The notes beneath the pieces were generated by a model. That model was not told the origin of the DNA. It made no database searches and saw only the letters and a program-made list of their open reading frames with translations. Positions 1-64,000 of a stretch of DNA of 64,000 bases are shown piece by piece. The stretch's first letter is position 1. Each line of letters opens with the position of its first letter. The position numbers and the translations under genes were made by a program. The DNA is from Phaeacidiphilus oryzae TH49 (lineage in GTDB: Bacteria > Actinomycetota > Actinomycetes > Streptomycetales > Streptomycetaceae): contig NZ_JQMQ01000005.1 of NCBI RefSeq assembly GCF_000744815.1, positions 2,612,055-2,676,054 on the forward strand, read 5' to 3'.

Positions 1-834
1 TCAGAAGTACTGCGAGCCGCCGTCGACGGAGAGGTGCTCGGCGGTGATGAAGGCGGACTCGGCGGAGGCCAGGAAGGCCACGGCGTCGGAGATCTGGTCG
101 GCCTCGGCGGCGTACCGGTTGAGGAACGGCGTCCCCATGGTGGCCAGCCGCGGATTGGACTCGTGGGCGGCGGCGAGCGCGGACTGCATGTCGCCCGAGC
201 CCATCGGGGTGTTGACGCCGCCGGGGTGGACGCTGTTGACGCGGATGCCGTGCTGCCCGAGCTCGGCGGCGAAGGCCCTGGTCATGCCGGTGACGGCATG
301 CTTGCTGGTGGTGTAGTGGACCATGAACGGCTGGACCTTCTTGCCCGCGTACGAGCTGATCAGGACGATCGAACCGCCGCCCCGGCGGACCAGGTGCGGT
401 GCGCCGGCCATCACCGTGTTCCAGACGCCGGTGACGTTGATGTCCATGGTGTCCCGGAACATCTCCGGGGTGGTGGCGTCCCAGGTCGCCGGGATGCAGA
501 TGCCGGCGTTGGCCACCACCACGTCCAGGCCGCCGAGTTCCTCCGCCGCCTCGTCCAGCAGGGCCCGCATCCCGTCCAGGTCGCGGACGTCGCCCTGGCG
601 CAGCAGGGCCCGGCGGCCCTCCTGCCGGACCAGCTTCCCGGTCTCGCGGAGGTCCTCCGGAGTCGGGGAGTCGTAGGGGACCCCGGGCAGCGGGCCGGCC
701 AGGTCGATGCCGACGATGTCGGCGCCCTCCCTGGCCAGCCGGACGGCGTGGGCGCGGCCCTGACCGCGCGCCACGCCGGTGATGAAGGCGACCTTGCCCT
801 GGAGTCTCGTCGTCGACGTCGTCAACCCGGCCAT
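1..834 (-). CDS. Mycofactocin-coupled SDR family oxidoreductase
   Basis: A 277-residue short-chain dehydrogenase/reductase, complete from ATG to TGA at the window edge. The nucleotide-binding loop is GVARGQGRAH near residue 20. The active site has the ISS serine motif and YTTSK (Y-x-x-x-K) about 15 residues later. The insertion after the second beta strand, with the DLRETGKLVRQEGRR stretch, and the IDLAGP segment are typical of SDRs that hold NAD tightly and pass electrons to mycofactocin (established for the family). The substrate is unknown, probably an alcohol or carveol-like compound. It stands alone here and no mycofactocin biosynthesis genes are in the window. Family call is firm; substrate is not. 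Confidence 0.85.
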   Translation of the reverse strand: MAGLTTSTTRLQGKVAFITGVARGQGRAHAVRLAREGADIVGIDLAGPLPGVPYDSPTPEDLRETGKLVRQEGRRALLRQGDVRDLDGMRALLDEAAEELGGLDVVVANAGICIPATWDATTPEMFRDTMDINVTGVWNTVMAGAPHLVRRGGGSIVLISSYAGKKVQPFMVHYTTSKHAVTGMTRAFAAELGQHGIRVNSVHPGGVNTPMGSGDMQSALAAAHESNPRLATMGTPFLNRYAAEADQISDAVAFLASAESAFITAEHLSVDGGSQYF

Positions 835-931
835 CTCCCTCGTCCTCGGCGGTGAGGATCGTCACACCCGGCGGTCATTCTCGTCGCGGTGCGGGGAAGG
901 AGAAGGCGTCGGTACGCAGATGTGCGCCGGG

Positions 932-1285
932 TCACTCCAGGCCGAGGGCCGGGGCGAGGTCGGCGAGGAGGCGGCGCTTGGCGCGGGCGCCGACCAGCGA
1001 GGCGGTGGGCTCACCGTCCCGGAAGACCATCATGGTCGGGGCGGAGAGGACGGCGTACCGCGCGGCGGTCGCCGGGTTGCGGTCGATGTCGAGCTGGACG
1101 ACCTTGAGCCGGCCGGCGTACTCGTCGGCGATCTCGGCCAGGACGGGGGCGAGTTGGCGGCAGGGGCCGCACCAGTCGGCGGTGAACTCCAGCAGGACCG
1201 GGAGGTCGGCGGAGGCGGCGAGCACCTCGTCGGAGAAGTCGTCGTCGGTGACGGCGGGGACGCCGTGGGCGGCGGTGGTGGTCAC
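932..1285 (-). CDS. trxA: Thioredoxin
   Basis: A 117-residue cytoplasmic thioredoxin that reduces protein disulfides. The redox motif W-C-G-P-C lies at residues 38-42, followed by the cis-proline segment SAPTMMVF and the DGE turn, so the fold is complete and of normal length. The start is GTG at 1285 and overlaps the TGA of the upstream MerR gene in a GTGA tetranucleotide, so the pair is translationally coupled. The context suggests a regulator-controlled, stress-responsive thioredoxin rather than the housekeeping copy. Confidence 0.93.
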   Translation of the reverse strand: MTTTAAHGVPAVTDDDFSDEVLAASADLPVLLEFTADWCGPCRQLAPVLAEIADEYAGRLKVVQLDIDRNPATAARYAVLSAPTMMVFRDGEPTASLVGARAKRRLLADLAPALGLE

Positions 1286-1707
1286 TTCTGGTCCTCTCGT
1301 CGGTCCGGCGGCGGGGCCGGGAAGAGTTCGCAGGAAGGCTCGGGGGCGGCGTCGGCGGCCAGGCTGAGGCGCAGCCGGACGGCGTCCCGGACCTCCTCAA
1401 GACGCTCGATCAGCGCGTCCAGCTCGGCGAGCTTGGCGCGGTAGACCTCGCGGGAGGCCGGGCAGGAGTCGCCGGCCGGGTGGCCGGAGCGGAGGCAGTC
1501 GACGAACGGCCGGGTCTCCTCCAGCTCGAAGCCGAAGTCCTGGAGCAGCTTGATCTGCTGGAGGATCCGGAGGTCCTCCTCGTCGTAGGCGCGGTAGCCC
1601 CGCGAGTCCCGGCGGGAGGTGAGCAGTCCGCGGGACTCGTAGTAGCGCAGCGCCCTGGTCGTGGTGCCGCCGCGTTCGGCGAGTTCGCCGATGCCGATCG
1701 TGCCCAT
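1282..1707 (-). CDS. MerR-family transcriptional regulator
   Basis: A 141-residue MerR regulator. The N-terminal winged helix (IGELAERGGTTTRALRYYESRGLL) is followed by a coiled coil of about 40 residues and a C-terminal region with cysteines at FVDC, DSC and the CELF tail, which could bind a metal or sense redox state. An in-frame ATG lies 27 codons upstream. I prefer ATG 1707 because MGTIGIGE is the classical MerR N-terminus and a purine-rich GGAGGAGGACGAGG stretch precedes it. Its stop overlaps the thioredoxin start, so it probably regulates its own operon and trxA. Confidence 0.88.
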   Translation of the reverse strand: MGTIGIGELAERGGTTTRALRYYESRGLLTSRRDSRGYRAYDEEDLRILQQIKLLQDFGFELEETRPFVDCLRSGHPAGDSCPASREVYRAKLAELDALIERLEEVRDAVRLRLSLAADAAPEPSCELFPAPPPDRREDQK

Positions 1708-1762
1708 GGGGTCCTCGTCCTCCTCCGAGCCGATGGAAGAACCGTAGGCCTTGACGTCGACG

Positions 1763-2296
1763 TCAACGCCAGCGCGGCGGGAGGGCATCCAGCCAGGGGG
1801 CGACCGCGCGGGGGTGGCGGAAGCGGTGGACGGCGAGCGGCCGCTCGCGGGGGGCCGCGGTGCGGCGGGCGATCTCGCGGTGCCGGGGGCCGTGCGAGGA
1901 CCAGGCGCTCCAGGCCGGGTGGTCCCGGGTGAACCAGGCGGACCAGGTCTCGCGGTTGCCGCCGAACACCGGCTCCCGGGTGAGGCTCCGGCGGAAGGAC
2001 CGGCGCAGCACCCGGGGCATGACGATCCGGCGCGGGTAGTTCAGCCACAGGACCGTGTCGGCCCGGGACCACAGGAGGTCGCGGACCTCGGGGTAGCCGA
2101 TGGAGTCGACGACCCAGCCGGGTTCCCCCGCCAGCGCGGAGACCTCCTCGACCAGGCGGGGGTTGACCGCCCATCCCGGGCCGGTGAAGTAGAGGGCGTC
2201 CATCTCGTGGTACGGCAGGCCGAGGCGGTCGGCCAGGGCGCGGGCGAGGGTGCTCTTGCCGGAACCGGTCGTTCCGACGACGAGGACTCGTTGCAT
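1763..2296 (-). CDS. P-loop nucleotide kinase-like protein (FlaR/topology-modulation family)
   Basis: A 177-residue single-domain P-loop protein. The Walker A motif GTTGSGKST is at residues 8-16, then the adenylate-kinase-like DALYFTGPGWAVNP segment and a WLNYPRR lid-like stretch. Such proteins are often annotated as DNA topology modulation protein FlaR or AAA family ATPase; their real substrate is unclear. The start ATG has GAGGAGG 10 bases upstream. It sits between the MerR and LysR genes on the same strand with 45-55 base gaps, so cotranscription is possible but no functional link is evident. Confidence 0.75.
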   Translation of the reverse strand: MQRVLVVGTTGSGKSTLARALADRLGLPYHEMDALYFTGPGWAVNPRLVEEVSALAGEPGWVVDSIGYPEVRDLLWSRADTVLWLNYPRRIVMPRVLRRSFRRSLTREPVFGGNRETWSAWFTRDHPAWSAWSSHGPRHREIARRTAAPRERPLAVHRFRHPRAVAPWLDALPPRWR

Positions 2297-2341
2297 GCGG
2301 GCCGGGCCTCCTCAGGGCTGCGTGACGTCGCGGGGAAATCG

Positions 2342-3274
2342 TCAGTCGCCTTGCCCGGCGGCCTCATTGAGGGCGTCGAGGAGGAGGCGGAGACGGGGTG
2401 CGGTGTGCGAGCCGCGGCGGACGGCGGCCACCACCTGGCGGGTCGGCCGGTCCGCGGGGAGCGGACGGACCGCGACGGCGGGGCGGTGCGGGGCCGTGTC
2501 CACCAGGCGCGGGACCAGGGCCACCCCGAGCCCCGCCGCGACCAGGGCGAGGATCGCCGTCCAGTCCGAGGCGGTGTGGGCGGGCTCCGGGCTGAAGCCG
2601 GCGGTCGCGCAGGCGGTGAGGGTGATCTCCCGCCAGGGGCCGGCGGCGCCGAAGATCCACGGCTCGTCGGCGAGTTGGGCGAGGCGCAGCGGGGGGCCGG
2701 CGTCGCCGCCCGCGGCGGCCAGCGGGTGGCCGGCCGGGAGGGCCAGGTCGAGGGGGTCGGCGAGGAGGGTGCTGCGGGTGAAGCGGCGCCGGGCGGTGGG
2801 TCCGGTCGGGGCGCCGGCCGGGGCGAGGGAGAGGCCGAGGTCGATCTCCCCCCGGTCGAGGAGGTCGTAGACCTCGGCGGCCTCGGCCTCGCGGACCTGG
2901 ACCCGCAGCCCCGGGTGCTCGGCGCGGAGCCGTACCACCGCCGGGGTGACCAGGGCGGGGACGCCGGTGGCGAAGGAGCCGACCCGGATCAGGCCGGTGT
3001 CCCCCGCCGTGTAGGCGGCGAGCTCGGCCTCCGCCCGCTCCAGCTCGGCGAAGATCTCGTCGCCGTGCCGCAGCAGCAGGTGGGCGGCCTCGGTGAGGCG
3101 GACCCGACGGCCCTGCGGCTCCACCACGGGGCTGCCGATCTGGCGGGCGAGGGCGGCGAGGGACTGGGACACGGCGGAGGGCGTCAGCGACAGCGCCTGG
3201 GCGGCGGCCGTCACCGTGCCCTGGCGGTGCAGCTCGCGCAGGATGCGGAACTTGCGGAGGTCCCAGTCGATCAT
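2342..3274 (-). CDS. LysR-family transcriptional regulator
   Basis: A 310-residue LysR-type regulator. The N-terminal winged helix is at residues 1-60 (GTVTAAAQALSLTPSAVSQSLAALARQIG), followed by a LysR substrate-binding domain with two Rossmann-like lobes to the C-terminus. The effector is unknown. No SD sequence precedes the ATG. Instead a -10 hexamer TAACCT (minus strand) ends 7 bases before it, so translation is probably leaderless. Two GGTTAGC copies flank this region and may be autoregulatory. The target is not obvious, since there is no divergent gene immediately upstream. Confidence 0.9.
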   Translation of the reverse strand: MIDWDLRKFRILRELHRQGTVTAAAQALSLTPSAVSQSLAALARQIGSPVVEPQGRRVRLTEAAHLLLRHGDEIFAELERAEAELAAYTAGDTGLIRVGSFATGVPALVTPAVVRLRAEHPGLRVQVREAEAAEVYDLLDRGEIDLGLSLAPAGAPTGPTARRRFTRSTLLADPLDLALPAGHPLAAAGGDAGPPLRLAQLADEPWIFGAAGPWREITLTACATAGFSPEPAHTASDWTAILALVAAGLGVALVPRLVDTAPHRPAVAVRPLPADRPTRQVVAAVRRGSHTAPRLRLLLDALNEAAGQGD

Positions 3275-3281
3275 TCAGTTG

Positions 3282-3311
3282 AGGTTAGCAAAGATCGAGT
3301 GATCGGTTAGC
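3282..3311 (-). promoter_or_regulatory. Leaderless promoter and direct repeat upstream of the LysR gene
   Basis: Read on the minus strand, TAACCT (3287-3282) is followed by exactly 7 bases and then the LysR ATG. The heptamer GGTTAGC (plus strand) occurs at 3283-3289 and 3305-3311, a 22-bp period (about two helical turns). One copy overlaps the -10, as expected of an autorepression site. This is a prediction from sequence only. Confidence 0.4.
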
Positions 3312-3352
3312 TGTCGTGGTCGATGCCTCAGGGGGTAGGGGCGCCGTCTCCT

Positions 3353-3946
3353 TCAGAGGAGCGGCTGGACGGCGGGGCCGGTCGGATAGCGGCCGAAGTC
3401 GTCCGGGACGAGGAGCTGCCAGACGGTGGGGGTGGAGGGGTAGTAGAGCGGGAGGACCGCGAGCTCCTCCGGGTCCTGGACGCGGGTCAGCCGGAGGAGG
3501 CGGCCGCCGTCGAGGATGTCGGCGATCTCCATCCCCTCCTCGGGCTGGAGGCCGTCCAGGATCAGCTGGGTGGCGGCGCCGTTGAGGATCCGCCCGGTGT
3601 TCGGCGGATCCTGCCCGGTGACCGCCAACTCGTAGTCGCGGCCGGGCCATTGGGCCAGGCCGACGGTGTAGGCGAAGGGCGGGTCGAAGTCGGCCTCGTC
3701 CAGGTCGCCGACGGTGTCGAGGGCGTCCGGGTCGTCGGCGTAGGCGTAGGCGGGCGGCGGGCCGGCCGGATGGTCGGCGGGGTACCCGGTCGGGTGGTCG
3801 GCGGGATACCCGGCCGGGTGGTCGCTTTGCTGGTCGTAGGCGTGGTCGGAGCAGGTGACCGGGGTGCAGGGGGACACGTACTGGATGGCGTGTCCGTGCT
3901 TGGCGATCGTCGCGTTGAGTCGGTCGAGATGACGGCGGTCGATCAC
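3353..3946 (-). CDS. DUF4262 domain-containing protein
   Basis: A 197-residue protein. The second half (DPPFAYTVGLAQWPGRDYELAVTG onward) matches the DUF4262 family of unknown function. Between the short N-terminal segment and the domain lies a low-complexity repeat with an 8-residue period (consensus ADHPAGYP, about 2.5 copies, around 3765-3835), probably a flexible linker. I chose GTG at 3946 because GGGAGG lies 7 bases before it; upstream in-frame sequence encodes only unlikely proline/arginine-rich peptide. It has no evident operon partner. Confidence 0.72.
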   Translation of the reverse strand: MIDRRHLDRLNATIAKHGHAIQYVSPCTPVTCSDHAYDQQSDHPAGYPADHPTGYPADHPAGPPPAYAYADDPDALDTVGDLDEADFDPPFAYTVGLAQWPGRDYELAVTGQDPPNTGRILNGAATQLILDGLQPEEGMEIADILDGGRLLRLTRVQDPEELAVLPLYYPSTPTVWQLLVPDDFGRYPTGPAVQPLL

Positions 3947-4403
3947 GGGAACCTCCCCCCGGGGCTCTCCCCCCGAGGATGTTCGGCTGTGCGCAGGCTC
4001 AACGTAGGGCCCGGCTGTGACAGTGCGCGGTCCGGGTCTTCCGAATCGCTCGAACGAGTGATCAGAGTGCTGGTGGGAGGGGTTCAGGAGGTGGCTAGGG
4101 TGGTAGTGGCGATCGTCGGGGCAGGGGCCGTGGCGGCGATGCCCGGGTGCTCGTGCGCCGGCGAGGCGGGTCCGGAGGACGCCGGCCGAGTGGGCGTGCG
4201 GGCGAGCGGGGCGGCTGCGCGGGTCATGGCGGGTTCCTACCCGGGGGGTGGGGCGTGGCATGCGAAGCCGCTTCGCGGCGGGCTGGGTTCTTGTATTTCC
4301 CTACCGGCCCCCTGCCCTCCTACCGGCCCGCCTCTGCCCTCCCCCGCCGGGGCGCCCGCCCTCGGCGCCGCCCGGCTGCCCCGCCGAGTCGCCCGGCGAC
4401 GTC

Positions 4404-4532
4404 GGGGGCGCGGGGAACCGCGCGGCCGGCGGCGCGACGCTCTGCCGCACTCGTCCGGGGCCCCTGCGCGAAGAGCCGCCGTTGCCGAGTGCGGGAGCGT
4501 TGCGCGCGGGCTGCGCGGTTCCCCGCGCCCCC
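4404..4532. repeat. Intergenic inverted-repeat element, copy 1
   Basis: The left arm (GGGGGCGCGGGGAACCGCGCG) and the right arm (CTGCGCGGTTCCCCGCGCCCC) are near-perfect complements about 80 bases apart, with a GTTGCCGAGTGCGG segment between them. It lies in the 628-base gap 3947-4574 between two minus-strand genes. The rest of that gap holds the presumed DUF4262 promoter and no convincing gene. The same arms recur at seven other loci in the window. Confidence 0.75.
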
Positions 4533-4574
4533 TGGCTTGCGCCTTCGGCGCTGCGCTTCGGGCCCGCGGCCTCG

Positions 4575-6284
4575 CTACGGCAGCGTCGCCAGGGTCGAGG
4601 CCAGGTCGTCGAGGCCCAGGGAGCCCTGCGAGAGCGCGGCCATGTGCCAGGTGCGGAGGTCGAACTCCTTGCCGGACTTCAGCGCGGCGGACTTCGCGGC
4701 CTCGCGGCCGGCCAGCCAGGCGCGCTCGCCGAGCTTGTAGCCGATGGCCTGGCCGGGCCAGCCCAGGTAGCGGACGATCTCGCTCTCCCGCATGTCCGCG
4801 GGGCTGCCGTTGTACGCGGCGAAGAAGGCGTCGCCGAGGGCCGGGGTCCAGCGCTCGCCGGGGTGGAACGGGGAGTCGGAGGGGATGCGGAGCCCCAGGT
4901 GCATGCCGATGTCGATGATGACCCGGATGGTGCGGAGCATCTGCTCGTCGAGGAAGCCGATCCGGTGCTCGGGGGTGGAGAAGAAGCCCAGCTCGTCCAT
5001 CAGGCGCTCGGCGTACAGCGCCCAGCCCTCCACGTTGGCGCTGACCGACCCCAGCGAGCACTGGTACTGCGACAGCTTCTCGGCGCAGGCCACCCACTGC
5101 GCGAGCTGCAGATGGTGGCCGGGAACCCCCTCGTGGTACCAGGTGCTGACGAGCTGCCAGGTCGGGAACTCGGTGTGCCCCATGGTCGGCAGCCAGGTCC
5201 GGCCCGGGCGGGAGAAGTCCAGCGAGGGCGCGCTGTAGTAGGGCGCCGCCGCTCCGCCCGCCGGGGCGATCATCGCCTCGACCTTGCGGACCGGCCCGGT
5301 GATGTCGAAGTGGGTGCCGTCCAGCGCGTCGATCGCCTCGTCCATCAACTGCTGGAGGTAGACCCGGATCTGGTCCACCCCGTGGACGATCGGCCCGTGG
5401 GCGTCGAGGTGGCGCATCGCGGTGAGCGGCTCGGGGTCCCGGGCGCCGGTGAGGATCCGCGCGGCCTCGACGCGCTGCTCGGCGAGCAGCCGGTGGAACT
5501 CCGTCCAGGCCCAGCCGTAGGCCTCGTCCAGGTCGAGGTCGGAGCCGCTGTGCGAGCGGGCCGCGCGAAGGTAGCGCTCGCGGCCGACCGCGTCCGGGGT
5601 GCCCTCGGCGGCCGGGGCGTACTCGGTGCGCAGCCAGTCGCGGAAGGCGAGGACGGACCGGGTGGCGTTCTCGGCCCGGGCGTCCAGCTCCTCGCAGAGC
5701 GAGTCCGGCACGCCGTTGATCTGCCGGGCCTCGGCGACGAAGTCGGAGAACCAGGGGCTGGGCTCGGCCCACTCGGTGAGCTGCTCGACGACGGTGGCGA
5801 CCTGGCGGGGCGCCACCGTGCGGCCGGTGCGGGCGCCCTCGGCGAGCGAGGCCCGGTAGGAGTCCAGGGCGCGCGGCAGGTCGGCCAGCCGGCCGGAGGT
5901 ACGGGACCAGTCCTGCTCGTTCTCGGCCGGGCGCATGGTGAAGATCTCCCGCACCCAGTGCACCGGGGCGGAGATGTTGTTGAGCGACCGGAGGTGGTCG
6001 CCGGCCTCGTACTCGGCGAGCTGCGCGGTGAGGCGCTCGCGGAGCAGCCGGGCGCAGGCCCGGTCCGCGCCGACCGCCGAGTCGTCCCGCGCGGTGCCGG
6101 GGAGACCGTCCAGGGCGGCGAGGGTGCGGCGGTCCTGTTCGGCCAGGGCGGCGAAGCCGTCCGGGGAGTAGTCGCCGAGGCTCTCGTCCTCCTGGTTGAG
6201 GCCGAGGTAGGCGGAGGTCGTCGGGTCCAGGGCGGCGCGTTCGGCGAGGTAGGCGTCGGCGAGCGAGCGTGCGGTGTCTGGCAT
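4575..6284 (-). CDS. DUF885 family protein (putative zinc peptidase-like hydrolase)
   Basis: A 569-residue DUF885 protein. The zinc-peptidase-like motif HEGVPGHH (H-E-x-x-x-H) lies about 350 residues in, within YHEGVPGHHLQLAQWVACAE, followed by a downstream glutamate-rich helix. There is no signal peptide, so it should be cytoplasmic. The biochemical activity of the family is poorly defined. I chose ATG 6284 over the in-frame GTG 6302: CAGGAT on the minus strand ends 6 bases before the ATG, as in leaderless starts, and no SD supports the GTG. It is probably monocistronic. Confidence 0.8.
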   Translation of the reverse strand: MPDTARSLADAYLAERAALDPTTSAYLGLNQEDESLGDYSPDGFAALAEQDRRTLAALDGLPGTARDDSAVGADRACARLLRERLTAQLAEYEAGDHLRSLNNISAPVHWVREIFTMRPAENEQDWSRTSGRLADLPRALDSYRASLAEGARTGRTVAPRQVATVVEQLTEWAEPSPWFSDFVAEARQINGVPDSLCEELDARAENATRSVLAFRDWLRTEYAPAAEGTPDAVGRERYLRAARSHSGSDLDLDEAYGWAWTEFHRLLAEQRVEAARILTGARDPEPLTAMRHLDAHGPIVHGVDQIRVYLQQLMDEAIDALDGTHFDITGPVRKVEAMIAPAGGAAAPYYSAPSLDFSRPGRTWLPTMGHTEFPTWQLVSTWYHEGVPGHHLQLAQWVACAEKLSQYQCSLGSVSANVEGWALYAERLMDELGFFSTPEHRIGFLDEQMLRTIRVIIDIGMHLGLRIPSDSPFHPGERWTPALGDAFFAAYNGSPADMRESEIVRYLGWPGQAIGYKLGERAWLAGREAAKSAALKSGKEFDLRTWHMAALSQGSLGLDDLASTLATLP

Positions 6285-6376
6285 GGGCCCATCCTGGCCC
6301 ACCGGCCGCCGGACGGGCGATCCCTTGTCGCGGGCTGTTTTGCCGATGGACCGTCAGACGGCCGGCGGACGGCCCG

Positions 6377-7270
6377 TCAGGACTCCTTGTCGAAGCCGGC
6401 GAAGTAGGTGGCGGCCATGTCCTCGCCGCCGTGGCCCTGGAGCTCGGCCCGGCGGAACCGTTGCGCGGCGGCGCTCAGCAGGTCCATCCGCACGCCCGCG
6501 CGCTCCCCCGCCTCGACGATCAGCCGGGCGTCCTTGCCGGCCACCGAGACCGAGAAGCTGGGGGTGTAGTCGCCGCTGAGGATGGCCTCGGCCTTGGTCC
6601 GCAGATAGGGGTTGTCCAGCGGGCCGCCTGCCATCGCCTCCAGGAACGAGCGCCCGTCCACGCCCAGCCCGTCGGCCAGGCTGAGCGCCTCGGCGACGCC
6701 GCTGACCAGGCTCAGCACATAGGTGTTGGCGACCAGCTTGAGCGCCTGGGCGGCGCCGGACTCGGCGTTCTCGGCCACCCACAGGGTGCGCTGGCCGATG
6801 GCGTCCAGCACCCGGTCCACGCCGCTGCGGACGGCCTTCGGCCCGGCCGCGAAGACGGTCAGCTTGCCCTGCTCGGCGGGCTGCCGGGTGCCGAGGACGG
6901 GCGCGTCGACGAACTGGATCTCGTGCTCGCGGGCGAGCGCGGCCAGTCCGGCCACCGCCTCGGTGCCCACGGTGCTGCACTGGAGCCAGACCTGGTTGCC
7001 GTTCAGGCCGCCCGCGGCGGCCTCGATCACCTCGCGGACCGCGGCCTGGTCGGTGAGCATGGTGATCACGATGCGGCTGCCGCGTACCGCCTCGGCCGGG
7101 TCCTCGGCGACCACGGCGCCGGCGTCGGCGAGCGGCAGGGCGCGCTGCCGGCTGCGGTTCCACACGTGCACCGGGAAGCCCTCGCGGAGCAGGCTGCGCG
7201 CCATCCCGGCTCCCATGATCCCGGTGCCGAGTACGGAGACCGCGGGGGCTTCTGCGGACTGACCGACCAT
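6377..7270 (-). CDS. NAD(P)-dependent beta-hydroxyacid dehydrogenase / imine reductase family
   Basis: A 297-residue reductase with an N-terminal Rossmann motif (VLGTGIMGAGMARSLL) and a WNRS segment suggesting NADPH. The C-terminal all-helical domain has the catalytic-lysine region ALKLVANTYVLSLVSG. The family includes 3-hydroxyisobutyrate dehydrogenases, glyoxylate reductases and imine reductases, and the motifs do not decide the substrate. ATG 7270 is preferred to GTG 7273 because GAGGAG lies 8 bases upstream. It is transcribed away from the AurF-like gene, so 7271-7509 is a divergent promoter region. Confidence 0.85.
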   Translation of the reverse strand: MVGQSAEAPAVSVLGTGIMGAGMARSLLREGFPVHVWNRSRQRALPLADAGAVVAEDPAEAVRGSRIVITMLTDQAAVREVIEAAAGGLNGNQVWLQCSTVGTEAVAGLAALAREHEIQFVDAPVLGTRQPAEQGKLTVFAAGPKAVRSGVDRVLDAIGQRTLWVAENAESGAAQALKLVANTYVLSLVSGVAEALSLADGLGVDGRSFLEAMAGGPLDNPYLRTKAEAILSGDYTPSFSVSVAGKDARLIVEAGERAGVRMDLLSAAAQRFRRAELQGHGGEDMAATYFAGFDKES

Positions 7271-7405
7271 CACTCATGCTCCTCGGACGACTCGAACGGC
7301 TGCAACGGCTGGAACGGGGGGCTCTCCAGCGACGTTACCGCGCCCCGGCGGCCGGCGGCGCCCCGGCATGGCCCGGGCGAACGGGCGAGTCGAACCGCGA
7401 GCCTT

Positions 7406-7420
7406 GTCAAGGGGATTGAC
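7406..7420 (+). promoter_or_regulatory. Candidate TetR operator in the AurF-like promoter
   Basis: GTCAA-GGGGA-TTGAC is an inverted repeat with 5-bp arms. Its right part GGGGATTGAC (7411-7420) is the exact reverse complement of GTCAATCCCC at 8440-8449, upstream of the TetR gene. TTGACG overlapping the right arm could be a -35 element, so a protein bound here would block it. Confidence 0.4.
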
Positions 7421-7509
7421 GGCCTTGTTGACGCGCAGTCTCATAAGAGACGCCAGCGGAACGAGAGCACCACGGAACACGGGAGCCACGGAACAAGGGA
7501 GTCCGCCCC

Positions 7510-8412
7510 ATGCCCACGCTCGAAATCGACCAGCTGCTGAACCGCGAGCAGGTCGCCGAGCGTCTGCTCGACGCCTCGGACAAGCACTCGTTCGACCCGG
7601 ACGTCGAAGTCGCCTGGGACGCCCTGGAAGACGGCAAGTGGTGCATACCCGAGAAGCTCGTCTCCCTCTACGGCACCCCGATGTGGGAGGCGATGCCGCT
7701 GGAGCAGCGGCTCGACCTCTCCCGGCACGAGGCCGCCTCCACCGCCTCGATCGGCATCTGGTTCGAGATCATCCTGATGCAGCTGCTCACCCGGCACATG
7801 TACGACCTGGACTACCTCAGCGACCACGTCCGCTACGCGCTGACCGAGATCGCCGACGAGTGCCGGCACTCCAAGATGTTCGCCCGGATGATCCGCCGCC
7901 TGGACTGCCCGCTCTACCGGCCGGACGCGCTGGTCCGCTTCCTCGGCCGGTTCATCAAGACCTACGCCACCACCCCCGGGGCCTTCACCGCGACGCTGCT
8001 CTGCGAGGAGATCCTGGACCGGATGCAGCGGCAGATCTTCCCGGACGAGTCGGTGCAGCCGATGGTCCGCGACGTCACCCGGATCCATGTGGTCGAGGAG
8101 TCCCGGCACATCCGCTACGCCCGCGAGGAGCTGGCCCGGCAGATGCGGGTCTGCGGCCCGGTCGAGCGCCGGTGGACCCGGTTCTCCAGCGGGGTCGCCG
8201 CAGTGGTGGTGGCCGAGAGCATCATCTCCCCCGAGGTCTACGCCAACGTCGGCCTGGACCGGGAGGAGGCCCTGCGGCAGGCGAGGGCGAGCGCCCATCG
8301 GGGCGAGACCCTGCGCTGGTCCGCGGAGAAGCTCACCTCGTTCCTCCAGGAGACCGGCGTGATCGCCGGGCCCATCGCGACCGGGCTCTGGCGGCGCGCC
8401 CGGCTGCTGTGA
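7510..8412 (+). CDS. AurF-like di-iron N-oxygenase
   Basis: A 300-residue protein of the p-aminobenzoate N-oxygenase (AurF) family, ferritin-like di-iron enzymes that oxidise aryl amines to nitro groups. The iron ligand motifs are visible: HEAASTASIGIWFE, EIADECRHSKMF, CEEIL and VEESRHIRYAREEL, supplying the E/H set on four helices. The ATG has GGGAG 8 bases upstream. No biosynthetic cluster surrounds it, so the substrate is unknown; a detoxifying or orphan tailoring role is possible. The TetR gene that follows is the likely regulator. Confidence 0.85.
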   Translation: MPTLEIDQLLNREQVAERLLDASDKHSFDPDVEVAWDALEDGKWCIPEKLVSLYGTPMWEAMPLEQRLDLSRHEAASTASIGIWFEIILMQLLTRHMYDLDYLSDHVRYALTEIADECRHSKMFARMIRRLDCPLYRPDALVRFLGRFIKTYATTPGAFTATLLCEEILDRMQRQIFPDESVQPMVRDVTRIHVVEESRHIRYAREELARQMRVCGPVERRWTRFSSGVAAVVVAESIISPEVYANVGLDREEALRQARASAHRGETLRWSAEKLTSFLQETGVIAGPIATGLWRRARLL

Positions 8413-8439
8413 GCACCCCCCGTTCGGGCCGACCGCGTT

Positions 8440-8486
8440 GTCAATCCCCCTGCTGTGTACGAATCGTGGAGTCCGCTGGCTAGGGT
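8440..8486 (+). promoter_or_regulatory. Promoter/operator of the TetR gene
   Basis: GTCAATCCCC at 8440-8449 repeats in inverse orientation the site upstream of the AurF-like gene. TAGGGT at 8481-8486 lies exactly 7 bases before the ATG at 8494 and no SD is present, indicating a leaderless transcript. Confidence 0.4.
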
Positions 8487-8493
8487 GGCCGCC

Positions 8494-9279
8494 ATGGAAG
8501 CGGACGCTGCGGTCGAGGACGCCCCCACCCCCTCCGCCGGTGCCCCCGGCTCGCCGGGCGGCGGGGCGGCCCGCCCGCGCCGGGCGGCCTACCGGAGGCT
8601 GAGCGTGGAGGAGCGCCGGGGCGAGCTGATCCGGGCCGCCCTCGAACTCTTCAGCCGGCACGCCCCGGAGGAGGTCTCGCTGGACGACGTGGCCGTCGCC
8701 GCCGACGCCTCCCGGCCCCTCGTCTACCGCTACTTCCCTGGCGGCAAGCAGCAGTTGTACGAGGAGGCGCTGGGCTCGGCGGCGGAGGGCCTGGCGGCCA
8801 GGTTCGTCGAACCCCGGGACGGCCCGAGGACCAGGCGGCTCGGGCACGTCCTGGAGCGGTACTTCGCCTTCGTCGACGAGCACGCGGCCGGCTACGCGGC
8901 CCTGCTGCGCGGCGGCTCGGTGGCCGAGACCGAGCGGACCGACGCCATCGTGGACGGCGTGCGGCGGGCCGCCCACCAGCGGATCATCGAGCATCTGACG
9001 GACGAGCCGGCCGGTCCGCGGCTGCGCGTGCTGGTCCGCTCCTGGGTCTCGGTGGTGGAGACGGCCGCGCTCAGCTGGCTGGACGAGGGGCGGGAGATAC
9101 CCGTCACGGAGCAGGTGGAGCTGCTGGTGGACCAGTTCGTGGCGATGTTCGCGGCGGCCGCCGTCCACGATCCGCAGTGCGCCCGCCTGCTGCGCCGGGT
9201 GGTCGCGGACGAGGGCTTCAGCGGACCGGGCGCCCGGCTCGCGGAACGCCTGGGAGAGCTGCTCGCGGCAGAGGACTGA
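8494..9279 (+). CDS. TetR-family transcriptional regulator
   Basis: A 261-residue TetR regulator with an alanine/proline-rich N-terminal extension of about 30 residues. The helix-turn-helix follows (RGELIRAALELFSRHAPEEVSLDDVAVAADASRPLVYRYFPGGKQQLYEEAL, residues 45-95), then an all-helical ligand-binding domain. I chose ATG 8494 because TAGGGT is positioned for a leaderless start; upstream codons read across the promoter. It probably controls itself and the AurF-like gene through the shared decamer. Confidence 0.88.
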   Translation: MEADAAVEDAPTPSAGAPGSPGGGAARPRRAAYRRLSVEERRGELIRAALELFSRHAPEEVSLDDVAVAADASRPLVYRYFPGGKQQLYEEALGSAAEGLAARFVEPRDGPRTRRLGHVLERYFAFVDEHAAGYAALLRGGSVAETERTDAIVDGVRRAAHQRIIEHLTDEPAGPRLRVLVRSWVSVVETAALSWLDEGREIPVTEQVELLVDQFVAMFAAAAVHDPQCARLLRRVVADEGFSGPGARLAERLGELLAAED

Positions 9280-9299
9280 CGCCCGGGATTGATCCCATG

Positions 9300-9305
9300 T
9301 ATGGT
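9300..9305 (+). promoter_or_regulatory. -10 of a leaderless promoter for the amidohydrolase gene
   Basis: TATGGT lies 7 bases before the ATG at 9313, with CTGACG 18 bases upstream as a possible -35. No SD precedes the ATG. The -35 overlaps the TetR stop codon, so the lactonase gene can be transcribed independently of tetR. Confidence 0.4.
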
Positions 9306-9312
9306 CCCGCGC

Positions 9313-10182
9313 ATGACGATGGTGATCGATGCACATCATCACTTCTGGGACCCGGGCACCCGGCGTCACGCATGGCTGGACGGCGCCGCCATGGCGCCGC
9401 TTCGGCGGCCGTACGGAGTTGCGGAGCTGCGGGACGAGGCCGAGCGCTCCGGGGTGGACGGCACCGTGCTGGTCCAGGTGCTGAACGCGGCCGAGGAGAC
9501 GGCGGAGTTCCTGGCCACGGCCGAGGCCAGCGAGCTGGTCCGCGGAGTCGTCGGATGGGTCGATCTCCGTGCCCCGGACGTGGCCGACCGGCTGGACCGG
9601 ATGCGCGAACTCCCCGGCGGCGAGCTGCTGGTGGGCGTCCGCCACCTGGTGCAGGACGAGCCGGACCCGGAGTGGCTGCTGCGGGCGGACGTCCGCCGGG
9701 GGCTGCGCGCGGTGGGCGCGGCCGGGCTGGTCGTGGACCTGGTGGTGCGGCGGCCGCAGTGGGACGCGGCGGCGCGGACCGTGCGCGGGCTGGACGAGGT
9801 GCCGTTCGTCCTGGACCACCTGGGGAAGCCGCGGATCGCCGAGTACGGCGGGGACTCCCCGGCCGGGCTCGACCGGGAGTGGGCCGACTGGCTGACCGGG
9901 CTGGCCGCGACCGGGAACCTGGTCGCGGCGAAGCTGTCCGGCCTGGTCACGGAGGCGTCCTGGCAGGACTGGACGCTGGACGGGCTGCGGCCGTACGCGG
10001 ACGCGGCCCTGGAGTCCTTCGGTCCGGACCGGCTGATGTTCGGCTCGGACTGGCCGGTCTGCCGGCTGGCCGCCCCGTACGTCGAGGTGGCCGAGGCGGC
10101 GGGCGCGTTGACCGCCGGGCTGTCGACGGCCGAGCGGGAGGCCGTGTTCGGCGGGACGGCCCGGCGGGTCTACGGGGTGTAG
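9313..10182 (+). CDS. Amidohydrolase family lactonase, probable L-fuconolactonase
   Basis: A 289-residue TIM-barrel amidohydrolase of the group containing L-fuconolactonases and 2-pyrone-4,6-dicarboxylate lactonase. The N-terminal metal motif is DAHHHFWDP, the middle strand carries LDHLGKP, and the catalytic aspartate lies in LMFGSDWPVC near the C-terminus. Expected reaction: hydrolysis of a sugar-acid lactone to the free aldonate, step two of oxidative fucose breakdown. The neighbours encoding aldose dehydrogenase, SDR and fuconate dehydratase support this. Its last 13 bases overlap the end of the convergent aldo/keto reductase gene. Confidence 0.8.
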   Translation: MTMVIDAHHHFWDPGTRRHAWLDGAAMAPLRRPYGVAELRDEAERSGVDGTVLVQVLNAAEETAEFLATAEASELVRGVVGWVDLRAPDVADRLDRMRELPGGELLVGVRHLVQDEPDPEWLLRADVRRGLRAVGAAGLVVDLVVRRPQWDAAARTVRGLDEVPFVLDHLGKPRIAEYGGDSPAGLDREWADWLTGLAATGNLVAAKLSGLVTEASWQDWTLDGLRPYADAALESFGPDRLMFGSDWPVCRLAAPYVEVAEAAGALTAGLSTAEREAVFGGTARRVYGV

Positions 10183-11129
10183 AAGCCCAGTTCGCGGCGG
10201 AGTCCGGCGGGGATCGGGGTGGCCGCGTGCCCGGCGTTGGCCGCCACCTCCGCCGCCGTCCGGCAGCCCACCAGCACCGAGACCACCGCCGGATGGCCGG
10301 CCGGGTAGGCCAGCGCGGCGGCCGGCAGCGGCACCCCGTGCGCCTCGCAGGCGCGCGCCAACCGCCGCGCCTCCTCGACCAGTTCGCCGTCGGCGGGCTG
10401 GTAGTCGAAGGTCGCCCCGGGCCGCGGGTCGGCCAGCAGGCCGGAGTTGAACGCCCCGCCGACCACCACGCCGGTGCCGCGCTCGGCGCACAGCTCCAGC
10501 AGGCCCTCGCGCAGCGCCGAGCGGTCCAGCAGGGTGTGCCGGCCGGCCAGCAGGATCAGGTCCAGATCGAGGTCGCGGACGAATCCGGCCAGCGGCTCGG
10601 TGAAGTTCATCCCGACGCCGACCGCCCCGACGACGCCCTCCTCGCGCAGCCGGGCCAGCGCCGGATAGGCCTCGGCGCGGACCTGGCGCTGCTGCTCGGG
10701 GGTGTCCGGGTCGTGGACGTAGACGATGTCCACCCGGTCCACGCCCAGCCTGGCCAGCGACTCGTCCAGCGAGCGGCGCACGCCGTCCGCCGAGTAGTCC
10801 AGGCGCCGCCGGCGGCGCGGTACGGCGGCGAAGCCCTGCGGCTCCAACTCCTCGCCCGGGTCGGCCGGTTCGAGGAGGCGGCCGACCTTGGTGGAGAGGA
10901 CGTACCGGTCCCGCGGCAGGCCGCTCGCGGCGAGCGCGCGGCCGAGCCGCTCCTCGGCCAGGCCGAGTCCGTAGTGCGGGGCCGTGTCCAGGTAGGTCCA
11001 GCCGGCTTCGAGGGCGGCCGCCACGGCGGCCTCGGCCTCGGCTTCGGGCACCTCGGCGTAGAGGTTGCCGAGCGGCGCCGTGCCGAGACCGAACGGCGGG
11101 AGCCGGAAGGGGAGCGGGCGGACGGCCAT
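10170..11129 (-). CDS. Aldo/keto reductase, probable L-fucose (D-threo-aldose) dehydrogenase
   Basis: A 319-residue aldo/keto reductase barrel. The catalytic tetrad is visible: Asp and Tyr in YLDTAPHYGLGLAEERLG, Lys in LSTKVGRLLEP, His in VYVHDPD. The sequence resembles NAD(P)-dependent D-threo-aldose 1-dehydrogenases, which oxidise L-fucose and related sugars to the 1,5-lactone, the first step of this pathway. ATG 11129 shares one base with the stop of the upstream SDR (TGATG), so both are cotranscribed with the fuconate dehydratase. A long in-frame extension upstream is the shadow of the SDR gene. Confidence 0.85.
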   Translation of the reverse strand: MAVRPLPFRLPPFGLGTAPLGNLYAEVPEAEAEAAVAAALEAGWTYLDTAPHYGLGLAEERLGRALAASGLPRDRYVLSTKVGRLLEPADPGEELEPQGFAAVPRRRRRLDYSADGVRRSLDESLARLGVDRVDIVYVHDPDTPEQQRQVRAEAYPALARLREEGVVGAVGVGMNFTEPLAGFVRDLDLDLILLAGRHTLLDRSALREGLLELCAERGTGVVVGGAFNSGLLADPRPGATFDYQPADGELVEEARRLARACEAHGVPLPAAALAYPAGHPAVVSVLVGCRTAAEVAANAGHAATPIPAGLRRELGFYTP

Positions 11130-12022
11130 CAGCGCTCCTGGCGCGGGGGCGCGGACACGGGGGCGGACGTGGGCGCGGGGGCGGCCGCGGGCGCGGGGGC
11201 GGACGTGGGCGCGGGGCGGAGGCGGAGGCCCTGCATCCCGCCGTCCACCGCCAGCGAGGTGCCGGAGGTGGAGCCGGAGAGCGGGGAGGCGAGGTACGCG
11301 ATGGCGCCCGCCACCTCCTCGGCGGAGACCAGCCGGCCGTGCGGCTGGCGGGCCTCCAGCGCCGCCCGCTCGGCGGCCGGGTCCTCGGCGGCGTCCAGCA
11401 GCCGTCCCACCCACGGGGTGTCCGCCGTACCGGGGTTGACGCAGTTGACCCGGATGCCCTCCCGGAGGTGGTCCGCGGCCATCGCCAGGGTGAGCGAGTA
11501 CACCGCCCCCTTGCTGGCCGAGTAGAGCGCCCGCTGCGGCAGCCCGGCGGTGGCGGCGATGCTGCAGGTGTTGACGACGGCGGCGTGCCGGGAGGCGCGG
11601 AGCAGCGGCAGCGCGGCCCGGGTGACCCGGACGATGCCCAGGACGTTGACGTCGAGCACCCGGTGCCACTCCTCGTCGGAGTTGTCGGCGACGGTGCCGG
11701 CGGCGCCGATGCCGGCGTTGTTGACCAGCACGTCGAGGCCGTCCAGGGTGCCGACGGCGGCCCGCACGGAGGCGTCGTCGGTGACGTCGCAGACCCGGCC
11801 GGAGAGCCGGCCGGGCAGGCCGGCCAGGGCCTTCTCGTCCCGGTCCAGAACGGTGACCCGGGCCCCGCGGGCCGCCAGCAGGTTCGCGACGGCGAGGCCG
11901 ATACCGGAGCCGCCGCCGGTCACCAGGGCGGAGAGGCCGAGGAAGTCCCGGCCGGCGGCGTCGGCGGGCTCGGCGGAGTCGGCGGGCTCGGCGGAGGTGG
12001 CGGACGTGGCTGCCTCGGTCAT
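11129..12022 (-). CDS. SDR, probable 2-keto-3-deoxy-L-fuconate dehydrogenase
   Basis: A 297-residue classical SDR. It has TGGGSGIG for the cofactor, NNAG, a serine in NTCSIAAT and the YSASK catalytic motif. In fuconate pathways an SDR of this kind oxidises 2-keto-3-deoxy-L-fuconate at C4; that role is inferred from the operon. Both ends are low-complexity: an [11 protein letters not shown] repeat before the fold and a 30-residue APAPTSAP tail encoded by a GC-rich minisatellite around 11151-11215. ATGA overlap with fucD upstream and TGATG with the reductase downstream show tight coupling. Confidence 0.85.
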
Positions 12023-13395
12023 GCGGTGGCCTCCGAAGGCTCGGCGGTGGGGTCGGCGGCGGGCTGGGCGGAGCCGGCGAGTTCGGCGGCCCAGACGGGG
12101 CCGTCCGGGTAGCGGTACTCGGCGAGGGTGCGCTCGTGGATCCTGGCGCCGGAGCCGGGTGTCAGTGGCGCCCGGTAGCGTCCGTTCTCGAGGACGACCG
12201 GATCGGTGAAGTGCTCATGGAGGTGGTCCACGTACTCGATCCGGCGCCCGTCCTGGCTGCCCGAGACGGCCAGGTAGTCGAACATCGAGAGGTGCTGGAC
12301 CAGTTCGCACAGGCCGACCCCGCCGGCGTGCGGGCAGACCGGCACGCCGAAACGGGCGGCGAGCAGCAGGTTGGCGATGTTCTCGTTGACCCCGCCGACC
12401 CGGGCCGCGTCGATCTGCATCACGTCCAGCGCTCCGGCCTGGAGGTACTGCTTGAACATCACCCGATTGTGGACGTGTTCGCCGGTGGCGACCAGGATGC
12501 CGGTGCCGGCCTCGGCGAGGGCGCGGCGGACGGCGGCGTGCGCCAGGACGTCGTCCGGGCTGGTCGGCTCCTCGATCCAGTACGGGCGGAACTCGGCGAG
12601 CGCGGTCATCCAGCGGATCGCCTCGGCGCTGCCCCAGCGCTGGTTGGCGTCGACGGCGATGGGCAGGTCCGGGCCGACGGCGGCGCGGGCGAGGGACATC
12701 CGGCGGCGGTCGTCCGCGAGGTCGTCGCCGACCTTGAGCTTGATCATCTCGAACCCGTCGGCGACGGCCTGGCGGCTGAGCCGCACCAGCTTCTCGTCGC
12801 TGTACCCGAGCCAGCCCGGGGAGGTCGTGTACGCGGGGTAGCCGCGGGCGAGAAGGGCGCGCTCGCGGGCGTCCCGGGCGGGGTTCTCGCGGGCCGCGTG
12901 GAGGATCTCCAGGGCCTGGTCGGGGGTGAGGGCGTCCTCCAGGTAGCGGAAGTCGACGCAGTCGACGAGCCGCTCCGGAGCGAGGTCGGAGAGGAGCCGC
13001 CAGAGCGGCTTGCGCTCGTGCCGGGCGTAGAGGTCCCAGACGGCGTTGAGGACGGCGGAGACCGCCATGTGGATGACGCCCTTCTCCGGGCCGAGCCAGC
13101 GGAGTTGGCTGTCGTTGAGCAGCTCGCGGTTGAAATCCCCGATGGCGGCGAAGAGTTCGCGGGCGTCGCGGCCGACGAGGTGGCCGCGGAGGGAGTCGAT
13201 GGCGGCCGTCTGGACGTCGTTGCCGCGGCCGATGGTGAAGGCGAAGCCGTAGCCGGCCGGGGTGTCCGGGTCGTCGGTGCGGAGGACCAGGTAGGCCGCG
13301 GAGTAGTCCGGGTCCTTGTTCATCGCGTCCGAGCCGTCGAGCTCGCGGGAGGTGGGGAAGCGGAGGTCGACGGTGTCGAAGCCGGTTATGCGCAA
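12019..13395 (-). CDS. fucD: L-fuconate dehydratase (enolase superfamily)
   Basis: A 458-residue enolase-superfamily sugar-acid dehydratase matching L-fuconate dehydratase. It has the catalytic lysines in MIKLKVGDD, metal ligands in VDANQRW, WIEEPT and ATGEH, and the catalytic histidine in [10 protein letters not shown]. The capping domain contains [17 protein letters not shown]. It converts L-fuconate to 2-keto-3-deoxy-L-fuconate. The start appears to be TTG: GGAGG lies 7 bases upstream and the next codons are CGC ATA, ATA being very rare in this genome. It is the first gene of the minus-strand operon with the SDR and reductase. Confidence 0.9.
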
Positions 13396-13510
13396 GGCCG
13401 CGCCTCCGCTCCGCGGGGGCCGATGGCCGGGGTCGAGCCGGTGCGGGGGGCCGGAACCTCACGCGAGTCACCACCTTGCGGGTGTGTGGTCATTACGTCC
13501 AACCGTCGGT

Positions 13511-13527
13511 TAGACATCCGATGTATA
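13511..13527. promoter_or_regulatory. Candidate FadR/GntR operator upstream of fucD
   Basis: TAGACATCCGATGTATA contains the perfect 11-bp palindrome ACATC-C-GATGT and extends to 17 bp with one mismatched pair. It lies 116-132 bases upstream of fucD in the 459-base gap 13396-13854, which otherwise holds an intergenic repeat and no gene. The FCD-type GntR regulator encoded next door is the natural candidate to bind it. Confidence 0.45.
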
Positions 13528-13652
13528 TCAAGACCACGGATCGGGGTCCAGCGTGCGGCCGCGATCTTCATGCTGTGCACGCGAGCCGTGCGTTGATGCT
13601 CCGTCAGTCGTCGGATGACATCGCCCCACCCGGGCGTCGCCGCAGGCGCGAT

Positions 13653-13782
13653 CAGGGGCGCAGGGACTGCGCGGCCAACCCTCTACGGCGTGGCGCCCGG
13701 GAACGACTACCGGGTTGCCACTCGAACTCCGTTGTCGAGCGCAACGGACTGCGGCGCTGGCCGCGCAGTTCCCCGCGCCCCT
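13653..13782. repeat. Intergenic inverted-repeat element, copy 2
   Basis: The left arm AGGGGCGCAGGGACTGCGCG (13653 onward) pairs with GCGCAGTTCCCCGCGCCCCT ending at 13782. The interior contains CCCGGGAACGAC and GTTGTCGAGCGCAACGG. It sits between fucD and the gntR stop. Confidence 0.7.
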
Positions 13783-13854
13783 CATCTGCGACGTCGTCGC
13801 CGCGCTCGGGGCGCGCTCGGGCCGCGCTCGGGCCGGCCTCGCCCGCGCGGCGGG

Positions 13855-14541
13855 CTACTCGCCGCCTGCGGCAACCGACGCGCGGAGCCACTCCTCGACG
13901 CCGGCGATGTGGACGAGGGCGCAGGCGTGCGCCAGGTCCGCACGGCGGGCGCGCAGCGCGGAGACGATGGCGCGGTGCTCGGCGAGGGTGCGGGAAAGGG
14001 CGTCGTCCTCGGTGAGGCCGCGCCAGACCCTCGCGCGCACCGTCGGCGAGCTCAGCTGGACCAGCAGCGCGGCCAGCACTTGGTTGTCCGCGGCCTCGAC
14101 GATGACCCGGTGGAACTCCATGTCGCACTCGACCAGTTCGGCCGCCGTGCTGCTCGCCTCCGCCGCGTCGACCAGCCGCTCCAGCTCGGCGAGCTGCTCG
14201 GCGGTGACGCGTTCTGCGGCCTTCGCCGTCGCCGCCGGCTCCAGCATCCGGCGGACCTCGAAGACCTCGAGGAGCGAGCTGTCGTGCCGGAGCTCCACCA
14301 TGAAGCCGACGGCCTCCAGCAGCCGCTCCGGCTCCAGGCCGGTGACGTAGGTGCCGTCGCCCTGCCGCACGTCCAGCACGTGGATCAGCGACAGCGCGCG
14401 CACCGCCTCGCGCAGCGAGTTGCGGGACAGCCCGAGCATCGCGGCCAGGTCGGCCTCCTTGGGCAGGCGGTCGCCCGGCTTCAGGTCGCCACCGGCGATC
14501 ATCTCCCGGATCCGGGCGATCGCCTCATCCGTGACCGACAC
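13855..14541 (-). CDS. GntR-family (FadR/FCD) transcriptional regulator
   Basis: A 228-residue GntR regulator with an N-terminal winged helix (GDLKPGDRLPKEADLAAMLGLSRNSLREAVRAL) and a C-terminal FCD domain whose metal/ligand residues are suggested by CDMEFHRVIVEAA and EHRAIVSALR. I chose GTG 14541 because GGAGG lies 9 bases upstream; a farther ATG at 14619 adds a low-complexity leader. It is encoded upstream of fucD in the same orientation with a long gap, so it most likely regulates the fucose operon from its own promoter. The effector is probably a pathway sugar acid (inference). Confidence 0.87.
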   Translation of the reverse strand: MSVTDEAIARIREMIAGGDLKPGDRLPKEADLAAMLGLSRNSLREAVRALSLIHVLDVRQGDGTYVTGLEPERLLEAVGFMVELRHDSSLLEVFEVRRMLEPAATAKAAERVTAEQLAELERLVDAAEASSTAAELVECDMEFHRVIVEAADNQVLAALLVQLSSPTVRARVWRGLTEDDALSRTLAEHRAIVSALRARRADLAHACALVHIAGVEEWLRASVAAGGE

Positions 14542-14682
14542 GTCCTGTGCCCTCCCGGCCAGTTGCGGTACGTGCGCCGGGGCGGTCCTCGCCGCCCCGG
14601 CGCACGGTAGTCGGCTCATTATGCGGGAGGCCGCACCGGCCGCGTACCGGTGTCCCCGGATCAGAACCGGTTGGGGACGGGA

Positions 14683-15345
14683 TCACACCAGCTTCCCCTT
14701 CCGCAGGGTCGCCACCCGCTTCGCGGCCCGGGCGATCGCGGTGTCGTGGGTGACGATGACGAAGGTCAGCCCCCTGGACTCCCAGAGGTCGTTCAGCAGG
14801 GCCATGATCTCGTCCCTGGTCTCCTCGTCCAGGTTGCCCGTGGGCTCGTCGGCGAGGAGCACCTTCGGCTCCTTCACCAGTGCCCGCGCGATCGCCACCC
14901 GCTGCTGCTGGCCGCCGGAGAGCTCGGCCGGGAGGTGGGTGAGGCGCTCGCCGAGGCCGACGGAGGCCAGCGCGTCCGCGGCCCGTCGCCGCCGGTCGGC
15001 GGACTTCACGCCCATCGGGGCGAGCGCGGCCTCGACGTTCTCCTGCGCGTTGAGGGTCGGGATCAGGTTGAACCCCTGGAAGACGAAGCCGATCGTCTCC
15101 GAGCGGACCCGGGTGAGTCTGGCCTCGGGGAGGGTGCCGAGGTCGTGGCCGTCGAGTTCGACCATGCCGGAGGTCGGCCGGTCGAGGGCGCCGAGCATCT
15201 GCAGCAGTGTGGACTTGCCGCCGCCGGTCGGGCCCTGGATGACGAGCTGCTCACCGTCCTCGATGACCAGGTCGAGTCCGTTCAGCGCGTGCACCGTGCC
15301 CTTGCCGCGCTGATAGGTCTTGGTTACTCCGCTGAGTTTGTACAT
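14683..15345 (-). CDS. MacB-type ABC transporter ATP-binding protein
   Basis: A 220-residue ATPase of the LolD/MacB (MJ0796) type. It has Walker A GPTGGGKST, Q-loop VFQGFNL, signature LSGGQQQR, Walker B VLLADEPTGNLD and the H-loop histidine in VIVTHD. It is cytoplasmic and drives the FtsX-like permease encoded 87 bases upstream in the same operon. Such pairs act as mechanotransmitters or exporters of peptides, lipids or drugs; no third component or sensor gene is adjacent. The ATG start is unambiguous. Confidence 0.9.
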   Translation of the reverse strand: MYKLSGVTKTYQRGKGTVHALNGLDLVIEDGEQLVIQGPTGGGKSTLLQMLGALDRPTSGMVELDGHDLGTLPEARLTRVRSETIGFVFQGFNLIPTLNAQENVEAALAPMGVKSADRRRRAADALASVGLGERLTHLPAELSGGQQQRVAIARALVKEPKVLLADEPTGNLDEETRDEIMALLNDLWESRGLTFVIVTHDTAIARAAKRVATLRKGKLV

Positions 15346-15432
15346 GGCTGGTTCCGCTCCGGATCCGGGTGAGGGGCGCTGGGGGTGGTGTGCCGACGGC
15401 CTTGGGGCAGGGGCCTTGGGGCAGGGGGCCGG

Positions 15433-16941
15433 CTACTCGATCCGGCGGAGTGCGTCCGCCGGGCGCAGCCGGGAGGCCCGCCATCCGCCGAAGCCGCCCG
15501 CGACCAGCCCGCCCGCCACCGCGAGGAGCACGGCGAGGAGGATGGCGCCGATCGTCACCGGTGCGGTGAGGTGCACGGTCACCGCCTGCTCGGCGGCCCG
15601 GCGGAACCCGCCGAAGCCGCCCCCGCCGCCGAAGCCACCGGCGCCGCCGAAGCGGCCGCCCTGACCTGCGCCGCCCTGGCCGGCGGCGGCACCGCCGGCG
15701 GTGGCGCTCAGCGTCGGCGACACCGCGGTGATCGCGTACGCCGCGGCCAGGCCCAGGACGATCCCCAGCACCCCGCCGATCAGGCCGTTCACCACGGCCT
15801 CGCCCATCACCTGGCCGATCACCCGGCGGCTGCGCCAGCCCAGCGCCTTGAGGGTGCCGAACTCGCGGACGCGCCGGTTGACCGCGGCCGAGGTGAGGAG
15901 CGCGGCCACCAGGAAGGCCGCCGCCAGCACCGCGACGGAGAGCCACTTGCCGAGGCTGGTGGCCAGGCTGGCGGCGGTGGAGAGGGAGCCGGAGACCTCG
16001 GAGGCCATGTCGGCGGAGGTGGTGACGGTGGTCCCGGTGACGTTCTTCTGGATCGCCGCCTTGACCGCGGAGATCTGCTGCGAGCTGGTCGCCTTCACAT
16101 AGACGGTGGAGACGGCGCCGGTGTTGGACGACAGCTTCTGCGCCTCGGCCAGTGGGATGTAGACGTTGGAGCTGGCGGCGCCGGAGTCGGCGGTGGCGAT
16201 GCCGATCACGGTGAACCGGGTACCGGCGAGGGTGACCGTGGAGCCGGTCTTGAGGCTCTTGGTCTTGGCGTAGGCGCTGTCCACCACGGCCACCGCGGAG
16301 GCGGACTGGGCCGTGGTGAAGTCCTCACCGCTGGTGATCTTCGAGGAACTCAGGGGGCCCAGCGCGAGGTTGGAGGTGTCCACGCCGGAGACGGTGAAGG
16401 AGTCCAGGTTGAAGCCGGCCGAGCCGGAGGGCGGGGCCGCGCGGCCGCTGCCGGAGCCGCCGCCCTCGCCGCCGCCGAGGCCGCGGGTCCCGCCGAAGCC
16501 GCCGGAGGTGCCGGCGCTGCCGCCCTTGAAGGTGAACGAGCCGTTGAACTTGATGTCGGTGAGCGAGAGTCCACCGACCGCCGAGGCCACCCCGGACTGC
16601 CGCGCGATGGAGGCGAGTTGGGACTTGCTCAGGGTGCCGGTCCCGCCGGCCACCCGCAGCCGGTCCTGGCTGCTGTCGCTGGTGCCGGAGCCGGAGTGGG
16701 AGAACTGGAAACGCTGGGGCCCCTGGCCGCCCTGCTGGTCGGCGGTGGCCGCCTTGGTGACGGTGATGTCCGTGCCGAGGCCGTAGAGGTTGTGGAGCAC
16801 CTGGCTCTGCGCCTTGTTCATCCCGGCGGACACCGAGGTCACCGTGATGACCAGGCCGATGCCGAGGGCCAGGCCCATGGCGACGACGAGTGCCGCCTTG
16901 CGTCGGCGGCGCAGTTCACGCCGCAGGTAGGTGAAGAACAT
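15433..16941 (-). CDS. MacB/FtsX-type ABC transporter permease
   Basis: A 502-residue permease. TM1 is near residues 15-38 (ALVVAMGLALGIGLVITVTSVSAGM), a long extracytoplasmic MacB-like domain spans about 40-330, and three helices follow (FtsX domain). Two glycine-rich stretches are unusual: one in the extracytoplasmic domain near GGFGGTRGLGGGEGGG and one in the last external loop near GGFGGGGGFGGF. I chose ATG 16941 because GAGGA precedes it and MFFTYLRRELRRRRK is a typical MacB N-terminus; the upstream in-frame region is promoter DNA. It forms an operon with the ATPase at 14683-15345. Confidence 0.87.
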   Translation of the reverse strand: MFFTYLRRELRRRRKAALVVAMGLALGIGLVITVTSVSAGMNKAQSQVLHNLYGLGTDITVTKAATADQQGGQGPQRFQFSHSGSGTSDSSQDRLRVAGGTGTLSKSQLASIARQSGVASAVGGLSLTDIKFNGSFTFKGGSAGTSGGFGGTRGLGGGEGGGSGSGRAAPPSGSAGFNLDSFTVSGVDTSNLALGPLSSSKITSGEDFTTAQSASAVAVVDSAYAKTKSLKTGSTVTLAGTRFTVIGIATADSGAASSNVYIPLAEAQKLSSNTGAVSTVYVKATSSQQISAVKAAIQKNVTGTTVTTSADMASEVSGSLSTAASLATSLGKWLSVAVLAAAFLVAALLTSAAVNRRVREFGTLKALGWRSRRVIGQVMGEAVVNGLIGGVLGIVLGLAAAYAITAVSPTLSATAGGAAAGQGGAGQGGRFGGAGGFGGGGGFGGFRRAAEQAVTVHLTAPVTIGAILLAVLLAVAGGLVAGGFGGWRASRLRPADALRRIE

Positions 16942-17160
16942 CCGAGTCGTTTCCTCGAATCCTTGAGGCCGGAGGGGGCGGCGCGGTGGCGGTCCTGGGT
17001 CGTCTTCGTCCCGCTGCGGCGCGGGACGAAGGTAGGGAGCCGTGATGGAAGGGTGATGAGGGGGACATGAAAGACGGGTGAGAAGCAGACGGGCGAGAAG
17101 CGCCCCGGCGAGCTCCCGCCGGTTCGCGGAGATCTCGCTGCACCTTGTCCGCCGAACCGT

Positions 17161-17188
17161 GATGATCTGCCCGAATTCAGATGATCTG
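17161..17188 (+). promoter_or_regulatory. Direct repeat GATGATCTG in the permease/PASTA divergent promoter
   Basis: GATGATCTG occurs at 17161-17169 and 17180-17188, a 19-bp period with a CCGAATTC core between. It lies in the 296-base divergent region 16942-17237. TACCGT at 17192-17197 could be the -10 for the PASTA gene. Function unknown. Confidence 0.3.
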
Positions 17189-17237
17189 ACGTACCGTGGA
17201 CCCATCCGATCCGATCCGGAGCTGAGGGGCGGCGGAG

Positions 17238-17633
17238 ATGGAGTTCGGCGGACAGCGCCAGCGTGGTTCCGGGAGGAGCCGGCGGGACCAGGTGACCGTG
17301 CCGCATCTGATCGGCATGCGGCTGGGCGAGGCGCAGTGGCTCGGGGTGGAGATGAGCCTGGTCGTGCTGCGGGCGGACGGGTCGCCCGCGGGGGACGAGA
17401 ACGACTGGGTCGTCGATCAGACGCCGTCCTCCGGGCGGTCGGTGGCGCGGTCCACGGTGGTGACGGTGTTCACTCGGAACTCCCCTCCCGGGGAGGGCGG
17501 GGTCCGCGAGCCGCGGCGGCCGCTGCCGGGGCCCGGCGGCGTGCAGCAGGAGGCGCCGATCCCCTCCCCCACTCCGCCCCTTCCCGAGACCGGGGACCTG
17601 CCCCCGGACCCGCTGGCCCCGCAGGCGCTGTAA
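17238..17633 (+). CDS. PASTA domain-containing protein
   Basis: A 131-residue protein with one PASTA domain at about residues 18-80: VTVPHLIGMRLGEAQWLGVEMSL, then VVDQTPSSGRSVARSTVVTVF. PASTA domains usually bind peptidoglycan or muropeptides outside the cell in kinases and PBPs, but this protein has no signal peptide or membrane segment. It is probably a small cytoplasmic or non-classically exported protein. The C-terminal 50 residues are proline-rich (PSPTPPLPETGDLPPDPLAP). The ATG follows GGGGCGGCGGAG. No operon partner. Confidence 0.75.
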   Translation: MEFGGQRQRGSGRSRRDQVTVPHLIGMRLGEAQWLGVEMSLVVLRADGSPAGDENDWVVDQTPSSGRSVARSTVVTVFTRNSPPGEGGVREPRRPLPGPGGVQQEAPIPSPTPPLPETGDLPPDPLAPQAL

Positions 17634-17874
17634 GCGCCGCAGGGCGCCGGCGCCCCCTCGACGCCTAGCGCCCAGGCAGGGACGGGTCCGGGTCCGGGTC
17701 CGGGTCCGGGTGGCGACCCGGATTCATCGCCGAGCACGGCAGCGTGGGTGCCCCCGGCGCCCCCGGATCCGGGCCGCGACCAGGGCACGTGGCCAAGCGG
17801 AGCCTCCTAGTGCGAGGATGGCGGCCGGTGGATCGTATGCAAAATCCGCAGGCGTTGACCGGAGGTTGAGAGCG

Positions 17875-20187
17875 ATGGCCAAGCGAGCTCCCGCGGCGGA
17901 CCCCGCCCAGGACGTACCGGAAGTATCCGAGCCGCATCACGCTGCCGCGGGCATCCCCGCTCTGGTGCACACCACCAAGATCGCGGCGGCGCAGATGGGT
18001 CTCCCCCGCGCCACCCGCACCCTGCTGAAGCTGAACCAGTTCGACGGCTTCGACTGCCCCGGCTGCGCCTGGCCCGAGCCCGACCACACCCACACCGCGG
18101 AGTTCTGCGAGAACGGCGCCAAGGCGGTGGCCGAGGAGGCCACCCTGCGGAAGGTCACCCCGGCCTTCTTCGCCGAGCACTCGGTCGAGGAGCTGGCCGG
18201 CAGGTCCGGCTACTGGCTGGGCCAGCAGGGCCGGCTGACCCACCCGATGCTGCTGGAGGAGGGCGCCACCCACTACCGGCAGGTCTCCTGGGAGGACGCC
18301 TTCTCGCTGGTCGCCGAGGAGCTCGCGGCCCTGGACTCGCCCGACGGCGCCGCCTTCTACACCTCCGGCCGGACCAGCAACGAGGCCGCCTTCGCGTACC
18401 AGCTCTTCGCCCGCCAGTTCGGCACCAACAACCTGCCGGACTGCTCCAACATGTGCCACGAGTCCTCGGGTTCCGCGCTCGTGGAGACGCTGGGCGTCGG
18501 CAAGGGCAGCGTCCACCTCAAGGACCTCTACCAGGCGGATCTGATCATCGTCGCCGGGCAGAACCCGGGCACCAACCACCCCCGGATGCTCTCCGCCCTG
18601 GAGCGCGCCAAGCGTGCCGGAGCGAAGATCGTCAGCGTCAACCCGCTGCCCGAGGCCGGCCTGGAGCGCTTCAAGAACCCGCAGACCCCCAAGGGTCTGG
18701 TGGGCAACGGCACCAAGCTCACCGACCTCTTCCTGCAGATCCGGATCGGCGGCGACCTCGCCCTCTTCCGGGCACTGAACCTGCTGCTCCTGGAGGCCGA
18801 GGAGAAGGCCCCGGGCACCGTCCTGGACCAGGAGTTCATCGACGCCCACTGCGCCGGCTTCGCCGAGTGGCGGGAGGACGCCCGCAAGAACACCAAGTGG
18901 GAGGACATCCGGGAGGCCACCGGCCTCCCCGAGGAGCAGATCCGCGAGCTGGCTGAGCTGGCCCTCGGCAGCCGGAAGACGATCGTCTGCTGGGCGATGG
19001 GCCTGACCCAGCACAAGCACTCCGTGCCGACCATCCGAGAGGTGGTCAACTTCCTTCTGCTGCGCGGGAACGTGGGCAAGCCGGGCGCCGGCGTCTGCCC
19101 GGTCCGCGGCCACAGCAACGTGCAGGGCGACCGCACCATGGGCATCTACGAGAAGCCCGCCCCCGCCTTCCTGGACGCGCTCGGCCGGGAGTTCCGCTTC
19201 GAGCCGCCGCGCGAGCACGGCCACGACGTGGTGGACACCATCCGCGCGATGCGGGACGGCAAGGTCAAGGTCTTCTTCGCGATGGGCGGCAACTTCGTCT
19301 CGGCCACCCCGGACACCCCGGTCACCGAGGACGCCCTGCGCAGCTGCCGGCTGACCGTCCACGTCTCCACCAAGCTCAACCGCTCGCACGTGATCACCGG
19401 CGCCCGCGCGCTGATCCTGCCCACCCTCGGCCGTACCGACCGCGACCTCACCTCCAAGGGGCCGCAGCAGGTCACCGTCGAGGACTCGATGGGGATGGTG
19501 CACGCCTCGATCGGCCGACTGGCGCCGCCGAGCGAGGACCTCCTCTCCGAGACGGCCATCGTCTGCCGGCTGGCCCGCAAGGTCCTCGGCCCGAAGAACA
19601 CCGTGCCGTGGGAGGAGTTCGCCGCCGACTACGACACGATCCGGGACCGGATCGCCCGGGTGGTCCCCGGCTTCGAGGACTTCAACGCCAAGATCAAGAA
19701 GCCGGGCGGCTTCGCCCTCCCGCACGCCCCCCGGGACAAGCGGGCCTTCCCGACCACCACCGGCAAGGCGAACTTCACCATCAACCCGCCGTACGCGCCG
19801 GAGCTCCCGGAGGGGCGGCTGCTGCTCCAGACCCTGCGCTCGCACGACCAGTACAACACCACCATCTACGGCCTGGCCGACCGCTACCGCGGGATCAAGG
19901 ACGGCCGCCGGGTGGTGCTGGTCAACCCCGAGGACGCGGCCGCGCTGGGCGTGGAGGACGGCGGTTACGTGGACCTGGTCGGCGAGTGGGAGGACGGCCT
20001 CGAACGGCGCGCCCCGCACTTCCGGGTGGTGCACTACCCGACCGCCCGGGGCTGCGCCGCCGCCTACTACCCGGAGACCAACGTGCTGGTCCCGCTGGAC
20101 AGCGTCGCCGAGACCAGCAACACCCCGACGTCCAAGTCGGTGGTGATCCGCTTCGAGGCGGACTCCGGCGCCGCAACGGTGATCTGA
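17875..20187 (+). CDS. FdhF/YdeP family molybdopterin oxidoreductase
   Basis: A 770-residue bis-MGD molybdoenzyme of the FdhF/YdeP group. The N-terminal cysteines in GFDCPGCAWPEP and AEFCENG are the family's Fe-S ligands. The body shows DCSNMCHESSG, QNPGTNHPR, the MGD-binding RGHSNVQGDRTMG and C-terminal LLLQTLRSHDQYNTT. YdeP relatives are linked to acid resistance and formate-like redox chemistry, but substrate and electron acceptor are unknown. The ATG has GGAGG 9 bases upstream. The gene is monocistronic and ends 7 bases from the convergent NlpC/P60 gene. Confidence 0.9.
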   Translation: MAKRAPAADPAQDVPEVSEPHHAAAGIPALVHTTKIAAAQMGLPRATRTLLKLNQFDGFDCPGCAWPEPDHTHTAEFCENGAKAVAEEATLRKVTPAFFAEHSVEELAGRSGYWLGQQGRLTHPMLLEEGATHYRQVSWEDAFSLVAEELAALDSPDGAAFYTSGRTSNEAAFAYQLFARQFGTNNLPDCSNMCHESSGSALVETLGVGKGSVHLKDLYQADLIIVAGQNPGTNHPRMLSALERAKRAGAKIVSVNPLPEAGLERFKNPQTPKGLVGNGTKLTDLFLQIRIGGDLALFRALNLLLLEAEEKAPGTVLDQEFIDAHCAGFAEWREDARKNTKWEDIREATGLPEEQIRELAELALGSRKTIVCWAMGLTQHKHSVPTIREVVNFLLLRGNVGKPGAGVCPVRGHSNVQGDRTMGIYEKPAPAFLDALGREFRFEPPREHGHDVVDTIRAMRDGKVKVFFAMGGNFVSATPDTPVTEDALRSCRLTVHVSTKLNRSHVITGARALILPTLGRTDRDLTSKGPQQVTVEDSMGMVHASIGRLAPPSEDLLSETAIVCRLARKVLGPKNTVPWEEFAADYDTIRDRIARVVPGFEDFNAKIKKPGGFALPHAPRDKRAFPTTTGKANFTINPPYAPELPEGRLLLQTLRSHDQYNTTIYGLADRYRGIKDGRRVVLVNPEDAAALGVEDGGYVDLVGEWEDGLERRAPHFRVVHYPTARGCAAAYYPETNVLVPLDSVAETSNTPTSKSVVIRFEADSGAATVI

Positions 20188-20194
20188 CGGTACG

Positions 20195-21316
20195 TCACTT
20201 ATTCTGCGGAGGAAGCGAATAGGAGGAGAGGCCGGCCGAGGCGGGATCCGGCCGGACGGCGCCGAGGACCGGGTCCGCGGCGATCGGCGCCACCTCCACG
20301 TACGCGCCGGTGTGCGGGGCCTCGACGACCTTGCCGTCGCCGATGTACATCGCGACGTGGGTGGCGTGGGCGAAGTAGACGATCAGGTCCCCCGGGCGGA
20401 GGGCGTTCAGCGGCACGTGCCGCAGCTGCGCCCACTGCTCCTGGCTGGTCCGCGGGATCTGCACGCCGGCGGCCAGCCAGGCCTGCTGGGTGAGCCCCGA
20501 GCAGTCGTACGCCTTGGGCCCGTTGCCGCCCCACAGATAGGGCTTGCCGAGCTGGGCGAAGGCGTAGGAGACGGCCTGCCGTCCGAGCGCGGACGGGTTG
20601 CCGCCGCCCTTGCCGAGCACCCCGGTGGCCAGGAAGGCCAGCTGGGCCTGGTCGGCCTGCCTCTGCTCCAGCAGCTTGATCTGGGAGAGCTGGGCCCCGG
20701 TCAGCCCGGCCAGGCTCCGTTCGCTCGCGGCCAGCTGCTTCTGCACGGCGGCCTTCTGCTGCCGGGCCTCCACGGTCAGCCTGCGCACCTGGGCGAGGCC
20801 GGCCTCGGCCTGGGCGGTGGTCGCGGCCAGCTGCTGCTCCTGCTGGTGGAGTCGCCTGAGGAAGAGACCCTGCGAGCGGGCCGCGGAGGCCAGCATCGAG
20901 GCGAGGTTCGCCGCCTGGTACGGGTTGTCGCTGAGGATCAGCTCGCCCAGCTGGGAGACGCCCTGGTTGCGGTACTGCGCGTCGGCGAGCCCGGCGGCGA
21001 CCGTGCGGCCGGTCTCCACCTGCGCCTTGAGCTGGGTGAGCTGCTGCTGGAGCCGGGCGCCCAGCTTCTGCGCGGCGGTCAGCCTCTCGTCGAGGCCGTC
21101 GTACTTCTCGGTGGCCGTCTCCACCTGCTGGTACTGCTGCTGAAGCTGGGCCACCAGCGGCTCCAGCGCCTGCTCTTCGGCGGTGAGCCCGCCGCCACCG
21201 CCGCCGCCGCCACCGCCCGGCGGCGCGGGGTCGGCGAGCGCCGGCCCCGCCCCCAGCACCACGGCTACGGCGGCGGCGACCGCCACCCCCGCGACTCGAC
21301 CACCACGCCCTGTCAT
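20195..21316 (-). CDS. Secreted NlpC/P60 peptidoglycan hydrolase (RipA-like)
   Basis: A 373-residue secreted protein. A Sec signal peptide spans residues 1-28 (cleavage after GPALA), then a glycine-rich stretch and a long coiled-coil region (about 45-230, rich in Q, A and L). The C-terminal NlpC/P60 domain has catalytic Cys in YDCSGLTQQAW and His in HATHVAMYIG, with a further His in APHTGAYVEV. It is expected to cleave D-Glu-mDAP bonds in stem peptides during growth or septation, with the coiled coil as an autoinhibitory or partner-binding module. The ATG has GGAG 7 bases upstream. Confidence 0.9.
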   Translation of the reverse strand: MTGRGGRVAGVAVAAAVAVVLGAGPALADPAPPGGGGGGGGGGLTAEEQALEPLVAQLQQQYQQVETATEKYDGLDERLTAAQKLGARLQQQLTQLKAQVETGRTVAAGLADAQYRNQGVSQLGELILSDNPYQAANLASMLASAARSQGLFLRRLHQQEQQLAATTAQAEAGLAQVRRLTVEARQQKAAVQKQLAASERSLAGLTGAQLSQIKLLEQRQADQAQLAFLATGVLGKGGGNPSALGRQAVSYAFAQLGKPYLWGGNGPKAYDCSGLTQQAWLAAGVQIPRTSQEQWAQLRHVPLNALRPGDLIVYFAHATHVAMYIGDGKVVEAPHTGAYVEVAPIAADPVLGAVRPDPASAGLSSYSLPPQNK

Positions 21317-21500
21317 CGCTCAGCTCCCCCCGGAGGACCGGATCCACGCTCTGCGATCATGCTGCACCGAGCGGCATCCTGCCACGCCCGACTTGCGGCG
21401 TTAAGCCCCACCCACCGGATGCACAGGGGATTCTGACGGACCCTCACATACCGGCAACCATCCGGTCGCCTCCGCGTCGCACTCTCCCAGGGGCGCAAGC

Positions 21501-21630
21501 AAGGGGCGCGGGGAACTGCGCGGCCAACCCACTACCGCGCCGCACCCGGCAGCGGACAACCGGTGGCAACCGGGACGCCGTTGCCGAGTGCGGCGTCGGC
21601 CGCGCAGTTCCCCGCGCCCCTGCTTGCGCC
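21501..21630. repeat. Intergenic inverted-repeat element, copy 3
   Basis: The left arm GGGGCGCGGGGAACTGCGCG begins at 21503 and the complement GCGCAGTTCCCCGCGCCCC ends near 21620, followed by TGCTTGCGCC. The interior has CCGCACCCGGCAGCGG and GTTGCCGAGTGCGGCG, which can also pair. It occupies most of the 349-base gap 21317-21665; the remainder is the nlpC-side promoter. Confidence 0.75.
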
Positions 21631-21665
21631 TGCGGCGCCGCGCTTCGGGGCGGCAGCCCCGCCGC

Positions 21666-22904
21666 CTACGCCCCCGGCGAGACCGACGCCAGGTACGCCC
21701 CCGCCAGCTCAGGGTCGTAGAACCAGTTCTCGAAGTCCGACGGGTCGTCGAAGCCGTTGGCGAAGCGGTCCGCGACCGGCTGGATCTGCCCCGCGGCCCC
21801 GATCAGGTTGAGGACATGCTCCGGCGGCGGCGCCAGCATCGCGTTGGTCCACTTGGTGACGTGCTGCGCCGAGTCCCAGTACCGGTCGAAGGTGGCCTGC
21901 ATGAACTCCCGGTCGAACGGCCGGTCCCCGTGCTTCCGGATGGCGTCCAGGTAGACCGCCGCGCACTTGGACGCGTTGTTGGAGCCCTGCCCGGTGATCG
22001 GGTCGTTGGCGACGACCACGTCCGCCACGCCCAGCACCGCGCCGCCGCCCGGCAGTTCGCCGATCGGGTTGCGGACCACCGGCGCGTACCGCCCGGACAG
22101 CACACCGTTGGCGTCGGTCAGCTCGACGCCGCCGAGCGTCCGCTCGTACTCCCAGGGCGTGAACTGCTTCATCAGCTCCAGGGTGAGCCGCAGGTGCTCC
22201 TGCGGGTCCTTGACGTCGGCGAAGACGTCCAGCGGCCCACCGGGGACGCCCTCCCAGAAGAGGATGTCGCAGGGCCCGGAGTTGGTCAGGCTGGGCATGA
22301 TGAACAGCTCGCCGGCGCCCGGCACCAGGTTGCAGCGCACCGCCTGGAAGTCGTACTCCGGCCGCGGCCCCAGACCGTGGACGTACGCCACCGCCAGCGC
22401 CCGCTGCGGGGAGTCGTACGGCGAGCGCGAGGCGTCCCGGCCGAACATCGAGACCAGCTCGCCCTTGCCGGCCGCGACCAGCACCAGATCGTAGGAGCGG
22501 GCGAAGTAGTCCAGGTCGGAGACGGTGACGCCGTGCACCACGACCTGGCCGCCGCGCCGGGCGAAGGTCTCCAGCCAGCCGGACATCTTCAGCCGCTGGT
22601 CCACGGACTGGGCGTAGCCGTCCAGGTGGCCGACCCAGTTGATCACGCGCTGGAACTCGGGACCGGCGACCGAGACACCGAGCCCGTCGATCCTCGGCGC
22701 CTGGTCCTCCCAGAAGTTGATGCCCAGATCCCGCTCGTGCTGGAGAGCGGTATGGAACATGCACTGGGTGGACATCACCCGGCCGTCCCGGATCTCCTCC
22801 GGCGTGCGGTTGGTCATCACGGTGACGTCGTATCCGTCGGCCTGAAGCCCCAGCGCCAGCTGGAGCCCGGACTGCCCGGACCCGACGACGAGTATCCTGC
22901 GCAT
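21666..22904 (-). CDS. Styrene/indole monooxygenase-family FAD protein (StyA-like)
   Basis: A 412-residue single-component flavoprotein of the styrene monooxygenase A family. The N-terminal FAD motif VGSGQSGLQLALGLQADGYDV is at residues 6-28, and the substrate domain includes VMSTQCMFHTALQ and ITGQGSNNASKCA. Family members epoxidise styrene or indole using FADH2 from a separate reductase (StyB); none is encoded nearby. The start lies 40 bases after the conservon GTPase stop on the same strand, with GGAG about 9-10 bases before the ATG. It therefore looks like the fifth gene of the conservon. The substrate here is unknown. Confidence 0.83.
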   Translation of the reverse strand: MRRILVVGSGQSGLQLALGLQADGYDVTVMTNRTPEEIRDGRVMSTQCMFHTALQHERDLGINFWEDQAPRIDGLGVSVAGPEFQRVINWVGHLDGYAQSVDQRLKMSGWLETFARRGGQVVVHGVTVSDLDYFARSYDLVLVAAGKGELVSMFGRDASRSPYDSPQRALAVAYVHGLGPRPEYDFQAVRCNLVPGAGELFIMPSLTNSGPCDILFWEGVPGGPLDVFADVKDPQEHLRLTLELMKQFTPWEYERTLGGVELTDANGVLSGRYAPVVRNPIGELPGGGAVLGVADVVVANDPITGQGSNNASKCAAVYLDAIRKHGDRPFDREFMQATFDRYWDSAQHVTKWTNAMLAPPPEHVLNLIGAAGQIQPVADRFANGFDDPSDFENWFYDPELAGAYLASVSPGA

Positions 22905-22944
22905 CCCTGTCAGCTCTCCTGCTCTTCTCTCCTGCCCCGGCCGG

Positions 22945-23643
22945 CTATTCGACCGGGGCGTGGGCCTGCGCGGCGGGCTGCGGCTCGCGCGCCGCGTCCA
23001 CGTCGAGCGCGTGGGTGACCAGGGTCAGCAGGGTGTCCACCACCGAGGTCCGCTCGCGCGCGTCGCAGATCAGCACCGGCACCTGGTCGGGCACGGCCAG
23101 CGCGTCCCGCACCGCCTCCGCGGAGTACCGGGGGGCGCCGTCGAACTGGTTCACCGCCACGACGAACGGCAGCCCGCAGCCCTCGAAGTAGTCGAGCGCG
23201 GGGAAGGAGTCCGCCAGCCGCCGGGTGTCCGCCAGGACCACCGCGCCGATCGCCCCGCGCACCAGGTCGTCCCACATGAACCAGAAGCGCTGCTGGCCCG
23301 GCGTGCCGAAGAGGTAGAGCACCAGGTCGGTTTCGAGGCTGATCCGGCCGAAGTCCATGGCGACCGTGGTGGTCACCTTGTCCGGGGTGTCCGTCAGGTC
23401 GTCGACCCCGCTGCTCGCCTGGGTCATCAGGGCCTCGGTGGTCAGCGGGGTGATCTCGGAGACCGCGCCGACGAAGGTGGTCTTGCCCACGCCGAACCCG
23501 CCCGCGACCACGATCTTCGTGGAGACCGTGGTGCCGTTGCCCAGCGGTATGCCCGGGACCTCCTGCTCGGCGGGTCCGGCGGAACCGGCCCCGCCCGCGT
23601 ACGACCGCGACTGCATCGACGTCTCAGAGCTTGCGTAGTCCAC
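22945..23643 (-). CDS. cvnD: Conservon small GTPase CvnD
   Basis: A 232-residue GTP-binding protein of the MglA-like conservon family. It has G1 GGFGVGKTT near residue 47, G3 FGTPGQQRFWFMWDDL, and G4 as NQFD instead of NKxD, usual for this family. GTG 23643 is chosen because VDYASSE resembles the standard CvnD N-terminus, and it overlaps the end of the DUF742 gene by 20 bases, typical of conservons. Together with CvnA-C it is thought to form a membrane-associated complex resembling eukaryotic G-protein signalling. Confidence 0.92.
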   Translation of the reverse strand: MDYASSETSMQSRSYAGGAGSAGPAEQEVPGIPLGNGTTVSTKIVVAGGFGVGKTTFVGAVSEITPLTTEALMTQASSGVDDLTDTPDKVTTTVAMDFGRISLETDLVLYLFGTPGQQRFWFMWDDLVRGAIGAVVLADTRRLADSFPALDYFEGCGLPFVVAVNQFDGAPRYSAEAVRDALAVPDQVPVLICDARERTSVVDTLLTLVTHALDVDAAREPQPAAQAHAPVE

Positions 23644-24118
23644 CCAGCACCCTCTCCAGCAGAGCCCGGTTCGTGCCGCCCAGCAGCACCGGCTCCCCGT
23701 CCGCGTCCACCGCCGAGCCGGTCCCGCTCGAATGGGCGCCGTGCACCCGGATCCGTCCCTGGTCGGCGAGGTCGCTGACCAGGACGCGGACCACGCCGAG
23801 CGGCATCCGCAGCAGGGCGGAGATCTCCGCGATCGACCGCATGTGGCCACGGCAGAGCCGGCAGATCTCCTCCAGCTCGGGCAGGGCCCTCGACGACGGG
23901 TCCGCAGGCCGGTTCAGCGCCGAGACCAGCGTCTCCACCAGCAGCACATGGCCGAACCTGGTCCGCCCGCCGGTGATGGCGTACGGCCGGACGCGCGCCG
24001 AGCGGCCGGCGCCCGGCGGCCTGCCGGAGGCACCGGGCTGCCGCCGGACCACCCCCACCTCGTCTCCGGCCCGCTCAGCGGGACCGGGGTCGCTACCGCG
24101 CACACCCATACCTTTCAT
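23624..24118 (-). CDS. cvnC: Conservon DUF742 protein CvnC
   Basis: A 164-residue DUF742 protein. The domain (VRPYAITGGRTRF, then a winged-helix-like ISALLRMPLGVVRVLVSDLADQGRIRVH) is a multi-helix fold of conservon operons with a presumed adaptor or DNA-binding-like role. The N-terminal 45 residues are variable and basic. ATG 24118 has GGGGAG 4 bases upstream; ATG 24109 is an alternative. It lies between the roadblock protein and the GTPase in the canonical A-B-C-D order. Confidence 0.9.
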   Translation of the reverse strand: MKGMGVRGSDPGPAERAGDEVGVVRRQPGASGRPPGAGRSARVRPYAITGGRTRFGHVLLVETLVSALNRPADPSSRALPELEEICRLCRGHMRSIAEISALLRMPLGVVRVLVSDLADQGRIRVHGAHSSGTGSAVDADGEPVLLGGTNRALLERVLGGLRKL

Positions 24119-24226
24119 CAGACTCCCCTTGCCCGGCCAGACCCTGACGGCACATCAGCGTGCGCCGCCGGGTCCGCGCCAGGGACAGGAAACGGTCCCC
24201 CGACTGCTCTTCGCAACTCGGACTCG

Positions 24227-24709
24227 TCAACGGGCCGCCATGGCCCGGTGCAGCTCGCTGCGTACCTCGGGAGTGAGAGCGTGTCCGGCACGCTCCACCA
24301 ACAGGGCCATCTGGTAAGCCACTTGGCTGAGGTCGGAGTCGAGCGAGGCGTTGACGCCCAGGCAACTCCCGTCGCTGATCGCCATGATGATGAGATGGCC
24401 GCGGTCCATGGTGACGATGGTCTGCTTCATCCGGCCCATCTCCAGCACCCGGGCCACCCCGGCGCCGAGGCTGACCAGGCCGGACACGATCGCGGAGAGC
24501 TCCTCCGCGCGCCGGGTGCGCTCGGCGGCGGCGAGCAGCAGGCCGTCCGAGGAGACCACCACCACGTCCAGCACCCCCGCCACGCCGGAGAAGAAGTCGT
24601 GCAGCAGCCAGCGGACGCTGCGCGCCTCCTGACTCGCCGTCGCCGACGAACCGCCGCCCGGGCCTGAACCCGCTGAGGCCGAACCTGAATCGGCGTGCGC
24701 CGCGGTCAT
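24227..24709 (-). CDS. cvnB: Conservon roadblock/LC7 protein CvnB
   Basis: A 160-residue roadblock/LC7-domain protein, expected to dimerise and to act on the GTPase as an MglB-like partner. The domain runs from VRWLLHDFFSGVAGVLDVVVVSSDGLLLA to the C-terminus, preceded by 30 residues rich in Ser, Gly and Ala. ATG 24709 overlaps the true stop of cvnA (ATGA at 24709-24706), which helps locate the cvnA reading frame. About 110 bases separate it from cvnC. Confidence 0.92.
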   Translation of the reverse strand: MTAAHADSGSASAGSGPGGGSSATASQEARSVRWLLHDFFSGVAGVLDVVVVSSDGLLLAAAERTRRAEELSAIVSGLVSLGAGVARVLEMGRMKQTIVTMDRGHLIIMAISDGSCLGVNASLDSDLSQVAYQMALLVERAGHALTPEVRSELHRAMAAR

Positions 24710-27191
24710 CCGTGCTCCTCCTCGACCGGAGTGGTGCTGTGCTGCTCCGCCGGGGCCGGCCCGGCGTCCTCCGCCGCCCGCGCGGCGGGCCCGGCCTCGG
24801 CCTCGGCCCCGGCGTCCGGGGAAGCGGTGTCCGCGGAGGTGGTCTCGGCCGCCGCACGGCGGAGACCGCTCTGGAAGCCGCCGAGCCGGTTGCGCAGCTC
24901 CTCCGCGCTGGTCGCCCGCGCGGGCCTGGCCGCCGCCTCGGAGGCCGGCTGCCCCGCGGCGGCCGCCGCGGGCTCCGGGCCCCGCCCGGGACCTCGCCGG
25001 CCCGCGGCATCCGCCGGGGCAGGGCCGGCAGTCCGTCGCCGGCCGGAGGGGCAGACGCCGACGGCGGGGCCGAGGCCTCCGCCCCGGCACGGGCGGTGGG
25101 GATCCCCGCCGCCTCTGGGGAGGGTGCCGACCGCGCCTGCTCGGCCGGCGCCGCCGAAGGGGCGGGCACGGGAGGCAGGTTGGGCATCTGTGCGGCCGCG
25201 CCGGAGGCGCCGGGGCGACGGCGTACCAGTTCGATGGTGGTGTCCTCCTCGGCCTTCGGATGCCCGAAAGCGGGCCGCGCATGCCGCGCTTCGCCGGCCG
25301 GCCCCTCCGCCGGCCCCGACTCGGGCTCCGGACGCGACTCGGGCTCCGGACGCGTCCCGGGCTCCGGACGCGAGGGCCGGGCCTCGGCGCTCGTCACCGG
25401 CCGGGTCTGCGGAGACGGCTCCGGCCGCGTCTCCAGGGCCGGTTCCGCCGAGGGCTCCGCCGGGCGGTGGTGCCGGCCGCGCCGGCTCCCTGCGGCGGAG
25501 GCGGCCGAGGACTCCGCCGGGTCGGCCGGGCCGCCCGAGGGCTCGCCGCCGTAGGCCGCCCCGCCCGAAGCCGCCCCACCGGGCCCGGCGGGCGTCCGCC
25601 GCGGAAGGTTCGGCAGCGCGCCGCCCCCGCCCGCCGGATCGTCCAGCACCGGCTGCCGCGGCCCCGCGGCGGCCGGCGGCTCCGCCGGGAGGTCCAGTCC
25701 GGCACCGGCCTCGGGGACTGCGGCGGTCTCCGCCGCCGCTGCCACCTCGCGCTCGGCCCGGCGCTGCTCGTCCAGGTCACCGGGCCCCGCGCCGGTCGGG
25801 TCGTCCCGCAGCACGTCCCTCGGCAGCACCACCATCGCGGTGACGCCGCCGCCCTGCGCGTTCTCCCGCAGCTGCACCCGTACGCCGTGCCGGCGGGCCA
25901 GCCTGGCCACCACGAAGAGGCCCATGCTGCGGCCGGTGAGCGCCCGGCCGAGCCACTCGTCGGCGTTCCGCCGGCCGCCGCCGGGCTCCTCCGGGGCCGC
26001 CAGCTGCTCGTTGAACTCGCGGAGCTTCTCGGCCGGCATGCCGATCCCGCGGTCGGTGACGGACAACATCAACTCCCCGTTGTCCAGCCGCCAGGCGCCC
26101 ACCTCGACCTTGTCCTGCGGCGGCGAGAAGGCGGTCGCGTTCTCCAGCAGCTCGGCCAGCAGATGGCTGGTGTCGTCGGCGGCCGTCCCGGCCAGCAGCG
26201 CGTACGGGAGGAAGCCCAGCTTGACCCGCTCGTACCGCTCGATCTCGGAGACCGCGGCGCGGACCACGTCCAGCAGCGGCACGGTGTCCTTGCCCCGGCG
26301 GCTGTTCTCCAGACCCGCCATCAGCAGCATGTTCTCGCTGTTCCGCCGCATCCGGGTGGCCAGGTGGTCCAGCCGGAAGAGGTTCTCCAGCTGGTCCGGG
26401 TCGGCCTCCTGGCCCTCCAGCGACTCGATCAGCACCAGCTGGCGCTCGACCAGGGTGAGGGTGCGCATCGCCAGGTTGACGAAGGTGGCGTCCACGCTGC
26501 CCAGCAACTCGTCACGTTCGGCGACCAGTTGGTCCCGTTCGGCGGCTGCCGCGTCCCGCTCGGCGGCCCGCGCCTCCAGCTCGGCGAGCAGCCGGTCCCG
26601 CTCGACCGCCAGCGTCTCCAGATCGGAGGAGGTGGCGCGCAATTGCTGCTCGCGCTCTGCCCGTTCGCGCCGGAATCCGTCCCGCTCGCGCAGCAGCACA
26701 TCGCGTTCGGCGGTGAGCGCCCCGCGCTCCCGCTCCCCGCGGCGCTGCTCGCGGACCAGCGGCCGGGCCGTCCGACGCTTCGTCACCACCCCGACCAGCA
26801 CGGCGAAGACCACCACCGCGAGCACGGTGACCCCCCACCACAGCGGGCCGGGAAGACTGCCGGAACCCGAACCCGCCGTGGTCCCGCAGCCGCTGAGCAG
26901 CGCCCCGCCGGCCGTCGCGCCCGCGACCGCGGCCAGCGGCCGCCCGGCCCCGGCGCGCGCGCACGCCCGAGCGCCCCGCGGCTCGCGGCCCGGCGGCATC
27001 GCCGCCGATCCGCTCTGCGCGCGGGACGTCGTTCTCTGTCCCCCGTTGCGTTCGCCTTCGCGTTCGACTGTTCGGGCCTCGGCGTCACTGGTACGCCGGG
27101 GCCACGCGGTCAACGTCCGCACCGGTACTCGCAATCTCGTCTGGCTTTCCTGGGTGCCCGCCGAAAGCTCGCTGGGTGCTCGCCGCGGCAT
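24706..27191 (-). CDS. cvnA: Conservon sensor ATPase CvnA, C-terminus frameshifted
   Basis: A membrane histidine-kinase-like ATPase. It has a lipobox-like LLSGC, one TM helix (LWWGVTVLAVVVFAVLVGVV), a long coiled coil (about residues 140-225) and a HATPase domain with LLAELLENATAFSPP, DRGIGMP and GRSMGLFVVARLA. A Pro/Ala/Glu-rich tail follows. The expected ending (SAEELRNRLGGFQSGLRR, stop EEEHG overlapping cvnB) is in a different frame from the ATPase. The switch lies near 24971-24991 in a GGGCGGGGCCCGG run and fits loss of one base. Read without correction, the frame runs on to 24093 through cvnB. The start is uncertain: ATG 27191 or 26999. Confidence 0.8.
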
Positions 27192-27577
27192 CGACCGGGC
27201 CCGAGGATCCGGCGTTCAGGCGGGAGCGCGCGACTCCGCCGCGCTGGGTCGCCATGCTTCCCCGCGCCCCGAGGCGCGCGCCCTACGATGCCCGCGCGGA
27301 CACCCGAAAGAGTGAAGCGTACAAGGCACAACAGGGACAAGATCAACTAGCCCTCGCAGTGTGTGGATCTTGTGGACGAAACATGGCCCGCCGGCCGTTT
27401 CGCCCCCCTTCGCCATACCGTGCCCGGCCGACTGTGACGCAGCTCTCAACACGATCGCGACAAAGATCCCCATTCCCGCCGAGGGCCCGTAACTTCGCGC
27501 AATCCAGCCGCAATCGCCCCACCGTGCGAGGCGGATTGCCCGTCTCCGACGGATAGAGAACCGTGCCGACGGCCTCA
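27192..27577. other. Divergent cvnA/pit intergenic region
   Basis: This region separates the cvnA and pit genes. It contains TGTGGATCT and TGTGGACGA around 27361-27379, which only loosely resemble DnaA boxes, and short AT-richer stretches near 27330-27350. I see no gene or strong hairpin in it. The PHO box lies just to its right. Confidence 0.5.
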
Positions 27578-27599
27578 GTTCATTCTCCGTTCACCCTGA
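27578..27599 (+). promoter_or_regulatory. PHO box (PhoP binding site) upstream of the PiT transporter
   Basis: GTTCATTCTCC (27578-27588) is followed directly by GTTCACCCTGA (27589-27599): two 11-bp direct-repeat units matching the Streptomyces PhoP consensus G(T/G)TCACC-N4. A third GTTCATCTCGA begins at 27608. The site is 47 bases upstream of the pit ATG, so the transporter is probably induced under phosphate limitation. Confidence 0.65.
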
Positions 27600-27645
27600 C
27601 TCCCTACGTTCATCTCGACGAGACCGCTTAGACGAATGTTTGGTT

Positions 27646-28815
27646 ATGGAACACATCACGTTCCTGGTGACGGTAGTGATCATCACGGCCCTCGCCTTCG
27701 ATTTCACCAACGGCTTCCACGACACCGCCAACGCGATGGCGACGTCGATCTCCACCGGGGCGCTCCGCCCGCGGCTGGCCGTCGCCGTCTCCGCGCTCCT
27801 CAACTTCGGCGGCGCCTTCCTCTCCGTCCAGGTGGCCAAGACCATCTCCGGCGGGATCATCCAGGAGCACGCGGGCATCAGCCCGGTGATCGTCTTCGCG
27901 GCGCTCATCGGGGCCATCGTCTGGAACCTCGCCACCTGGCGGTTCGGGATGCCGTCCAGCTCCTCGCACGCGCTCTACGGCGGCCTGATCGGCGCCGCGC
28001 TGATCGGTGCCGGGCTGCACGCGGTGGACTTCACCGTGGTGGTCACGAAGATCGTCATTCCGCTGGTGGCCTCGCCGATCGTGGCCGGGATCGCCTCCTG
28101 GGCCGCCACCCGGATCTCCGAGTCGATCACCCGGCGCTCGGACCAGGAGGTCGTGGGACGCGGCTTCCGCGCCGGGCAGGTCGCCTCCTCCGCGCTGGTC
28201 TCGCTGGCGCACGGCACCAGCGACGGCCAGAAGACGATGGGCGTGATCACCCTCGCGCTGGTCACCTGCGGTGCGCTGCCGGCCGGTTCGGCCCCGCCGC
28301 TGTGGGTGATCGTCGCGGCCGGTCTGGCGATGGCGTTCGGCACGTACAGCGGCGGCTGGCGGATCATCCGCGCGATGGGCAAGGGGCTGACCGACATCCG
28401 GCCGTCCCAGGGCCTCTCCGCGCAGACCGCCGCCGGCGCGGTCATCCTGACCTCGTCCCACATGGGCTTCGGTCTCTCCACCACCCAGGTCTGCACCGGC
28501 GGCATCCTCGGCGCCGGGCTGGGCGGGCAGACCACCATCAACTGGTCGCTGGCGCGGCGGATGGTCTACGCGTGGGGTCTGACGCTTCCGGCGGCGGCGG
28601 TGGTCGGCGGGCTCGCCGAGCTGCTGGCCTCCAACGGACCGGCGGGCGTGGCGGCGGTCGGCGTACTGGGCGCGGCGTTCTGCGTCTGGATCTACGTCTC
28701 CTCCCGCTCCGGCCGTGTCACCGCGGACAACGTCAACCAGGTCAAGCCGGCGACGACGACTCCGCTGCCGACGGCTCCGGCCGCCGACTCCCTGCAGTCC
28801 GCCCCCGCGGCCTGA
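27646..28815 (+). CDS. pit: PiT-family inorganic phosphate transporter
   Basis: A 389-residue integral membrane transporter that takes up metal-phosphate with protons. Both PiT signature repeats are present: FDFTNGFHDTANAMATSI near the N-terminus and VSLAHGTSDGQKTMGVI in the second half, with about 10 TM helices. The tail is Thr/Pro/Ala-rich. ATG 27646 is preferred to the TTG two codons earlier. The PHO box indicates PhoRP control. A small membrane protein follows in the same operon after 21 bases. Confidence 0.92.
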   Translation: MEHITFLVTVVIITALAFDFTNGFHDTANAMATSISTGALRPRLAVAVSALLNFGGAFLSVQVAKTISGGIIQEHAGISPVIVFAALIGAIVWNLATWRFGMPSSSSHALYGGLIGAALIGAGLHAVDFTVVVTKIVIPLVASPIVAGIASWAATRISESITRRSDQEVVGRGFRAGQVASSALVSLAHGTSDGQKTMGVITLALVTCGALPAGSAPPLWVIVAAGLAMAFGTYSGGWRIIRAMGKGLTDIRPSQGLSAQTAAGAVILTSSHMGFGLSTTQVCTGGILGAGLGGQTTINWSLARRMVYAWGLTLPAAAVVGGLAELLASNGPAGVAAVGVLGAAFCVWIYVSSRSGRVTADNVNQVKPATTTPLPTAPAADSLQSAPAA

Positions 28816-28836
28816 TCCTCTCCTGGAGCAACGCAG

Positions 28837-29061
28837 ATGAGCATCAAATGGGCCGCGCTGGCCGGCACCGCCGGAGTCAGCATCGGCATCACCCTCGCCG
28901 TCGTCCTCCTCTTCGCCGTGGGCGTCGCCTCCCTCTCCCGACGGGCGGCGGGCGCCACGGCCGGCGGCCGGGCGCTCGCGCCACTGGCCGTGGCCACCAC
29001 CTCGTTCGCCGCGTGCGCCGCAGCGATCGCCTACGGCCTCTACCTGATCGCCCTCGGCTGA
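28837..29061 (+). CDS. Small two-TM membrane protein downstream of pit
   Basis: A 74-residue protein with two hydrophobic helices (about 5-32 and 47-72) separated by a short polar Arg/Gly loop. The ATG follows CTGGAGCAACGCAG. I do not recognise a named family. Small proteins of this kind commonly follow PiT genes in streptomycetes, and the 21-base spacing indicates cotranscription, so an accessory role for the transporter is plausible but unproven. Confidence 0.7.
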   Translation: MSIKWAALAGTAGVSIGITLAVVLLFAVGVASLSRRAAGATAGGRALAPLAVATTSFAACAAAIAYGLYLIALG

Positions 29062-29103
29062 GGAACTCCGCCGCAGGCGGGGCGCTCGGGGCGCCACGCC
29101 CCG

Positions 29104-29510
29104 GGGGCGCGAGGAACTGCGCGCCCAACCCCCAACGGCGCCGCACCCGGCAACGGCGACCGGGCTGCTACCCCAACTCCGCCGCCGCCAACGGCAAGCA
29201 GGTGGCCGGGCGCGCAGTTCCCCGCGCCCCCTGCTTGCGCGGGACGCGCCACGCTCCACACCCACGGCACCCCCCAGGGGCGCGGGGAACTGCGCGACCA
29301 ACCCACAACAGCGCCGCGCCCGGCACCGGCGACCAGGCTGCTACCCCAACTCCGCCGCCGCCAGCAGCAAACACGTGGCCGGGCGCGCAGTTCCCCGCGC
29401 CCCCTGCTTGCGCGGGACGCGCCACGCTCCACACCCACGGCACCCCCCAGGGGCGCGGGGAACTGCGCGACCAACCCACAACCGCGCCCCGCCCGGCAGC
29501 AGGCCCCAGC
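29104..29510. repeat. Tandemly duplicated intergenic repeat (173-bp unit), copy 4
   Basis: Two successive units of 173 bp (left arms beginning near 29105 and 29278) are almost identical, and a third left arm starts near 29451. Each unit holds GGGGCGCGGGGAACTGCGCG, CCGCACCCGGCAACG, CTGCTACCCCAACTCCGCCG and the complementary GCGCAGTTCCCCGCGCCCC followed by TGCTTGCGCGGGACGCGCC. It fills the 499-base gap 29062-29560 between pit and the exporter; I see no gene there. Confidence 0.8.
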
Positions 29511-29560
29511 TCGCTGAACCCAGGGCCCCTGCCGAGCGCGGCGCGCCGCCGCCCAGCGGC

Positions 29561-32122
29561 TCAGTTCTCGTGGGTGAGGGTGAGGTCCAGGCCCTCCTGG
29601 CCCTTGCCGGTGAGGGTGACCTGCGTCGCGGTCGGCGCGTAGCCCGCCGCCACCACCGTGTAGGAGTCGCCGTCCAGCCTCGCGAAGGCGTACTCGCCGG
29701 AGGCGTCCGTCAGGACGGTCTCGACCGCGTTCCCGGCCGCGTCCAGCAGCGTCACCTTCGCATCGGCCAGCGGCTCACCGCTGTCCCGGTGCCGGACGAC
29801 GCCCCGCACCGCGGCCGCGGGCAGCAGCTCGGCCTCGACGAGGTCCGCCTGACCGCCCGCCACCTCGGCCGGCACCGCGTTCGGCCGGTAGCCGGCCGCG
29901 CTGACCGCCAGGGTGTACGGGCCGGGCACCAGGTCCCCGAAGCGGAACCCGCCGTCCGCACCGGTCACGGCCGAGCCGACGACCTCGCCGCGCGCGTCGG
30001 TCGCGACGACCAGCGCGCCCGCGACGGCCGATCCCGCGTCCCCGGCGGCCCGCACCGTCCCGGCCAGCCCGCCGGAGCCGGAGAGCCGCAGGTCGTAGTC
30101 GAGCGGAAGGTCGCCGACGGCGATCGTGGCCGCCTCGGGCTGGTGCCCGACCGCCGAGCCGATCAGGACGAACTGCCCGGCGCCCGGGGTGTCCAGGGCG
30201 TAGTAGCCGTCGTGCTTGGTGATGGAGCGGCCGATCTGGCGGCCGTTCGGGTCGATCAGGGTGACGGTCGCGCCGACCACCGGCGAGCCGTCCCCCGCCC
30301 GGACGGTGCCCTGCACGCCGCTGTCGGTGAGGGTGCCGTACGGCTGGTGGTACGGGGCGGCGCTCTGCGGGTGCTCCACCATCCGGCTCCCGACCAGCGA
30401 CTCGGAGCCCGCGCCGGCACCGGCCGCAACCGGAGCCGAGGCGGAAGCCGAAGCCGAACTCAGGACCGAAGCGGAAGCCGAAGCCGGAACCGCAGCCGGA
30501 ACCGCCCCCGCAGCCGCCGCCTCCGGCGCGTCCCCCGTCGCCGCCCGCTGGGTCGCGGAGAGGGTCCGCAGCGGGACCTCCTTGATGAACCACACCACCA
30601 GGAAGGCGATGAACGCGCACGGCGCCGCGATCAGGAAGATGTCCCCGATGCCGTGCCCGTAGGCGTCCTCGATCAGCGGCCGCACCGCGGCCGGGATCGC
30701 CTTCAGGTCCGGGATCGCCGAGCCCTGCATCCCCGCGATCGCGGACGGCGGCACATGCCCGCTGATCAGGTTGTCCGTGGTGTAGTGGGTGACCCGGTTG
30801 GCCAGCACCGCGCCCAGCGCGGAGACGCCGATCGCGCCGCCCAGCGTCCGGAAGAAGGTGACGATCGCCGACCCCGCGCCCAACTCGTGGACGGGGACGG
30901 TGTTCTGCACCGCCAGCACCATGTTCTGCATGGTCATACCGACACCGAGGCCGGCCAGCGCCATGTAGATGGCGACCTGCCAGTACGGGGTGTCCCAGCG
31001 CGCCATGCCGAGCAGGCCGAAGCCGGCCGTGATCAGCGCCGTGCCGAGGATCAGGAAGACCTTCCACTTGCCGCGCTTGGTGATGATCTTTCCGACCACC
31101 GCCGCGGCCAGCGCCAGCCCGATCACCAGCGGGATGGTGAAGACGCCGGACATGGTCGGGGACTTGTCCCGGCCCAGCTGGAAGTACTGGCTGAGGAAGG
31201 TGGTCGCGGAGTACATCCCGACGCCGACCATCAGCGAGCCCACCACGGCCAGCGTGACGGTCCGGTACTTGAACATGTTGAGCGGCACGATCGGGTTCTC
31301 GACCTTGAGCTCGACCCACACCGCGAGCGCGTAGAGGACGATCGCCCCCGGCACCATCACGAAGGTCTGCCAGGAGATCCAGTCGTACTTCTGCCCGGCC
31401 AGGGTGACCCAGACCAGCAGCAGCACGGTGGCGGCGGCGATGACCGCGGCGCCCCAGTAGTCGATCTTGACCTTCTTCTTGCTCACCGGCAGGTGGAGGG
31501 TCTTCTGCAGCAGGATGATCGCGACCACCGCGAACGGCGCGCCCACGTAGAAGCACCAGCGCCAGCCCAGCCAGGCGGTGTCCACGATGGTGCCGCCGAT
31601 CAGCGGCCCGGCCACGGTGGCGACGGCGAAGACCGCGCCGGTGTAGCCGGAGTACCGGCCGCGCTCGCGCGGCGAGACCATCGCCGCGATGCAGATCTGC
31701 GCCAGCGCGCTCATGCCGCCGGCGCCGATCCCCTGCACCACCCGGCAGGCGATCAGCATCCCCACGTTGGTGGAGAGGCCGGCCACCAGCGAGCCGGCCA
31801 CGTAGATGATCAGCGCGATCTGGACCAGCAGCTTCTTGCTGAAGAGGTCGGCGAGCTTGCCCCAGATCGGCGTGGTCGCGGTCAGCGAGAGCAGCGCGCC
31901 GGCCACGATCCAGGTGTACGCCGACTCCCCTCCGTGGAGCTTGTTGAGAATCGTCGGCAGGGCGTTGGTGACGATCGTGGAGGAGAGGATCGCCACGAAC
32001 AGACCCAGCAGCAGTCCGGACATCGCGGAGAGGATCTCCCGGTGCGACATCCCGGCGGGTGAGCTGTTCCTCTGCTCACCTCCCCCCGGTGACGGGGCTA
32101 TCGACTGGGCTGGAGCGGCCAT
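29561..32122 (-). CDS. DHA2-family MFS exporter fused to three prealbumin-like domains
   Basis: An 853-residue protein. Residues 1-510 are a 14-TM drug:H+ antiporter-2 (EmrB/QacA) transporter with GKLADLFSKK and GAGGMSALAQICIAAMVSPRERG. A Ser/Ala linker follows (about 520-590, encoded by a 6-bp-period minisatellite near 30420-30510). Three carboxypeptidase-regulatory/Cna-B-like domains come next (starting near VQGTVRAGDGSPVVGATV, LAGTVRAAGDAG and VRGVVRHRDSGEPL). A 14-TM fold puts these domains in the cytoplasm, unusual for a beta-sandwich type mostly seen outside cells. Substrate unknown. The promoter with a palindrome lies at 32175-32216; no regulator gene is adjacent. Confidence 0.87.
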   Translation of the reverse strand: MAAPAQSIAPSPGGGEQRNSSPAGMSHREILSAMSGLLLGLFVAILSSTIVTNALPTILNKLHGGESAYTWIVAGALLSLTATTPIWGKLADLFSKKLLVQIALIIYVAGSLVAGLSTNVGMLIACRVVQGIGAGGMSALAQICIAAMVSPRERGRYSGYTGAVFAVATVAGPLIGGTIVDTAWLGWRWCFYVGAPFAVVAIILLQKTLHLPVSKKKVKIDYWGAAVIAAATVLLLVWVTLAGQKYDWISWQTFVMVPGAIVLYALAVWVELKVENPIVPLNMFKYRTVTLAVVGSLMVGVGMYSATTFLSQYFQLGRDKSPTMSGVFTIPLVIGLALAAAVVGKIITKRGKWKVFLILGTALITAGFGLLGMARWDTPYWQVAIYMALAGLGVGMTMQNMVLAVQNTVPVHELGAGSAIVTFFRTLGGAIGVSALGAVLANRVTHYTTDNLISGHVPPSAIAGMQGSAIPDLKAIPAAVRPLIEDAYGHGIGDIFLIAAPCAFIAFLVVWFIKEVPLRTLSATQRAATGDAPEAAAAGAVPAAVPASASASVLSSASASASAPVAAGAGAGSESLVGSRMVEHPQSAAPYHQPYGTLTDSGVQGTVRAGDGSPVVGATVTLIDPNGRQIGRSITKHDGYYALDTPGAGQFVLIGSAVGHQPEAATIAVGDLPLDYDLRLSGSGGLAGTVRAAGDAGSAVAGALVVATDARGEVVGSAVTGADGGFRFGDLVPGPYTLAVSAAGYRPNAVPAEVAGGQADLVEAELLPAAAVRGVVRHRDSGEPLADAKVTLLDAAGNAVETVLTDASGEYAFARLDGDSYTVVAAGYAPTATQVTLTGKGQEGLDLTLTHEN

Positions 32123-32174
32123 GCGGGGGTCCTTAGAACGTGAGAAGAGAACGCGAGAAACCAGACAGAGCTTG

Positions 32175-32216
32175 GTTGGCTACACCAACTATAAATTAAA
32201 TGGTTGATGCAGGCAA
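32175..32216 (-). promoter_or_regulatory. Promoter and operator of the MFS-fusion gene
   Basis: On the minus strand, TTGCCT (32216-32211) and TATAGT (32193-32188) are separated by exactly 17 bases: a strong promoter by the standards of this genome. The perfect palindrome GTTGG-CTACA-CCAAC (32175-32189, plus strand) overlaps the end of the -10 and the expected transcription start, a position suited to a MarR- or TetR-type repressor. The spacer is AT-rich. Confidence 0.6.
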
Positions 32217-32324
32217 GTTTTCGCTCCCCCTGTCGCGCCCGGCCTCTGACGGAGTGTCCACCCCCGAGGAAAGCTGCGAAAACGTTATAAAAGGGACACC
32301 TGCCTTCTTCGAAGCGAGGTGCCC

Positions 32325-33041
32325 ATGGCCACCGCCTCCGGTCGCTCAGCCGCCCCCGGCCGGGGCAGCCCCGTACAGGCCCGGTCGGTCACGGTCACCG
32401 GCCGGCCCGGCTCGGGCGTCGACTTCGACGCCGAGCCCGGCGGCCTCCTCGCCCTCGCCGGACCGCGCGGCCCCGAGCGCACGGCGCTGCTGCTCGCCCT
32501 CGGCGGCCGGTACCGGCTGCGCGGCGGCAACCTGCGGGTGGGCGGCTTCGCCCTCCCAGGACAGAAGGCCGCGGTCCGCCGCCATGTCGCGGTCGCCCGC
32601 GCGCTGCACGCCTTCGGCCCCGACCCGTACGACACCGTCGGCGAGCTCCTCTCCACCGCCGGCGCCTACGCCGGGCGCAGGGCGGACGAGGCCGAGGTCC
32701 GCTACGCGCTGGAACGGGTCGGCCTCGACGAACCGCCCCTCCCCCGGGGCGCCCGGTACGGCGCTCTGGCCCCCCTCCCCCGGCTGCTCCTCGCGGTCGC
32801 GCTGGCACTGGTCGGCCGGCCCTCCGTGCTGCTGGTGGACGCCGTCGACGACGGGCTGGACGACGACGGCACGCCGGCCGCCTGGCGGGCGCTGCGCCGG
32901 GTCGCCGACTCCGGTCCGACCGTACTCGCCACCTGTGACAGCGCGTCAGCCGCGGCCTCGCAGGCCCATCACGTCGTCCCCCTGGAGCCGGCCGCCGTCG
33001 GCGTCACCGCCCCCGCGACCACCGGAGGCGAGAGCCGATGA
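32325..33041 (+). CDS. Degenerate ABC-type ATP-binding protein paired with a YhgE permease
   Basis: A 238-residue ABC-ATPase-like protein with eroded motifs. The Walker A position reads GPRGPERT and lacks the invariant lysine. The signature region is APLPRLLLAVALAL instead of LSGGQ. Walker B is VLLVDAVDDGLD without the catalytic glutamate in its normal place. It should bind ATP weakly or not at all and may serve as a structural partner. ATG 32325 has GAGG 5 bases upstream; TATAAA at 32286 may be its -10. Its stop overlaps the permease start as ATGA. Confidence 0.75.
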   Translation: MATASGRSAAPGRGSPVQARSVTVTGRPGSGVDFDAEPGGLLALAGPRGPERTALLLALGGRYRLRGGNLRVGGFALPGQKAAVRRHVAVARALHAFGPDPYDTVGELLSTAGAYAGRRADEAEVRYALERVGLDEPPLPRGARYGALAPLPRLLLAVALALVGRPSVLLVDAVDDGLDDDGTPAAWRALRRVADSGPTVLATCDSASAAASQAHHVVPLEPAAVGVTAPATTGGESR

Positions 33042-34291
33042 CCTGGTTCCGCCTGGCCCGCCAGGAGCTGCTGCGCTTCCTCCGCGGCCACTACATCCGC
33101 CCGGCCGGCATCATCGCGCTGATGCTGGTGCCGAGCCTCTACGGCACCCTCTACCTCTGGTCGAACTGGGACCCGTACGGGAGGCTGCACCGGGTCCCGG
33201 TGGCGGTGGTGAACGCCGACCGGCCGGTGCGGCTGCCGGACGGCACCCGGGTCGCCGGCGGCCAGCAGCTCACCCAGACGCTGCTCAAGGGGCGGCAGTT
33301 CGACTGGCGGCAGGTCTCCGCGGCGGAGGCCGACCGCGGCATCGAGCGCGGCGACTACCTCTTCGGCCTGGACATCCCCGCCGACTTCAGCAAAAGGCTG
33401 GCCAGCCCGGCGAGCGGCCACCCGCAGCAGGCGAGGCTCAACCTCGACCTGAACGACGCCAACGGCTTCATCATCAGCAAGCTGTCCGAACTGGTCGGCT
33501 CGGCCCTCCAGGCGCAGATCGACCAGGCCGCGTTCACCTCGTACAGCCAGGCCGCGCTGAGCAGGGCGGCCGGCGGGAAGTCCGGCCCCCAGCTGCCGAC
33601 CAGCGCGGCCGGGATCGAGTCCCTGTCCAAGTCGCTCGGCAACCCGGTCGCCATCACCAGCCACAACCGCAACCCGGCCGGGGTGTACGGGGTGGGGCTG
33701 GCGCCGTTCCTCCTCTCCATCGGGCTGTGGGTGTTCGGCATCGCGGTGTACGAGATCCTCAGACCGCTGGACGTGCGGGCGCTGGGGGCGGGCGCGCGGC
33801 CGTGGCAGGTGGCGCTGGGCGGACTGGCGCTGCCGCTGGTCATGAGCTGGATCGCGGCCGGGGTGCTGCTGCTGATCTGCCACTGGGGGCTCGGCCTCGA
33901 TCCGCTGCGCACCGGGGAGACGATCGGGATCATGGTCCTCGGCGCCTCCGCGTTCACCGCGATCTCGCATTTCCTGCGGGCGTGGCTGGGGATCCCCGGG
34001 GCGCTGCTCTCCCTGGTCCTGCTGATGGTCCAGCTGACCTCCTGCGGCGGCCTCTATCCGGTGCAGACCACTCCGGCGCCGTTCCGCTGGCTGCACACCA
34101 TCGTCCCGATGCGGTACCTGGTCGACGCGCTGCGGGTGACCCTCAGCGGGGGCCACGACCCCTACCTCTGGCGCGCGATCTGGGTCCTCCTCGCCGTCTT
34201 CCTCGGCTTCGTCCTCCTCCTCGTCTGGCACGCCTCCAGCCGCCGGACCTGGACCCACGAACGCCTCCACCCCGCCTTCGGCCACTTCTGA
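33038..34291 (+). CDS. YhgE/Pip-type ABC-2 membrane protein
   Basis: A 417-residue protein with the YhgE/Pip layout: one N-terminal TM helix (YIRPAGIIALMLVPSLYGTLYLW), an extracytoplasmic region of about 190 residues (VAVVNADRPV... NPAGVYGVG), then five or six C-terminal TM helices. Relatives include the phage-infection protein and the EsaA-like membrane component; many export small proteins or lipids. It is translationally coupled to the degenerate ATPase through ATGA, so the two act together. Substrate unknown. Confidence 0.82.
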   Translation: MTWFRLARQELLRFLRGHYIRPAGIIALMLVPSLYGTLYLWSNWDPYGRLHRVPVAVVNADRPVRLPDGTRVAGGQQLTQTLLKGRQFDWRQVSAAEADRGIERGDYLFGLDIPADFSKRLASPASGHPQQARLNLDLNDANGFIISKLSELVGSALQAQIDQAAFTSYSQAALSRAAGGKSGPQLPTSAAGIESLSKSLGNPVAITSHNRNPAGVYGVGLAPFLLSIGLWVFGIAVYEILRPLDVRALGAGARPWQVALGGLALPLVMSWIAAGVLLLICHWGLGLDPLRTGETIGIMVLGASAFTAISHFLRAWLGIPGALLSLVLLMVQLTSCGGLYPVQTTPAPFRWLHTIVPMRYLVDALRVTLSGGHDPYLWRAIWVLLAVFLGFVLLLVWHASSRRTWTHERLHPAFGHF

Positions 34292-34324
34292 CGCCCCGCG
34301 CGAAGCGTCGCCGCGGGCGCGGGT

Positions 34325-34470
34325 GGGGGGTGCGGGGAACCGCGCGGCCGGTCGACCACACCGCCGCCCCCGGCAACGGCCGCCTGATTGCGACTCAGGC
34401 TCAGGCCCCGCAGCCGTCCGCGGCGGAGTGTCGGGCCGGGCGCGCCGTTCCCCGCGCCCCCTGTTCGCGC
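34325..34470. repeat. Intergenic inverted-repeat element, copy 5
   Basis: The left arm GGGTGCGGGGAACCGCGCGG pairs with GCGCGCCGTTCCCCGCGCCC ending near 34460. It lies in the 231-base gap between the convergent YhgE and SsuB-type genes, where a stem of this size could act as a bidirectional terminator. The arms carry compensating AC/GT changes relative to the consensus. Confidence 0.65.
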
Positions 34471-34477
34471 CCCCGGC

Positions 34478-34533
34478 GCGTCACACGTGGCGCGTCACAC
34501 GCGTCGCGTCACACCCAGCGCGTCACCTGCGGC
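34478..34533. repeat. Four tandem 14-bp iterations of GCGTCACAC
   Basis: GCGTCACAC (GCGTCAC in the last copy) starts at 34478, 34492, 34506 and 34520, a perfect 14-bp period. The last unit overlaps the stop codon of the ABC ATPase gene at 34523. It could be a simple minisatellite or a protein-binding array. Confidence 0.6.
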
Positions 34534-35371
34534 GCGCACGCGGGAGCCCAGGGGCCGGCTCCGCGCCCCGGACCAGCGTGGCGACCTCCGCCCGCAGTGC
34601 GACGAACTCCCGCTCGGCCCGCGTGGCGACCTGCCGCCGCCGATGCCCCAGCGGGACGTCGAGGTCGGCGACCAGCCGCCCCGGCCGCCCGGACAGCACC
34701 AGCACCCGATCGCCCAGATACACCGCCTCGTCGATGTCATGGGTGACCACCAGCACCGTCATCCCCCGCTCCGCCCGCACCGCCAGCAGCAGGTCCTCCA
34801 GGTCCTCCCGCGTCTGCGCGTCCACCGACCCGAACGGCTCGTCCATCAGCAGCAGCCGCGGCACGCAGGCCAGCGCCCGCGCGATCGCCACCCGCTGCTG
34901 CATCCCTCCCGACAGCTCCCAGGTCCGCCGCCGCGCCGCCGCCGCGCCCAGCCCGACCGCCTCCAGCGCCTCCTCGGCGATGCCGCGCCGCCGCGCCCGC
35001 GACATCCCGGCCCCGGACGACCGGCGCAGCGGCAGCGCGACGTTCTCGCCGACCGTCAACCAGGGGAAGAGCGAGCGGCTGTAGTCCTGGAAGACCACCG
35101 CCAGCCCCTCCGGGACCCCGCTCACCGGACGGCCGTCCAGCAGCACCCGCCCCCGGCTCGGCGTCTGCAGCCCGCCGACCGCCCGCAGCAGGGTGGACTT
35201 GCCGCAGCCCGAGGGCCCGACCAGGGTCAGCAACTCCCCGTGGGCTGCCTGGAACGCGACCTCGCCCAGCGAGTCCGTCGACTCCCCGGGGTAACGGTGC
35301 CCCAGCCCGGAGACGGTCAGCAGCGGCTCAGCTCCGCCCCCGCCGCCGGCCCCGCCCTCACTCGCGCTCAT
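34523..35371 (-). CDS. Nitrate/sulfonate/taurine-type ABC transporter ATP-binding protein
   Basis: A 282-residue SsuB/TauB-like ATPase. It has Walker A GPSGCGKST, Q-loop VFQDYSRSLFPW, signature LSGGMQQRV, Walker B LLLMDEPFGSVD and the H-loop in VVTHDIDEAVYLGD, the last typical of the NitT/TauT family. ATG 35371 lies 2 bases after the permease stop. It is the last gene of a four-gene importer operon (binding protein, two permeases, ATPase). The C-terminus is Arg-rich (LPRARRR) and ends inside a tandem repeat. Confidence 0.88.
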   Translation of the reverse strand: MSASEGGAGGGGGAEPLLTVSGLGHRYPGESTDSLGEVAFQAAHGELLTLVGPSGCGKSTLLRAVGGLQTPSRGRVLLDGRPVSGVPEGLAVVFQDYSRSLFPWLTVGENVALPLRRSSGAGMSRARRRGIAEEALEAVGLGAAAARRRTWELSGGMQQRVAIARALACVPRLLLMDEPFGSVDAQTREDLEDLLLAVRAERGMTVLVVTHDIDEAVYLGDRVLVLSGRPGRLVADLDVPLGHRRRQVATRAEREFVALRAEVATLVRGAEPAPGLPRARRR

Positions 35372-35373
35372 CC

Positions 35374-36264
35374 TCACGCCTCCGCCTCCCCCGGCGTCTC
35401 CCGCCGGCCCAGCAGCAGCCGCCCGGCCAGCACCAGCACGGCGTTCAGCAGATAGCCGAGCACGCCCAGCAGCACGATCACCGCCCACATCCCCACCAGG
35501 TCGAACTGGCTCTGCGCATTGACGAGTTCGTACCCGACGCCGCCCGTGCTGCCCACCATCTCGGCGAAGACCATCAGGATCAGCGAGAGGGCCATCGCCA
35601 GCCGCAGCCCGGCCAGGATCCGCGGCAGCGCCGAGGGCAGCACGACCCGCCACAGCAGCGTCGCCGGTCCGAACCGGAACGCCGCCGCGGTCTCCAGATG
35701 CCGCGGGTCGACCCCGGCCACCCCGTCCGCGGTGTTCAGCAGCACCGGCCAGACCGCGCCGAAGAGGATGGTGGCCAGCTCCATCTGGGTGCCGATCCGG
35801 AACAGCACCAGGAAGACCGGGACCAGCATCGGCGTCGGTATCGCCCGGAAGAAGCGCAGCACCGGCTCGATGGCCTCGCGCACCACCCGGGTGCGTCCCA
35901 CCGCGACCCCCAGCACCACCCCGGCCGCAGCCGCGATCGCGAAGCCGGCCAGCATCCTGGCGATCCCGGGCAGCAGCCCGTGGACGGCGTCCTCGCTGAG
36001 CCAGAGCCGGCCGGCGGGCCCGCCCAGCCACAGCTGCCGCATCCTCGGCAGGATCGCGGAGGGCGGCGGGAAGTACGGGTTGCCGGCCCGCCGGGTCGCC
36101 GCCTCCCAGGCCAGCACGCAGACCGCCAGCACCGGCCAGCGGACCGCCCACCGCAGGCTCCGGCGGAGCGTCCGGCGGAGCAGCCCGCGCCCGCGGTCCG
36201 CCGCGCCGCCCGCCTCCGCCCCGCTCACCGGGCCGCTCAGCGCCCCGCTCATCCGGCCGCTCAC
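35374..36264 (-). CDS. NitT/TauT-type ABC transporter permease (second)
   Basis: A 296-residue BPD-type inner-membrane permease with about 6 TM helices. Its EAA-like cytoplasmic loop (ETAAAFRFGPATLLWRVVLPSALPRILAGLR) docks the ATPase. Start: GTG 36264 overlaps the upstream permease stop as GTGA and has GGGAG 8 bases before it; ATG 36252 is an alternative. Two different permeases imply a heterodimeric channel. Confidence 0.87.
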   Translation of the reverse strand: MSGRMSGALSGPVSGAEAGGAADRGRGLLRRTLRRSLRWAVRWPVLAVCVLAWEAATRRAGNPYFPPPSAILPRMRQLWLGGPAGRLWLSEDAVHGLLPGIARMLAGFAIAAAAGVVLGVAVGRTRVVREAIEPVLRFFRAIPTPMLVPVFLVLFRIGTQMELATILFGAVWPVLLNTADGVAGVDPRHLETAAAFRFGPATLLWRVVLPSALPRILAGLRLAMALSLILMVFAEMVGSTGGVGYELVNAQSQFDLVGMWAVIVLLGVLGYLLNAVLVLAGRLLLGRRETPGEAEA

Positions 36265-37031
36265 CGGGCCGGCTCCCGTACCGCCCAGGCGAAGGCTCGT
36301 GCCCGGCCGCGGACCAGCGCGGTGTCGATCAGCAGGCCGAGCAGCCCCGCCCAGACCGCGCAGGCCAGCACGGTGACGGTGCCCTGGGTGCCGGTCTCGG
36401 CGCTGGCCGCGTAACCGCCGATGCCGTCCGAGCGGCCGCTGAGGATCTCTGTGCCGACCACCACGATCAGCACGATGGAGGAGGCCAGCCGCACCCCGGT
36501 GGCGGCGAACGGGGCCGCACCCGGCACGGAGACCCGCCACAGCACCTGCCACCGTCCGAAGCCGAAACCGCGCAGGGTGTCGGCGGCCACCGGGTCGGTG
36601 GCCGCGATCCCGTACAGGGTGTTGAAGAGCACCGGCCAGACGGCGGCGTACGCGCCGAGCGCCGTGGTCAGCCCCAGTCCGGAGCCGAGGAGGAGGGCGG
36701 CCAGCGGGATCAGCGCCACGGAGGGGATCGGCCGCAGGAACTCCACCAGCGCGCTCACCGCCGCCCGTACCACCGGAACCGCCCCGAGCAGCGCCCCGAG
36801 CACCGCTCCCGCGGCCACTCCGCAGGCCAGCGCGGCGGCCCAGGCGCCGAGGGTGGCGCCGACCGCGCCCAGGAAGTCCGTCCGGCCGGCCAGCGCGGCC
36901 GCCCCGGCCAGCACCTCCGAGGACGGCGGGAGGTAGCTGCGGGCGACGATCCCGGCCCTGCCCAGGACCTCGAAGAGGGCGAGGACGACCAGCACGCCCA
37001 GCAGGCCCCTCAGCGCCCTCAAGTCCCTCAC
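36261..37031 (-). CDS. NitT/TauT-type ABC transporter permease (first)
   Basis: A 256-residue permease with about 6 TM helices. The EAA loop is ADTLRGFGFGRWQVLWRVSVPGAAPFAATGVR. GTG 37031 overlaps the binding-protein stop as GTGA, giving translational coupling. Long in-frame sequence upstream is the shadow of the binding-protein gene. It forms the heterodimeric translocation pore with the next permease. Confidence 0.87.
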   Translation of the reverse strand: MRDLRALRGLLGVLVVLALFEVLGRAGIVARSYLPPSSEVLAGAAALAGRTDFLGAVGATLGAWAAALACGVAAGAVLGALLGAVPVVRAAVSALVEFLRPIPSVALIPLAALLLGSGLGLTTALGAYAAVWPVLFNTLYGIAATDPVAADTLRGFGFGRWQVLWRVSVPGAAPFAATGVRLASSIVLIVVVGTEILSGRSDGIGGYAASAETGTQGTVTVLACAVWAGLLGLLIDTALVRGRARAFAWAVREPAR

Positions 37032-38002
37032 ACCAGCAGGGTCGTGACGTCGAGCTTCCGGCTGAGGAGGCCCTGCGACAGCATCAGGTCGGCGACCTTC
37101 TGCAGCTTCGCCGGATCGGGGGTGGCCGGGTAGTCGCCGAGGCTGATCCGGGCCGCGGTGGCCGCGCTGATCTGGGTGTAGGTGGGGAGGATCCGTTCGA
37201 CCGCGGTGCGGTCGGAGGCGGCGGTGTGCTGGGCCGCGGTGATCGCCCGCTTGAAGGCGGCGACGGTGTCCGGCCGCTTCCCGGCGAACGCCTCGGTGGT
37301 GAAGTAGCCGGAGAGCGGGAGGTCCGCGACGGGGCCGCTGCCCTGGTCCACCACGACCCGGGCGCCGAGGGTGCTTCTGGCGTCCGTGACGAACGGCTCG
37401 ACCAGCGAGGCGGCGTCCACCTGCCCCCGCTGGAGGGCGGCGGCCATCTGCGGGAAGGGGATCTGCACGTACCGCACCCGCTTGGGGTCCCCGCCGGCGG
37501 CCTCGACCAGGGCGTTGAGGGTCATCGTCTGGATGTTGTTGAGAAGGTTGACGGCGACCCTGCGGCCGGGCAGGTCGGCGGCGCCGTGCAGCGGCGAGTT
37601 CGGCATGGCCAGGCAGCTGAAGTAGCCGTTGGCCGAGCGGCAGGCCTCGGCGATCACCTTGATCTTCAAGGTGCCCTTGTCGTGCGCCTGGAAGAAGGAG
37701 ACGTAGTTGCCGCCGGCGTCGATGTCGATCTCGCCGCGCAGCATCCCGGGGACGGCGAGGGTGGACTGCTTGAGCGTCTGGATCCCTACGCTCAACTTCT
37801 CCTTGCCGAACAGCTTCTGACTCTGCGCCAGGTACAGTCCAGCGTCGTCGGCGACGGCCAGTCCGGCCACGTTGGCATGCCCCGGCCCGCTGCCTCCGCC
37901 GCCTCCGCCGCCGGAACCGGCGTTCCCGCCGCCGCCCGACGAGCAGCCGCTCAGCAGCGCGGCCGCCCCCAACCCCAGCAGTCCCCGACGGCTCACGGTC
38001 AC
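37028..38002 (-). CDS. NitT/TauT-type substrate-binding lipoprotein
   Basis: A 324-residue solute-binding protein. The signal sequence VTVSRRGLLGLGAAALLSGC combines a Tat-like S-R-R motif with a lipobox (LLSGC), so it is probably a lipoprotein exported by Tat. The NMT1/SsuA-like fold follows (AVADDAGLYLAQSQKLFGKEKL, then GGNYVSFFQAHDKG). The ligand may be a sulfonate, nitrate or pyrimidine precursor and cannot be fixed. GTG 38002 has GGAGGG 6 bases upstream. It is the first gene of the importer operon. Confidence 0.85.
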   Translation of the reverse strand: MTVSRRGLLGLGAAALLSGCSSGGGGNAGSGGGGGGGSGPGHANVAGLAVADDAGLYLAQSQKLFGKEKLSVGIQTLKQSTLAVPGMLRGEIDIDAGGNYVSFFQAHDKGTLKIKVIAEACRSANGYFSCLAMPNSPLHGAADLPGRRVAVNLLNNIQTMTLNALVEAAGGDPKRVRYVQIPFPQMAAALQRGQVDAASLVEPFVTDARSTLGARVVVDQGSGPVADLPLSGYFTTEAFAGKRPDTVAAFKRAITAAQHTAASDRTAVERILPTYTQISAATAARISLGDYPATPDPAKLQKVADLMLSQGLLSRKLDVTTLLV

Positions 38003-38027
38003 GACGTGCCCTCCCCACCCCACGACT

Positions 38028-38040
38028 TGACGCATCGTCA
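38028..38040. promoter_or_regulatory. 13-bp palindrome upstream of the NitT/TauT operon
   Basis: TGACG-CAT-CGTCA is a perfect inverted repeat 26 bases before the binding-protein start, in the 105-base gap after the ROK gene. The position suits an operator for the importer. Confidence 0.4.
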
Positions 38041-38107
38041 GAATGCCGTGCGGCCGGGCACCGGACAACCCCCGCGCAGCGGCGGCCGGTCGCTCCGGTC
38101 GCCTCCG

Positions 38108-39372
38108 TCACTCCCGCTCGGGCGCTCCGGCCGGCCACTCGGCCGCCCCCGGGTCCTCCAGCACCTGGCGGACCGTCAGCAGCGCCGCCCCGCGCGAGGC
38201 GCCGGCCCGGCCGAGGGCCGCCACCCGCACCGCCTGGGTGGCCCATTCCGCGGGGGCCGGCCCGGGGCCGGCGAGCCGCACCGCGACCCGCGCCGAGAGC
38301 TCTCCGCGCAGCCCCGGCAGCAGCCAGTCGCCCAGCTCGGCGTAGGCGCCGCCGAGGAGCACGGCGGACGGGTCGATCAGGTTGACCGCCCCGGCCAGGG
38401 CCACCCCCAGCGCCTCCCCGGCCCGGCGCAGCGCCCCCGTACCCGCCGGTCCCCGGCCCCGGCGCGCTCGGCCAGCAGCCGCACCCGGTCCAGCGAGGCG
38501 TCCGCCGGCACCTCGATGCCGGCCCCGGCGAGCACCGCGGCCTCGCCCGCGTACTGCTCCAGGCAGCCGTGCGCCCCGCAGGCGCACACGGGCCCGCGCG
38601 GGTACACCGGCACGTGGCCGAGCTCGCCCGCGAATCCGCGCGCCCCGCGCAGCAGCCGGCCGTCCACCACCAGCGCGGCACCGATGCCGCCCTCCGCCGA
38701 GACGTGGACGAAGTCGTCGAGGCCGGCGCCGCCGCCCGCCCAGAGCTCGGCGAGCGCACCCAGGTTGGCCTCGTTCTCGACGGTCAGCGGGCGCTCGCGC
38801 AGGCTCTCCGGCAGCAGCTTGGCCAGCAGCTCGCCGACCGGCGCCCGCCGCCAGCCGAGGTTGGGCGCGTGCTCGACGGTGCCCGAGGAGCCGTCGGTGA
38901 GTCCGGGCACGGCCAGCGCGGTGCCCACCGGGCGGAGCCCCTCGGCCTCCGCCCGGTCCACCAACCTCCCCGCCAGGGCGGCGAGTTCGGGCATCACATC
39001 GACCGCGGAGCGGCCCCGGTTGGGGCACTCCGCCCGCTCCTCCGCGCGCACCTGGCCGCGCAGGTCGACGACGCAGCCGGCGATGTGCTCGACGCCCACC
39101 TCCAGGCCCAGCCCGGCCGGCCCGGTGCGGCTGAGCTGGAGGGCGGTCCCGGGCCGGCCGGCCCGCCCGCTGCGCTCGGCCGGACCGGCCTCGTCCAGCA
39201 GGCCGCCCGCCATCAGCTCGTCGACCAGGCTGGAGACGGCGGCCCTGGTGAGCCCGGTCCTGGCCGCCACCCCGGCCCGCGAGAGCGGCCCGTGGGCGGC
39301 GACGGTGGTCAGCACCAGGGACAGGTTCAGCCGGCGCATCCCGGCCTGGGAGGCGGGCGTCGGGGCGGCCAC
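38108..39372 (-). CDS. ROK-family transcriptional regulator (XylR-like), frameshifted
   Basis: A ROK regulator of about 421 residues if the frame is restored. It has an N-terminal winged helix (GPLSRAGVAARTGLTRAAVSSLVDEL), then the sugar-kinase-like ROK domain with GIGAALVVDGRLLRGARGFAGELGH and the zinc motif CACGAHGCLEQY. The frame breaks near 38430-38470: it reads to LLAERAGAG in one frame, and the expected continuation (TGALRRAGEALGVALAGAVNLIDPSAVLLGG) is in the -1 frame, consistent with one missing base in a GGGGCCGGGG stretch. GTG 39372 lies 2 bases after the xylB stop, so it is cotranscribed with xylulokinase and should control the xylose genes. Confidence 0.82.
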
Positions 39373-39374
39373 CC

Positions 39375-40826
39375 TCAGCGCCCCAGGGGGGCGTCCAGCA
39401 GCGGACGGGCGCGTTCGAAGGCGGCTCCGAGCCGCTCCAGCGCCGCCTCGTCCCGGGGCAGCGGGTCCAGCAGCACCCCGCGCCGGGTGCCCCAGCGCCG
39501 GGCCACCTCGTCCGCGCGCTCCCCGGTGACCAGCGCCGCGGCCTGCGCCGCCGCGCCGAGCGCCACCAGCTCCTGCGCCTCCGGCACCAGCACCGGACGG
39601 CCGGAGAGCCGCCGCACGGTGTCCCGCCAGGCGCGGCCGCGGGCGCCGCCGCCGATCAGCATCAGCGGCTCGTCGGCCCCCTCGTCGCCCTGCACGTCGT
39701 GCAGCGCGGCCAGCAGCGCGTACGCGGCGCCGTCGTAGGCCGCCTGGAGGACCTGGCCGGGGGTGGTGTCATGGCGCAGCCCCGCCAACAGCCCCGAGGC
39801 GTACGGGAGGTTGGGGGTCCGCTCGCCGTCCAGGAAGGGCAGCAGGACGACCTCGCCGCCCGGCTCGACGTCCTGCCGGTCGCGGCCGAGCAGCGCGGCG
39901 ACCTTGTCCACGGCCAGGGTGCAGTTGAGGGTGCAGGCCAGCGGCAGCCAGTCGCCGAGGGCGTCGGCGAAGCCGGCCACGATCCCGCTGGGGTCGGCCG
40001 GCCGCCGGCTGGTGACCGCGTAGGCGGTGCCGGAGGTGCCGAGGCTGATCACCGGCGCGCCCGGGCGCAGCCCGAGGCCGACCGCCGCCGCCATGTTGTC
40101 CCCGGTCCCGGAGGCGACCAGGGCGCCGGCCCGCAGCGGAAGCCCCTGGCCCGCGATAGCGGCCGCGACCTCGCCCGCGGCCTTGCCGGGCTCGACCACC
40201 TCGGGCAGCGCCGAGGCGTCGAGGCCGATCAGTTCGAGCACCTCGTGGTCGTAGCCGGCCGGGCTCCACCAGCCGGTGCCGGAGGCGTCGCCGCGGTCGG
40301 TGACGCCCTGTCGGGAGCCGATCAGGCGGCTGGTCAGGTAGTCGTGCGGCAGCCGGACGTGGCGGGCGCGGTCGGCCGACTCGGGTTCGTTCTCGCGCAG
40401 CCAGGCCCAGCTGGTCGCGGTGAACGCGGCGGTCGGCACGCTGCCCACCCGGCCGGCCCACCAGTCCGCGCCCCGGGCCGCCACCAGCGCCTCGGCCTGC
40501 GGGGCCGAGCGGACGTCGTTCCAGAGGGTGGCCGGGCGGACCACCTCCCCGTCCGCATCCAGGGTGACCATCCCGTGCTGCTGGCCGCCGACCGAGACGG
40601 CCTCCGCCCGCTCGGCGCGGCCGGTCGCGGCCAGCGCCTCGCCGAGCGCCCGCCACCAGTCGCGGGGGTCGCTCTCCCGGGCCCCGCCGCTGCCGGAGAC
40701 GGTGTGCGCCGACCGGCCCTCGGCGACGATCTCGCCGGTCTCGACGTCCACCACGACCGCCTTGGTCGCCTGGGTGGAGCTGTCCACCCCCACCACGAGC
40801 GGGGCGTTTCCGACGCCGCTGACCAC
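39375..40826 (-). CDS. xylB: Xylulokinase
   Basis: A 483-residue FGGY kinase that phosphorylates D-xylulose to xylulose 5-phosphate. It has the N-terminal phosphate loop VGVDSSTQATKAVVVD, GGQQHGMVTLD, SGTGDNMAAAVGLGL, and C-terminal LMLIGGGARGRAWRDTV. GTG 40826 is preferred because GGAGG lies 8 bases upstream; GTG 40835 would sit on top of that SD. It is divergent from xylA and followed closely by the ROK regulator. Confidence 0.93.
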   Translation of the reverse strand: MVSGVGNAPLVVGVDSSTQATKAVVVDVETGEIVAEGRSAHTVSGSGGARESDPRDWWRALGEALAATGRAERAEAVSVGGQQHGMVTLDADGEVVRPATLWNDVRSAPQAEALVAARGADWWAGRVGSVPTAAFTATSWAWLRENEPESADRARHVRLPHDYLTSRLIGSRQGVTDRGDASGTGWWSPAGYDHEVLELIGLDASALPEVVEPGKAAGEVAAAIAGQGLPLRAGALVASGTGDNMAAAVGLGLRPGAPVISLGTSGTAYAVTSRRPADPSGIVAGFADALGDWLPLACTLNCTLAVDKVAALLGRDRQDVEPGGEVVLLPFLDGERTPNLPYASGLLAGLRHDTTPGQVLQAAYDGAAYALLAALHDVQGDEGADEPLMLIGGGARGRAWRDTVRRLSGRPVLVPEAQELVALGAAAQAAALVTGERADEVARRWGTRRGVLLDPLPRDEAALERLGAAFERARPLLDAPLGR

Positions 40827-40867
40827 CTGGACCACCTCCGTGCGTACCCCGGGACTTTCCCGATCGG

Positions 40868-40895
40868 CTTTCGCATACTAATTTGTTTTCTGCCC
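40868..40895. promoter_or_regulatory. xylA/xylB divergent promoter region
   Basis: The 103-base divergent gap contains an AT-rich core (CATACTAATTTGTTTTC, 40874-40890) unusual for this genome. Read toward xylB it offers TAGTAT as a -10. ROK repressors of xylose genes bind similar AT-rich sites, so this is the likely operator; exact half-sites are not clear. Confidence 0.5.
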
Positions 40896-40929
40896 TGACG
40901 AATACCCCCGAGGAACCGAGGAGCTCCCC

Positions 40930-42102
40930 GTGACGTACACCCCGACCCCCGACGACAAGTTCACCTTCGGCCTCTGGACCGTCGGCTGGCAGGGCCGCGA
41001 CCCGTTCGGCGACGCCACCCGCCCGGCCCTGGACCCGGTCGAGTCCGTGCAGCGCCTCTCCGAGCTGGGCGCCTACGGCGTGACCTTCCACGACGACGAC
41101 CTGATCCCGTTCGGCAGCGACGAGACGGAGCGCGAGGGCCACATCAAGCGCTTCCGCCAGGCGCTGGACGCCACCGGGATGAAGGTCCCGATGGCCACCA
41201 CCAACCTCTTCACCCACCCCGTCTTCAAGGACGGCGCCTTCACCTCCAACGACCGCGGGGTGCGCCGGTACGCGCTGCGCAAGACCATGCGCAACATCGA
41301 CCTGGCGGTCGAGCTCGGCGCCGAGACCTACGTCGCCTGGGGCGGCCGCGAGGGCGCCGAGTCCGGCGCCGCGAAGGACGTCCGGGACGCCCTCTCGCGG
41401 ATGAAGGAGGCCTTCGACTTCCTCGCCGAGTACTGCACCGAGCAGGGCTACGATCTGCGCTTCGCGATCGAGCCGAAGCCGAACGAGCCCCGCGGCGACA
41501 TCCTTCTCCCCACCGTCGGCCACGCCCTGGCCTTCATCGAGCGCCTGGAGCGCCCGGAGCTGTTCGGCGTCAACCCGGAGGTCGGCCACGAGCAGATGGC
41601 CGGGCTCAACTTCCCGCACGGGATCGCCCAGGCACTGTGGGCCGGCAAGCTGTTCCACATCGACCTCAACGGCCAGTCGGGCATCAAGTACGACCAGGAC
41701 CTGCGGTTCGGCGCGGGCGACCTCCGCCAGGCCTTCTGGCTGGTCGACCTGCTGGAGTCGGCGGGCTACGCCGGTCCCCGGCACTTCGACTTCAAGCCCC
41801 CGCGCACCGAGGACTTCGACGGCGTGTGGGAGTCGGCCGCCGGCTGCATGCGCAACTACCTGATCCTCAAGGACCGTGCGGCGGCCTTCCGCGCCGACCC
41901 GGCCGTCCAGCAGGCCCTCCGCGCCGCGAAGCTCGACGAGCTGGCCACCCCGACCCTCGCCGCCGGCGAGACCCCCGCCACGCTCCTCGCCGACCGCTCG
42001 GCCTTCGAGGACTACGACGTCGAGGCCGCCGCAAAGCGCGGCGCGGCCCTCGAGGCCCTCGACCAGCTCGCCCTCAACCACCTCCTGGGCGCCACCGCCT
42101 AA
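40930..42102 (+). CDS. xylA: Xylose isomerase
   Basis: A 390-residue class I xylose isomerase, a cytoplasmic tetramer converting D-xylose to D-xylulose. The catalytic His is in [12 protein letters not shown], Trp/Lys and metal ligands are in [24 protein letters not shown] and [10 protein letters not shown], and DFKPPRTED is near the end. Length and motifs match actinobacterial enzymes. Start GTG 40930 has GAGGAG 5 bases before it. It is transcribed divergently from xylB-ROK. Confidence 0.96.
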
Positions 42103-42154
42103 CCCACCACAGCCGCACCCCCGCCCCCGCCTGCAACGCCACCGGCACGCAAGA

Positions 42155-42385
42155 GGGGCGCGGGGCCTGCGCGCCCAGCCACCCCCGCCCACACCGTCAC
42201 CCCCGGCCCCGCACCGTGCGCCGCAGGCGCCCCCAAGGGGCGCGAGGAACTGCGCGACCAACCACCCACACCGCCGCACCCGGCAACGACGACCCCGTCA
42301 CACCCCGGCCCCGCCCCCCGCGCCGCAGGCGCAACCAGGGGCGCGAGGAACTGCGCGACCAGCCACCCACAGCCCCGCACCCGGC
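42155..42385. repeat. Tandem left arms of the intergenic repeat, copy 6
   Basis: Three left arms in the same orientation start near 42155 (variant GGGGCGCGGGGCCTGCGCGC), 42237 and 42338, each followed by CCCGGCAACG-like sequence and separated by 80-100 bases; no complementary right arm is present. It fills the 325-base gap between the convergent xylA and DD-carboxypeptidase genes. Confidence 0.75.
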
Positions 42386-42427
42386 AACGAGCACCCCCCT
42401 CGCACCCCGGCGCCGCCGCCGCGCCGC

Positions 42428-43372
42428 TCACGTGGAGCCCCCCGCCACCCGCCGCACCAGCTGGTCCGCCGCCGACAGCCCCGCGGCTATCAGGTCCGGC
42501 CCCTGCTGGCCGAGTACCACGCCGATGACCGTCACCTCCCGGCCGTCGGCTCCCCGCCACCGCGCCCGGAACATGAAGCTCCCCCCGGCCGCCGCATCCG
42601 ACCCGGTCTTCATCCCGAGGAAGCCGTCCCGCCCCAGCAGCGTGTCGGTGTTGCGCACCGACCCCGCCACCGGCAGGACGTAGTCGCGCGTGGCCATCAT
42701 CGCCGCCAGCGTCGGATCGCCGGCCGCCGTCTCCGCCAGGCGCAGCTGGTCGAGCGCGGTCGACACCGTCCCCGCGTCGTACCCGCTCGGGTCGGTGTAG
42801 GTGGTCCGGGAGATTCCCAGTGCCTTCGCCGTCGCGTTCATCTCGGCGACGAACGAGGCCTCACTGCCCGCGACCTGCCGGGCGACCAGCGCCGCGATGT
42901 TGTTCGCGGACGGCAGCAGGACGGCCATCAGCGCGTCCCGCTCGGTCAGCCGCTCGCCGGCCAGAACCGCGACGACCGACTGGTCCTCCATCCGCCGCCG
43001 CTCGGTGTCCTCGACATCGCCCCGGCCGACGACGAACACCCGCCCGTCCTCCGTCCCCTCCAGCGGGTCGTGCTTCAGCACCAGATACGCGGTCATCACC
43101 TTCGCCACACTGGCGATCGGCACCGGACGCTGGTCCGGGCTCGCCGCCGGCCGCCCCCCGTCGATCGCATACGCCCCCTGCCCGCTCCGGGGCCAGCCGT
43201 CCGAGGAGAGCGGGGCGGCCGAACCGCCCTTCCCGCCGAGGACGTGGCCGGCCCCGACCAGCGCCCCGGCGATGAGGAGCAGCGCCAGAACCGCCCCGAG
43301 CAGCCTGCGATGGCGCCGACGCGCCCGGTACCGGGTCGGCGTCCCGTACGAGGTCTGAGGATCGATGGCCAT
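42428..43372 (-). CDS. Membrane-anchored D-alanyl-D-alanine carboxypeptidase
   Basis: A 314-residue penicillin-binding carboxypeptidase (S11 type). A basic N-terminus and a TM anchor (residues 24-46) precede the catalytic domain. The active-site triad motifs are S-V-A-K at about 88-91, S-A-N in LPSANNIAALV, and K-T-G in GMKTGSDAAAGG. It trims terminal D-Ala from peptidoglycan. ATG 43372 is supported by promoter geometry: the CGTAT element is 34 bases upstream, exactly as for the gene at 43455-44594. It belongs with the adjacent two-component genes in a presumed envelope module. Confidence 0.9.
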   Translation of the reverse strand: MAIDPQTSYGTPTRYRARRRHRRLLGAVLALLLIAGALVGAGHVLGGKGGSAAPLSSDGWPRSGQGAYAIDGGRPAASPDQRPVPIASVAKVMTAYLVLKHDPLEGTEDGRVFVVGRGDVEDTERRRMEDQSVVAVLAGERLTERDALMAVLLPSANNIAALVARQVAGSEASFVAEMNATAKALGISRTTYTDPSGYDAGTVSTALDQLRLAETAAGDPTLAAMMATRDYVLPVAGSVRNTDTLLGRDGFLGMKTGSDAAAGGSFMFRARWRGADGREVTVIGVVLGQQGPDLIAAGLSAADQLVRRVAGGST

Positions 43373-43405
43373 GCCGTCAGTCAAGGCCGCGCGGCGTTGT
43401 CAGCC

Positions 43406-43434
43406 CGTATGTGCTTTTCGATACACCGGCGATA
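43406..43434 (-). promoter_or_regulatory. OmpR-type direct repeat in the DD-carboxypeptidase promoter
   Basis: The plus strand reads CGTAT (43406-43410), 8 bases, CGATA (43419-43423), 6 bases, CGATA (43430-43434). The two CGATA elements have an 11-bp period, as bound by OmpR-family dimers. CGTAT, read as ATACG on the gene strand, is at -10 distance. Spacing and distance to the ATG are identical to those at 44628-44656. Confidence 0.6.
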
Positions 43435-43454
43435 GGCCCGCCCGCGGCCGGCCC

Positions 43455-44594
43455 TCACCACCCCAGCCGCGCCGTCACCGGCAGATGGTCGCTGCCGTTC
43501 GCCCCCAGCACCGCCGAGCTCTCCGCCCGCACCCCCCGCACCAGCACCTGATCGATCCGCGCGACCGGGAACCTGGCCGGCCAGGTGAAACCGAAGCCGT
43601 CCCCCGCCGTATCCTGCGCCGAGCGCAGCCCCGCCGCGGCGAGACCGGCCAGCGCGCGATCGCCGAAAGTCCCGTTGAGGTCCCCGAGAAGGACCGTCCG
43701 CCCACTCCGATCGGCGGCCAGGGCACCGTCCAGCGCCTCCACGCCGATGTCCCGCGAGGCCGTCGAGAAGCCCGCGAGCGGGTTGACCCGCACGGACCCG
43801 AGATGCGCCACGTACACCGTCAGCGGCCCGTGGGCGGTGGTCACCGTCGTGCGGAGGGCGCGGTTCGAGGGGAGCTTCTCGGCCGCCGTCTTCCTGGCCG
43901 CCAGCGGCCCGTAGTCCGTGACGTCGATCGTCCGGGTGCCCGACAGCGGCCGCTTGCTCCACACCCCGACCGTCCCCTCCACCGCGCGGTACGGGTACGC
44001 CTTCGCCAGCGCCCGCTCGTAGCCGCCGGTGGCCTGCGGGGTCAGCTCCACCAGCGCCAGCAGGTCCGCCCCGGAGCCGGCCAGGGCGCGGGCGGTGCCG
44101 GCCGGGTCGGGGTTGCCGGCGTCCACGTTCTCCTCGGCCACCGTGAAGTCCCCGCCCTGGTGGGACTTGTCGGCCAGCACGCCGCCGAACAGGCTCAGCC
44201 ACACCACCGCCGGCACCACCAGCGCGACCGCCGCCGTGGCGGAGCGCCGCAGCAGCGCGAGGAGCAGCAGTACCGGCACGAGCAGCCCGAACCACGGCAG
44301 GAAGGTCTCCACCAGGCTGCCGAGGTTCCCGGTCCCCCGGTTCGGAATCCAGCCGTGCAGCAGCAGGAGCAGCGCGAGCAGCAGCGCCCCCGCCGTGAGC
44401 ACCCGCCCGCGCCGCCAGGGCCCGCCGTCGCCTTCGCGCCCGCGCCCCCGCCCCCGCTCGCGCTCGCGCTCCCGCGCCGCGCGGGCGCCGGCGCCGGCGC
44501 CGGTCCCGGCGGCCGTGCTCCCCCTCGTCGTCCCGGCCGTCGTCGTGTCCTGCGGCGTACCCGCCGTCCGCTCCGTGAGCGGGGTGTCGTTCAT
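43455..44594 (-). CDS. Membrane-anchored endonuclease/exonuclease/phosphatase-family protein
   Basis: A 379-residue protein. The cytoplasmic N-terminus is highly charged (RERERERGRGRGRE), three TM helices lie at about 68-150, then an EEP domain outside the membrane. EEP catalytic motifs are present: EENVDAG, the glutamate in LLALVELTPQ, VAHLGSV, GDLNGTFGD, RIDQVLVRG and GSDHLP. This architecture fits an extracellular phosphodiesterase or lipid/teichoic-acid phosphatase better than a nuclease, but the substrate is unknown. ATG 44594 is supported by the shared promoter geometry with the DD-carboxypeptidase. Confidence 0.82.
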   Translation of the reverse strand: MNDTPLTERTAGTPQDTTTAGTTRGSTAAGTGAGAGARAARERERERGRGRGREGDGGPWRRGRVLTAGALLLALLLLLHGWIPNRGTGNLGSLVETFLPWFGLLVPVLLLLALLRRSATAAVALVVPAVVWLSLFGGVLADKSHQGGDFTVAEENVDAGNPDPAGTARALAGSGADLLALVELTPQATGGYERALAKAYPYRAVEGTVGVWSKRPLSGTRTIDVTDYGPLAARKTAAEKLPSNRALRTTVTTAHGPLTVYVAHLGSVRVNPLAGFSTASRDIGVEALDGALAADRSGRTVLLGDLNGTFGDRALAGLAAAGLRSAQDTAGDGFGFTWPARFPVARIDQVLVRGVRAESSAVLGANGSDHLPVTARLGW

Positions 44595-44627
44595 GCCGCC
44601 AGTCGACGGGGCGCGCTGTTGCGGGCG

Positions 44628-44656
44628 CGTATCGGGTTCTCGATACGCGGACGATA
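44628..44656. promoter_or_regulatory. OmpR-type direct repeat between the EEP gene and the response regulator
   Basis: The plus strand reads CGTAT (44628-44632), 8 bases, CGATA (44641-44645), 6 bases, CGATA (44652-44656): the same order and spacings as at 43406-43434. Distance from CGTAT to the EEP start is again 34 bases. The repeat is also 13 bases from the response-regulator -10, so it could serve both divergent genes. Confidence 0.6.
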
Positions 44657-44681
44657 TGTCCCGACTCGTAGCATCGGGAGT

Positions 44682-45377
44682 ATGCGTGTGCTGATCGTCG
44701 AGGACGAGCCCTATCTGGCGGAGGCCGTCCGCGACGGGCTGCGCCTGGAGGCGATCGCGGCGGACATCGCCGGCGACGGCGACACCGCGCTGGAGCTGCT
44801 CGGCGTCAACGCCTACGACATCGCCGTCCTGGACCGCGACATCCCCGGGCCGTCCGGCGACGAGGTCGCCGAGCGGATCGTCGCCTCCGGCAGCGGCATG
44901 CCCATCCTGATGCTCACCGCCGCCGACCGGCTGGACGACAAGGAGTCCGGCTTCGAGCTCGGCGCAGACGACTACCTCACCAAGCCCTTCGAGCTGCGGG
45001 AGCTCGTCCTCCGGCTGAGGGCGCTCGACCGCAGGCGGGCGCACAGCCGCCCGCCGGTGCGCGAGATCGCCGGCCTGCGGCTGGACCCGTTCCGCCGCGA
45101 GGTCTTCCGGGACGGCCGCTACGTCGCGCTGACCAGGAAGCAGTTCGCGGTGCTCGAGGTCCTGGTGGCCGCCGAGGGCGGGGTGGTCAGCGCCGAGGAG
45201 CTGCTGGAGCGGGCCTGGGACGAGAACGCCGACCCGTTCACCAACGCCGTCCGGATCACCGTCTCCGCGTTGCGGAAGCGACTCGGCGAGCCCTGGGTCA
45301 TCGCCACCGTTCCGGGCGTCGGCTACCGCATCGACGCCGAGGCGGGGGCCGGACAGGCCGGAGGAGACCGTGGATAG
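44682..45377 (+). CDS. OmpR/VanR-like response regulator
   Basis: A 231-residue response regulator. The receiver has the acidic pair E7-D8 and the phosphoacceptor D51 in AVLDRDIPGPSG, then T/K switch residues (LTAAD, TKPF). The C-terminal winged helix includes LTRKQFAVLEVLVAAEGGVVSAEELLERAWDE. ATG 44682 follows TAGCAT by 7 bases, a leaderless arrangement. The stop overlaps the kinase start by 8 bases. Its likely targets are genes with the CGATA 11-bp repeat: the DD-carboxypeptidase, the EEP protein and possibly ftsW or the membrane protein at 55 kb. Confidence 0.93.
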   Translation: MRVLIVEDEPYLAEAVRDGLRLEAIAADIAGDGDTALELLGVNAYDIAVLDRDIPGPSGDEVAERIVASGSGMPILMLTAADRLDDKESGFELGADDYLTKPFELRELVLRLRALDRRRAHSRPPVREIAGLRLDPFRREVFRDGRYVALTRKQFAVLEVLVAAEGGVVSAEELLERAWDENADPFTNAVRITVSALRKRLGEPWVIATVPGVGYRIDAEAGAGQAGGDRG

Positions 45378-46434
45378 AGCCCCGGGCCTGGGTGTCCGCC
45401 TGAAGTTCACCCTCAGCTACGCCGGATTCGTCATGCTGGCCGGCGCGTTCCTCCTCCTCGTGGTGTGGGCGTTCCTGGAGCGCGCCCGCCACGTCGGGCT
45501 GGTCTTCCTGCCCAGCTACCGGCTCGCCGTGCTGCGCGAGTTCGCCCCGATCGGGGTCCTGGTGCTGGCCTTTCTGCTGGCCTTCGGCCTCCTCGGCGGC
45601 TGGTTCCTGGCCGGCCGGATGCTCGCCCCGCTGAACCGCATCACCGAGGCCACCCGGCTGGCGGCGACCGGTTCCCTCGCCCACCGGATCGAACTGCCGG
45701 GCCGCCGGGACGAGTTCCGCGAGCTGGCCGACGCCTTCGACACCATGCTCGCCCGGCTGCAGGCGCACGTCGCCGAGCAGCGGAGGTTCGCGGCCAACGC
45801 CTCGCACGAACTCCGCACCCCGCTGGCAGTCTCCAAGAGCATCCTCGACCTGGCCCGCACCGATCCGGAGCGCCGCACAGGCGAGTTGATCGACCGGCTG
45901 CACGCCGTGAACACCCGGGCGATCGACCTCACCGAGGCGCTGCTCCTCCTCACCCGCGCCGAGCAGCGGACCTTCGACCGGGAGCGGGTCGACCTCTCCC
46001 TCCTCGCCGAGGAGGCGACGGAGACCCTCCTCCCCCTCGCGGAGAAGCACGGGGTCGCGATCCGGACCTCCGGGGAGTTCGCGCCCGCCCTCGGCTCACC
46101 CGCGCTGCTGCTCCAGCTGACCACGAACCTCGTCCACAACGCGATCGTCCACAACCTCGCCGAGGGCGGCACCGTGGCGGTGGCCACCGCCGTCCGCCCC
46201 GGCGGCGCCGTCCTCACCGTCGAGAACACCGGCGAGCGGCTCGACCCCCGGCTGGTCTCGACGCTCACCGAGCCGTTCCGCCGCGGCACCGACCGCATCC
46301 TCGGCGACCACGCCGGGGTCGGCCTCGGTCTGGCCATCGTCAAGAGCATCGCCGAGGCGCACGACGGGGAGCTCACGATCGCGCCCGGGCCGGCCGGCGG
46401 GCTCCGCGTCACGGTGCGGCTCCCCACCGGCTGA
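45370..46434 (+). CDS. Sensor histidine kinase partner of the 44.7-kb response regulator
   Basis: A 354-residue kinase with TM helices at about 17-36 and 60-82, a short external loop of some 25 residues, then HAMP (LAPLNRITEATRLAA). The H-box is ASHELRTP with H146, and the ATPase domain has NLVHNAIVHN, a G1-like VENTGERL, and GVGLGLAIVKSIA. The small sensor loop suggests sensing at or within the membrane. GTG 45370 has GGAGGA upstream and overlaps the regulator stop, so both are made stoichiometrically. Confidence 0.93.
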   Translation: MDRAPGLGVRLKFTLSYAGFVMLAGAFLLLVVWAFLERARHVGLVFLPSYRLAVLREFAPIGVLVLAFLLAFGLLGGWFLAGRMLAPLNRITEATRLAATGSLAHRIELPGRRDEFRELADAFDTMLARLQAHVAEQRRFAANASHELRTPLAVSKSILDLARTDPERRTGELIDRLHAVNTRAIDLTEALLLLTRAEQRTFDRERVDLSLLAEEATETLLPLAEKHGVAIRTSGEFAPALGSPALLLQLTTNLVHNAIVHNLAEGGTVAVATAVRPGGAVLTVENTGERLDPRLVSTLTEPFRRGTDRILGDHAGVGLGLAIVKSIAEAHDGELTIAPGPAGGLRVTVRLPTG

Positions 46435-46454
46435 CGGCGCGCCCGCCCGGCCCG

Positions 46455-47498
46455 CTACTCCTGCGCCTTGCCGGTGGTCACCCGGGCGATCATCAGCGCG
46501 CCCAGGATGATCCCGCCGTAGATCGCCTGGATCCAGAACGACGGCACCTGGGCCAGCGTCAGCATGTTGTTGACGACGCCCAGCAGCAGCACCCCGGTCA
46601 CGGCGCCGGTCATCGTCCCCTTGCCGCCGTCCATCGAGATCCCGCCGATCACCGCGGCCGCCATCACCGTGAAGATCATGTTCTGGCCCTGGTTGGCGTT
46701 GATCGCCCCGACGTACCCGGTCTGGATCAGCCCGCCCACCGCGGCCAGCACGCCCGCCGCCACGTACACGCCCAGGGTGATCCGGTCCACCCGGATCCCC
46801 GCCGCCCGGGCCGCCTCCGCGTTGCCGCCGATGGCGTAGAGCGAGCGCCCGACCCGGTGGTAACGGAGGAAGACCCCCGCCACCGCGAAGCAGACCGCGG
46901 CCAGCCACACCGACAGCGGGATCGTCAGGAAGGTGTCCGTGGCCAGCGCGAAGAAGCCGTTCTGCATCCCGAAGAGGGTCTTCCCCTTCGTCGCGCCGAC
47001 CAGCAGCCCGCGCAGCACGATCAGCATGGCCAGCGTGACGATGAAGGAGTTCAGCCGCAGCCGGACCGCCAGCACGCCGTTGAACGCCCCGATCAGCCCG
47101 CCGACCACCAGGATCGCCAGCAGCGCCAGAATGAACGGCCATCCGGTGCCCCAGCCGGCCTCCGAGGCGGGCAGCACCAGCAGCGCCCCGATCGCCGGCG
47201 CGATCCCGACCACCGACTCCAGCGACAGGTCGATCTTCCCCACGATCAGCACCAGCGCCTCCGCCAGCACCACCATCGCCAGCGCCGCCGACGACCCCAG
47301 AATCGAGATGATGTTGGCCTGGGTCAGGAACGACGAGTTGAGCACCGCCCCCAGCACCACCAGCACCACCAGGGCCGGCACCAGCGCCAACTCCCGTGCC
47401 CTGCGCAGCAGTACGCCCCTGGCCCCGCCCGGGACGGAGCCGGAGGCCTCCTCCGCGCCCGCCTGGGCGGTCGCCGTATCGGCCGCGGTGTCAGCCAC
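46455..47498 (-). CDS. Ribose-type ABC transporter permease
   Basis: A 347-residue RbsC/XylH-like permease with 8-10 TM helices. The family segment GGNAEAARAAGIRVDRI is present, as is the central ILVVGGLIGAFNGVLAVRLRLNSFIVTLA. GTG 47498 overlaps the ATPase stop by 8 bases. It is the last gene of the binding protein - ATPase - permease operon importing a monosaccharide or polyol (inference). Confidence 0.9.
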   Translation of the reverse strand: MADTAADTATAQAGAEEASGSVPGGARGVLLRRARELALVPALVVLVVLGAVLNSSFLTQANIISILGSSAALAMVVLAEALVLIVGKIDLSLESVVGIAPAIGALLVLPASEAGWGTGWPFILALLAILVVGGLIGAFNGVLAVRLRLNSFIVTLAMLIVLRGLLVGATKGKTLFGMQNGFFALATDTFLTIPLSVWLAAVCFAVAGVFLRYHRVGRSLYAIGGNAEAARAAGIRVDRITLGVYVAAGVLAAVGGLIQTGYVGAINANQGQNMIFTVMAAAVIGGISMDGGKGTMTGAVTGVLLLGVVNNMLTLAQVPSFWIQAIYGGIILGALMIARVTTGKAQE

Positions 47499-49023
47499 GG
47501 TCCACTCCTTCGATCGACGCGATCAGCTCGTGGTCGTTCCAGCCGGCCGTATGCTCGGCGACGACCTCCCCGTGGAAGAGCACCAGCACCCGGTCGCACC
47601 GCCGCAGGTCGTCCAGCTCGTCGGAGACCACGACGATCGCCGTGCCGTCCTCCCGCGCGGTGTCGATCCGCGCGAGGAGCGACTCCTTGGAGCGGACGTC
47701 CACCCCCGCGGTCGGGTTGATCAGCACCAGCAGCCGGGGGTCCGAGGCCAGCGCCCTGGCCATCACCACCTTCTGCTGGTTGCCGCCGGAGAGGTCGGAG
47801 ACGGGCTGGTCCGGCCCCTCGGTGCGGATGTCGAGCCGCCGGATCAGGTCGGCGGCGAAGGCCCGCTTGGCGCCCGTCCCCACCAGCCCGTACCGGCCCA
47901 GCCGCTCGGTGACCGTCATGGTCGCGTTGTCGCCGATCGACAGGCCGTTGACCAGCCCCTGCTGGTGCCGGTCGCGCGGCACGCAGCCGACGCCCGCGTC
48001 CAGATGCCGCCGCACGTCCCCGTACGGCAGCTCCCGGCCGTCCAGCACGGCCCTGCCGGCGGTCGGCCGGCGCAGCCCGACCAGCGACTCGGCCAGCTCG
48101 ATCTTCCCGCTGGCGCTGCTTCCGGCGAGGCCGACGACCTCGCCCCGGTGCACCGTCAGGTCGATCGGATCGAAGCCCTCGCCGGAGAACCCGGACAGTT
48201 CAAGGCGGGTCTCCGCCTCCGCCGCCGCGTCCCCGCGCCCGGCGACCTCGTCGGCCGCCCGCCGCTCCTCGGCGACGGCCTCCCCGGCCATCGCCTCCAC
48301 CAGGGCGGCCCGGGGCAGTTCGGCCACCGGCGCGGTGGTCACCCAGCGGGCGTCCCGCAGCACGGTGACGGTCTGGCAGACCTCGTACACCTCCTGGAGG
48401 TGGTGGGAGATGAAGAGGAAGGTCACCCCGGAGTCCTGGAGGGTCCGCATCCTGGCGAAGAGCCGCTCGATCTCCCGGTTGTCCAGCTGGGCGGTCGGCT
48501 CGTCCAGCACGATGAACCGCGCGCCCAGGCTCAACGCCCTTGCGATCTCGACGAGTTGGCGGTCCTCGACCTTGAGGTCGCCGGTCCTGGCGTCGGGATC
48601 GACGTGGACGTCCCAGGTCTCCAGCAGCTCCCGGGAGTCCGCCCGCAGCCTCCGCCAGCTGATCATGCCCCAGCGGTTGACCGGCTGGCGGTTGATGAAC
48701 AGGTTCTCCGCGACGGTGAGTTCGGGCACCACCGTGGAGCGCTGGTAGACGCAGGCCACCCGCTGCCGCCAGGCGTCCCGGTCGGAGAGCGCCGGCGCCG
48801 GCTCCCCGGAGAACCGCAGCTCGCCCGTGTCGGCGGGCTGGAGCCCGGTCAGGATCTGCACCAGGGTGGACTTCCCGGCGCCGTTCCGGCCGACCAGCGC
48901 GTGCGACTCGCCGGCCCGCACGGTCAGCCGGGCGTCGGCGAGCGCCAGCGTCGACCCGTACCGCTTGCTGACCCCGCTGGCCTCCACCAGTGGGGCCTCC
49001 GCCCGCGGTGCCTCCGCGCTCAT
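47491..49023 (-). CDS. Ribose-type ABC transporter ATPase with two nucleotide-binding domains
   Basis: A 510-residue tandem ABC ATPase (RbsA-like). Domain 1 has Walker A GRNGAGKST, Walker B FIVLDEPTAQLD and signature KVEDRQLVEIARAL. Domain 2 has a degenerate Walker A (SSASGKIEL), signature LSGGNQQKV and LLVLINPTAGVD, the usual asymmetry of this family. A linker rich in Ala/Glu/Arg joins the halves. ATG 49023 is 8 bases after the binding-protein stop; an in-frame GTG 49035 overlaps it as GTGA. Confidence 0.9.
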   Translation of the reverse strand: MSAEAPRAEAPLVEASGVSKRYGSTLALADARLTVRAGESHALVGRNGAGKSTLVQILTGLQPADTGELRFSGEPAPALSDRDAWRQRVACVYQRSTVVPELTVAENLFINRQPVNRWGMISWRRLRADSRELLETWDVHVDPDARTGDLKVEDRQLVEIARALSLGARFIVLDEPTAQLDNREIERLFARMRTLQDSGVTFLFISHHLQEVYEVCQTVTVLRDARWVTTAPVAELPRAALVEAMAGEAVAEERRAADEVAGRGDAAAEAETRLELSGFSGEGFDPIDLTVHRGEVVGLAGSSASGKIELAESLVGLRRPTAGRAVLDGRELPYGDVRRHLDAGVGCVPRDRHQQGLVNGLSIGDNATMTVTERLGRYGLVGTGAKRAFAADLIRRLDIRTEGPDQPVSDLSGGNQQKVVMARALASDPRLLVLINPTAGVDVRSKESLLARIDTAREDGTAIVVVSDELDDLRRCDRVLVLFHGEVVAEHTAGWNDHELIASIEGVDRG

Positions 49024-49031
49024 CGCCGCAC

Positions 49032-50129
49032 TCACTGCGACTTGAGGGTGTTGCCCCACAGCGCGGGGTCGTCGACGTTGGACTTGGTCACCAGCGGGGC
49101 CGGCAGCTGGTCCTCCAGGTCGCCGTTGGGCAGCTTGACGATGGTGCTGCCGTGGTCGGTCGGGCCGGGCTTGAAGGTCTTGCCCTGCATCGCGGCCTGG
49201 ATGTAGTACATCGCCCACTTCGCGTACAGGTCGGCCGGCTGCGAGACGGTTGCGTCGATCTGGCCGGACCGGATCGCCTGGAACTCCTGCGGGATGCCGT
49301 CGTTGGAGATGATCGTGATGTGCCCGGCCTGCCCGGCCGGCTTCAGCAGGCCCTTGGTCTTCAGGGTCTCCAGCGTCGGCGCCAGGTACACCCCGCCGGC
49401 CTGCATGTAGATGCCCTTGACGTCCGGGTTGGCGTTGAGCACCGCGGCGAGCCCGGAGGCCGCCTTGTCCGACTGCCAGGCCGCGGGCACCTCCAGCACC
49501 TTCAGCCCCGGGTACTTCTTCTTGACGCAGCTGTCGAAGGCCTCACTGCGGTCGCGCCCGTTCACCGAGGCCAGGTCGCCCTGGATCTGCACGACCTTCC
49601 CCGACTTCACATGCTGTCCGAGGTAGTCGCAGGCCTTGAGGCCGTACGCGACGTTGTCGGCCCGGACCACCATCGCGACCTTGCCCTTGTCCGGGGCGAC
49701 GTCCACGGCCACCACCGGGATGCCCTTGCGCTGGGCCTGGTCGAGCCCCGCGGCTATCGCGCTGCTGTCGATCGGGGCCACCACCAGGCCCTTCACGCTC
49801 TGGTTGGCCAGGTTGTTGATGTCGGTGATCTGCTGCGCCGGGTCGTTGTTGGAGTTGACCGTCGGCAGGATGGCGACGCCCTGCTTCTTCGCCATCTGCG
49901 GGACGTAGTTGTTGTACGCCTCCCAGAACGGCGAGGTCAGCATCGGCAGGTCGACGCCGACCTTGCCGGTGCCGCCGCTCTTGCCGCCGGAACCGCCCGC
50001 CGTGGCGTTCGTCGTCCCGCAGCCGGAGAGACCGGCGACCGCCAGGGCCGCGGCGGCCGCGACGGCGCCGAGGGTCACCCGAGCGCTGCCCCGTCCGGTT
50101 CTGCCGCCGCCCACTGTGCTGCGCACCAT
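49032..50129 (-). CDS. Sugar-binding lipoprotein of the ribose-type importer
   Basis: A 365-residue periplasmic-binding-protein-like lipoprotein. The signal peptide ends with the lipobox LSGC at about residue 37, a Gly/Ser-rich linker follows, then a Peripla_BP_4 fold (LPMLTSPFWEAYNNYVPQMAKK, GLVVAPIDSSAI, GIPVVAVDVAP). The ligand is not determined; hexoses, pentoses or polyols are possible. The ATG has GAGGAG 8 bases upstream. The divergent GntR gene at 50317 is the likely regulator. Confidence 0.9.
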   Translation of the reverse strand: MVRSTVGGGRTGRGSARVTLGAVAAAAALAVAGLSGCGTTNATAGGSGGKSGGTGKVGVDLPMLTSPFWEAYNNYVPQMAKKQGVAILPTVNSNNDPAQQITDINNLANQSVKGLVVAPIDSSAIAAGLDQAQRKGIPVVAVDVAPDKGKVAMVVRADNVAYGLKACDYLGQHVKSGKVVQIQGDLASVNGRDRSEAFDSCVKKKYPGLKVLEVPAAWQSDKAASGLAAVLNANPDVKGIYMQAGGVYLAPTLETLKTKGLLKPAGQAGHITIISNDGIPQEFQAIRSGQIDATVSQPADLYAKWAMYYIQAAMQGKTFKPGPTDHGSTIVKLPNGDLEDQLPAPLVTKSNVDDPALWGNTLKSQ

Positions 50130-50279
50130 GCTGACCGCTCCTCGTCGAGGGGTGAGTGGTTGATCTGTTCAGCTCTGTTGATCTGACGGGCCGTCGCCTG
50201 ATTACTTATCAGACCTATTCGGCGGCGCAACACCCCCGAGACAGCAAATTCCCGCGATTTGCACGTTGCTGCGGCGGTA

Positions 50280-50309
50280 TTGGTCCGACCACCTCCCTGC
50301 CGCTACCCT
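50280..50309 (+). promoter_or_regulatory. Leaderless promoter of the GntR gene
   Basis: TTGGTC (50280-50285), an 18-base spacer, TACCCT (50304-50309), then 7 bases to the GTG at 50317. There is no SD. The divergent gap 50130-50316 also contains an AT-rich stretch (50150-50260) expected to hold the importer promoter. Confidence 0.5.
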
Positions 50310-50316
50310 CCGGATC

Positions 50317-51084
50317 GTGGACCAGCCGAAGACCTCAGCGACCACCCCGCCCCCAGCCTCCGGCGCCGCCGCGCCACCCCCGGCACCGCCAGCGCCGGGG
50401 CCGCGGCCCTCGGTCACCCAGCGGGCCATCGAGCGGATCAAGTCGATGATCGCCGCCGGCGAGCTGGAGCCGGGCCAGCGCCTCCCCACGGAACGGGACC
50501 TGGCCGCGCAGCTGGGCCTCTCCCGTTCCTCGATGCGGGAGGCCATCCGGGCGCTGACCGCCCTCGGCGTCCTGGAGGCGCGGCACGGCTCGGGGATCTA
50601 CGTCACCCGTCTGGAGGCCGGCGACCTGCTGGAGACCTTCGGCGTGGTCGCCGAGATCTCGCGCGGGCCGCGCCTGGTCGAGCTCCTGGAGGTCCGCAGG
50701 ATCCTCGAGTCCGCCGCGACGGCGATGGCCGCGGCCCGCATCGACGACTCCCAACTGTCCGATGTGGCCGACCACTTGGCCGCGATGGAGGCCACCGACG
50801 ATCCGGACGCGATCCTCGCCCATGACCTCGACTTCCACCGCTCGGTGGTCGCCGCGGCCGGCAACGAGACCCTCGCGGCGATCATCGAGGGCCTCTCCAA
50901 CCGCACCTTCCGCGCCCGCGTCTGGCGCGGCTACCAGGAGGAGGGCGCCTTCGCCCGCACCCGGGCCGAGCACGCCCGCATCCACGCCGCCCTCGCCGCC
51001 CGCGACCCCGAGGCCGCGAGAGCGGCCGCCGCCGTCCACGTGGCCGAGGTCGAGAACTGGCTCCGCGTGAACACGACGCCCTAG
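50317..51084 (+). CDS. GntR-family (FadR/FCD) transcriptional regulator
   Basis: A 255-residue FCD-type GntR regulator with a 30-residue Pro/Ala-rich leader, winged helix (GELEPGQRLPTERDLAAQLGLSRSSMREAIRAL) and FCD domain (HDLDFHRSVVAAAGNETL, RAEHARIHAALAARD). It is a close relative of the regulator at 13855-14541. GTG 50317 is chosen from the leaderless promoter; upstream codons lie over the promoter itself. It is divergent from the sugar importer, which it probably represses. Confidence 0.9.
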   Translation: MDQPKTSATTPPPASGAAAPPPAPPAPGPRPSVTQRAIERIKSMIAAGELEPGQRLPTERDLAAQLGLSRSSMREAIRALTALGVLEARHGSGIYVTRLEAGDLLETFGVVAEISRGPRLVELLEVRRILESAATAMAAARIDDSQLSDVADHLAAMEATDDPDAILAHDLDFHRSVVAAAGNETLAAIIEGLSNRTFRARVWRGYQEEGAFARTRAEHARIHAALAARDPEAARAAAAVHVAEVENWLRVNTTP

Positions 51085-51112
51085 CCCCCACCCCGCACCG
51101 CAAGCGCACAAA

Positions 51113-51363
51113 GGGGCGCGAGGAACTGCGCGCCCAGCCCCCTACGACGCCCCACCCGGCAACGCCCGCCGCCCCGCCGAGCCGCCGCCGCCCCCGCGCC
51201 GCAGGCGCCATAAAGGGGCGCGGGGAACTGCGCGCCCAGCCCACTACGTCGCTCCACCCGGCAACGCCCGCCGCCCCGCCGCGCCGCCGCCCCCGCGCCG
51301 CAGGCGCCATAAAGGGGCGCGGGGAACTGCGCGCCCAGCCCACTACGACGCCCCACCCGGCAA
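51113..51363. repeat. Tandem left arms of the intergenic repeat, copy 7
   Basis: Three near-identical units of 99-102 bp begin at about 51113, 51215 and 51314. Each has GGGGCGCGGGGAACTGCGCG (GGGGCGCGAGGA in the first), CCCAGCCC, CCACCCGGCAACGCCCGCC, then CGCGCCGCAGGCGCCATAAA before the next unit. It fills much of the 441-base gap 51085-51525. The regular spacing is not CRISPR-like because the whole unit, not just a short repeat, is conserved. Confidence 0.8.
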
Positions 51364-51525
51364 CGCCCGCCGCCCCGCCGCCCCGCCGCCCCCCGGAAAC
51401 GGTGAAGATCGGGGCCGCGGCGAAAGATCCACGTCACCAACGCATCGTCAACTGTCGCTCTCACCCGGAGGAACGAGATCCCCCGCGCGAAACGCGCCCG
51501 CCCGCCCGCACACCCTTACGCTCGG

Positions 51526-52320
51526 ATGGTGACGACCCCCCGCCGCACCCTCCTCCGCGCAGCCGCCCTCGCCCCCGCCGCCCTCACCACCCTCGCCGCC
51601 TGCGATTCCGGCGGCCAGAGCGACCAGAGCAGCCACGAGTCGGTGACGGCACGTCGGACCGCCTCCGCGTCCCCGGCGTCCGCCCCTGCCTCCCCCACCC
51701 CGGCCGCCGGGGAGGACGCCCTCCCCTTCCACCTCCACACCGGCCCCCGCACCACCCACGCCGTGGCCCTCACCTTCCACGGCCAGGGCGACCCCGCCGT
51801 CGCCACCGCCCTCCTCGCCGAGGCCGAGCGCGCCGGCGCCCGTCTCACCGTCCTCGCCGTCGGCAGCTGGCTGGACGCCCAGCCCCAGATGGCCCACCGC
51901 ATCCTGTCCGGCGGCCACGAGCTGGGCAACCACACCCAGCACCACATCGACATCTCGTCGCTCCCCGCCCCCCGCGCCTACGCCGAGATCGCCGACTGCG
52001 CCTCCCGCCTCCACCGGCTCACCGGCTCCATCGGCCGCTGGTTCCGCCCCTCCCAGGCGACGGACTGCACCACCACGGTGGCCGCCCAGGCGGCCCGCGT
52101 CGGCTACCGCCACTGCCTCGGCTACGACGTCGACTCACTGGACTACACGGACCCCGGCCCGGACGCCGTGGTCCGCACCGTCCTCCAGAAGGCCCGTCCC
52201 GGGTCGATCGTCAGCATGCACTTCGGCCACTCTGGAACGGTCACCGCACTCCCCCGAATCCTCGACGGTCTGCATCAGCGCGGACTCCGCGCCGTCACCA
52301 CCACGGAGCTGTTCAAGTGA
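51526..52320 (+). CDS. CE4-like lipoprotein with a non-canonical active site
   Basis: A 264-residue exported lipoprotein (basic/Tat-like TPRRTLLRAAALAPAALTTLAAC, lipobox LAAC) with a Ser/Ala/Pro linker and a polysaccharide-deacetylase (NodB/CE4) fold. Motif 2 is intact (H136-T-Q-H-H140) and motif 3 reads RWFRPS (171-176). Motif 1, normally T-F-D-D-G, is T-F-H-G-Q at 83-87, so both the catalytic base and the metal aspartate are missing. A late histidine (SIVSMHFGH) is kept. It may be inactive, lectin-like or differently metallated. TACGCT lies 6 bases before GTG 51529, an alternative start. GTGA coupling to the next gene. Confidence 0.8.
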   Translation: MVTTPRRTLLRAAALAPAALTTLAACDSGGQSDQSSHESVTARRTASASPASAPASPTPAAGEDALPFHLHTGPRTTHAVALTFHGQGDPAVATALLAEAERAGARLTVLAVGSWLDAQPQMAHRILSGGHELGNHTQHHIDISSLPAPRAYAEIADCASRLHRLTGSIGRWFRPSQATDCTTTVAAQAARVGYRHCLGYDVDSLDYTDPGPDAVVRTVLQKARPGSIVSMHFGHSGTVTALPRILDGLHQRGLRAVTTTELFK

Positions 52321-53531
52321 ACCCCGCCCGCCGCCTCGTCCTCGCCGCCACCGCCGCCGCCACCTGCGTCCTGGCCTTCTCCGGGTGCAGTGCGAGCCCC
52401 GGCCACCAGCAGGCGATCGACTCCGGCGCGAGCAGTTCCGCCACGGCCGCCCCTCCGTCCGCGCCGGCCTCCGCCGCCTCGCCCGCCGGCGGCTCGGACG
52501 CGGCGCTCCCCGGGATGCCGCCTCTCCTGGACCCGAACAACATCTACGCGGCCGACGCCGCCGACCGGCTCTCCCCGACCGTCCGGAGCTTCCCGAACCG
52601 GATCTACGTCCCCAACACCGAGTCCAACACGGTCACCGTCATCGACCCGGCGACCTACAAGGTCCTCTACACCCTCAGGGTCGGCCGCGAGCCGCAGCAC
52701 GTCGTCCCCTCCTGGGACCTCAAGACCCTGTGGGTCAACAACGACCTCGGCAACAGCCTGACCCCGATCAACCCGGCCACCGGCAAGGCCGGCAAGCCGG
52801 TCTCCGTCCACGACCCGTACAACCTCTACTTCACCCCGGACGGCAAGTACGCCATCGTCATGGCGTCCAACGACCGCCAGATCGTCTTCCGGGACGCCCA
52901 CACCATGCGGGTGGTCAAGGCCGTCCCCTCGCAGTGCGGCGGGGTCAACCACGCCGACTTCTCGCCCAACGGCCGCTACTTCATCGTCTCCTGCGAGTTC
53001 TCCGGCGACCTGCTCAAGGTGGACACCGAGCGGATGCGGGTGGTCGGCAAGCAGAAGCTGCCCGAGGCGCACGCCATGCCGCAGGACGTGAAGCTCTCCC
53101 CGGACGGCCGCACCTTCTACATCGCCGACATGACCGCCAACGGCGTCTGGCGGCTGAACGGGGACACCTTCGCCAAGCCCACCCTGCTGTACACCGGCAA
53201 GGGCGCGCACGGCCTCTACGTCAGCCGGGACGCCAAGTCCCTCTACATCTCCAACCGCGGCGAGGGCTCGATCTCGGTCCTCGACTTCGCCACCGGCAGG
53301 CTGACCGCCAAGTGGCACCTGCCCGGCGGCGGCAGCCCGGACATGGGCGGCGTCTCCACCGACGGCAAGGTCCTCTGGCTCTCCGGCCGCTACAACTCGG
53401 TGGTGTACGCGATCGACACCACGAACGGAAAGCTGATCAAGAAGATCCCGGTCGGCGCCGGCCCGCACGGCCTCTGCGTCTATCCCCAGCCGGGCCGGTA
53501 CTCCCTGGGCCACACCGGCGTCTTCCGCTGA
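52317..53531 (+). CDS. YncE-family beta-propeller lipoprotein
   Basis: A 404-residue lipoprotein (lipobox LAFSGC at about residue 25) with a Ser/Ala/Pro linker and a seven-bladed YVTN/YncE-type propeller made of repeats such as IYVPNTESNTVTVIDPATYK, DLLKVDTERMRVVGKQKL and VYAIDTTNGKLIKKIPVG. It should sit on the outer face of the membrane; relatives bind ligands or partner proteins. GTG 52317 overlaps the CE4 gene stop (GTGA), so the two are translated together and probably work as a pair. Confidence 0.85.
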   Translation: MNPARRLVLAATAAATCVLAFSGCSASPGHQQAIDSGASSSATAAPPSAPASAASPAGGSDAALPGMPPLLDPNNIYAADAADRLSPTVRSFPNRIYVPNTESNTVTVIDPATYKVLYTLRVGREPQHVVPSWDLKTLWVNNDLGNSLTPINPATGKAGKPVSVHDPYNLYFTPDGKYAIVMASNDRQIVFRDAHTMRVVKAVPSQCGGVNHADFSPNGRYFIVSCEFSGDLLKVDTERMRVVGKQKLPEAHAMPQDVKLSPDGRTFYIADMTANGVWRLNGDTFAKPTLLYTGKGAHGLYVSRDAKSLYISNRGEGSISVLDFATGRLTAKWHLPGGGSPDMGGVSTDGKVLWLSGRYNSVVYAIDTTNGKLIKKIPVGAGPHGLCVYPQPGRYSLGHTGVFR

Positions 53532-53562
53532 CCCCGGCCGGCCCCGCCCCCGGGGCCGGCCG

Positions 53563-54984
53563 CTAGGAGCCCTGGTTCTCCGCCATATGGGCCCGGATCT
53601 CCGCGGTGGAGACGGTCATCGTCTCCGCCGGGTCCGGGGCCGGCTCCAGCTCGATCTTCCCTGCGGCGTCGCTGACCTTGATCATCAAGGCCACCACCAG
53701 CCAGTTGGCCACCGTCGCCGATCCACCGTAGGCGAGGAACGGCAGCGCCTTCCCGGTCTCCGGGATCAGCCCGATGACGCCGCCGGCCACCACGAACACC
53801 TGCAGCACCAGCACCACCGCGAGGCCGGTGCCGAGCAGCTTCCCGAACGGGTCGTTGAGGGTGATCGCGGACTTCCAGCTCCGCTGCGCCAGCAGGAAGT
53901 ACAGCAGCAGCATGGCCATCAGCCCGCAGGTGCCGAGCTCCTCGCCGAAGGCGCCGAGGATCCAGTCGCTGCGTCCGGCGAAGCCGATCAGCCAGGGTTG
54001 GCCCTTGCCGAGCCCGGTGCCGAGGAATCCGCCGTGGCCGAGGGCGAAGAGCGCCTGCGCGGCCTGGTCCGAGGTCACGTTGGAGCCGTGCCGGAACACG
54101 TCCATCGGATGCAGCCAGGCCGTGACGCGCTGGCCCACGTGCGAGGAGGTGGCACCGACCGCGCCTCCGCCGACGACCGCCAGCACCAGGCCGATGAGCA
54201 CCCATCCGGTGCGTTCGGTGGCCACGTACAGCATCACGATGAAGATGCCGAAGATGATCAGCGAGGTACCGAGGTCGACCTCGAAGATCAGGATCAGCAG
54301 CGAGATCGCCCAGATCACCAGCAGCGGGCCGAGGTCGCGCATCCGCGGGAAGCTGATGCCCCAGACCTTCTTGCCGACCAGCGCCAGGGCGTCCCGGTTG
54401 GCCATCAGATAGCTGGCGAAGAAGACGATGATGCCGATCTTGGTGAACTCGTCGGGTTCGAAGCTCAGCGGGCCGATCATGATCCACCGCTTGGCGCCGT
54501 AGATCCCCGGGAAGAACGCCGGGGCCATCTGCAGCACCAGCGAGACCGCCATCGTGACGTAGGTGTAGCGCTGCAGCGAGCGGTGGTGCTTGAGGAAGAC
54601 GATCACGCCGACGAAGAGCACCGCCGCGATGACCGTCCACTGCATCTGGCTGCCCGCCTCGGGCGGCGCCTCCTGCGTCCCGGCCCAGAACTTCGCGTAC
54701 GAGCTGTCCAGGCGATGGATCATCATCAGCCCGAGCCCGCTCAGCAGCACCGCGATCGGCAGGATCAGGGGATCCGCGTACTTGGCCCACTTCCGCACCG
54801 CGAGGTGCATCAGCAGCGCCAGAGCGCCCAGGCCGAGACCGGTCGTCGCGAACCCGCCCCCCAGCGAGCCGTTCAGCGCCAACTCCGCGTCGGCCTCCGC
54901 GAACAGCGAGGCCAGCACGGCCACGACGACCAGCACCAGCTCCGTGTTCCTGCGGCGCGTGGCGTCCTCCAACGCTCTCTCCAC
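53563..54984 (-). CDS. FtsW/RodA/SpoVE-family glycan polymerase
   Basis: A 473-residue SEDS-family protein with 10 or more TM helices that polymerises lipid II during division or elongation. Family motifs are ANRDAL, GTSLIIFGIFIVMLYVATER, GHGGFLGTGLGKGQP, and the catalytic loop GAFGEELGTCG with PFLAYGGSATVANW near the end. GTG 54984 (VERALEDATRRRNTEL) gives the usual length; a farther in-frame GTG at 55068 would add an unusual 28-residue leader. No PBP gene is adjacent. An 11-bp CGATA direct repeat lies upstream. Confidence 0.9.
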   Translation of the reverse strand: MERALEDATRRRNTELVLVVVAVLASLFAEADAELALNGSLGGGFATTGLGLGALALLMHLAVRKWAKYADPLILPIAVLLSGLGLMMIHRLDSSYAKFWAGTQEAPPEAGSQMQWTVIAAVLFVGVIVFLKHHRSLQRYTYVTMAVSLVLQMAPAFFPGIYGAKRWIMIGPLSFEPDEFTKIGIIVFFASYLMANRDALALVGKKVWGISFPRMRDLGPLLVIWAISLLILIFEVDLGTSLIIFGIFIVMLYVATERTGWVLIGLVLAVVGGGAVGATSSHVGQRVTAWLHPMDVFRHGSNVTSDQAAQALFALGHGGFLGTGLGKGQPWLIGFAGRSDWILGAFGEELGTCGLMAMLLLYFLLAQRSWKSAITLNDPFGKLLGTGLAVVLVLQVFVVAGGVIGLIPETGKALPFLAYGGSATVANWLVVALMIKVSDAAGKIELEPAPDPAETMTVSTAEIRAHMAENQGS

Positions 54985-55112
54985 CTCGATCGCTCGGTCC
55001 GCCCTGTCGGCCGGTCGGACCCCGCATTCTTGCAGCTTCCGGCAGGCCGCCGACCAACCTACCCCCACCGCCTTCTTACCAGCCGCCCCTACGATGCCGC
55101 CCGCCCTCGGCT

Positions 55113-55128
55113 CGATACGTTCGCGATA
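55113..55128. promoter_or_regulatory. Third CGATA 11-bp direct repeat, between ftsW and a membrane protein gene
   Basis: CGATA at 55113-55117 and 55124-55128 repeats with the 11-bp period seen at 43419 and 44641, with the same flanking TCGATAC. The additional CGTAT element found at the other two sites is missing. It lies between the divergent ftsW-type gene and the gene at 55218 and could serve either. Confidence 0.45.
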
Positions 55129-55217
55129 CCGTCCACTGGGCGTCCACCCGTCATCCGCACGCCCCCCACCGTCACCGCCCGTCCCAACCGTCCCGACTCC
55201 CCTGCGCAGAGCGGAGC

Positions 55218-56474
55218 GTGAGGCATACGAATCCCGCCGACCCCCGAGCCACCGGACGGCTCGCCGGCAGCCCGATACGCCGCCACATCGCCCTCCTCTC
55301 GGTCTGGGCGGCGGTGTGGTTCGCGATAGCCGAGCGCCACGGCGGCGTCTCCTGGCACTACCTCAGGTCCGGTCAGCAACTGCTCTTCGGCGCGCCTGGC
55401 GGCGGACTGGCGCTGTACGCGAACCACCCGGAGTTGCAGATCGGCCCCGTGAGTTTTCTCGCAGCCGGAATCTTCTCCCCGTTCCGCCCGGGCCTCGGCG
55501 AGACCCTCGCCGAGGCGGTGATGTCCGGCCTCGGCCTGGCCATGCTGATCGTGGTCGGCCGCACCGCGGCCCACTACTACCGCGGCACCGGCACCAACCA
55601 CCACCGCCTCCAGCAGCGGATCCTGATCGCGGGAGCGGCCTTCGTCCCGATGTGGGTCGAGGTGTCGGTCCGCTTCGCCCACCTCGACGACGTCCTGGCG
55701 CTCTTCTTCACCACCCTCGCGGTGCGCCGCCTGGTCTCCGGCCACGCGGCCGGCACCGCCGTCTTCCTCGCGCTGGCGGTCGACTCCAAGCCCTGGGCGC
55801 TGCCCTTCCTGGCCCTCCTCCTCGCCCTCCCCCGGGAACAGCGGCTGCGCAGCGCGGTGCTGACGGTGACTCTGATCGGCGCCGCCTGGCTGCCGTTCTA
55901 CCTCGGCGACATCCACTCCTTCGCGGCGGCGAGGTACGCGATCCCCAACCAGCCGGCGTCCTCGCTCCGCTGGCTCGGCGTCCACGACCCCGGCACGCCG
56001 TCCTGGGACCGCCCGGCCCAGGTCCTGCTGGGCTTCCTGCTGGGCGCGCTGGCGGTCCGCCGCGGCCACTGGCCGGCGGTGGTCCTGGTCTCCGCGAACG
56101 CCCGGATCGCCCTCGACCCCAGCGTCTACACCTACTACAGCGCCTCGGTGCTCCTCGGCACCCTCCTCTGGGATGCGATCGGCCAGCGCCGCCTGGTCCC
56201 CTGGTACAGCTGGGTGGCCCTCCTCATCCTGTACGGGACCTCGCTGGCCCTCCCCCACTCCCCCGTCCAGGGCCTGATCCGGCTGGCCTTCGCCACCCTC
56301 TCGACCCTGGCCGTCCTCCTGACCCGACGCCCCAAACCGGGCCGCAGCGCGGAAGGCACAGGCCCACGCGCCGAACGCGGCGCCGAGGGCGCCGGTCAGG
56401 GGCGCGGGGAACTGCGCGCCCAGCCCACCACCGCCCCGCACCCGGCGACCGCGCCCCCGCCCCACCCCTGGTAG
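55218..56474 (+). CDS. Multi-pass membrane protein, GT87/mannosyltransferase-like
   Basis: A 418-residue integral membrane protein with about 10 hydrophobic helices. A charged pair appears in an external loop (VRFAHLDDVLALFFTTLAVRR), typical of GT-C polyprenyl-phosphate-dependent glycosyltransferases, followed by SKPWALPFLALLLALP. The exact family is uncertain. The last 30 residues (GQGRGELRAQPTTAPHPATAP) are the translation of a genome repeat copy, so the tail was probably acquired. GTG 55218 follows GCGGAG. It is divergent from ftsW, hinting at an envelope-glycan role. Confidence 0.65.
   Translation: MRHTNPADPRATGRLAGSPIRRHIALLSVWAAVWFAIAERHGGVSWHYLRSGQQLLFGAPGGGLALYANHPELQIGPVSFLAAGIFSPFRPGLGETLAEAVMSGLGLAMLIVVGRTAAHYYRGTGTNHHRLQQRILIAGAAFVPMWVEVSVRFAHLDDVLALFFTTLAVRRLVSGHAAGTAVFLALAVDSKPWALPFLALLLALPREQRLRSAVLTVTLIGAAWLPFYLGDIHSFAAARYAIPNQPASSLRWLGVHDPGTPSWDRPAQVLLGFLLGALAVRRGHWPAVVLVSANARIALDPSVYTYYSASVLLGTLLWDAIGQRRLVPWYSWVALLILYGTSLALPHSPVQGLIRLAFATLSTLAVLLTRRPKPGRSAEGTGPRAERGAEGAGQGRGELRAQPTTAPHPATAPPPHPW
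56398..56450. repeat. Intergenic repeat left arm inside a coding sequence, copy 8
   Basis: AGGGGCGCGGGGAACTGCGC plus GCCCAGCCCACCACCGCCCC and CACCCGGCGACC match the left arm of the repeat family. Here it is read in frame as the C-terminus of the membrane protein ending at 56474. Confidence 0.75.
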
Positions 56475-56550
56475 CCGAGCAGGGCCGGGACGCAGAAAAG
56501 GGGCGGGCGGGCGGGGAGAACCCCAACCCGCCCGCCCCAGCGCTCCGCGC

Positions 56551-59019
56551 CTACGCGGCCACCCGCTCGGCCGCCGCCGAGGACGACGCCCCCGCCGGCT
56601 CCAGCGCCAGCTCCAGCACCTGCCGCACATCGGAGACCGCATGGACGGTCAGCCGCTCCAGCACCTCGGCCGGCACGTCGTCCAGATCCGCCTCGTTCCG
56701 CGCCGGGATCAGCACGGTGCTGATCCCCGCCCGGTCCGCCGCCAGCAGCTTCTGCTTGACGCCGCCGATCGGCAGCACCCGGCCGGTCAGCGAGACCTCA
56801 CCGGTCATCGCCACATCGGCCCGCACCCGCCGCCCGCTGAGCAGCGAGGCCAGCGCGGTGGTCATCGTCACACCGGCGCTCGGCCCGTCCTTCGGCACGG
56901 CGCCGGCCGGCACGTGGAGATGGATCCCGCGCTCCCGCAGCGAGGTCACCGGCAGCTCCAGCTCCGCTCCCCGCGACCGCAGGTAGGAGAGCGCGATCTG
57001 CGCGGACTCCTTCATCACGTCGCCCAGCTGCCCGGTCAGCTGCAGCCCGGTGGCCCCGGTCTCCGAGTCGGCCAGCGACGCCTCGATGTACAGCACGTCG
57101 CCGCCGGCCCCGGTCACGGCCAGTCCGGTCGCGACCCCCGGCACCCCGGTCCGCCGCTCGCCCGGCTCCTGCGCCGCCTCCGGCGTGAACCGCGGCCGGC
57201 CGATCAGCCCGCGCAGGTCGTCCGCCCCGACGACGCGCGGCAGCTCGCCCGTCCCCAGTTCGCTCTCCGCGGCGACCTTCCGCAGGATCCGCGCCACGGC
57301 CCGCTCCAGGTTCCGCACCCCGGCCTCCCGGGTGTACTCCCCGGCCAGCTTCCTGAGCGCGTCCTCCTCCACGGACACCTCGTCGGCGCCGAGCCCCGCC
57401 CGCTCGACCTGGCGCGGCAGCAGGTGGTCCCGGGCGATGACGACCTTCTCGTCCTCGGTGTACCCGTCCAGCCGCACCAGCTCCATCCGGTCGAGCAGCG
57501 CCTCCGGGATGGCCTCCAGCACGTTGGCGGTGGTCAGGAAGACCACGTCGCTCAGGTCGAGTTCGACCTCCAGGTAGTGGTCCCGGAAGGTGTGGTTCTG
57601 CGCCGGGTCCAGCACCTCAAGCAGGGCCGCCGCGGGGTCGCCCCGGTAGTCGGAGCCCACCTTGTCGATCTCGTCGAGGAGCACCACCGGGTTCATCGAC
57701 CCGGCCTCCTTGATCGCCCGCACGATCCGCCCCGGCAGCGCGCCCACGTAGGTGCGCCGATGCCCGCGGATCTCCGCCTCATCGCGCACGCCGCCGAGCG
57801 CGACCCGGACGAACTTCCGCCCCATGGCCCGCGCCACCGACTCGCCGAGCGAGGTCTTGCCGACTCCGGGCGGCCCGACCAGAGCGAGCACGGCGCCTCC
57901 GCGCCGACCGCCGACCAGCCCGAGCCCCTTGTCCTGCCGGCGCTTCCGCACCGCCAGGTACTCGACGATCCGCTCCTTGACGTCGCTCAGCCCCGCGTGG
58001 TCCGCGTCCAGCACGGCCCGCGCGCCCGCGATGTCGTACGCGTCCTCGGTCCGCTCATTCCACGGCAGCTCCAGGACGGTGTCCAGCCAGGTGCGGATCC
58101 AGGAGCCCTCCGGCGAGGCGTCGCTGGACCGCTCCAGCTTGTCGACCTCCTTGAGCGCGGCCTCCCGCACCTTCTCGGGGAGGTCGGCGGCCTCGACCCG
58201 GGCCCGGTAGTCCTCCTCCTCGCTGCCGCCCTCACCGTCGCCGTTGAGCTCGGAGAGCTCCTTCTTCACGGCGTCCAGCTGGCGCCGCAGCAGGAACTCG
58301 CGCTGCTGCCTGTCCATGCCCTCCTGGACGTCCTTGCGGATGCTCTCCGCCACGTCCTCCTCGGCCAGGTGCTCGCGCAGCAGCTCCAGGGCGCGCCTCA
58401 GCCGCGCCACCGGGTCGGTCAGGCCCAGCAGCTCGACCTTCTCCTCGCCGCCGAGGAAGGGCGCGTAGCCGAGGTTGTCGGCGAGCTCGCCGGGGTCGTT
58501 CATCTGCTCGACCCGGTCGACGACCTGCCAGGCCCCGCGCTTCTGCAGCCAGGTCTCGGTCAGCGCCTTGTATTCGCGGACGAGCTCGGCGACCGCGCCC
58601 GGCAGCGGCTCGGGGACGGGCTCGTCCACGGTCGTCGCCTCGACCCAGAGGGCGGCACCGGGCCCGGTGGTCCCGGCGCCGATCCGCAGCCGGCGGACGC
58701 CGCGCACCAGGGCGGCGCTCTCCCCGCCGGCCAGCCGGCCGACCTGGTCGATCAGGGCGAGGGTGCCGATCGGCCCGTACTCGCCGTCGGTGCGGGGGAC
58801 GAGCAGCACCCGCCCCCTGCGGCTGGAACTCGGCGAACTGATCCCCGGTGCCCGTCCCGGATGCCCCGGGCCGGAACTCCGCGCCGCGGCCTGAGCGGCC
58901 TCGACGGCCGCCCGGACCTCCGGATCCGAGAGCTCCAGCGGCACCACCATGCCCGGCAGGACGGCCTCGCCGTCGAGCGGGAGAACGGGCAGGGTGAGTG
59001 CGGTGGAAGCCGAAGCCAT
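56551..59019 (-). CDS. lon: ATP-dependent protease Lon
   Basis: An 822-residue LonA protease. The N-terminal substrate domain ([23 protein letters not shown]) is followed by a coiled region, an AAA module with Walker [10 protein letters not shown] and Walker [10 protein letters not shown], and a C-terminal serine-lysine protease domain with catalytic Ser in [11 protein letters not shown] and Lys in [10 protein letters not shown]. It degrades misfolded and regulatory proteins in the cytoplasm. The ATG has GAGGAG 5 bases upstream. The HAIR element 22 bases before the start indicates HspR heat-shock repression. Confidence 0.96.
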
Positions 59020-59040
59020 GATCTCTCCTCAGTAAGGGAA

Positions 59041-59061
59041 GTTGAGTCACCCTGACTAAAG
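59041..59061. promoter_or_regulatory. HAIR element (HspR site) upstream of lon
   Basis: GTTGAGT-N7-ACTAAAG matches the HspR-associated inverted repeat CTTGAGT-N7-ACTCAAG at 12 of 14 positions with the correct 7-base spacer. It occupies the middle of the 54-base gap before lon. The lon gene is a known HAIR/HspR regulon member in streptomycetes. Confidence 0.7.
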
Positions 59062-59073
59062 AAGAACCCACCC

Positions 59074-59775
59074 TCACTTGTTCCTGGGCATTTGTTCGCT
59101 CTGAGCGATCGCCACCTGCCGCCGCACCGCCCAGCGCCGCACCGTCGGCCAGAACAGCACCCCGACCAGGTAGGCCAGCGGATGGCCGATCGCGGCCACC
59201 GAGGAGTGCCCGAAGAGCGAGGCCGCCACCACCGCGGCGATCCCGACCCCGACCATCCGGCCCTGCCTGCGCAGCGGCACCAGCGCGGCCAGCGCCCCGA
59301 GGCAGGCCAGCACCCCGTAGCTGACCCCGAGGTCGATCCGGTGCAGCGCCCCCGGCGCCAGCCCGCCGGTGGCCACCGCCAGGGCTATCGGCACCTCGGT
59401 GGCCAGGGTGGCCACCACATGTCCGGCCGCGAACACCGCGAGGGTGCGCAGCCAGCCGAGCCGGCGCTCCAACTGAGCCACCGTCAGCAGGAACACCAGC
59501 AGGTACGCCGGCCATACCGCGGCCGGCTCGGCCGTCCACAGCGCGCTGGCGGCCAGCGCGACCTCGGGCCGCTGGAGCAGGTTGGCGGCGTCCGAGCTGG
59601 AGTCGGAGAGCATCGCGTGCACCCGCTCCGGCGGGCCGAAGACCTGGTAGAGCGAGCCGGCCAGCAGAACCGCCAGGTAGCAGTAGGTGAAGGGGGCGGT
59701 GAGCGGCCCGGGCAGGGCGCCCGGCAGCCCGCGCCACCGGCCCCGCCGTTCCGTCTCCGACACCCCGAGTCCCAT
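59074..59775 (-). CDS. Rhomboid-like integral membrane protein
   Basis: A 233-residue protein with about six TM helices. The rhomboid-like serine motif G-V-S-Y-G (LGVSYGVLACLGALAAL) and a late-helix histidine in IGHPLAYLVGVLFWP give a plausible Ser-His dyad for intramembrane proteolysis. Overall similarity to well-studied rhomboids is modest, so it could also be an inactive relative. It lies directly upstream of lon on the same strand with 54 bases between, but the HAIR element suggests lon also has its own promoter. Confidence 0.75.
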   Translation of the reverse strand: MGLGVSETERRGRWRGLPGALPGPLTAPFTYCYLAVLLAGSLYQVFGPPERVHAMLSDSSSDAANLLQRPEVALAASALWTAEPAAVWPAYLLVFLLTVAQLERRLGWLRTLAVFAAGHVVATLATEVPIALAVATGGLAPGALHRIDLGVSYGVLACLGALAALVPLRRQGRMVGVGIAAVVAASLFGHSSVAAIGHPLAYLVGVLFWPTVRRWAVRRQVAIAQSEQMPRNK

Positions 59776-59998
59776 CGCCCCGCTCCGTCTCTCCCCTCTG
59801 GTCCGCCGCCGCCCCGCCGCCCGCCCCGCCGCGGGCGGCCACTGGACCCGCCGCCGCGAAGACGACCAGGATGTACCAGCACAGGCCGGTCGTCACCACC
59901 ACGCGCCGGGGTCTCGCAGGTGGGAATCCGGAGAGAACCTCCCCACGGCGGGTGGCCACCGGCAGGTGACGAGGAGTGGAAGGAGCCCGAGCGACCCG

Positions 59999-60799
59999 AT
60001 GCCGTTCCCGCAAGAGACGACGCCCCGTCAGCAGCCACCGGCCGAACCGGGGGCCCCCGAGATCCTGGACCGCAGGGAGGGCCCGTACGGCGAGGTGGTG
60101 CTGCGGCGCCAGGACGGGCTGCTGCAGATCATCGCCAACGGCTGCTTCCTGATGGACACCTCGGACGGCCGCTCCGAACGCCTGCTGGTCCGCGCCGCGG
60201 CCGACGCCCTCGGCGAGCACGCCGACTGCTCCGGGCCCGAGGCCGAGGCCGGGCCCGAGGCCGAGGCCGGGCCCGAGGCCGGGCCCGCCGCCGGCGGCCC
60301 GCGGCTGCTGATCGGCGGGCTCGGCGTCGGCTTCTCCCTCGCCGAGGCGGCGGCCGACGAGCGGTGGTCGCGGATCACCGTGGTGGAGCGCGAGAAGGCG
60401 GTGATCGACTGGCACCGGGCGGCCGACCGCGCCCCGTATGCGCCGTTCTCCCGAATCTCCGGTCTTGCACTCGCCGATACCCGGGTAGGGATCGCCCATG
60501 CCGACCTGCTGGATCACCTCCGCACCACGGAGGAGCGTTACGAGGCGCTCGCCCTGGACATCGACAACGGTCCCGACTGGACGGTCACAGACGGCAACCT
60601 CGGCCTCTATGGTGAGGAAGGACTCGCGTTGCTGGAGCGCACCATGGCCCCGGGAGCGGTTCTGGCCGTATGGTCGGCGTCCGACTCGCCCGGGTTCGAG
60701 GCACGGTTGCGTGCCCGTTTCATCACAGTGCGTCGCCTCGATGTCCCCGTGGTGAGAGGAACGCCCGATGTCGTGTACCTGGCGTCACAAACGTCATGA
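59999..60799 (+). CDS. SAM-dependent methyltransferase-like protein (spermidine synthase family)
   Basis: A 266-residue Rossmann protein. Residues 100-130 carry LLIGGLGVGFSLAEAAADE (SAM-binding-type glycine motif), then ITVVEREKAVIDWH, and DADLLDH- and ALDIDNGPDW-like segments as in spermidine synthases. A Gly/Pro/Glu repeat (GPEAEA, three copies around 60233-60285) interrupts the N-terminal part. AAGGAG lies 13 bases before the ATG. The gene is monocistronic, upstream of the two-component pair. Substrate unknown. Confidence 0.8.
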   Translation: MPFPQETTPRQQPPAEPGAPEILDRREGPYGEVVLRRQDGLLQIIANGCFLMDTSDGRSERLLVRAAADALGEHADCSGPEAEAGPEAEAGPEAGPAAGGPRLLIGGLGVGFSLAEAAADERWSRITVVEREKAVIDWHRAADRAPYAPFSRISGLALADTRVGIAHADLLDHLRTTEERYEALALDIDNGPDWTVTDGNLGLYGEEGLALLERTMAPGAVLAVWSASDSPGFEARLRARFITVRRLDVPVVRGTPDVVYLASQTS

Positions 60800-60821
60800 A
60801 CGACCGGTAAGGTTTCGGCCC

Positions 60822-61004
60822 GTGCCGCCCGCTCCGCACCGCGGGAGGCCCGTGAAGCGGCGCCGGGAGGAAGACCCGGGCACAGCTGTATTCCGACAAC
60901 GCAGCAGTCAGCACTCATCCAAGAGCAGTTCAAACAGCGACAATCCGATCCCGATCGGCGAGCCGAGCCGGTCGCGGATCGAAGCCCTGGGGGCGGTGGC
61001 GTGA
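60822..61004 (+). CDS. Possible small leaderless ORF coupled to the response regulator
   Basis: A 60-codon frame starting at GTG 60822. TAAGGT ends 8 bases before the GTG, compatible with leaderless initiation, and its TGA overlaps the response-regulator GTG as GTGA, the coupling used elsewhere in this window. The peptide is basic at the start (RGRPVKRRREED) and Ser-rich in the middle (SSQHSSKSSSNSDN), with no recognised domain. It may instead be just the 5' leader of the regulator transcript. Confidence 0.3.
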   Translation: MPPAPHRGRPVKRRREEDPGTAVFRQRSSQHSSKSSSNSDNPIPIGEPSRSRIEALGAVA

Positions 61005-61738
61005 CCGTGACAGATATGCAACAGGCGCAGGAAGTGAGCGGGCTCGGCTCGCAGCGTCGAGTCCTGGTCGTGGAGGACGAGCCGACCATAGCCGAGTCCA
61101 TCGCCGCCCGACTGGGCGCCGAGGGCTTCCGGGTCGCCGTCTCACACGACGGTCCGACCGCGGTCGACTGCTTCCAGACCTGGCAACCCGACCTCGTCGT
61201 CCTGGACGTGATGCTGCCCGGCTTCGACGGCCTCGAGGTCTGCCGCCGGATCCAGGCCCAGCGCCCGGTTCCGGTGCTGATGCTGACGGCCCGGGACGAC
61301 GAGACCGACATGCTGGTCGGGCTGGGCGTCGGCGCCGACGACTACATGACCAAGCCGTTCTCCATGCGTGAGCTGGCGGCCCGGGTCAACGTCCTGCTCC
61401 GCCGCGTCGAGCGGGCCCAGCTGGCCGCGCGTACGCCGGTGGGCGGCACGCTGCGCCTCGGCGACCTGGAGATCGACCACGTCCAGCGCCGGGTCCGGGT
61501 CTCCGGCAACGACGTCCACCTCACCCCCACCGAGTTCGACCTGCTGGCCTGCCTGGCCCAGCAGCCGCGCGCGGTGCTCACCCGCGAGCAGCTCCTCGCC
61601 GAGGTGTGGGACTGGACCGACGCGTCCGGAACCCGCACTGTGGACTCGCATGTGAAGGCGCTGCGGCGGAAGATCGGCGCGAGCTGGATCCGCACCGTCC
61701 ACGGTGTCGGCTACGCCCTTGAGGCGCCGACCCCGTGA
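61001..61738 (+). CDS. OmpR-family response regulator
   Basis: A 245-residue response regulator. The receiver has E26-D27 and the phosphoacceptor D69 in VVLDVMLPGFDG, then LTARDDE and the MTKPF switch lysine. The winged-helix C-terminus includes LTPTEFDLLACLAQQPRAVLTREQLLAEVWD. A 20-residue leader precedes the receiver; GTG 61001 fits the GTGA overlap, and ATG 61016 is a shorter alternative. It is the partner of the kinase that follows. The same pair stands next to kgd in S. coelicolor. Confidence 0.93.
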   Translation: MTVTDMQQAQEVSGLGSQRRVLVVEDEPTIAESIAARLGAEGFRVAVSHDGPTAVDCFQTWQPDLVVLDVMLPGFDGLEVCRRIQAQRPVPVLMLTARDDETDMLVGLGVGADDYMTKPFSMRELAARVNVLLRRVERAQLAARTPVGGTLRLGDLEIDHVQRRVRVSGNDVHLTPTEFDLLACLAQQPRAVLTREQLLAEVWDWTDASGTRTVDSHVKALRRKIGASWIRTVHGVGYALEAPTP

Positions 61739-61773
61739 ACCGGTAGAGCGGAAGCAAGCGGACGGGAGGGGCG

Positions 61774-62509
61774 ATGACGTCTCAGGACCACCTGACTCGG
61801 CAGCAGCAGAGCACCAGCGACCCCTTCCCCCGCCGCGATGCGCCGGCGCCCACGCCCCTCGCGCCGGCGCCCGCAGCCCCGCGCCGCGAGCCCCTCACCT
61901 CCGACGGGGCACTCCCCACCATGAATGCGAACCCCCTCCCGGGGCGGTCGGAAGACGACCTCCCGGCGATCCCGCGCCAGCCCTCCCGCGAGCCGGCGGC
62001 GGCGCCCGCCTCGGCGCTGTCCGCCCCGGCGGTCTCCGGCCCCGAGCCCGACCGCCCGGGGAAGCCCGGCCCGGCGGCCGGCGGCCCGACCACGGCCGGG
62101 ACGGCGGCGGTCCGCGGACCGCTGCGGTCACCCGTGACACCGCCCGAGGCCGGCGGGTCCGTCCCCGCCCCGCGGGCGACGGACGCCGAGCCGGGCCAGG
62201 ACGCCGGGGCGCCGGAAAGGGCCCCGGCCGGGGCACCACCGCGGCGCCCGCCGCCGCCTCCGCTCCGGCCCCGGCCTCCGCTCCGGCCCCGGCCCCCGCC
62301 CCGATCGCGGCGCCGGTCCGCACCCTGACCATCCGAGGCGGCCGCCGCGTCGGCCGGGCCTGGGACGGCGGACGCCGGATCGGCCGGGCCCTCGTCCACA
62401 GCGCCGCGGCGGTCGCGGCCGAGCGCCGCAACCGGCCGTCCCGCGGCTGGGCCGCGCGCTGGCCCGCGGCGGCGGCCGGCTCTGGGCGGACCTCCGCCCC
62501 CTCGACCCG
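61774..62509 (+). pseudogene. Disrupted N-terminal extension of the sensor kinase
   Basis: From ATG 61774 a proline/alanine-rich frame (MTSQDHLTRQQQS...) runs to a TGA at 62328. Plausible continuations are in two other frames: TTAAPAAASAPAPAS... TLTIRGGRRVGRAWDGG from about 62235, and then RLGRALARGGGRLWADLRPLDP, which joins the kinase at 62510 in frame. Each switch fits loss of one base (near 62220-62240 and 62425-62475). The intact kinase probably began at 61774, 36 bases after the regulator stop. Confidence 0.55.
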
Positions 62510-63550
62510 ATGCGGTCGATCAAGGCCAAGCTGGGCGCGCTGGTGATCGCCTCCGTCTGCATCTCGACGCTGATGGTGGTCGTCGCCCTGAACTCCTCCA
62601 CCCAGATCCAGATCATCATGGTCTTCTCGGTGGTGGCCTCCCTCCTCCTCACCCAGCTGCTGGCGCACGGGATGACCGCGCCGCTGCGCGACATGACCGC
62701 CGCCGCCCGCGCGATGGCCTCCGGCGACTACACCCGCCGGGTCCGCACCTCCTCCCGGGACGAGGTCGGCGAGCTCGCCGACACCTTCAACCGGATGGCC
62801 GCCGACCTGGAGGCCGCCGACCGGCACCGGCGCGAGCTGATCGCCAACGTCAGCCACGAACTGCGGACCCCCATCGCCGCCCTCCACGCGGTGCTGGAGA
62901 ACGTGGTGGACGGCGTGGTCCGCCCGGAGCCGCAGAACCTGGCGGCCGCGCTGGAGCAGACCGACCGGCTCGGCCGGCTGGTCGCCCACCTCCTCGACCT
63001 CTCCCGGCTGGACAACGGCGTGGTGCCGCTGGACGCCAAGGAGTTCGAGGTCGAGCCGTTCCTGGCGGGCGTGCTGCGCGGGCTCACGGTGGACGGCTCC
63101 ACCTCGGCCGGCGCCAGCCGCCGCCGTACCGACGTGACGCTGGAGCTGCACGTCGCCCCGGGGCTCTCGGCCGTCGCCGACCCGGAGCGGCTCCACCAGG
63201 TGGTGGCCAACCTGGTGGACAACGCCTGCAAGCACAGTCCGGAGAACGGCACGGTCTCGGTCTTCGCCCAGGCCGGGGATCTCGGCTCGGCCCCCGGCAG
63301 CCTCCGCCTGGAGGTGCTGGACCAGGGCCCGGGCATCCCCGAGGAGGACCGGGTCAAGGTCTTCGAACGGTTCCGCAGCGGCACCGCGACCACCGCGGCC
63401 GGCCCCGGCAGCGACGGTGGCACCGGCCTCGGCCTGGCCATCGCCCGCTGGGCGGTGGATCTCCACGGCGGCACGATCCGGGTCGCGGAGTCGCCGGTCG
63501 GTTGCCGGATCCAGGTCACTCTGCCGGGTAGCCTGCCTGGACAGGATTGA
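62510..63550 (+). CDS. Sensor histidine kinase (HAMP, HisKA, HATPase)
   Basis: A 346-residue kinase from the first usable ATG. Two TM helices lie at about 8-28 and 35-53 with a very short external loop (NSSTQIQ), then HAMP (TAPLRDMTAAARAMASGDY), H-box ANVSHELRTP with H116, N-box VANLVDNACKHSP, G1 DQGPGIPEEDRVKVFERF and G2 GTGLGLAIARWA. With almost no sensor domain, the signal is probably sensed in the membrane or by the longer N-terminal region that appears frameshifted. It pairs with the regulator at 61001-61738. Confidence 0.9.
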   Translation: MRSIKAKLGALVIASVCISTLMVVVALNSSTQIQIIMVFSVVASLLLTQLLAHGMTAPLRDMTAAARAMASGDYTRRVRTSSRDEVGELADTFNRMAADLEAADRHRRELIANVSHELRTPIAALHAVLENVVDGVVRPEPQNLAAALEQTDRLGRLVAHLLDLSRLDNGVVPLDAKEFEVEPFLAGVLRGLTVDGSTSAGASRRRTDVTLELHVAPGLSAVADPERLHQVVANLVDNACKHSPENGTVSVFAQAGDLGSAPGSLRLEVLDQGPGIPEEDRVKVFERFRSGTATTAAGPGSDGGTGLGLAIARWAVDLHGGTIRVAESPVGCRIQVTLPGSLPGQD

Positions 63551-63627
63551 CGCAGGATTGCGACAAACCGCGCCAGAGGGCCGAAGTTCGCATCGGCTTA
63601 CGACCCACGCCTCGCAATTTCGTGCCG

Positions 63628-63648
63628 ATTGCCCGTTTTGCGGGCAAT
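63628..63648. terminator. Hairpin downstream of the sensor kinase
   Basis: ATTGCCCG-TTTTG-CGGGCAAT forms a perfect 8-bp stem with a 5-base loop about 78 bases after the kinase stop. No U-run follows, as is common for streptomycete terminators. A second CGGGCAAT copy lies at 63667-63674. Confidence 0.4.
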
Positions 63649-63732
63649 TCTGTTGGCGGCCCGGAACGGGCAATCCGACACCATGCCCCCACGCGAGCCC
63701 CGTCTAACGCTGTTTTCGCGCCAATCTTCCCG

Positions 63733-63786
63733 GGATCACTGTGAGATGGGCGACGCTGGGCCGTCCAGGCCTGCGAGGATCACTGT
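63733..63786. promoter_or_regulatory. Direct repeat GGATCACTGT upstream of kgd
   Basis: GGATCACTGT occurs at 63733-63742 and 63777-63786, exactly 44 bp apart (four helical turns), in the 301-base gap 63551-63851 before kgd. The helical phasing suggests a regulator site, but no factor is known to me. The rest of the gap shows a hairpin at 63628 and no gene. Confidence 0.35.
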
Positions 63787-63851
63787 CAGGGGCGTAGCCT
63801 TGTTTTCCGCTGTCCACCAACTTCAGGAAGCGGAAGAGGGCGGTTGCCGCC

Positions 63852-64000
63852 GTGTCGCCACAGTCCCCCCATACCTCGAGCACCTCGTCGCAAGCACCGC
63901 ACGACCAACAGTCGCCCGGGTCCGGTTTCGGCCCCAACGAGTGGCTGGTCGACGAGATCTACCAGCAGTACCTCCAGGATCCGAATTCAGTAGACCGAGC
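63852..64000 (+). CDS. kgd: Multifunctional 2-oxoglutarate decarboxylase/dehydrogenase, N-terminal part
   Basis: The first 49 codons of the actinobacterial Kgd/OdhA (SucA-like) enzyme; the gene runs off the window. The Ser/Gln-rich leader (SPQSPHTSSTSSQAP) is followed by FGPNEWLVDEIYQQYLQDP, the conserved small E2-associating helix of this family. In actinobacteria the full protein carries ThDP-dependent E1o and an acyltransferase domain and is controlled by the GarA/OdhI protein. GTG 63852 is preceded by GGAAGAGGGCGG. Confidence 0.88.
   Translation, partial: MSPQSPHTSSTSSQAPHDQQSPGSGFGPNEWLVDEIYQQYLQDPNSVDR

Follow-up and report, generated by a model that had tools for sequence, protein, structure and literature searches.

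Two sites in a 64,000-nucleotide stretch of the Phaeacidiphilus oryzae TH49 genome (hereafter, the window) are very probably operators for VanR, the response regulator encoded beside them, through which a VanS-like kinase and VanR would activate leaderless transcription of a vanJ-like gene and the gene for an S11 D,D-carboxypeptidase, with no D-Ala-D-Lac pathway in the regulon. This joint reading comes from sequence comparison: it builds on a motif that is rare, that lies at a fixed spacing from start codons and that is linked to vanR and other van genes, and on the identities of the encoded proteins.

A shared motif upstream of two genes

Both sites read TATCG-N6-TATCG-N8-ATACG on the minus strand of the window, which is the gene strand. 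The predicted operator of the carboxypeptidase gene, TATCGCCGGTGTATCGAAAAGCACATACG, runs from 43434 to 43406 (TATCG at 43434-43430 and 43423-43419, ATACG at 43410-43406), and that of the vanJ/vanR interval, TATCGTCCGCGTATCGAGAACCCGATACG, runs from 44656 to 44628 (TATCG at 44656-44652 and 44645-44641, ATACG at 44632-44628). At both sites, the TATCG repeats are spaced 11 bp apart, and 33 bases separate the motif from an ATG, at 43372 and 44594, respectively. The initial annotation had described two identical sites with an 11-bp repeat of the OmpR-family type and had proposed scanning this and related genomes for them. The scan confirmed the pair as standing far above chance: these are the only two exact copies of the full motif in the 7.8-Mb genome, and a backwards version of it, used as a control, had no match in any listed genome of the order or in the class samples. 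The exact motif was present in 104 of the 294 genomes of the order and in 47 of the 395 genomes of a class-wide sample, and it recurs at van genes elsewhere. The OmpR-family assignment is supported.

The TATCG-N6-TATCG repeat, taken without the third element, occurs four times in the whole genome. A third instance in the window, at 55113-55128 on the minus strand, precedes an FtsW/RodA-like open reading frame (53563-55068) by about 45 bp. We considered it as a further regulon member and rejected it, as it has neither an ATACG in the right position nor a -10-like element; since ATACG is missing from its proper place, this repeat is probably there by chance.

Outside the order, every locus that we read (24 of 24) had the motif either next to a relative of vanR or preceding vanY, vanH or vanK. 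We also tallied the genes downstream of 133 motif sites, drawn from 120 fetched regions plus the window, and these most often encoded VanZ-like proteins (45), VanJ (27), VanY (20), VanK (12) and VanH (11), with the S11 gene of the window also among them. At a locus from another family (L291, site at 1501), the operator divergent from vanR precedes the gene for a small exported protein. The similar leaders of the two window genes might suggest that the sites are simply a recent, functionless promoter duplication; however, the same layout is retained ahead of genes unrelated to one another in different families of the class, and we regard this explanation as scarcely credible. The small envelope regulon envisaged by the initial annotation is upheld as such, although it is not private to this genome, being of the van (glycopeptide-resistance) type, which is shared across the class.

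The adjacent regulator and its link to the motif

The gene at 44682..45377 on the plus strand encodes an OmpR/PhoB-type response regulator with receiver and winged-helix domains (PF00072, PF00486). Its nearest PDB chain is 7lz9, the S. coelicolor VanR, with a full-length alignment scoring 445 bits in which the C-terminal helix region is identical and both the phospho-acceptor Asp and the DNA-recognition region are retained. It is about 92% identical to the VanR of an S. coelicolor-like cluster, L202. Against NF033118 (VanR-O), it scores 464.7 bits, under the NCBIfam cut-off of 505, which is a naming threshold for one allele group; we therefore name the protein VanR by its S. coelicolor orthology and withhold the VanR-O label. 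Judged by these alignments, the window regulator is the ortholog of S. coelicolor VanR.

The adjoining gene (45370..46434, plus strand, GTG start) encodes a histidine kinase with a short extracytoplasmic loop and HAMP, HisKA and HATPase_c domains, which is 69.5% identical to the VanS of L202. Because its score against NF033094 (VanS-O), 455.5 bits, is under the cut-off of 720, we call it VanS-like. The suggestion in the initial annotation that the neighboring two-component pair is the likely regulator is accordingly supported, and it can be sharpened to a VanR ortholog and a VanS-like kinase.

L202 carries the exact published start-region sequences of S. coelicolor vanH, vanK and vanR, and it holds the two primers that yield the published vanH promoter amplicon of 539 bp (521 bp without the primer tails); a 19-mer of the vanH primer also has matches in three Streptomyces other than S. 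coelicolor. The full motif occurs only three times in the L202 genome, before vanJ, vanK and vanH, and these are genes that are vancomycin-induced in S. coelicolor (PMC7947799).

Across the order, a VanR of at least 86% identity is encoded in 97 of the 104 motif-bearing genomes, a co-occurrence with a Fisher odds ratio of 59 (p = 9e-38, from related genomes that are not independent events), and vanR lies within 10 kb of 94 of the 128 listed motif sites. VanR is found without the exact motif in 36 genomes of the order; those that we read mostly contain a copy that differs at one or two positions, and a few contain none within three mismatches. With VanR homologues of 73 to 77% identity, the TATCG repeat is mostly kept and the third element is changed. 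One could argue that the motif belongs to a different OmpR-family regulator and that the neighboring VanR is incidental, as the genome itself encodes two VanR paralogs (61% and 58% identical) along with dozens of further regulators, and a match with three mismatches lies near one of the paralogs. Exact sites nonetheless track VanR, both in the genomes that contain them and in their closeness to the gene, the distance from the operator TATCG to the vanR ATG is fixed at 24 to 25 bp in 48 loci, and the linkage to vanR and van genes holds across the class. We therefore consider it very improbable that another regulator owns the motif.

We propose the motif, as a strong prediction from these comparisons, as the recognition sequence of S. 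coelicolor VanR. It would fill a gap, since a 2021 structural study stated that the DNA sequence recognized by this protein was not known (PMC8329863), and we found no later definition of an actinobacterial VanR operator in the open literature, which omits most subscription journals. The motif could be used to find van regulons in any actinobacterial genome and to pick up members that would not be expected, for instance the S11 carboxypeptidase of the window or the exported protein of L291.

Promoter layout

In S. coelicolor, VanS phosphorylates VanR, and phospho-VanR activates the van promoters (PMC6001138, PMC9739842). For the window, we infer binding and activation as follows: the VanS-like kinase would sense a cell-wall-targeting antibiotic and phosphorylate VanR, and phospho-VanR would bind head to tail on the 11-bp TATCG repeat, which lies roughly 62 to 47 bp before the start codon, and activate leaderless transcription of vanJ and the S11 gene. 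The operator at 44628-44656 would also cover the -35 region of the vanR promoter, which points the opposite way, and autoregulation of vanR is therefore probable.

The initial annotation had placed ATACG at -10 distance, and this is probably incorrect, as the homologous vanH, vanK and vanR genes of S. coelicolor, which share the layout, are given as leaderless (PMC3160421, citing Hong et al. 2004). If the window genes start likewise, ATACG falls at about -38 to -34, and it is therefore probably near the -35 region and not the -10 element. Counted from the start codon, the repeats span -62 to -47, ATACG -38 to -34 and a T-N4-T element -12 to -7, so that in the promoter alignment the last of these ends 6 nt before the ATG. 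The carboxypeptidase gene has TTGACT here (43379..43384, minus strand), a -10-like element that is kept across motif-bearing promoters and has the same letters in the reportedly leaderless S. coelicolor vanK; by the same alignment, vanJ has TCGACT (44601..44606, minus strand). The divergent vanR has a conserved TAGCAT (44669..44674, plus strand), and with its S. coelicolor counterpart listed as leaderless, window vanR is probably leaderless as well.

The alternative is that ATACG is indeed the -10 element and that transcripts begin about 25 nt before the start codon. An S. coelicolor vanH reporter whose promoter fragment stops 8 nt past ATACG, an endpoint that we verified on the L202 sequence, was still induced about 20-fold (PMC9779433); this fragment ends upstream of the reported start and fits the leaderless model poorly. 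Against this stand the listed leaderless starts, the T-N4-T element just before the ATG and the spacing from motif to start codon, which is 33 nt in 94 of the 133 sites and 34 nt in 13, the rest including sites at which the automatic choice miscalled the start codon. On balance, we think a -10 role for ATACG unlikely and favor leaderless transcription. A possible hairpin around TTGACT in the leader was rejected, as pairing of its flanks was no higher than in permuted controls. We also observed a CAAC 6 nt after ATACG (43396-43399 and 44618-44621), which is nearly invariant across homologous promoters.

A predicted van-type regulon without vanHAX

The VanJ-like membrane protein (43455..44594, minus strand) has an EEP domain (PF03372), covers nearly the whole of the vanJ model NF000373 at 425.7 bits and is 64.8% identical to the VanJ of L202; since its score is below the cut-off of 700, we name it VanJ-like, which refines the EEP gene that the initial annotation had placed beside the two-component pair. 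A VanJ paralog elsewhere in the genome (56% identity) lacks the motif within three mismatches.

The carboxypeptidase (42428..43372, minus strand) is a membrane-anchored serine enzyme with SVAK, SAN and KTG motifs, and its domain is PF00768 S11 (93.6 bits), not the M15 of VanY. Its gene occupies the position held by VanY in other genomes, and, as its sequence stands, the enzyme is at most a functional analogue of VanY. Relatives of 52 to 59% identity are encoded in seven genomes from a second family; each has the motif within two mismatches, and some adjoin vanR. An S11 paralog (43%) elsewhere in the window's own genome lacks the motif within three. We detected no VanX dipeptidase in the genome (no PF01427 matches), and the best match to VanH was only 39% identical; we therefore describe the regulon as a VanRS one that lacks the D-Ala-D-Lac pathway. 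As to enzymatic roles, we infer that the carboxypeptidase would act like VanY, cleaving off the terminal D-Ala that glycopeptides target, and that VanJ would add protection of the teicoplanin type.

The van locus is embedded in an apparent xylose-type sugar cluster (39375-50129, judged from translations only), with xylulokinase- and xylose isomerase-like open reading frames on one flank and a sugar transporter of the ABC type on the other. Repeated units resembling GGGGCGCGAGGAACTGCGCGACC lie at 42220-42370, in the intergenic stretch that follows the xylose isomerase-like gene.

The loop of the window VanS resembles those of a few vanJ-locus kinases and differs from the L202 VanS loop, so its inducer may be something other than vancomycin. 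VanS extracytoplasmic loops at loci L093-L263 form several sequence classes that partly match the neighboring genes, with a 36-residue stretch accompanying VanZ-like genes and a 37-residue stretch accompanying several vanH loci.

The divergent sensor loop and the absence of vanHAX would also suit a regulon for general wall remodeling rather than antibiotic resistance, and S11 enzymes are usually housekeeping. Elsewhere, however, dedicated resistance genes share the operator and the regulator, and we give this possibility a minor share, favoring a role in resistance. More speculatively, actinobacterial VanR may work with a single, almost constant operator and leaderless promoter, a frame within which sensor loops and resistance genes are exchanged, and the window may hold a vanHAX-free, serine-carboxypeptidase version with a sensor for a non-vancomycin ligand; we hold this wider scheme as a tentative idea, at somewhat less than even chances.

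Among known systems, PHO-box-type OmpR/PhoB operators are likewise built of 11-bp direct repeats, although their sequence differs and the repeat in the window lies upstream of the -35 region. The VanY-D of enterococci is a penicillin-binding-protein-type carboxypeptidase in a van operon; it differs in host and in regulator type, and the window S11 enzyme scores 31 bits against its model (NF000471), far under the cut-off of 625. The actinobacterial vanYRS-type loci likewise pair VanRS with a D,D-carboxypeptidase and lack vanHAX (PMC8698665), but VanY there is an M15 enzyme, whereas the window has a serine S11; that survey used one VanY query, a VanY protein, and takes up neither S11 enzymes nor VanR operators. 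From the S. coelicolor van cluster (vanRS-J-K-HAX), the window differs in the sensor loop of VanS and in having an S11 carboxypeptidase in a genome without vanX or a close vanH. The two share, with L202 as the reference, VanR (92% identity), VanS (70%) and VanJ (65%), together with the divergent vanR-vanJ arrangement, the operator and its spacing.

Follow-up and report, generated by a model that had tools for sequence, protein, structure and literature searches.

A CE4-fold lipoprotein encoded in the window (the whole 64,000-nucleotide stretch of DNA analysed here) carries a histidine in place of the catalytic-base aspartate, and its gene overlaps that of a beta-propeller lipoprotein with an invariant ring of His, Asp and Asn residues. 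The histidine is fixed among orthologues while the rest of the site is intact, which makes the family a natural test of a change of metal or chemistry in a large esterase fold. Tentatively, and with somewhat less than even confidence, we propose that the two proteins form a two-part surface system, in which a His-rich metal-dependent hydrolase would work with a propeller that has its own site. Many soil actinobacteria carry such overlapping genes for a His-for-Asp CE4-like protein and a His-lined propeller, and a proteobacterial parallel, described below, suggests that such a system, so far uncharacterised, exists. The features concerned are as follows.

51526..52320, + strand: CE4/NodB-fold lipoprotein gene, an open reading frame of 264 aa, with TFHGQG where TFDDG is expected
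51778..51780, + strand: codon of His85, at the position of the CE4 catalytic-base Asp in the alignment to SpPgdA
52317..52320, + strand: GTGA overlap, in which the propeller start codon and the CE4 stop codon overlap
52317..53531, + strand: YncE-type seven-bladed propeller lipoprotein gene, an open reading frame of 404 aa, with a His/Asp/Asn inner ring and a C-terminal SLGHTGxxR
53490..53528, + strand: conserved propeller C-terminal tail, PGRYSLGHTGVFR, which extends to the last residue

An earlier note on this DNA had placed both genes at 51526-53531 and described them as locked together by GTGA; both open reading frames and the overlap at 52317-52320 were confirmed. The CE4 protein has a lipobox-like stretch, MVTTPRRTLLRAAALAPAALTTLAAC, plus a twin arginine at its N terminus, and the propeller has a lipobox-like stretch, VNPARRLVLAATAAATCVLAFSGC. 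The second protein, a surface beta-propeller in the note, matches Pfam YNCE (PF21783; E 7.7e-27, 94.9 bits against a gathering score of 27.1).

The CE4 protein matches Pfam Polysacc_deac_1 (PF01522; E 2.8e-16) and scores below the curated cut-off of every NCBIfam model. The AlphaFold2 model of its domain (pLDDT 94.4) has the NodB-type barrel fold and aligns with the top-ranking CE4 structures with Z scores of 24-29, the best match in the PDB being BA3943 (6hm9; Z 29.2, rmsd 1.7, 202 aligned). The altered residue was placed by counting along a part of the SpPgdA alignment that has no gaps (2c1g/2c1i, the second of which is the D275N mutant). There, His85 aligns with D275, Gly86 with D276, and H136/H140 with H326/H330. 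As D275 is the catalytic base of SpPgdA and D276 a metal ligand, this alignment bears out the earlier claim that TFHGQ in place of TFDDG removes the base and one metal ligand.

If the histidine were an isolated mutation or a sequencing error, then homologues should carry TFDDG. Alignment of the homologues rules this out. His85 is present in all 62 orthologues (a set that includes the window and leaves out the window's own ordinary CE4 paralogues), and in a wider set of 124 aligned rows, in which a few loci are represented twice, TFH is found in 77, every one of which retains the other catalytic residues; the exception among orthologues is the nested subclade described below. Across identities of ~40-70% among the CE4 orthologues, H136, H140, R174, P175, S176, Y200, D203, D206 and H232 are each present in 62/62, and Gly86 in 57/62. 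The H(S/T)xxH metal ligands of motif 2 (H136, H140), the Asp of motif 4 and the catalytic His of motif 5 (D203, D206 and H232) are therefore all kept, as had been noted from the window for H-T-Q-H-H and the C-terminal histidine. Motif 3 keeps R174 and P175 and continues with Ser. Among 33 rows, 34 of the 205 CE4 columns are invariant and include all eight named active-site columns (chance p 2.7e-7). The second Asp of motif 1 is missing from 17 of 30 ordinary CE4 rows and the first from none, so the remarkable change is that of the first Asp to His.

Some CE4 match occurs in 392 of the 394 genomes of a family sample, and the orthologues are separate from the ordinary CE4s. We examined the history of the His85 form with a phylogeny of 120 distinct CE4 domains, from which two broken or partial-looking rows (L174, L175) were omitted. 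The 74 TFH rows and one nested group form a single clade on a long branch (support 100/100), at the base of which stands the propeller-associated TFH form. In the nested group, made up of 16 distinct rows from Streptomycetaceae (L158-L173), the sequence reads TF(D/E)GRGD, position 85 being Asp or Glu, position 232 Ser and position 203 Glu. The return to D/E, which happened once, was accompanied by the replacement of H232 by Ser and of D203 by Glu. The propeller is absent from all 16 genomes of the group, and we regard this subclade as a candidate secondary pseudoenzyme group. Two further TFH groups without a propeller, rows L152-L157 and L036/L041, keep His85. His85 is thus not strictly dependent on the propeller, and is bound more tightly to the intact CE4 site than to it.

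Could the whole family consist of pseudoenzymes? In such a scheme the CE4 fold would be a sugar- or peptide-binding module that brings cell-wall material to the propeller without catalysis, like the CE4 pseudoenzymes of Bacillus. The replacement of the base and one metal ligand fits this, as does the presence of BA3943 and BA0150 among the best fold matches of the model; the entry titles of 6hm9 and 7bkf name pseudoenzymes, and 4M1B is called one in another report (PMC10967932). Motif 1 of both BA3943 and BA0150 deviates from TFDDG, and BA0150 is reported to be metal-free, with motif 2 changed too (PMC6115787). The window-type CE4 shares with these proteins its fold and an altered motif 1, but has one fixed replacement, His, with the other catalytic residues invariant, among them H232 and D203, residues that mere binding would not require. 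We therefore consider a pure binding role doubtful. Because the other catalytic residues are invariant alongside His85, and because H232 was lost once together with His85, the alignments are most simply read as those of a CE4 protein that is not dead. The earlier note had left the choice between a binding module and a new catalytic set-up; the second is favoured by this pattern, and the first fits it less well. The CE4 protein treated in PMC12772271 is a different one from that of the window.

The propeller gene lies directly downstream of the CE4 gene, on the same strand, in 55 of the 62 CE4 loci, and upstream of it in three (L058, L059, L065). No propeller is near the CE4 gene in L036 and L041, and the only one in L038 is distant and of a different kind. 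In 50 of the 55 adjacent pairs the propeller start codon and the CE4 stop share 4 or 1 bases, against an expected fraction of ~0.5, as overlap-permitting stop triplets make up about half in the fetched sequence at large (p 7e-11). L028, which falls outside this count, also overlaps by 4. By a simple motif rule, a lipobox is present in 34/62 CE4 proteins, 29 of these with a twin arginine, and in 36/59 propeller proteins. Across the 394-genome family sample, TFH CE4s assigned by E-value class occur in 262 genomes, 200 with the propeller and 62 without it, and the propeller occurs in 35 of the 111 genomes that lack a TFH CE4 (odds ratio 7, p 5e-16, a statistic that ignores relatedness). This test left out 16 D/E-type and 5 intermediate genomes, all without a propeller, and its lists were transcribed by hand. 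With two exceptions, the 62 TFH genomes without a propeller come from one genus. The CE4 protein and the propeller can separate, a point against a two-part system. Our search of a library of PMC papers returned no description of a CE4-propeller pair, which does not prove its absence from print.

The window propeller has a fold and repeat family in common with YncE/YVTN propellers (PF21783, TIGR03866) but is not a known YncE/TIGR03866 equivalog, an assignment we rejected at 46 against 400 bits for NF052280 and 108.7 against 287.3 bits for TIGR03866. The generic beta_rpt_yvtn repeat model is the sole NCBIfam model above its cut-off. What further distinguishes this propeller is an invariant ring and tail of its own: H128, N169, H212, D257, H298, D342, M343 and H384 are identical in 93/93 propellers (64 paired with a CE4, 6 paired with a creatininase and 23 unpaired), and the tail residues H399 and R404 are at least 95% conserved in each of the three groups. 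Judging from their place in the YVTN repeat, the ring residues probably face the funnel. Cys207 and Cys226 lack conservation among the unpaired propellers; the theme common to all is therefore not a structural disulfide. The AlphaFold2 model of the propeller (pLDDT 94.5) finds its best fold match in a structural S-layer YVTN propeller (1l0q; Z 35.7); gluconolactonase-type proteins and cobalamin-binding BtuG-like lipoproteins also match. Two copper enzymes with the same seven-bladed fold are nitrous oxide reductase (Z ~29) and thiocyanate dehydrogenase (8z75), which aligns at Z 29.0 and rmsd 2.9 over 306 residues, as far as model residue 340. The central tunnel of the latter holds three coppers (PMC9456337). 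Sequence kinship to either enzyme was rejected, as neither appeared in a PDB sequence search at E 1e-5.

The propeller is found in 34 of 396 genomes of the phylum. A CE4 gene adjoins 7 of 30 propeller loci fetched from the phylum and not the other 23, and the unpaired propellers (L102, L107-L110, L112-L129) have the full ring in 23/23. No TFH-type CE4 or creatininase lies beside the unpaired propellers in 20 larger regions; in L134, an ordinary TFDDG CE4 gene (L134:8086-9123) stands ~1 kb downstream of the propeller orthologue. Judged by these comparisons, the propeller is the more constant partner of the pair. Several unpaired propellers end in LGHNGVYR, not LGHTGxxR, and directly downstream of one, on the same strand, is a small lipoprotein-like open reading frame (L132:5526-6008).

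Outside the actinobacteria, a protein search of annotated plasmids yielded full-length propeller orthologues (50-56% identity) in 10 proteobacterial plasmid records, nine from Burkholderiaceae and one from Rhizobium jaguaris. In 10/10 a creatininase-family gene lies directly upstream, and in Rhizobium the two genes overlap by 4 bases. In the reciprocal direction, all 10 creatininase matches that cover most of the query at an identity of at least 55% are the same propeller records, a count that leaves aside five partial matches in B. contaminans and two that are C-terminal. Where the records give names, these are creatininase family protein, YncE family protein or hypothetical protein, and say nothing of the association. 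Seven of the regions were read with their genes, of which L097 and L186 look like one region copied. In L097, L185 and L186 the pair occurs with genes for copper oxidase, CopC/CopD, CueR or a heavy-metal P-type ATPase, and the genes around it differ from plasmid to plasmid, a pattern reminiscent of a mobile unit.

The plasmid partner belongs by profile to the creatininase family (PF02633; E 2.8e-42, 145.2 bits against a gathering score of 31.3), and differs from it by export, as its N terminus is signal-peptide-like by eye, by its coupling to the propeller and by two replacements in the metal site. Creatininase (1q3k) binds its metals through E34, H36, D45 and H120. In the alignment to 1q3k, all seven proteins read have H36 replaced by Ser and D45 by His and keep E34 and H120, so that the full ligand set is not present. 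The motif EQSG..ALGKHN occurs in 7/7 propeller-linked creatininases, against EQHG...D in 8/8 others, a set of eight controls only; GKHN creatininases may exist elsewhere without propellers. As far as the sequences go, then, the CE4 protein is replaced as propeller partner by a creatininase-family protein in proteobacteria, and the two unrelated hydrolase folds that share the propeller both show Asp to His in their first metal motif. This exchange of partners around one propeller offers a route to a putative shared substrate, which would have to be a compound open to both CE4-like and creatininase-like enzymes.

How might the two-part surface system that we favour work? The CE4-fold hydrolase would be exported as a lipoprotein, in many cases with a Tat-like twin arginine, and its metal site would be rebuilt: His85, in place of the Asp base, would most likely form a three-histidine metal site with H136 and H140. 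As R174, D203, D206 and the acid H232 stay, and with them the Arg/Asp relay, an amide or ester is probably still hydrolysed, though not in the manner of a standard Asp-base deacetylase. The propeller, with its own invariant His/Asp/Asn funnel centre, may bind or further process the same compound, or supply the metal; in proteobacteria, the creatininase-family hydrolase, likewise with Asp to His at a metal-ligand position, would stand in for the CE4 part. We infer that hydrolase and propeller share a substrate and are in physical contact. A small cyclic amide is a lead only, by analogy, because the CE4 superfamily, through the allantoinase PuuE (3cl6, a structure matched by the CE4 model), and the creatininase family both act on such compounds.

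It could instead be argued that the CE4 protein is a conventional deacetylase of peptidoglycan or another wall sugar, in which His85 takes over from Asp as general base and H136/H140 and water hold the metal, while the propeller is a docking protein. The protein has PdaB/PgdA-like profile matches, its fold and its H(T)xxH, DxxD and catalytic His (motifs 2, 4 and 5) are like those of the CE4/NodB deacetylases SpPgdA, ArCE4A and PdaC, and the loss of the second Asp is, as shown above, common in ordinary CE4s. However, those deacetylases have TFDDG and RPPY where the window-type CE4s have TFH(G/A/L)xG and RPS, the latter in 62/62; the D275N mutant of SpPgdA is reportedly inactive; and the parallel Asp to His in the creatininase partner would be left unexplained. 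We think this account unlikely. Least probable, to our minds, is metal (perhaps copper) handling, in which the propeller would be a metalloprotein of the periplasm or surface and its hydrolase-fold partner would load it with metal or protect it: the His/Asp ring, the copper enzymes among the near propeller folds and the copper/heavy-metal regions that host three of the four distinct Burkholderiaceae settings speak for it, but the best propeller fold match is a structural one, the pair in P. phytofirmans does not lie in a copper island, and no CsoR, Zur or Fur boxes are enriched upstream of the CE4 gene in 59 actinobacterial regions. ECF-sigma boxes are not enriched in these regions either.

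A bolder form of the two-part system is conceivable, and we offer it as a doubtful speculation: a new surface metalloenzyme system, in which the propeller would have a His/Asp metal centre and an accessory hydrolase would have been recruited twice from unrelated folds, the CE4 barrel and creatininase, each with Asp to His in its first metal motif, to serve one amide substrate or one metal, possibly copper.

The surroundings of the pair are variable. A genome contig scan turned up 32 loci, which belong to Streptomyces, Kitasatospora, Actinoallomurus, Dactylosporangium, Hamadaea, Planosporangium, Acidimicrobiaceae and uncultured actinobacteria. The neighbours in the window, named by eye as an ABC sugar transporter, a GntR-type regulator, an FtsW/RodA-like protein and Lon, are not common to these loci, and an all-against-all comparison of the neighbourhoods of the 32 loci and the window led us to reject a conserved third gene, the neighbours being clade-specific only. 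The stretch that separates the regulator gene from the CE4 gene holds, at window positions 51067-51366, a 99-base unit in three tandem copies, with AAAGGGGCGCGGGGAACTGCGCGCCCAGCC.
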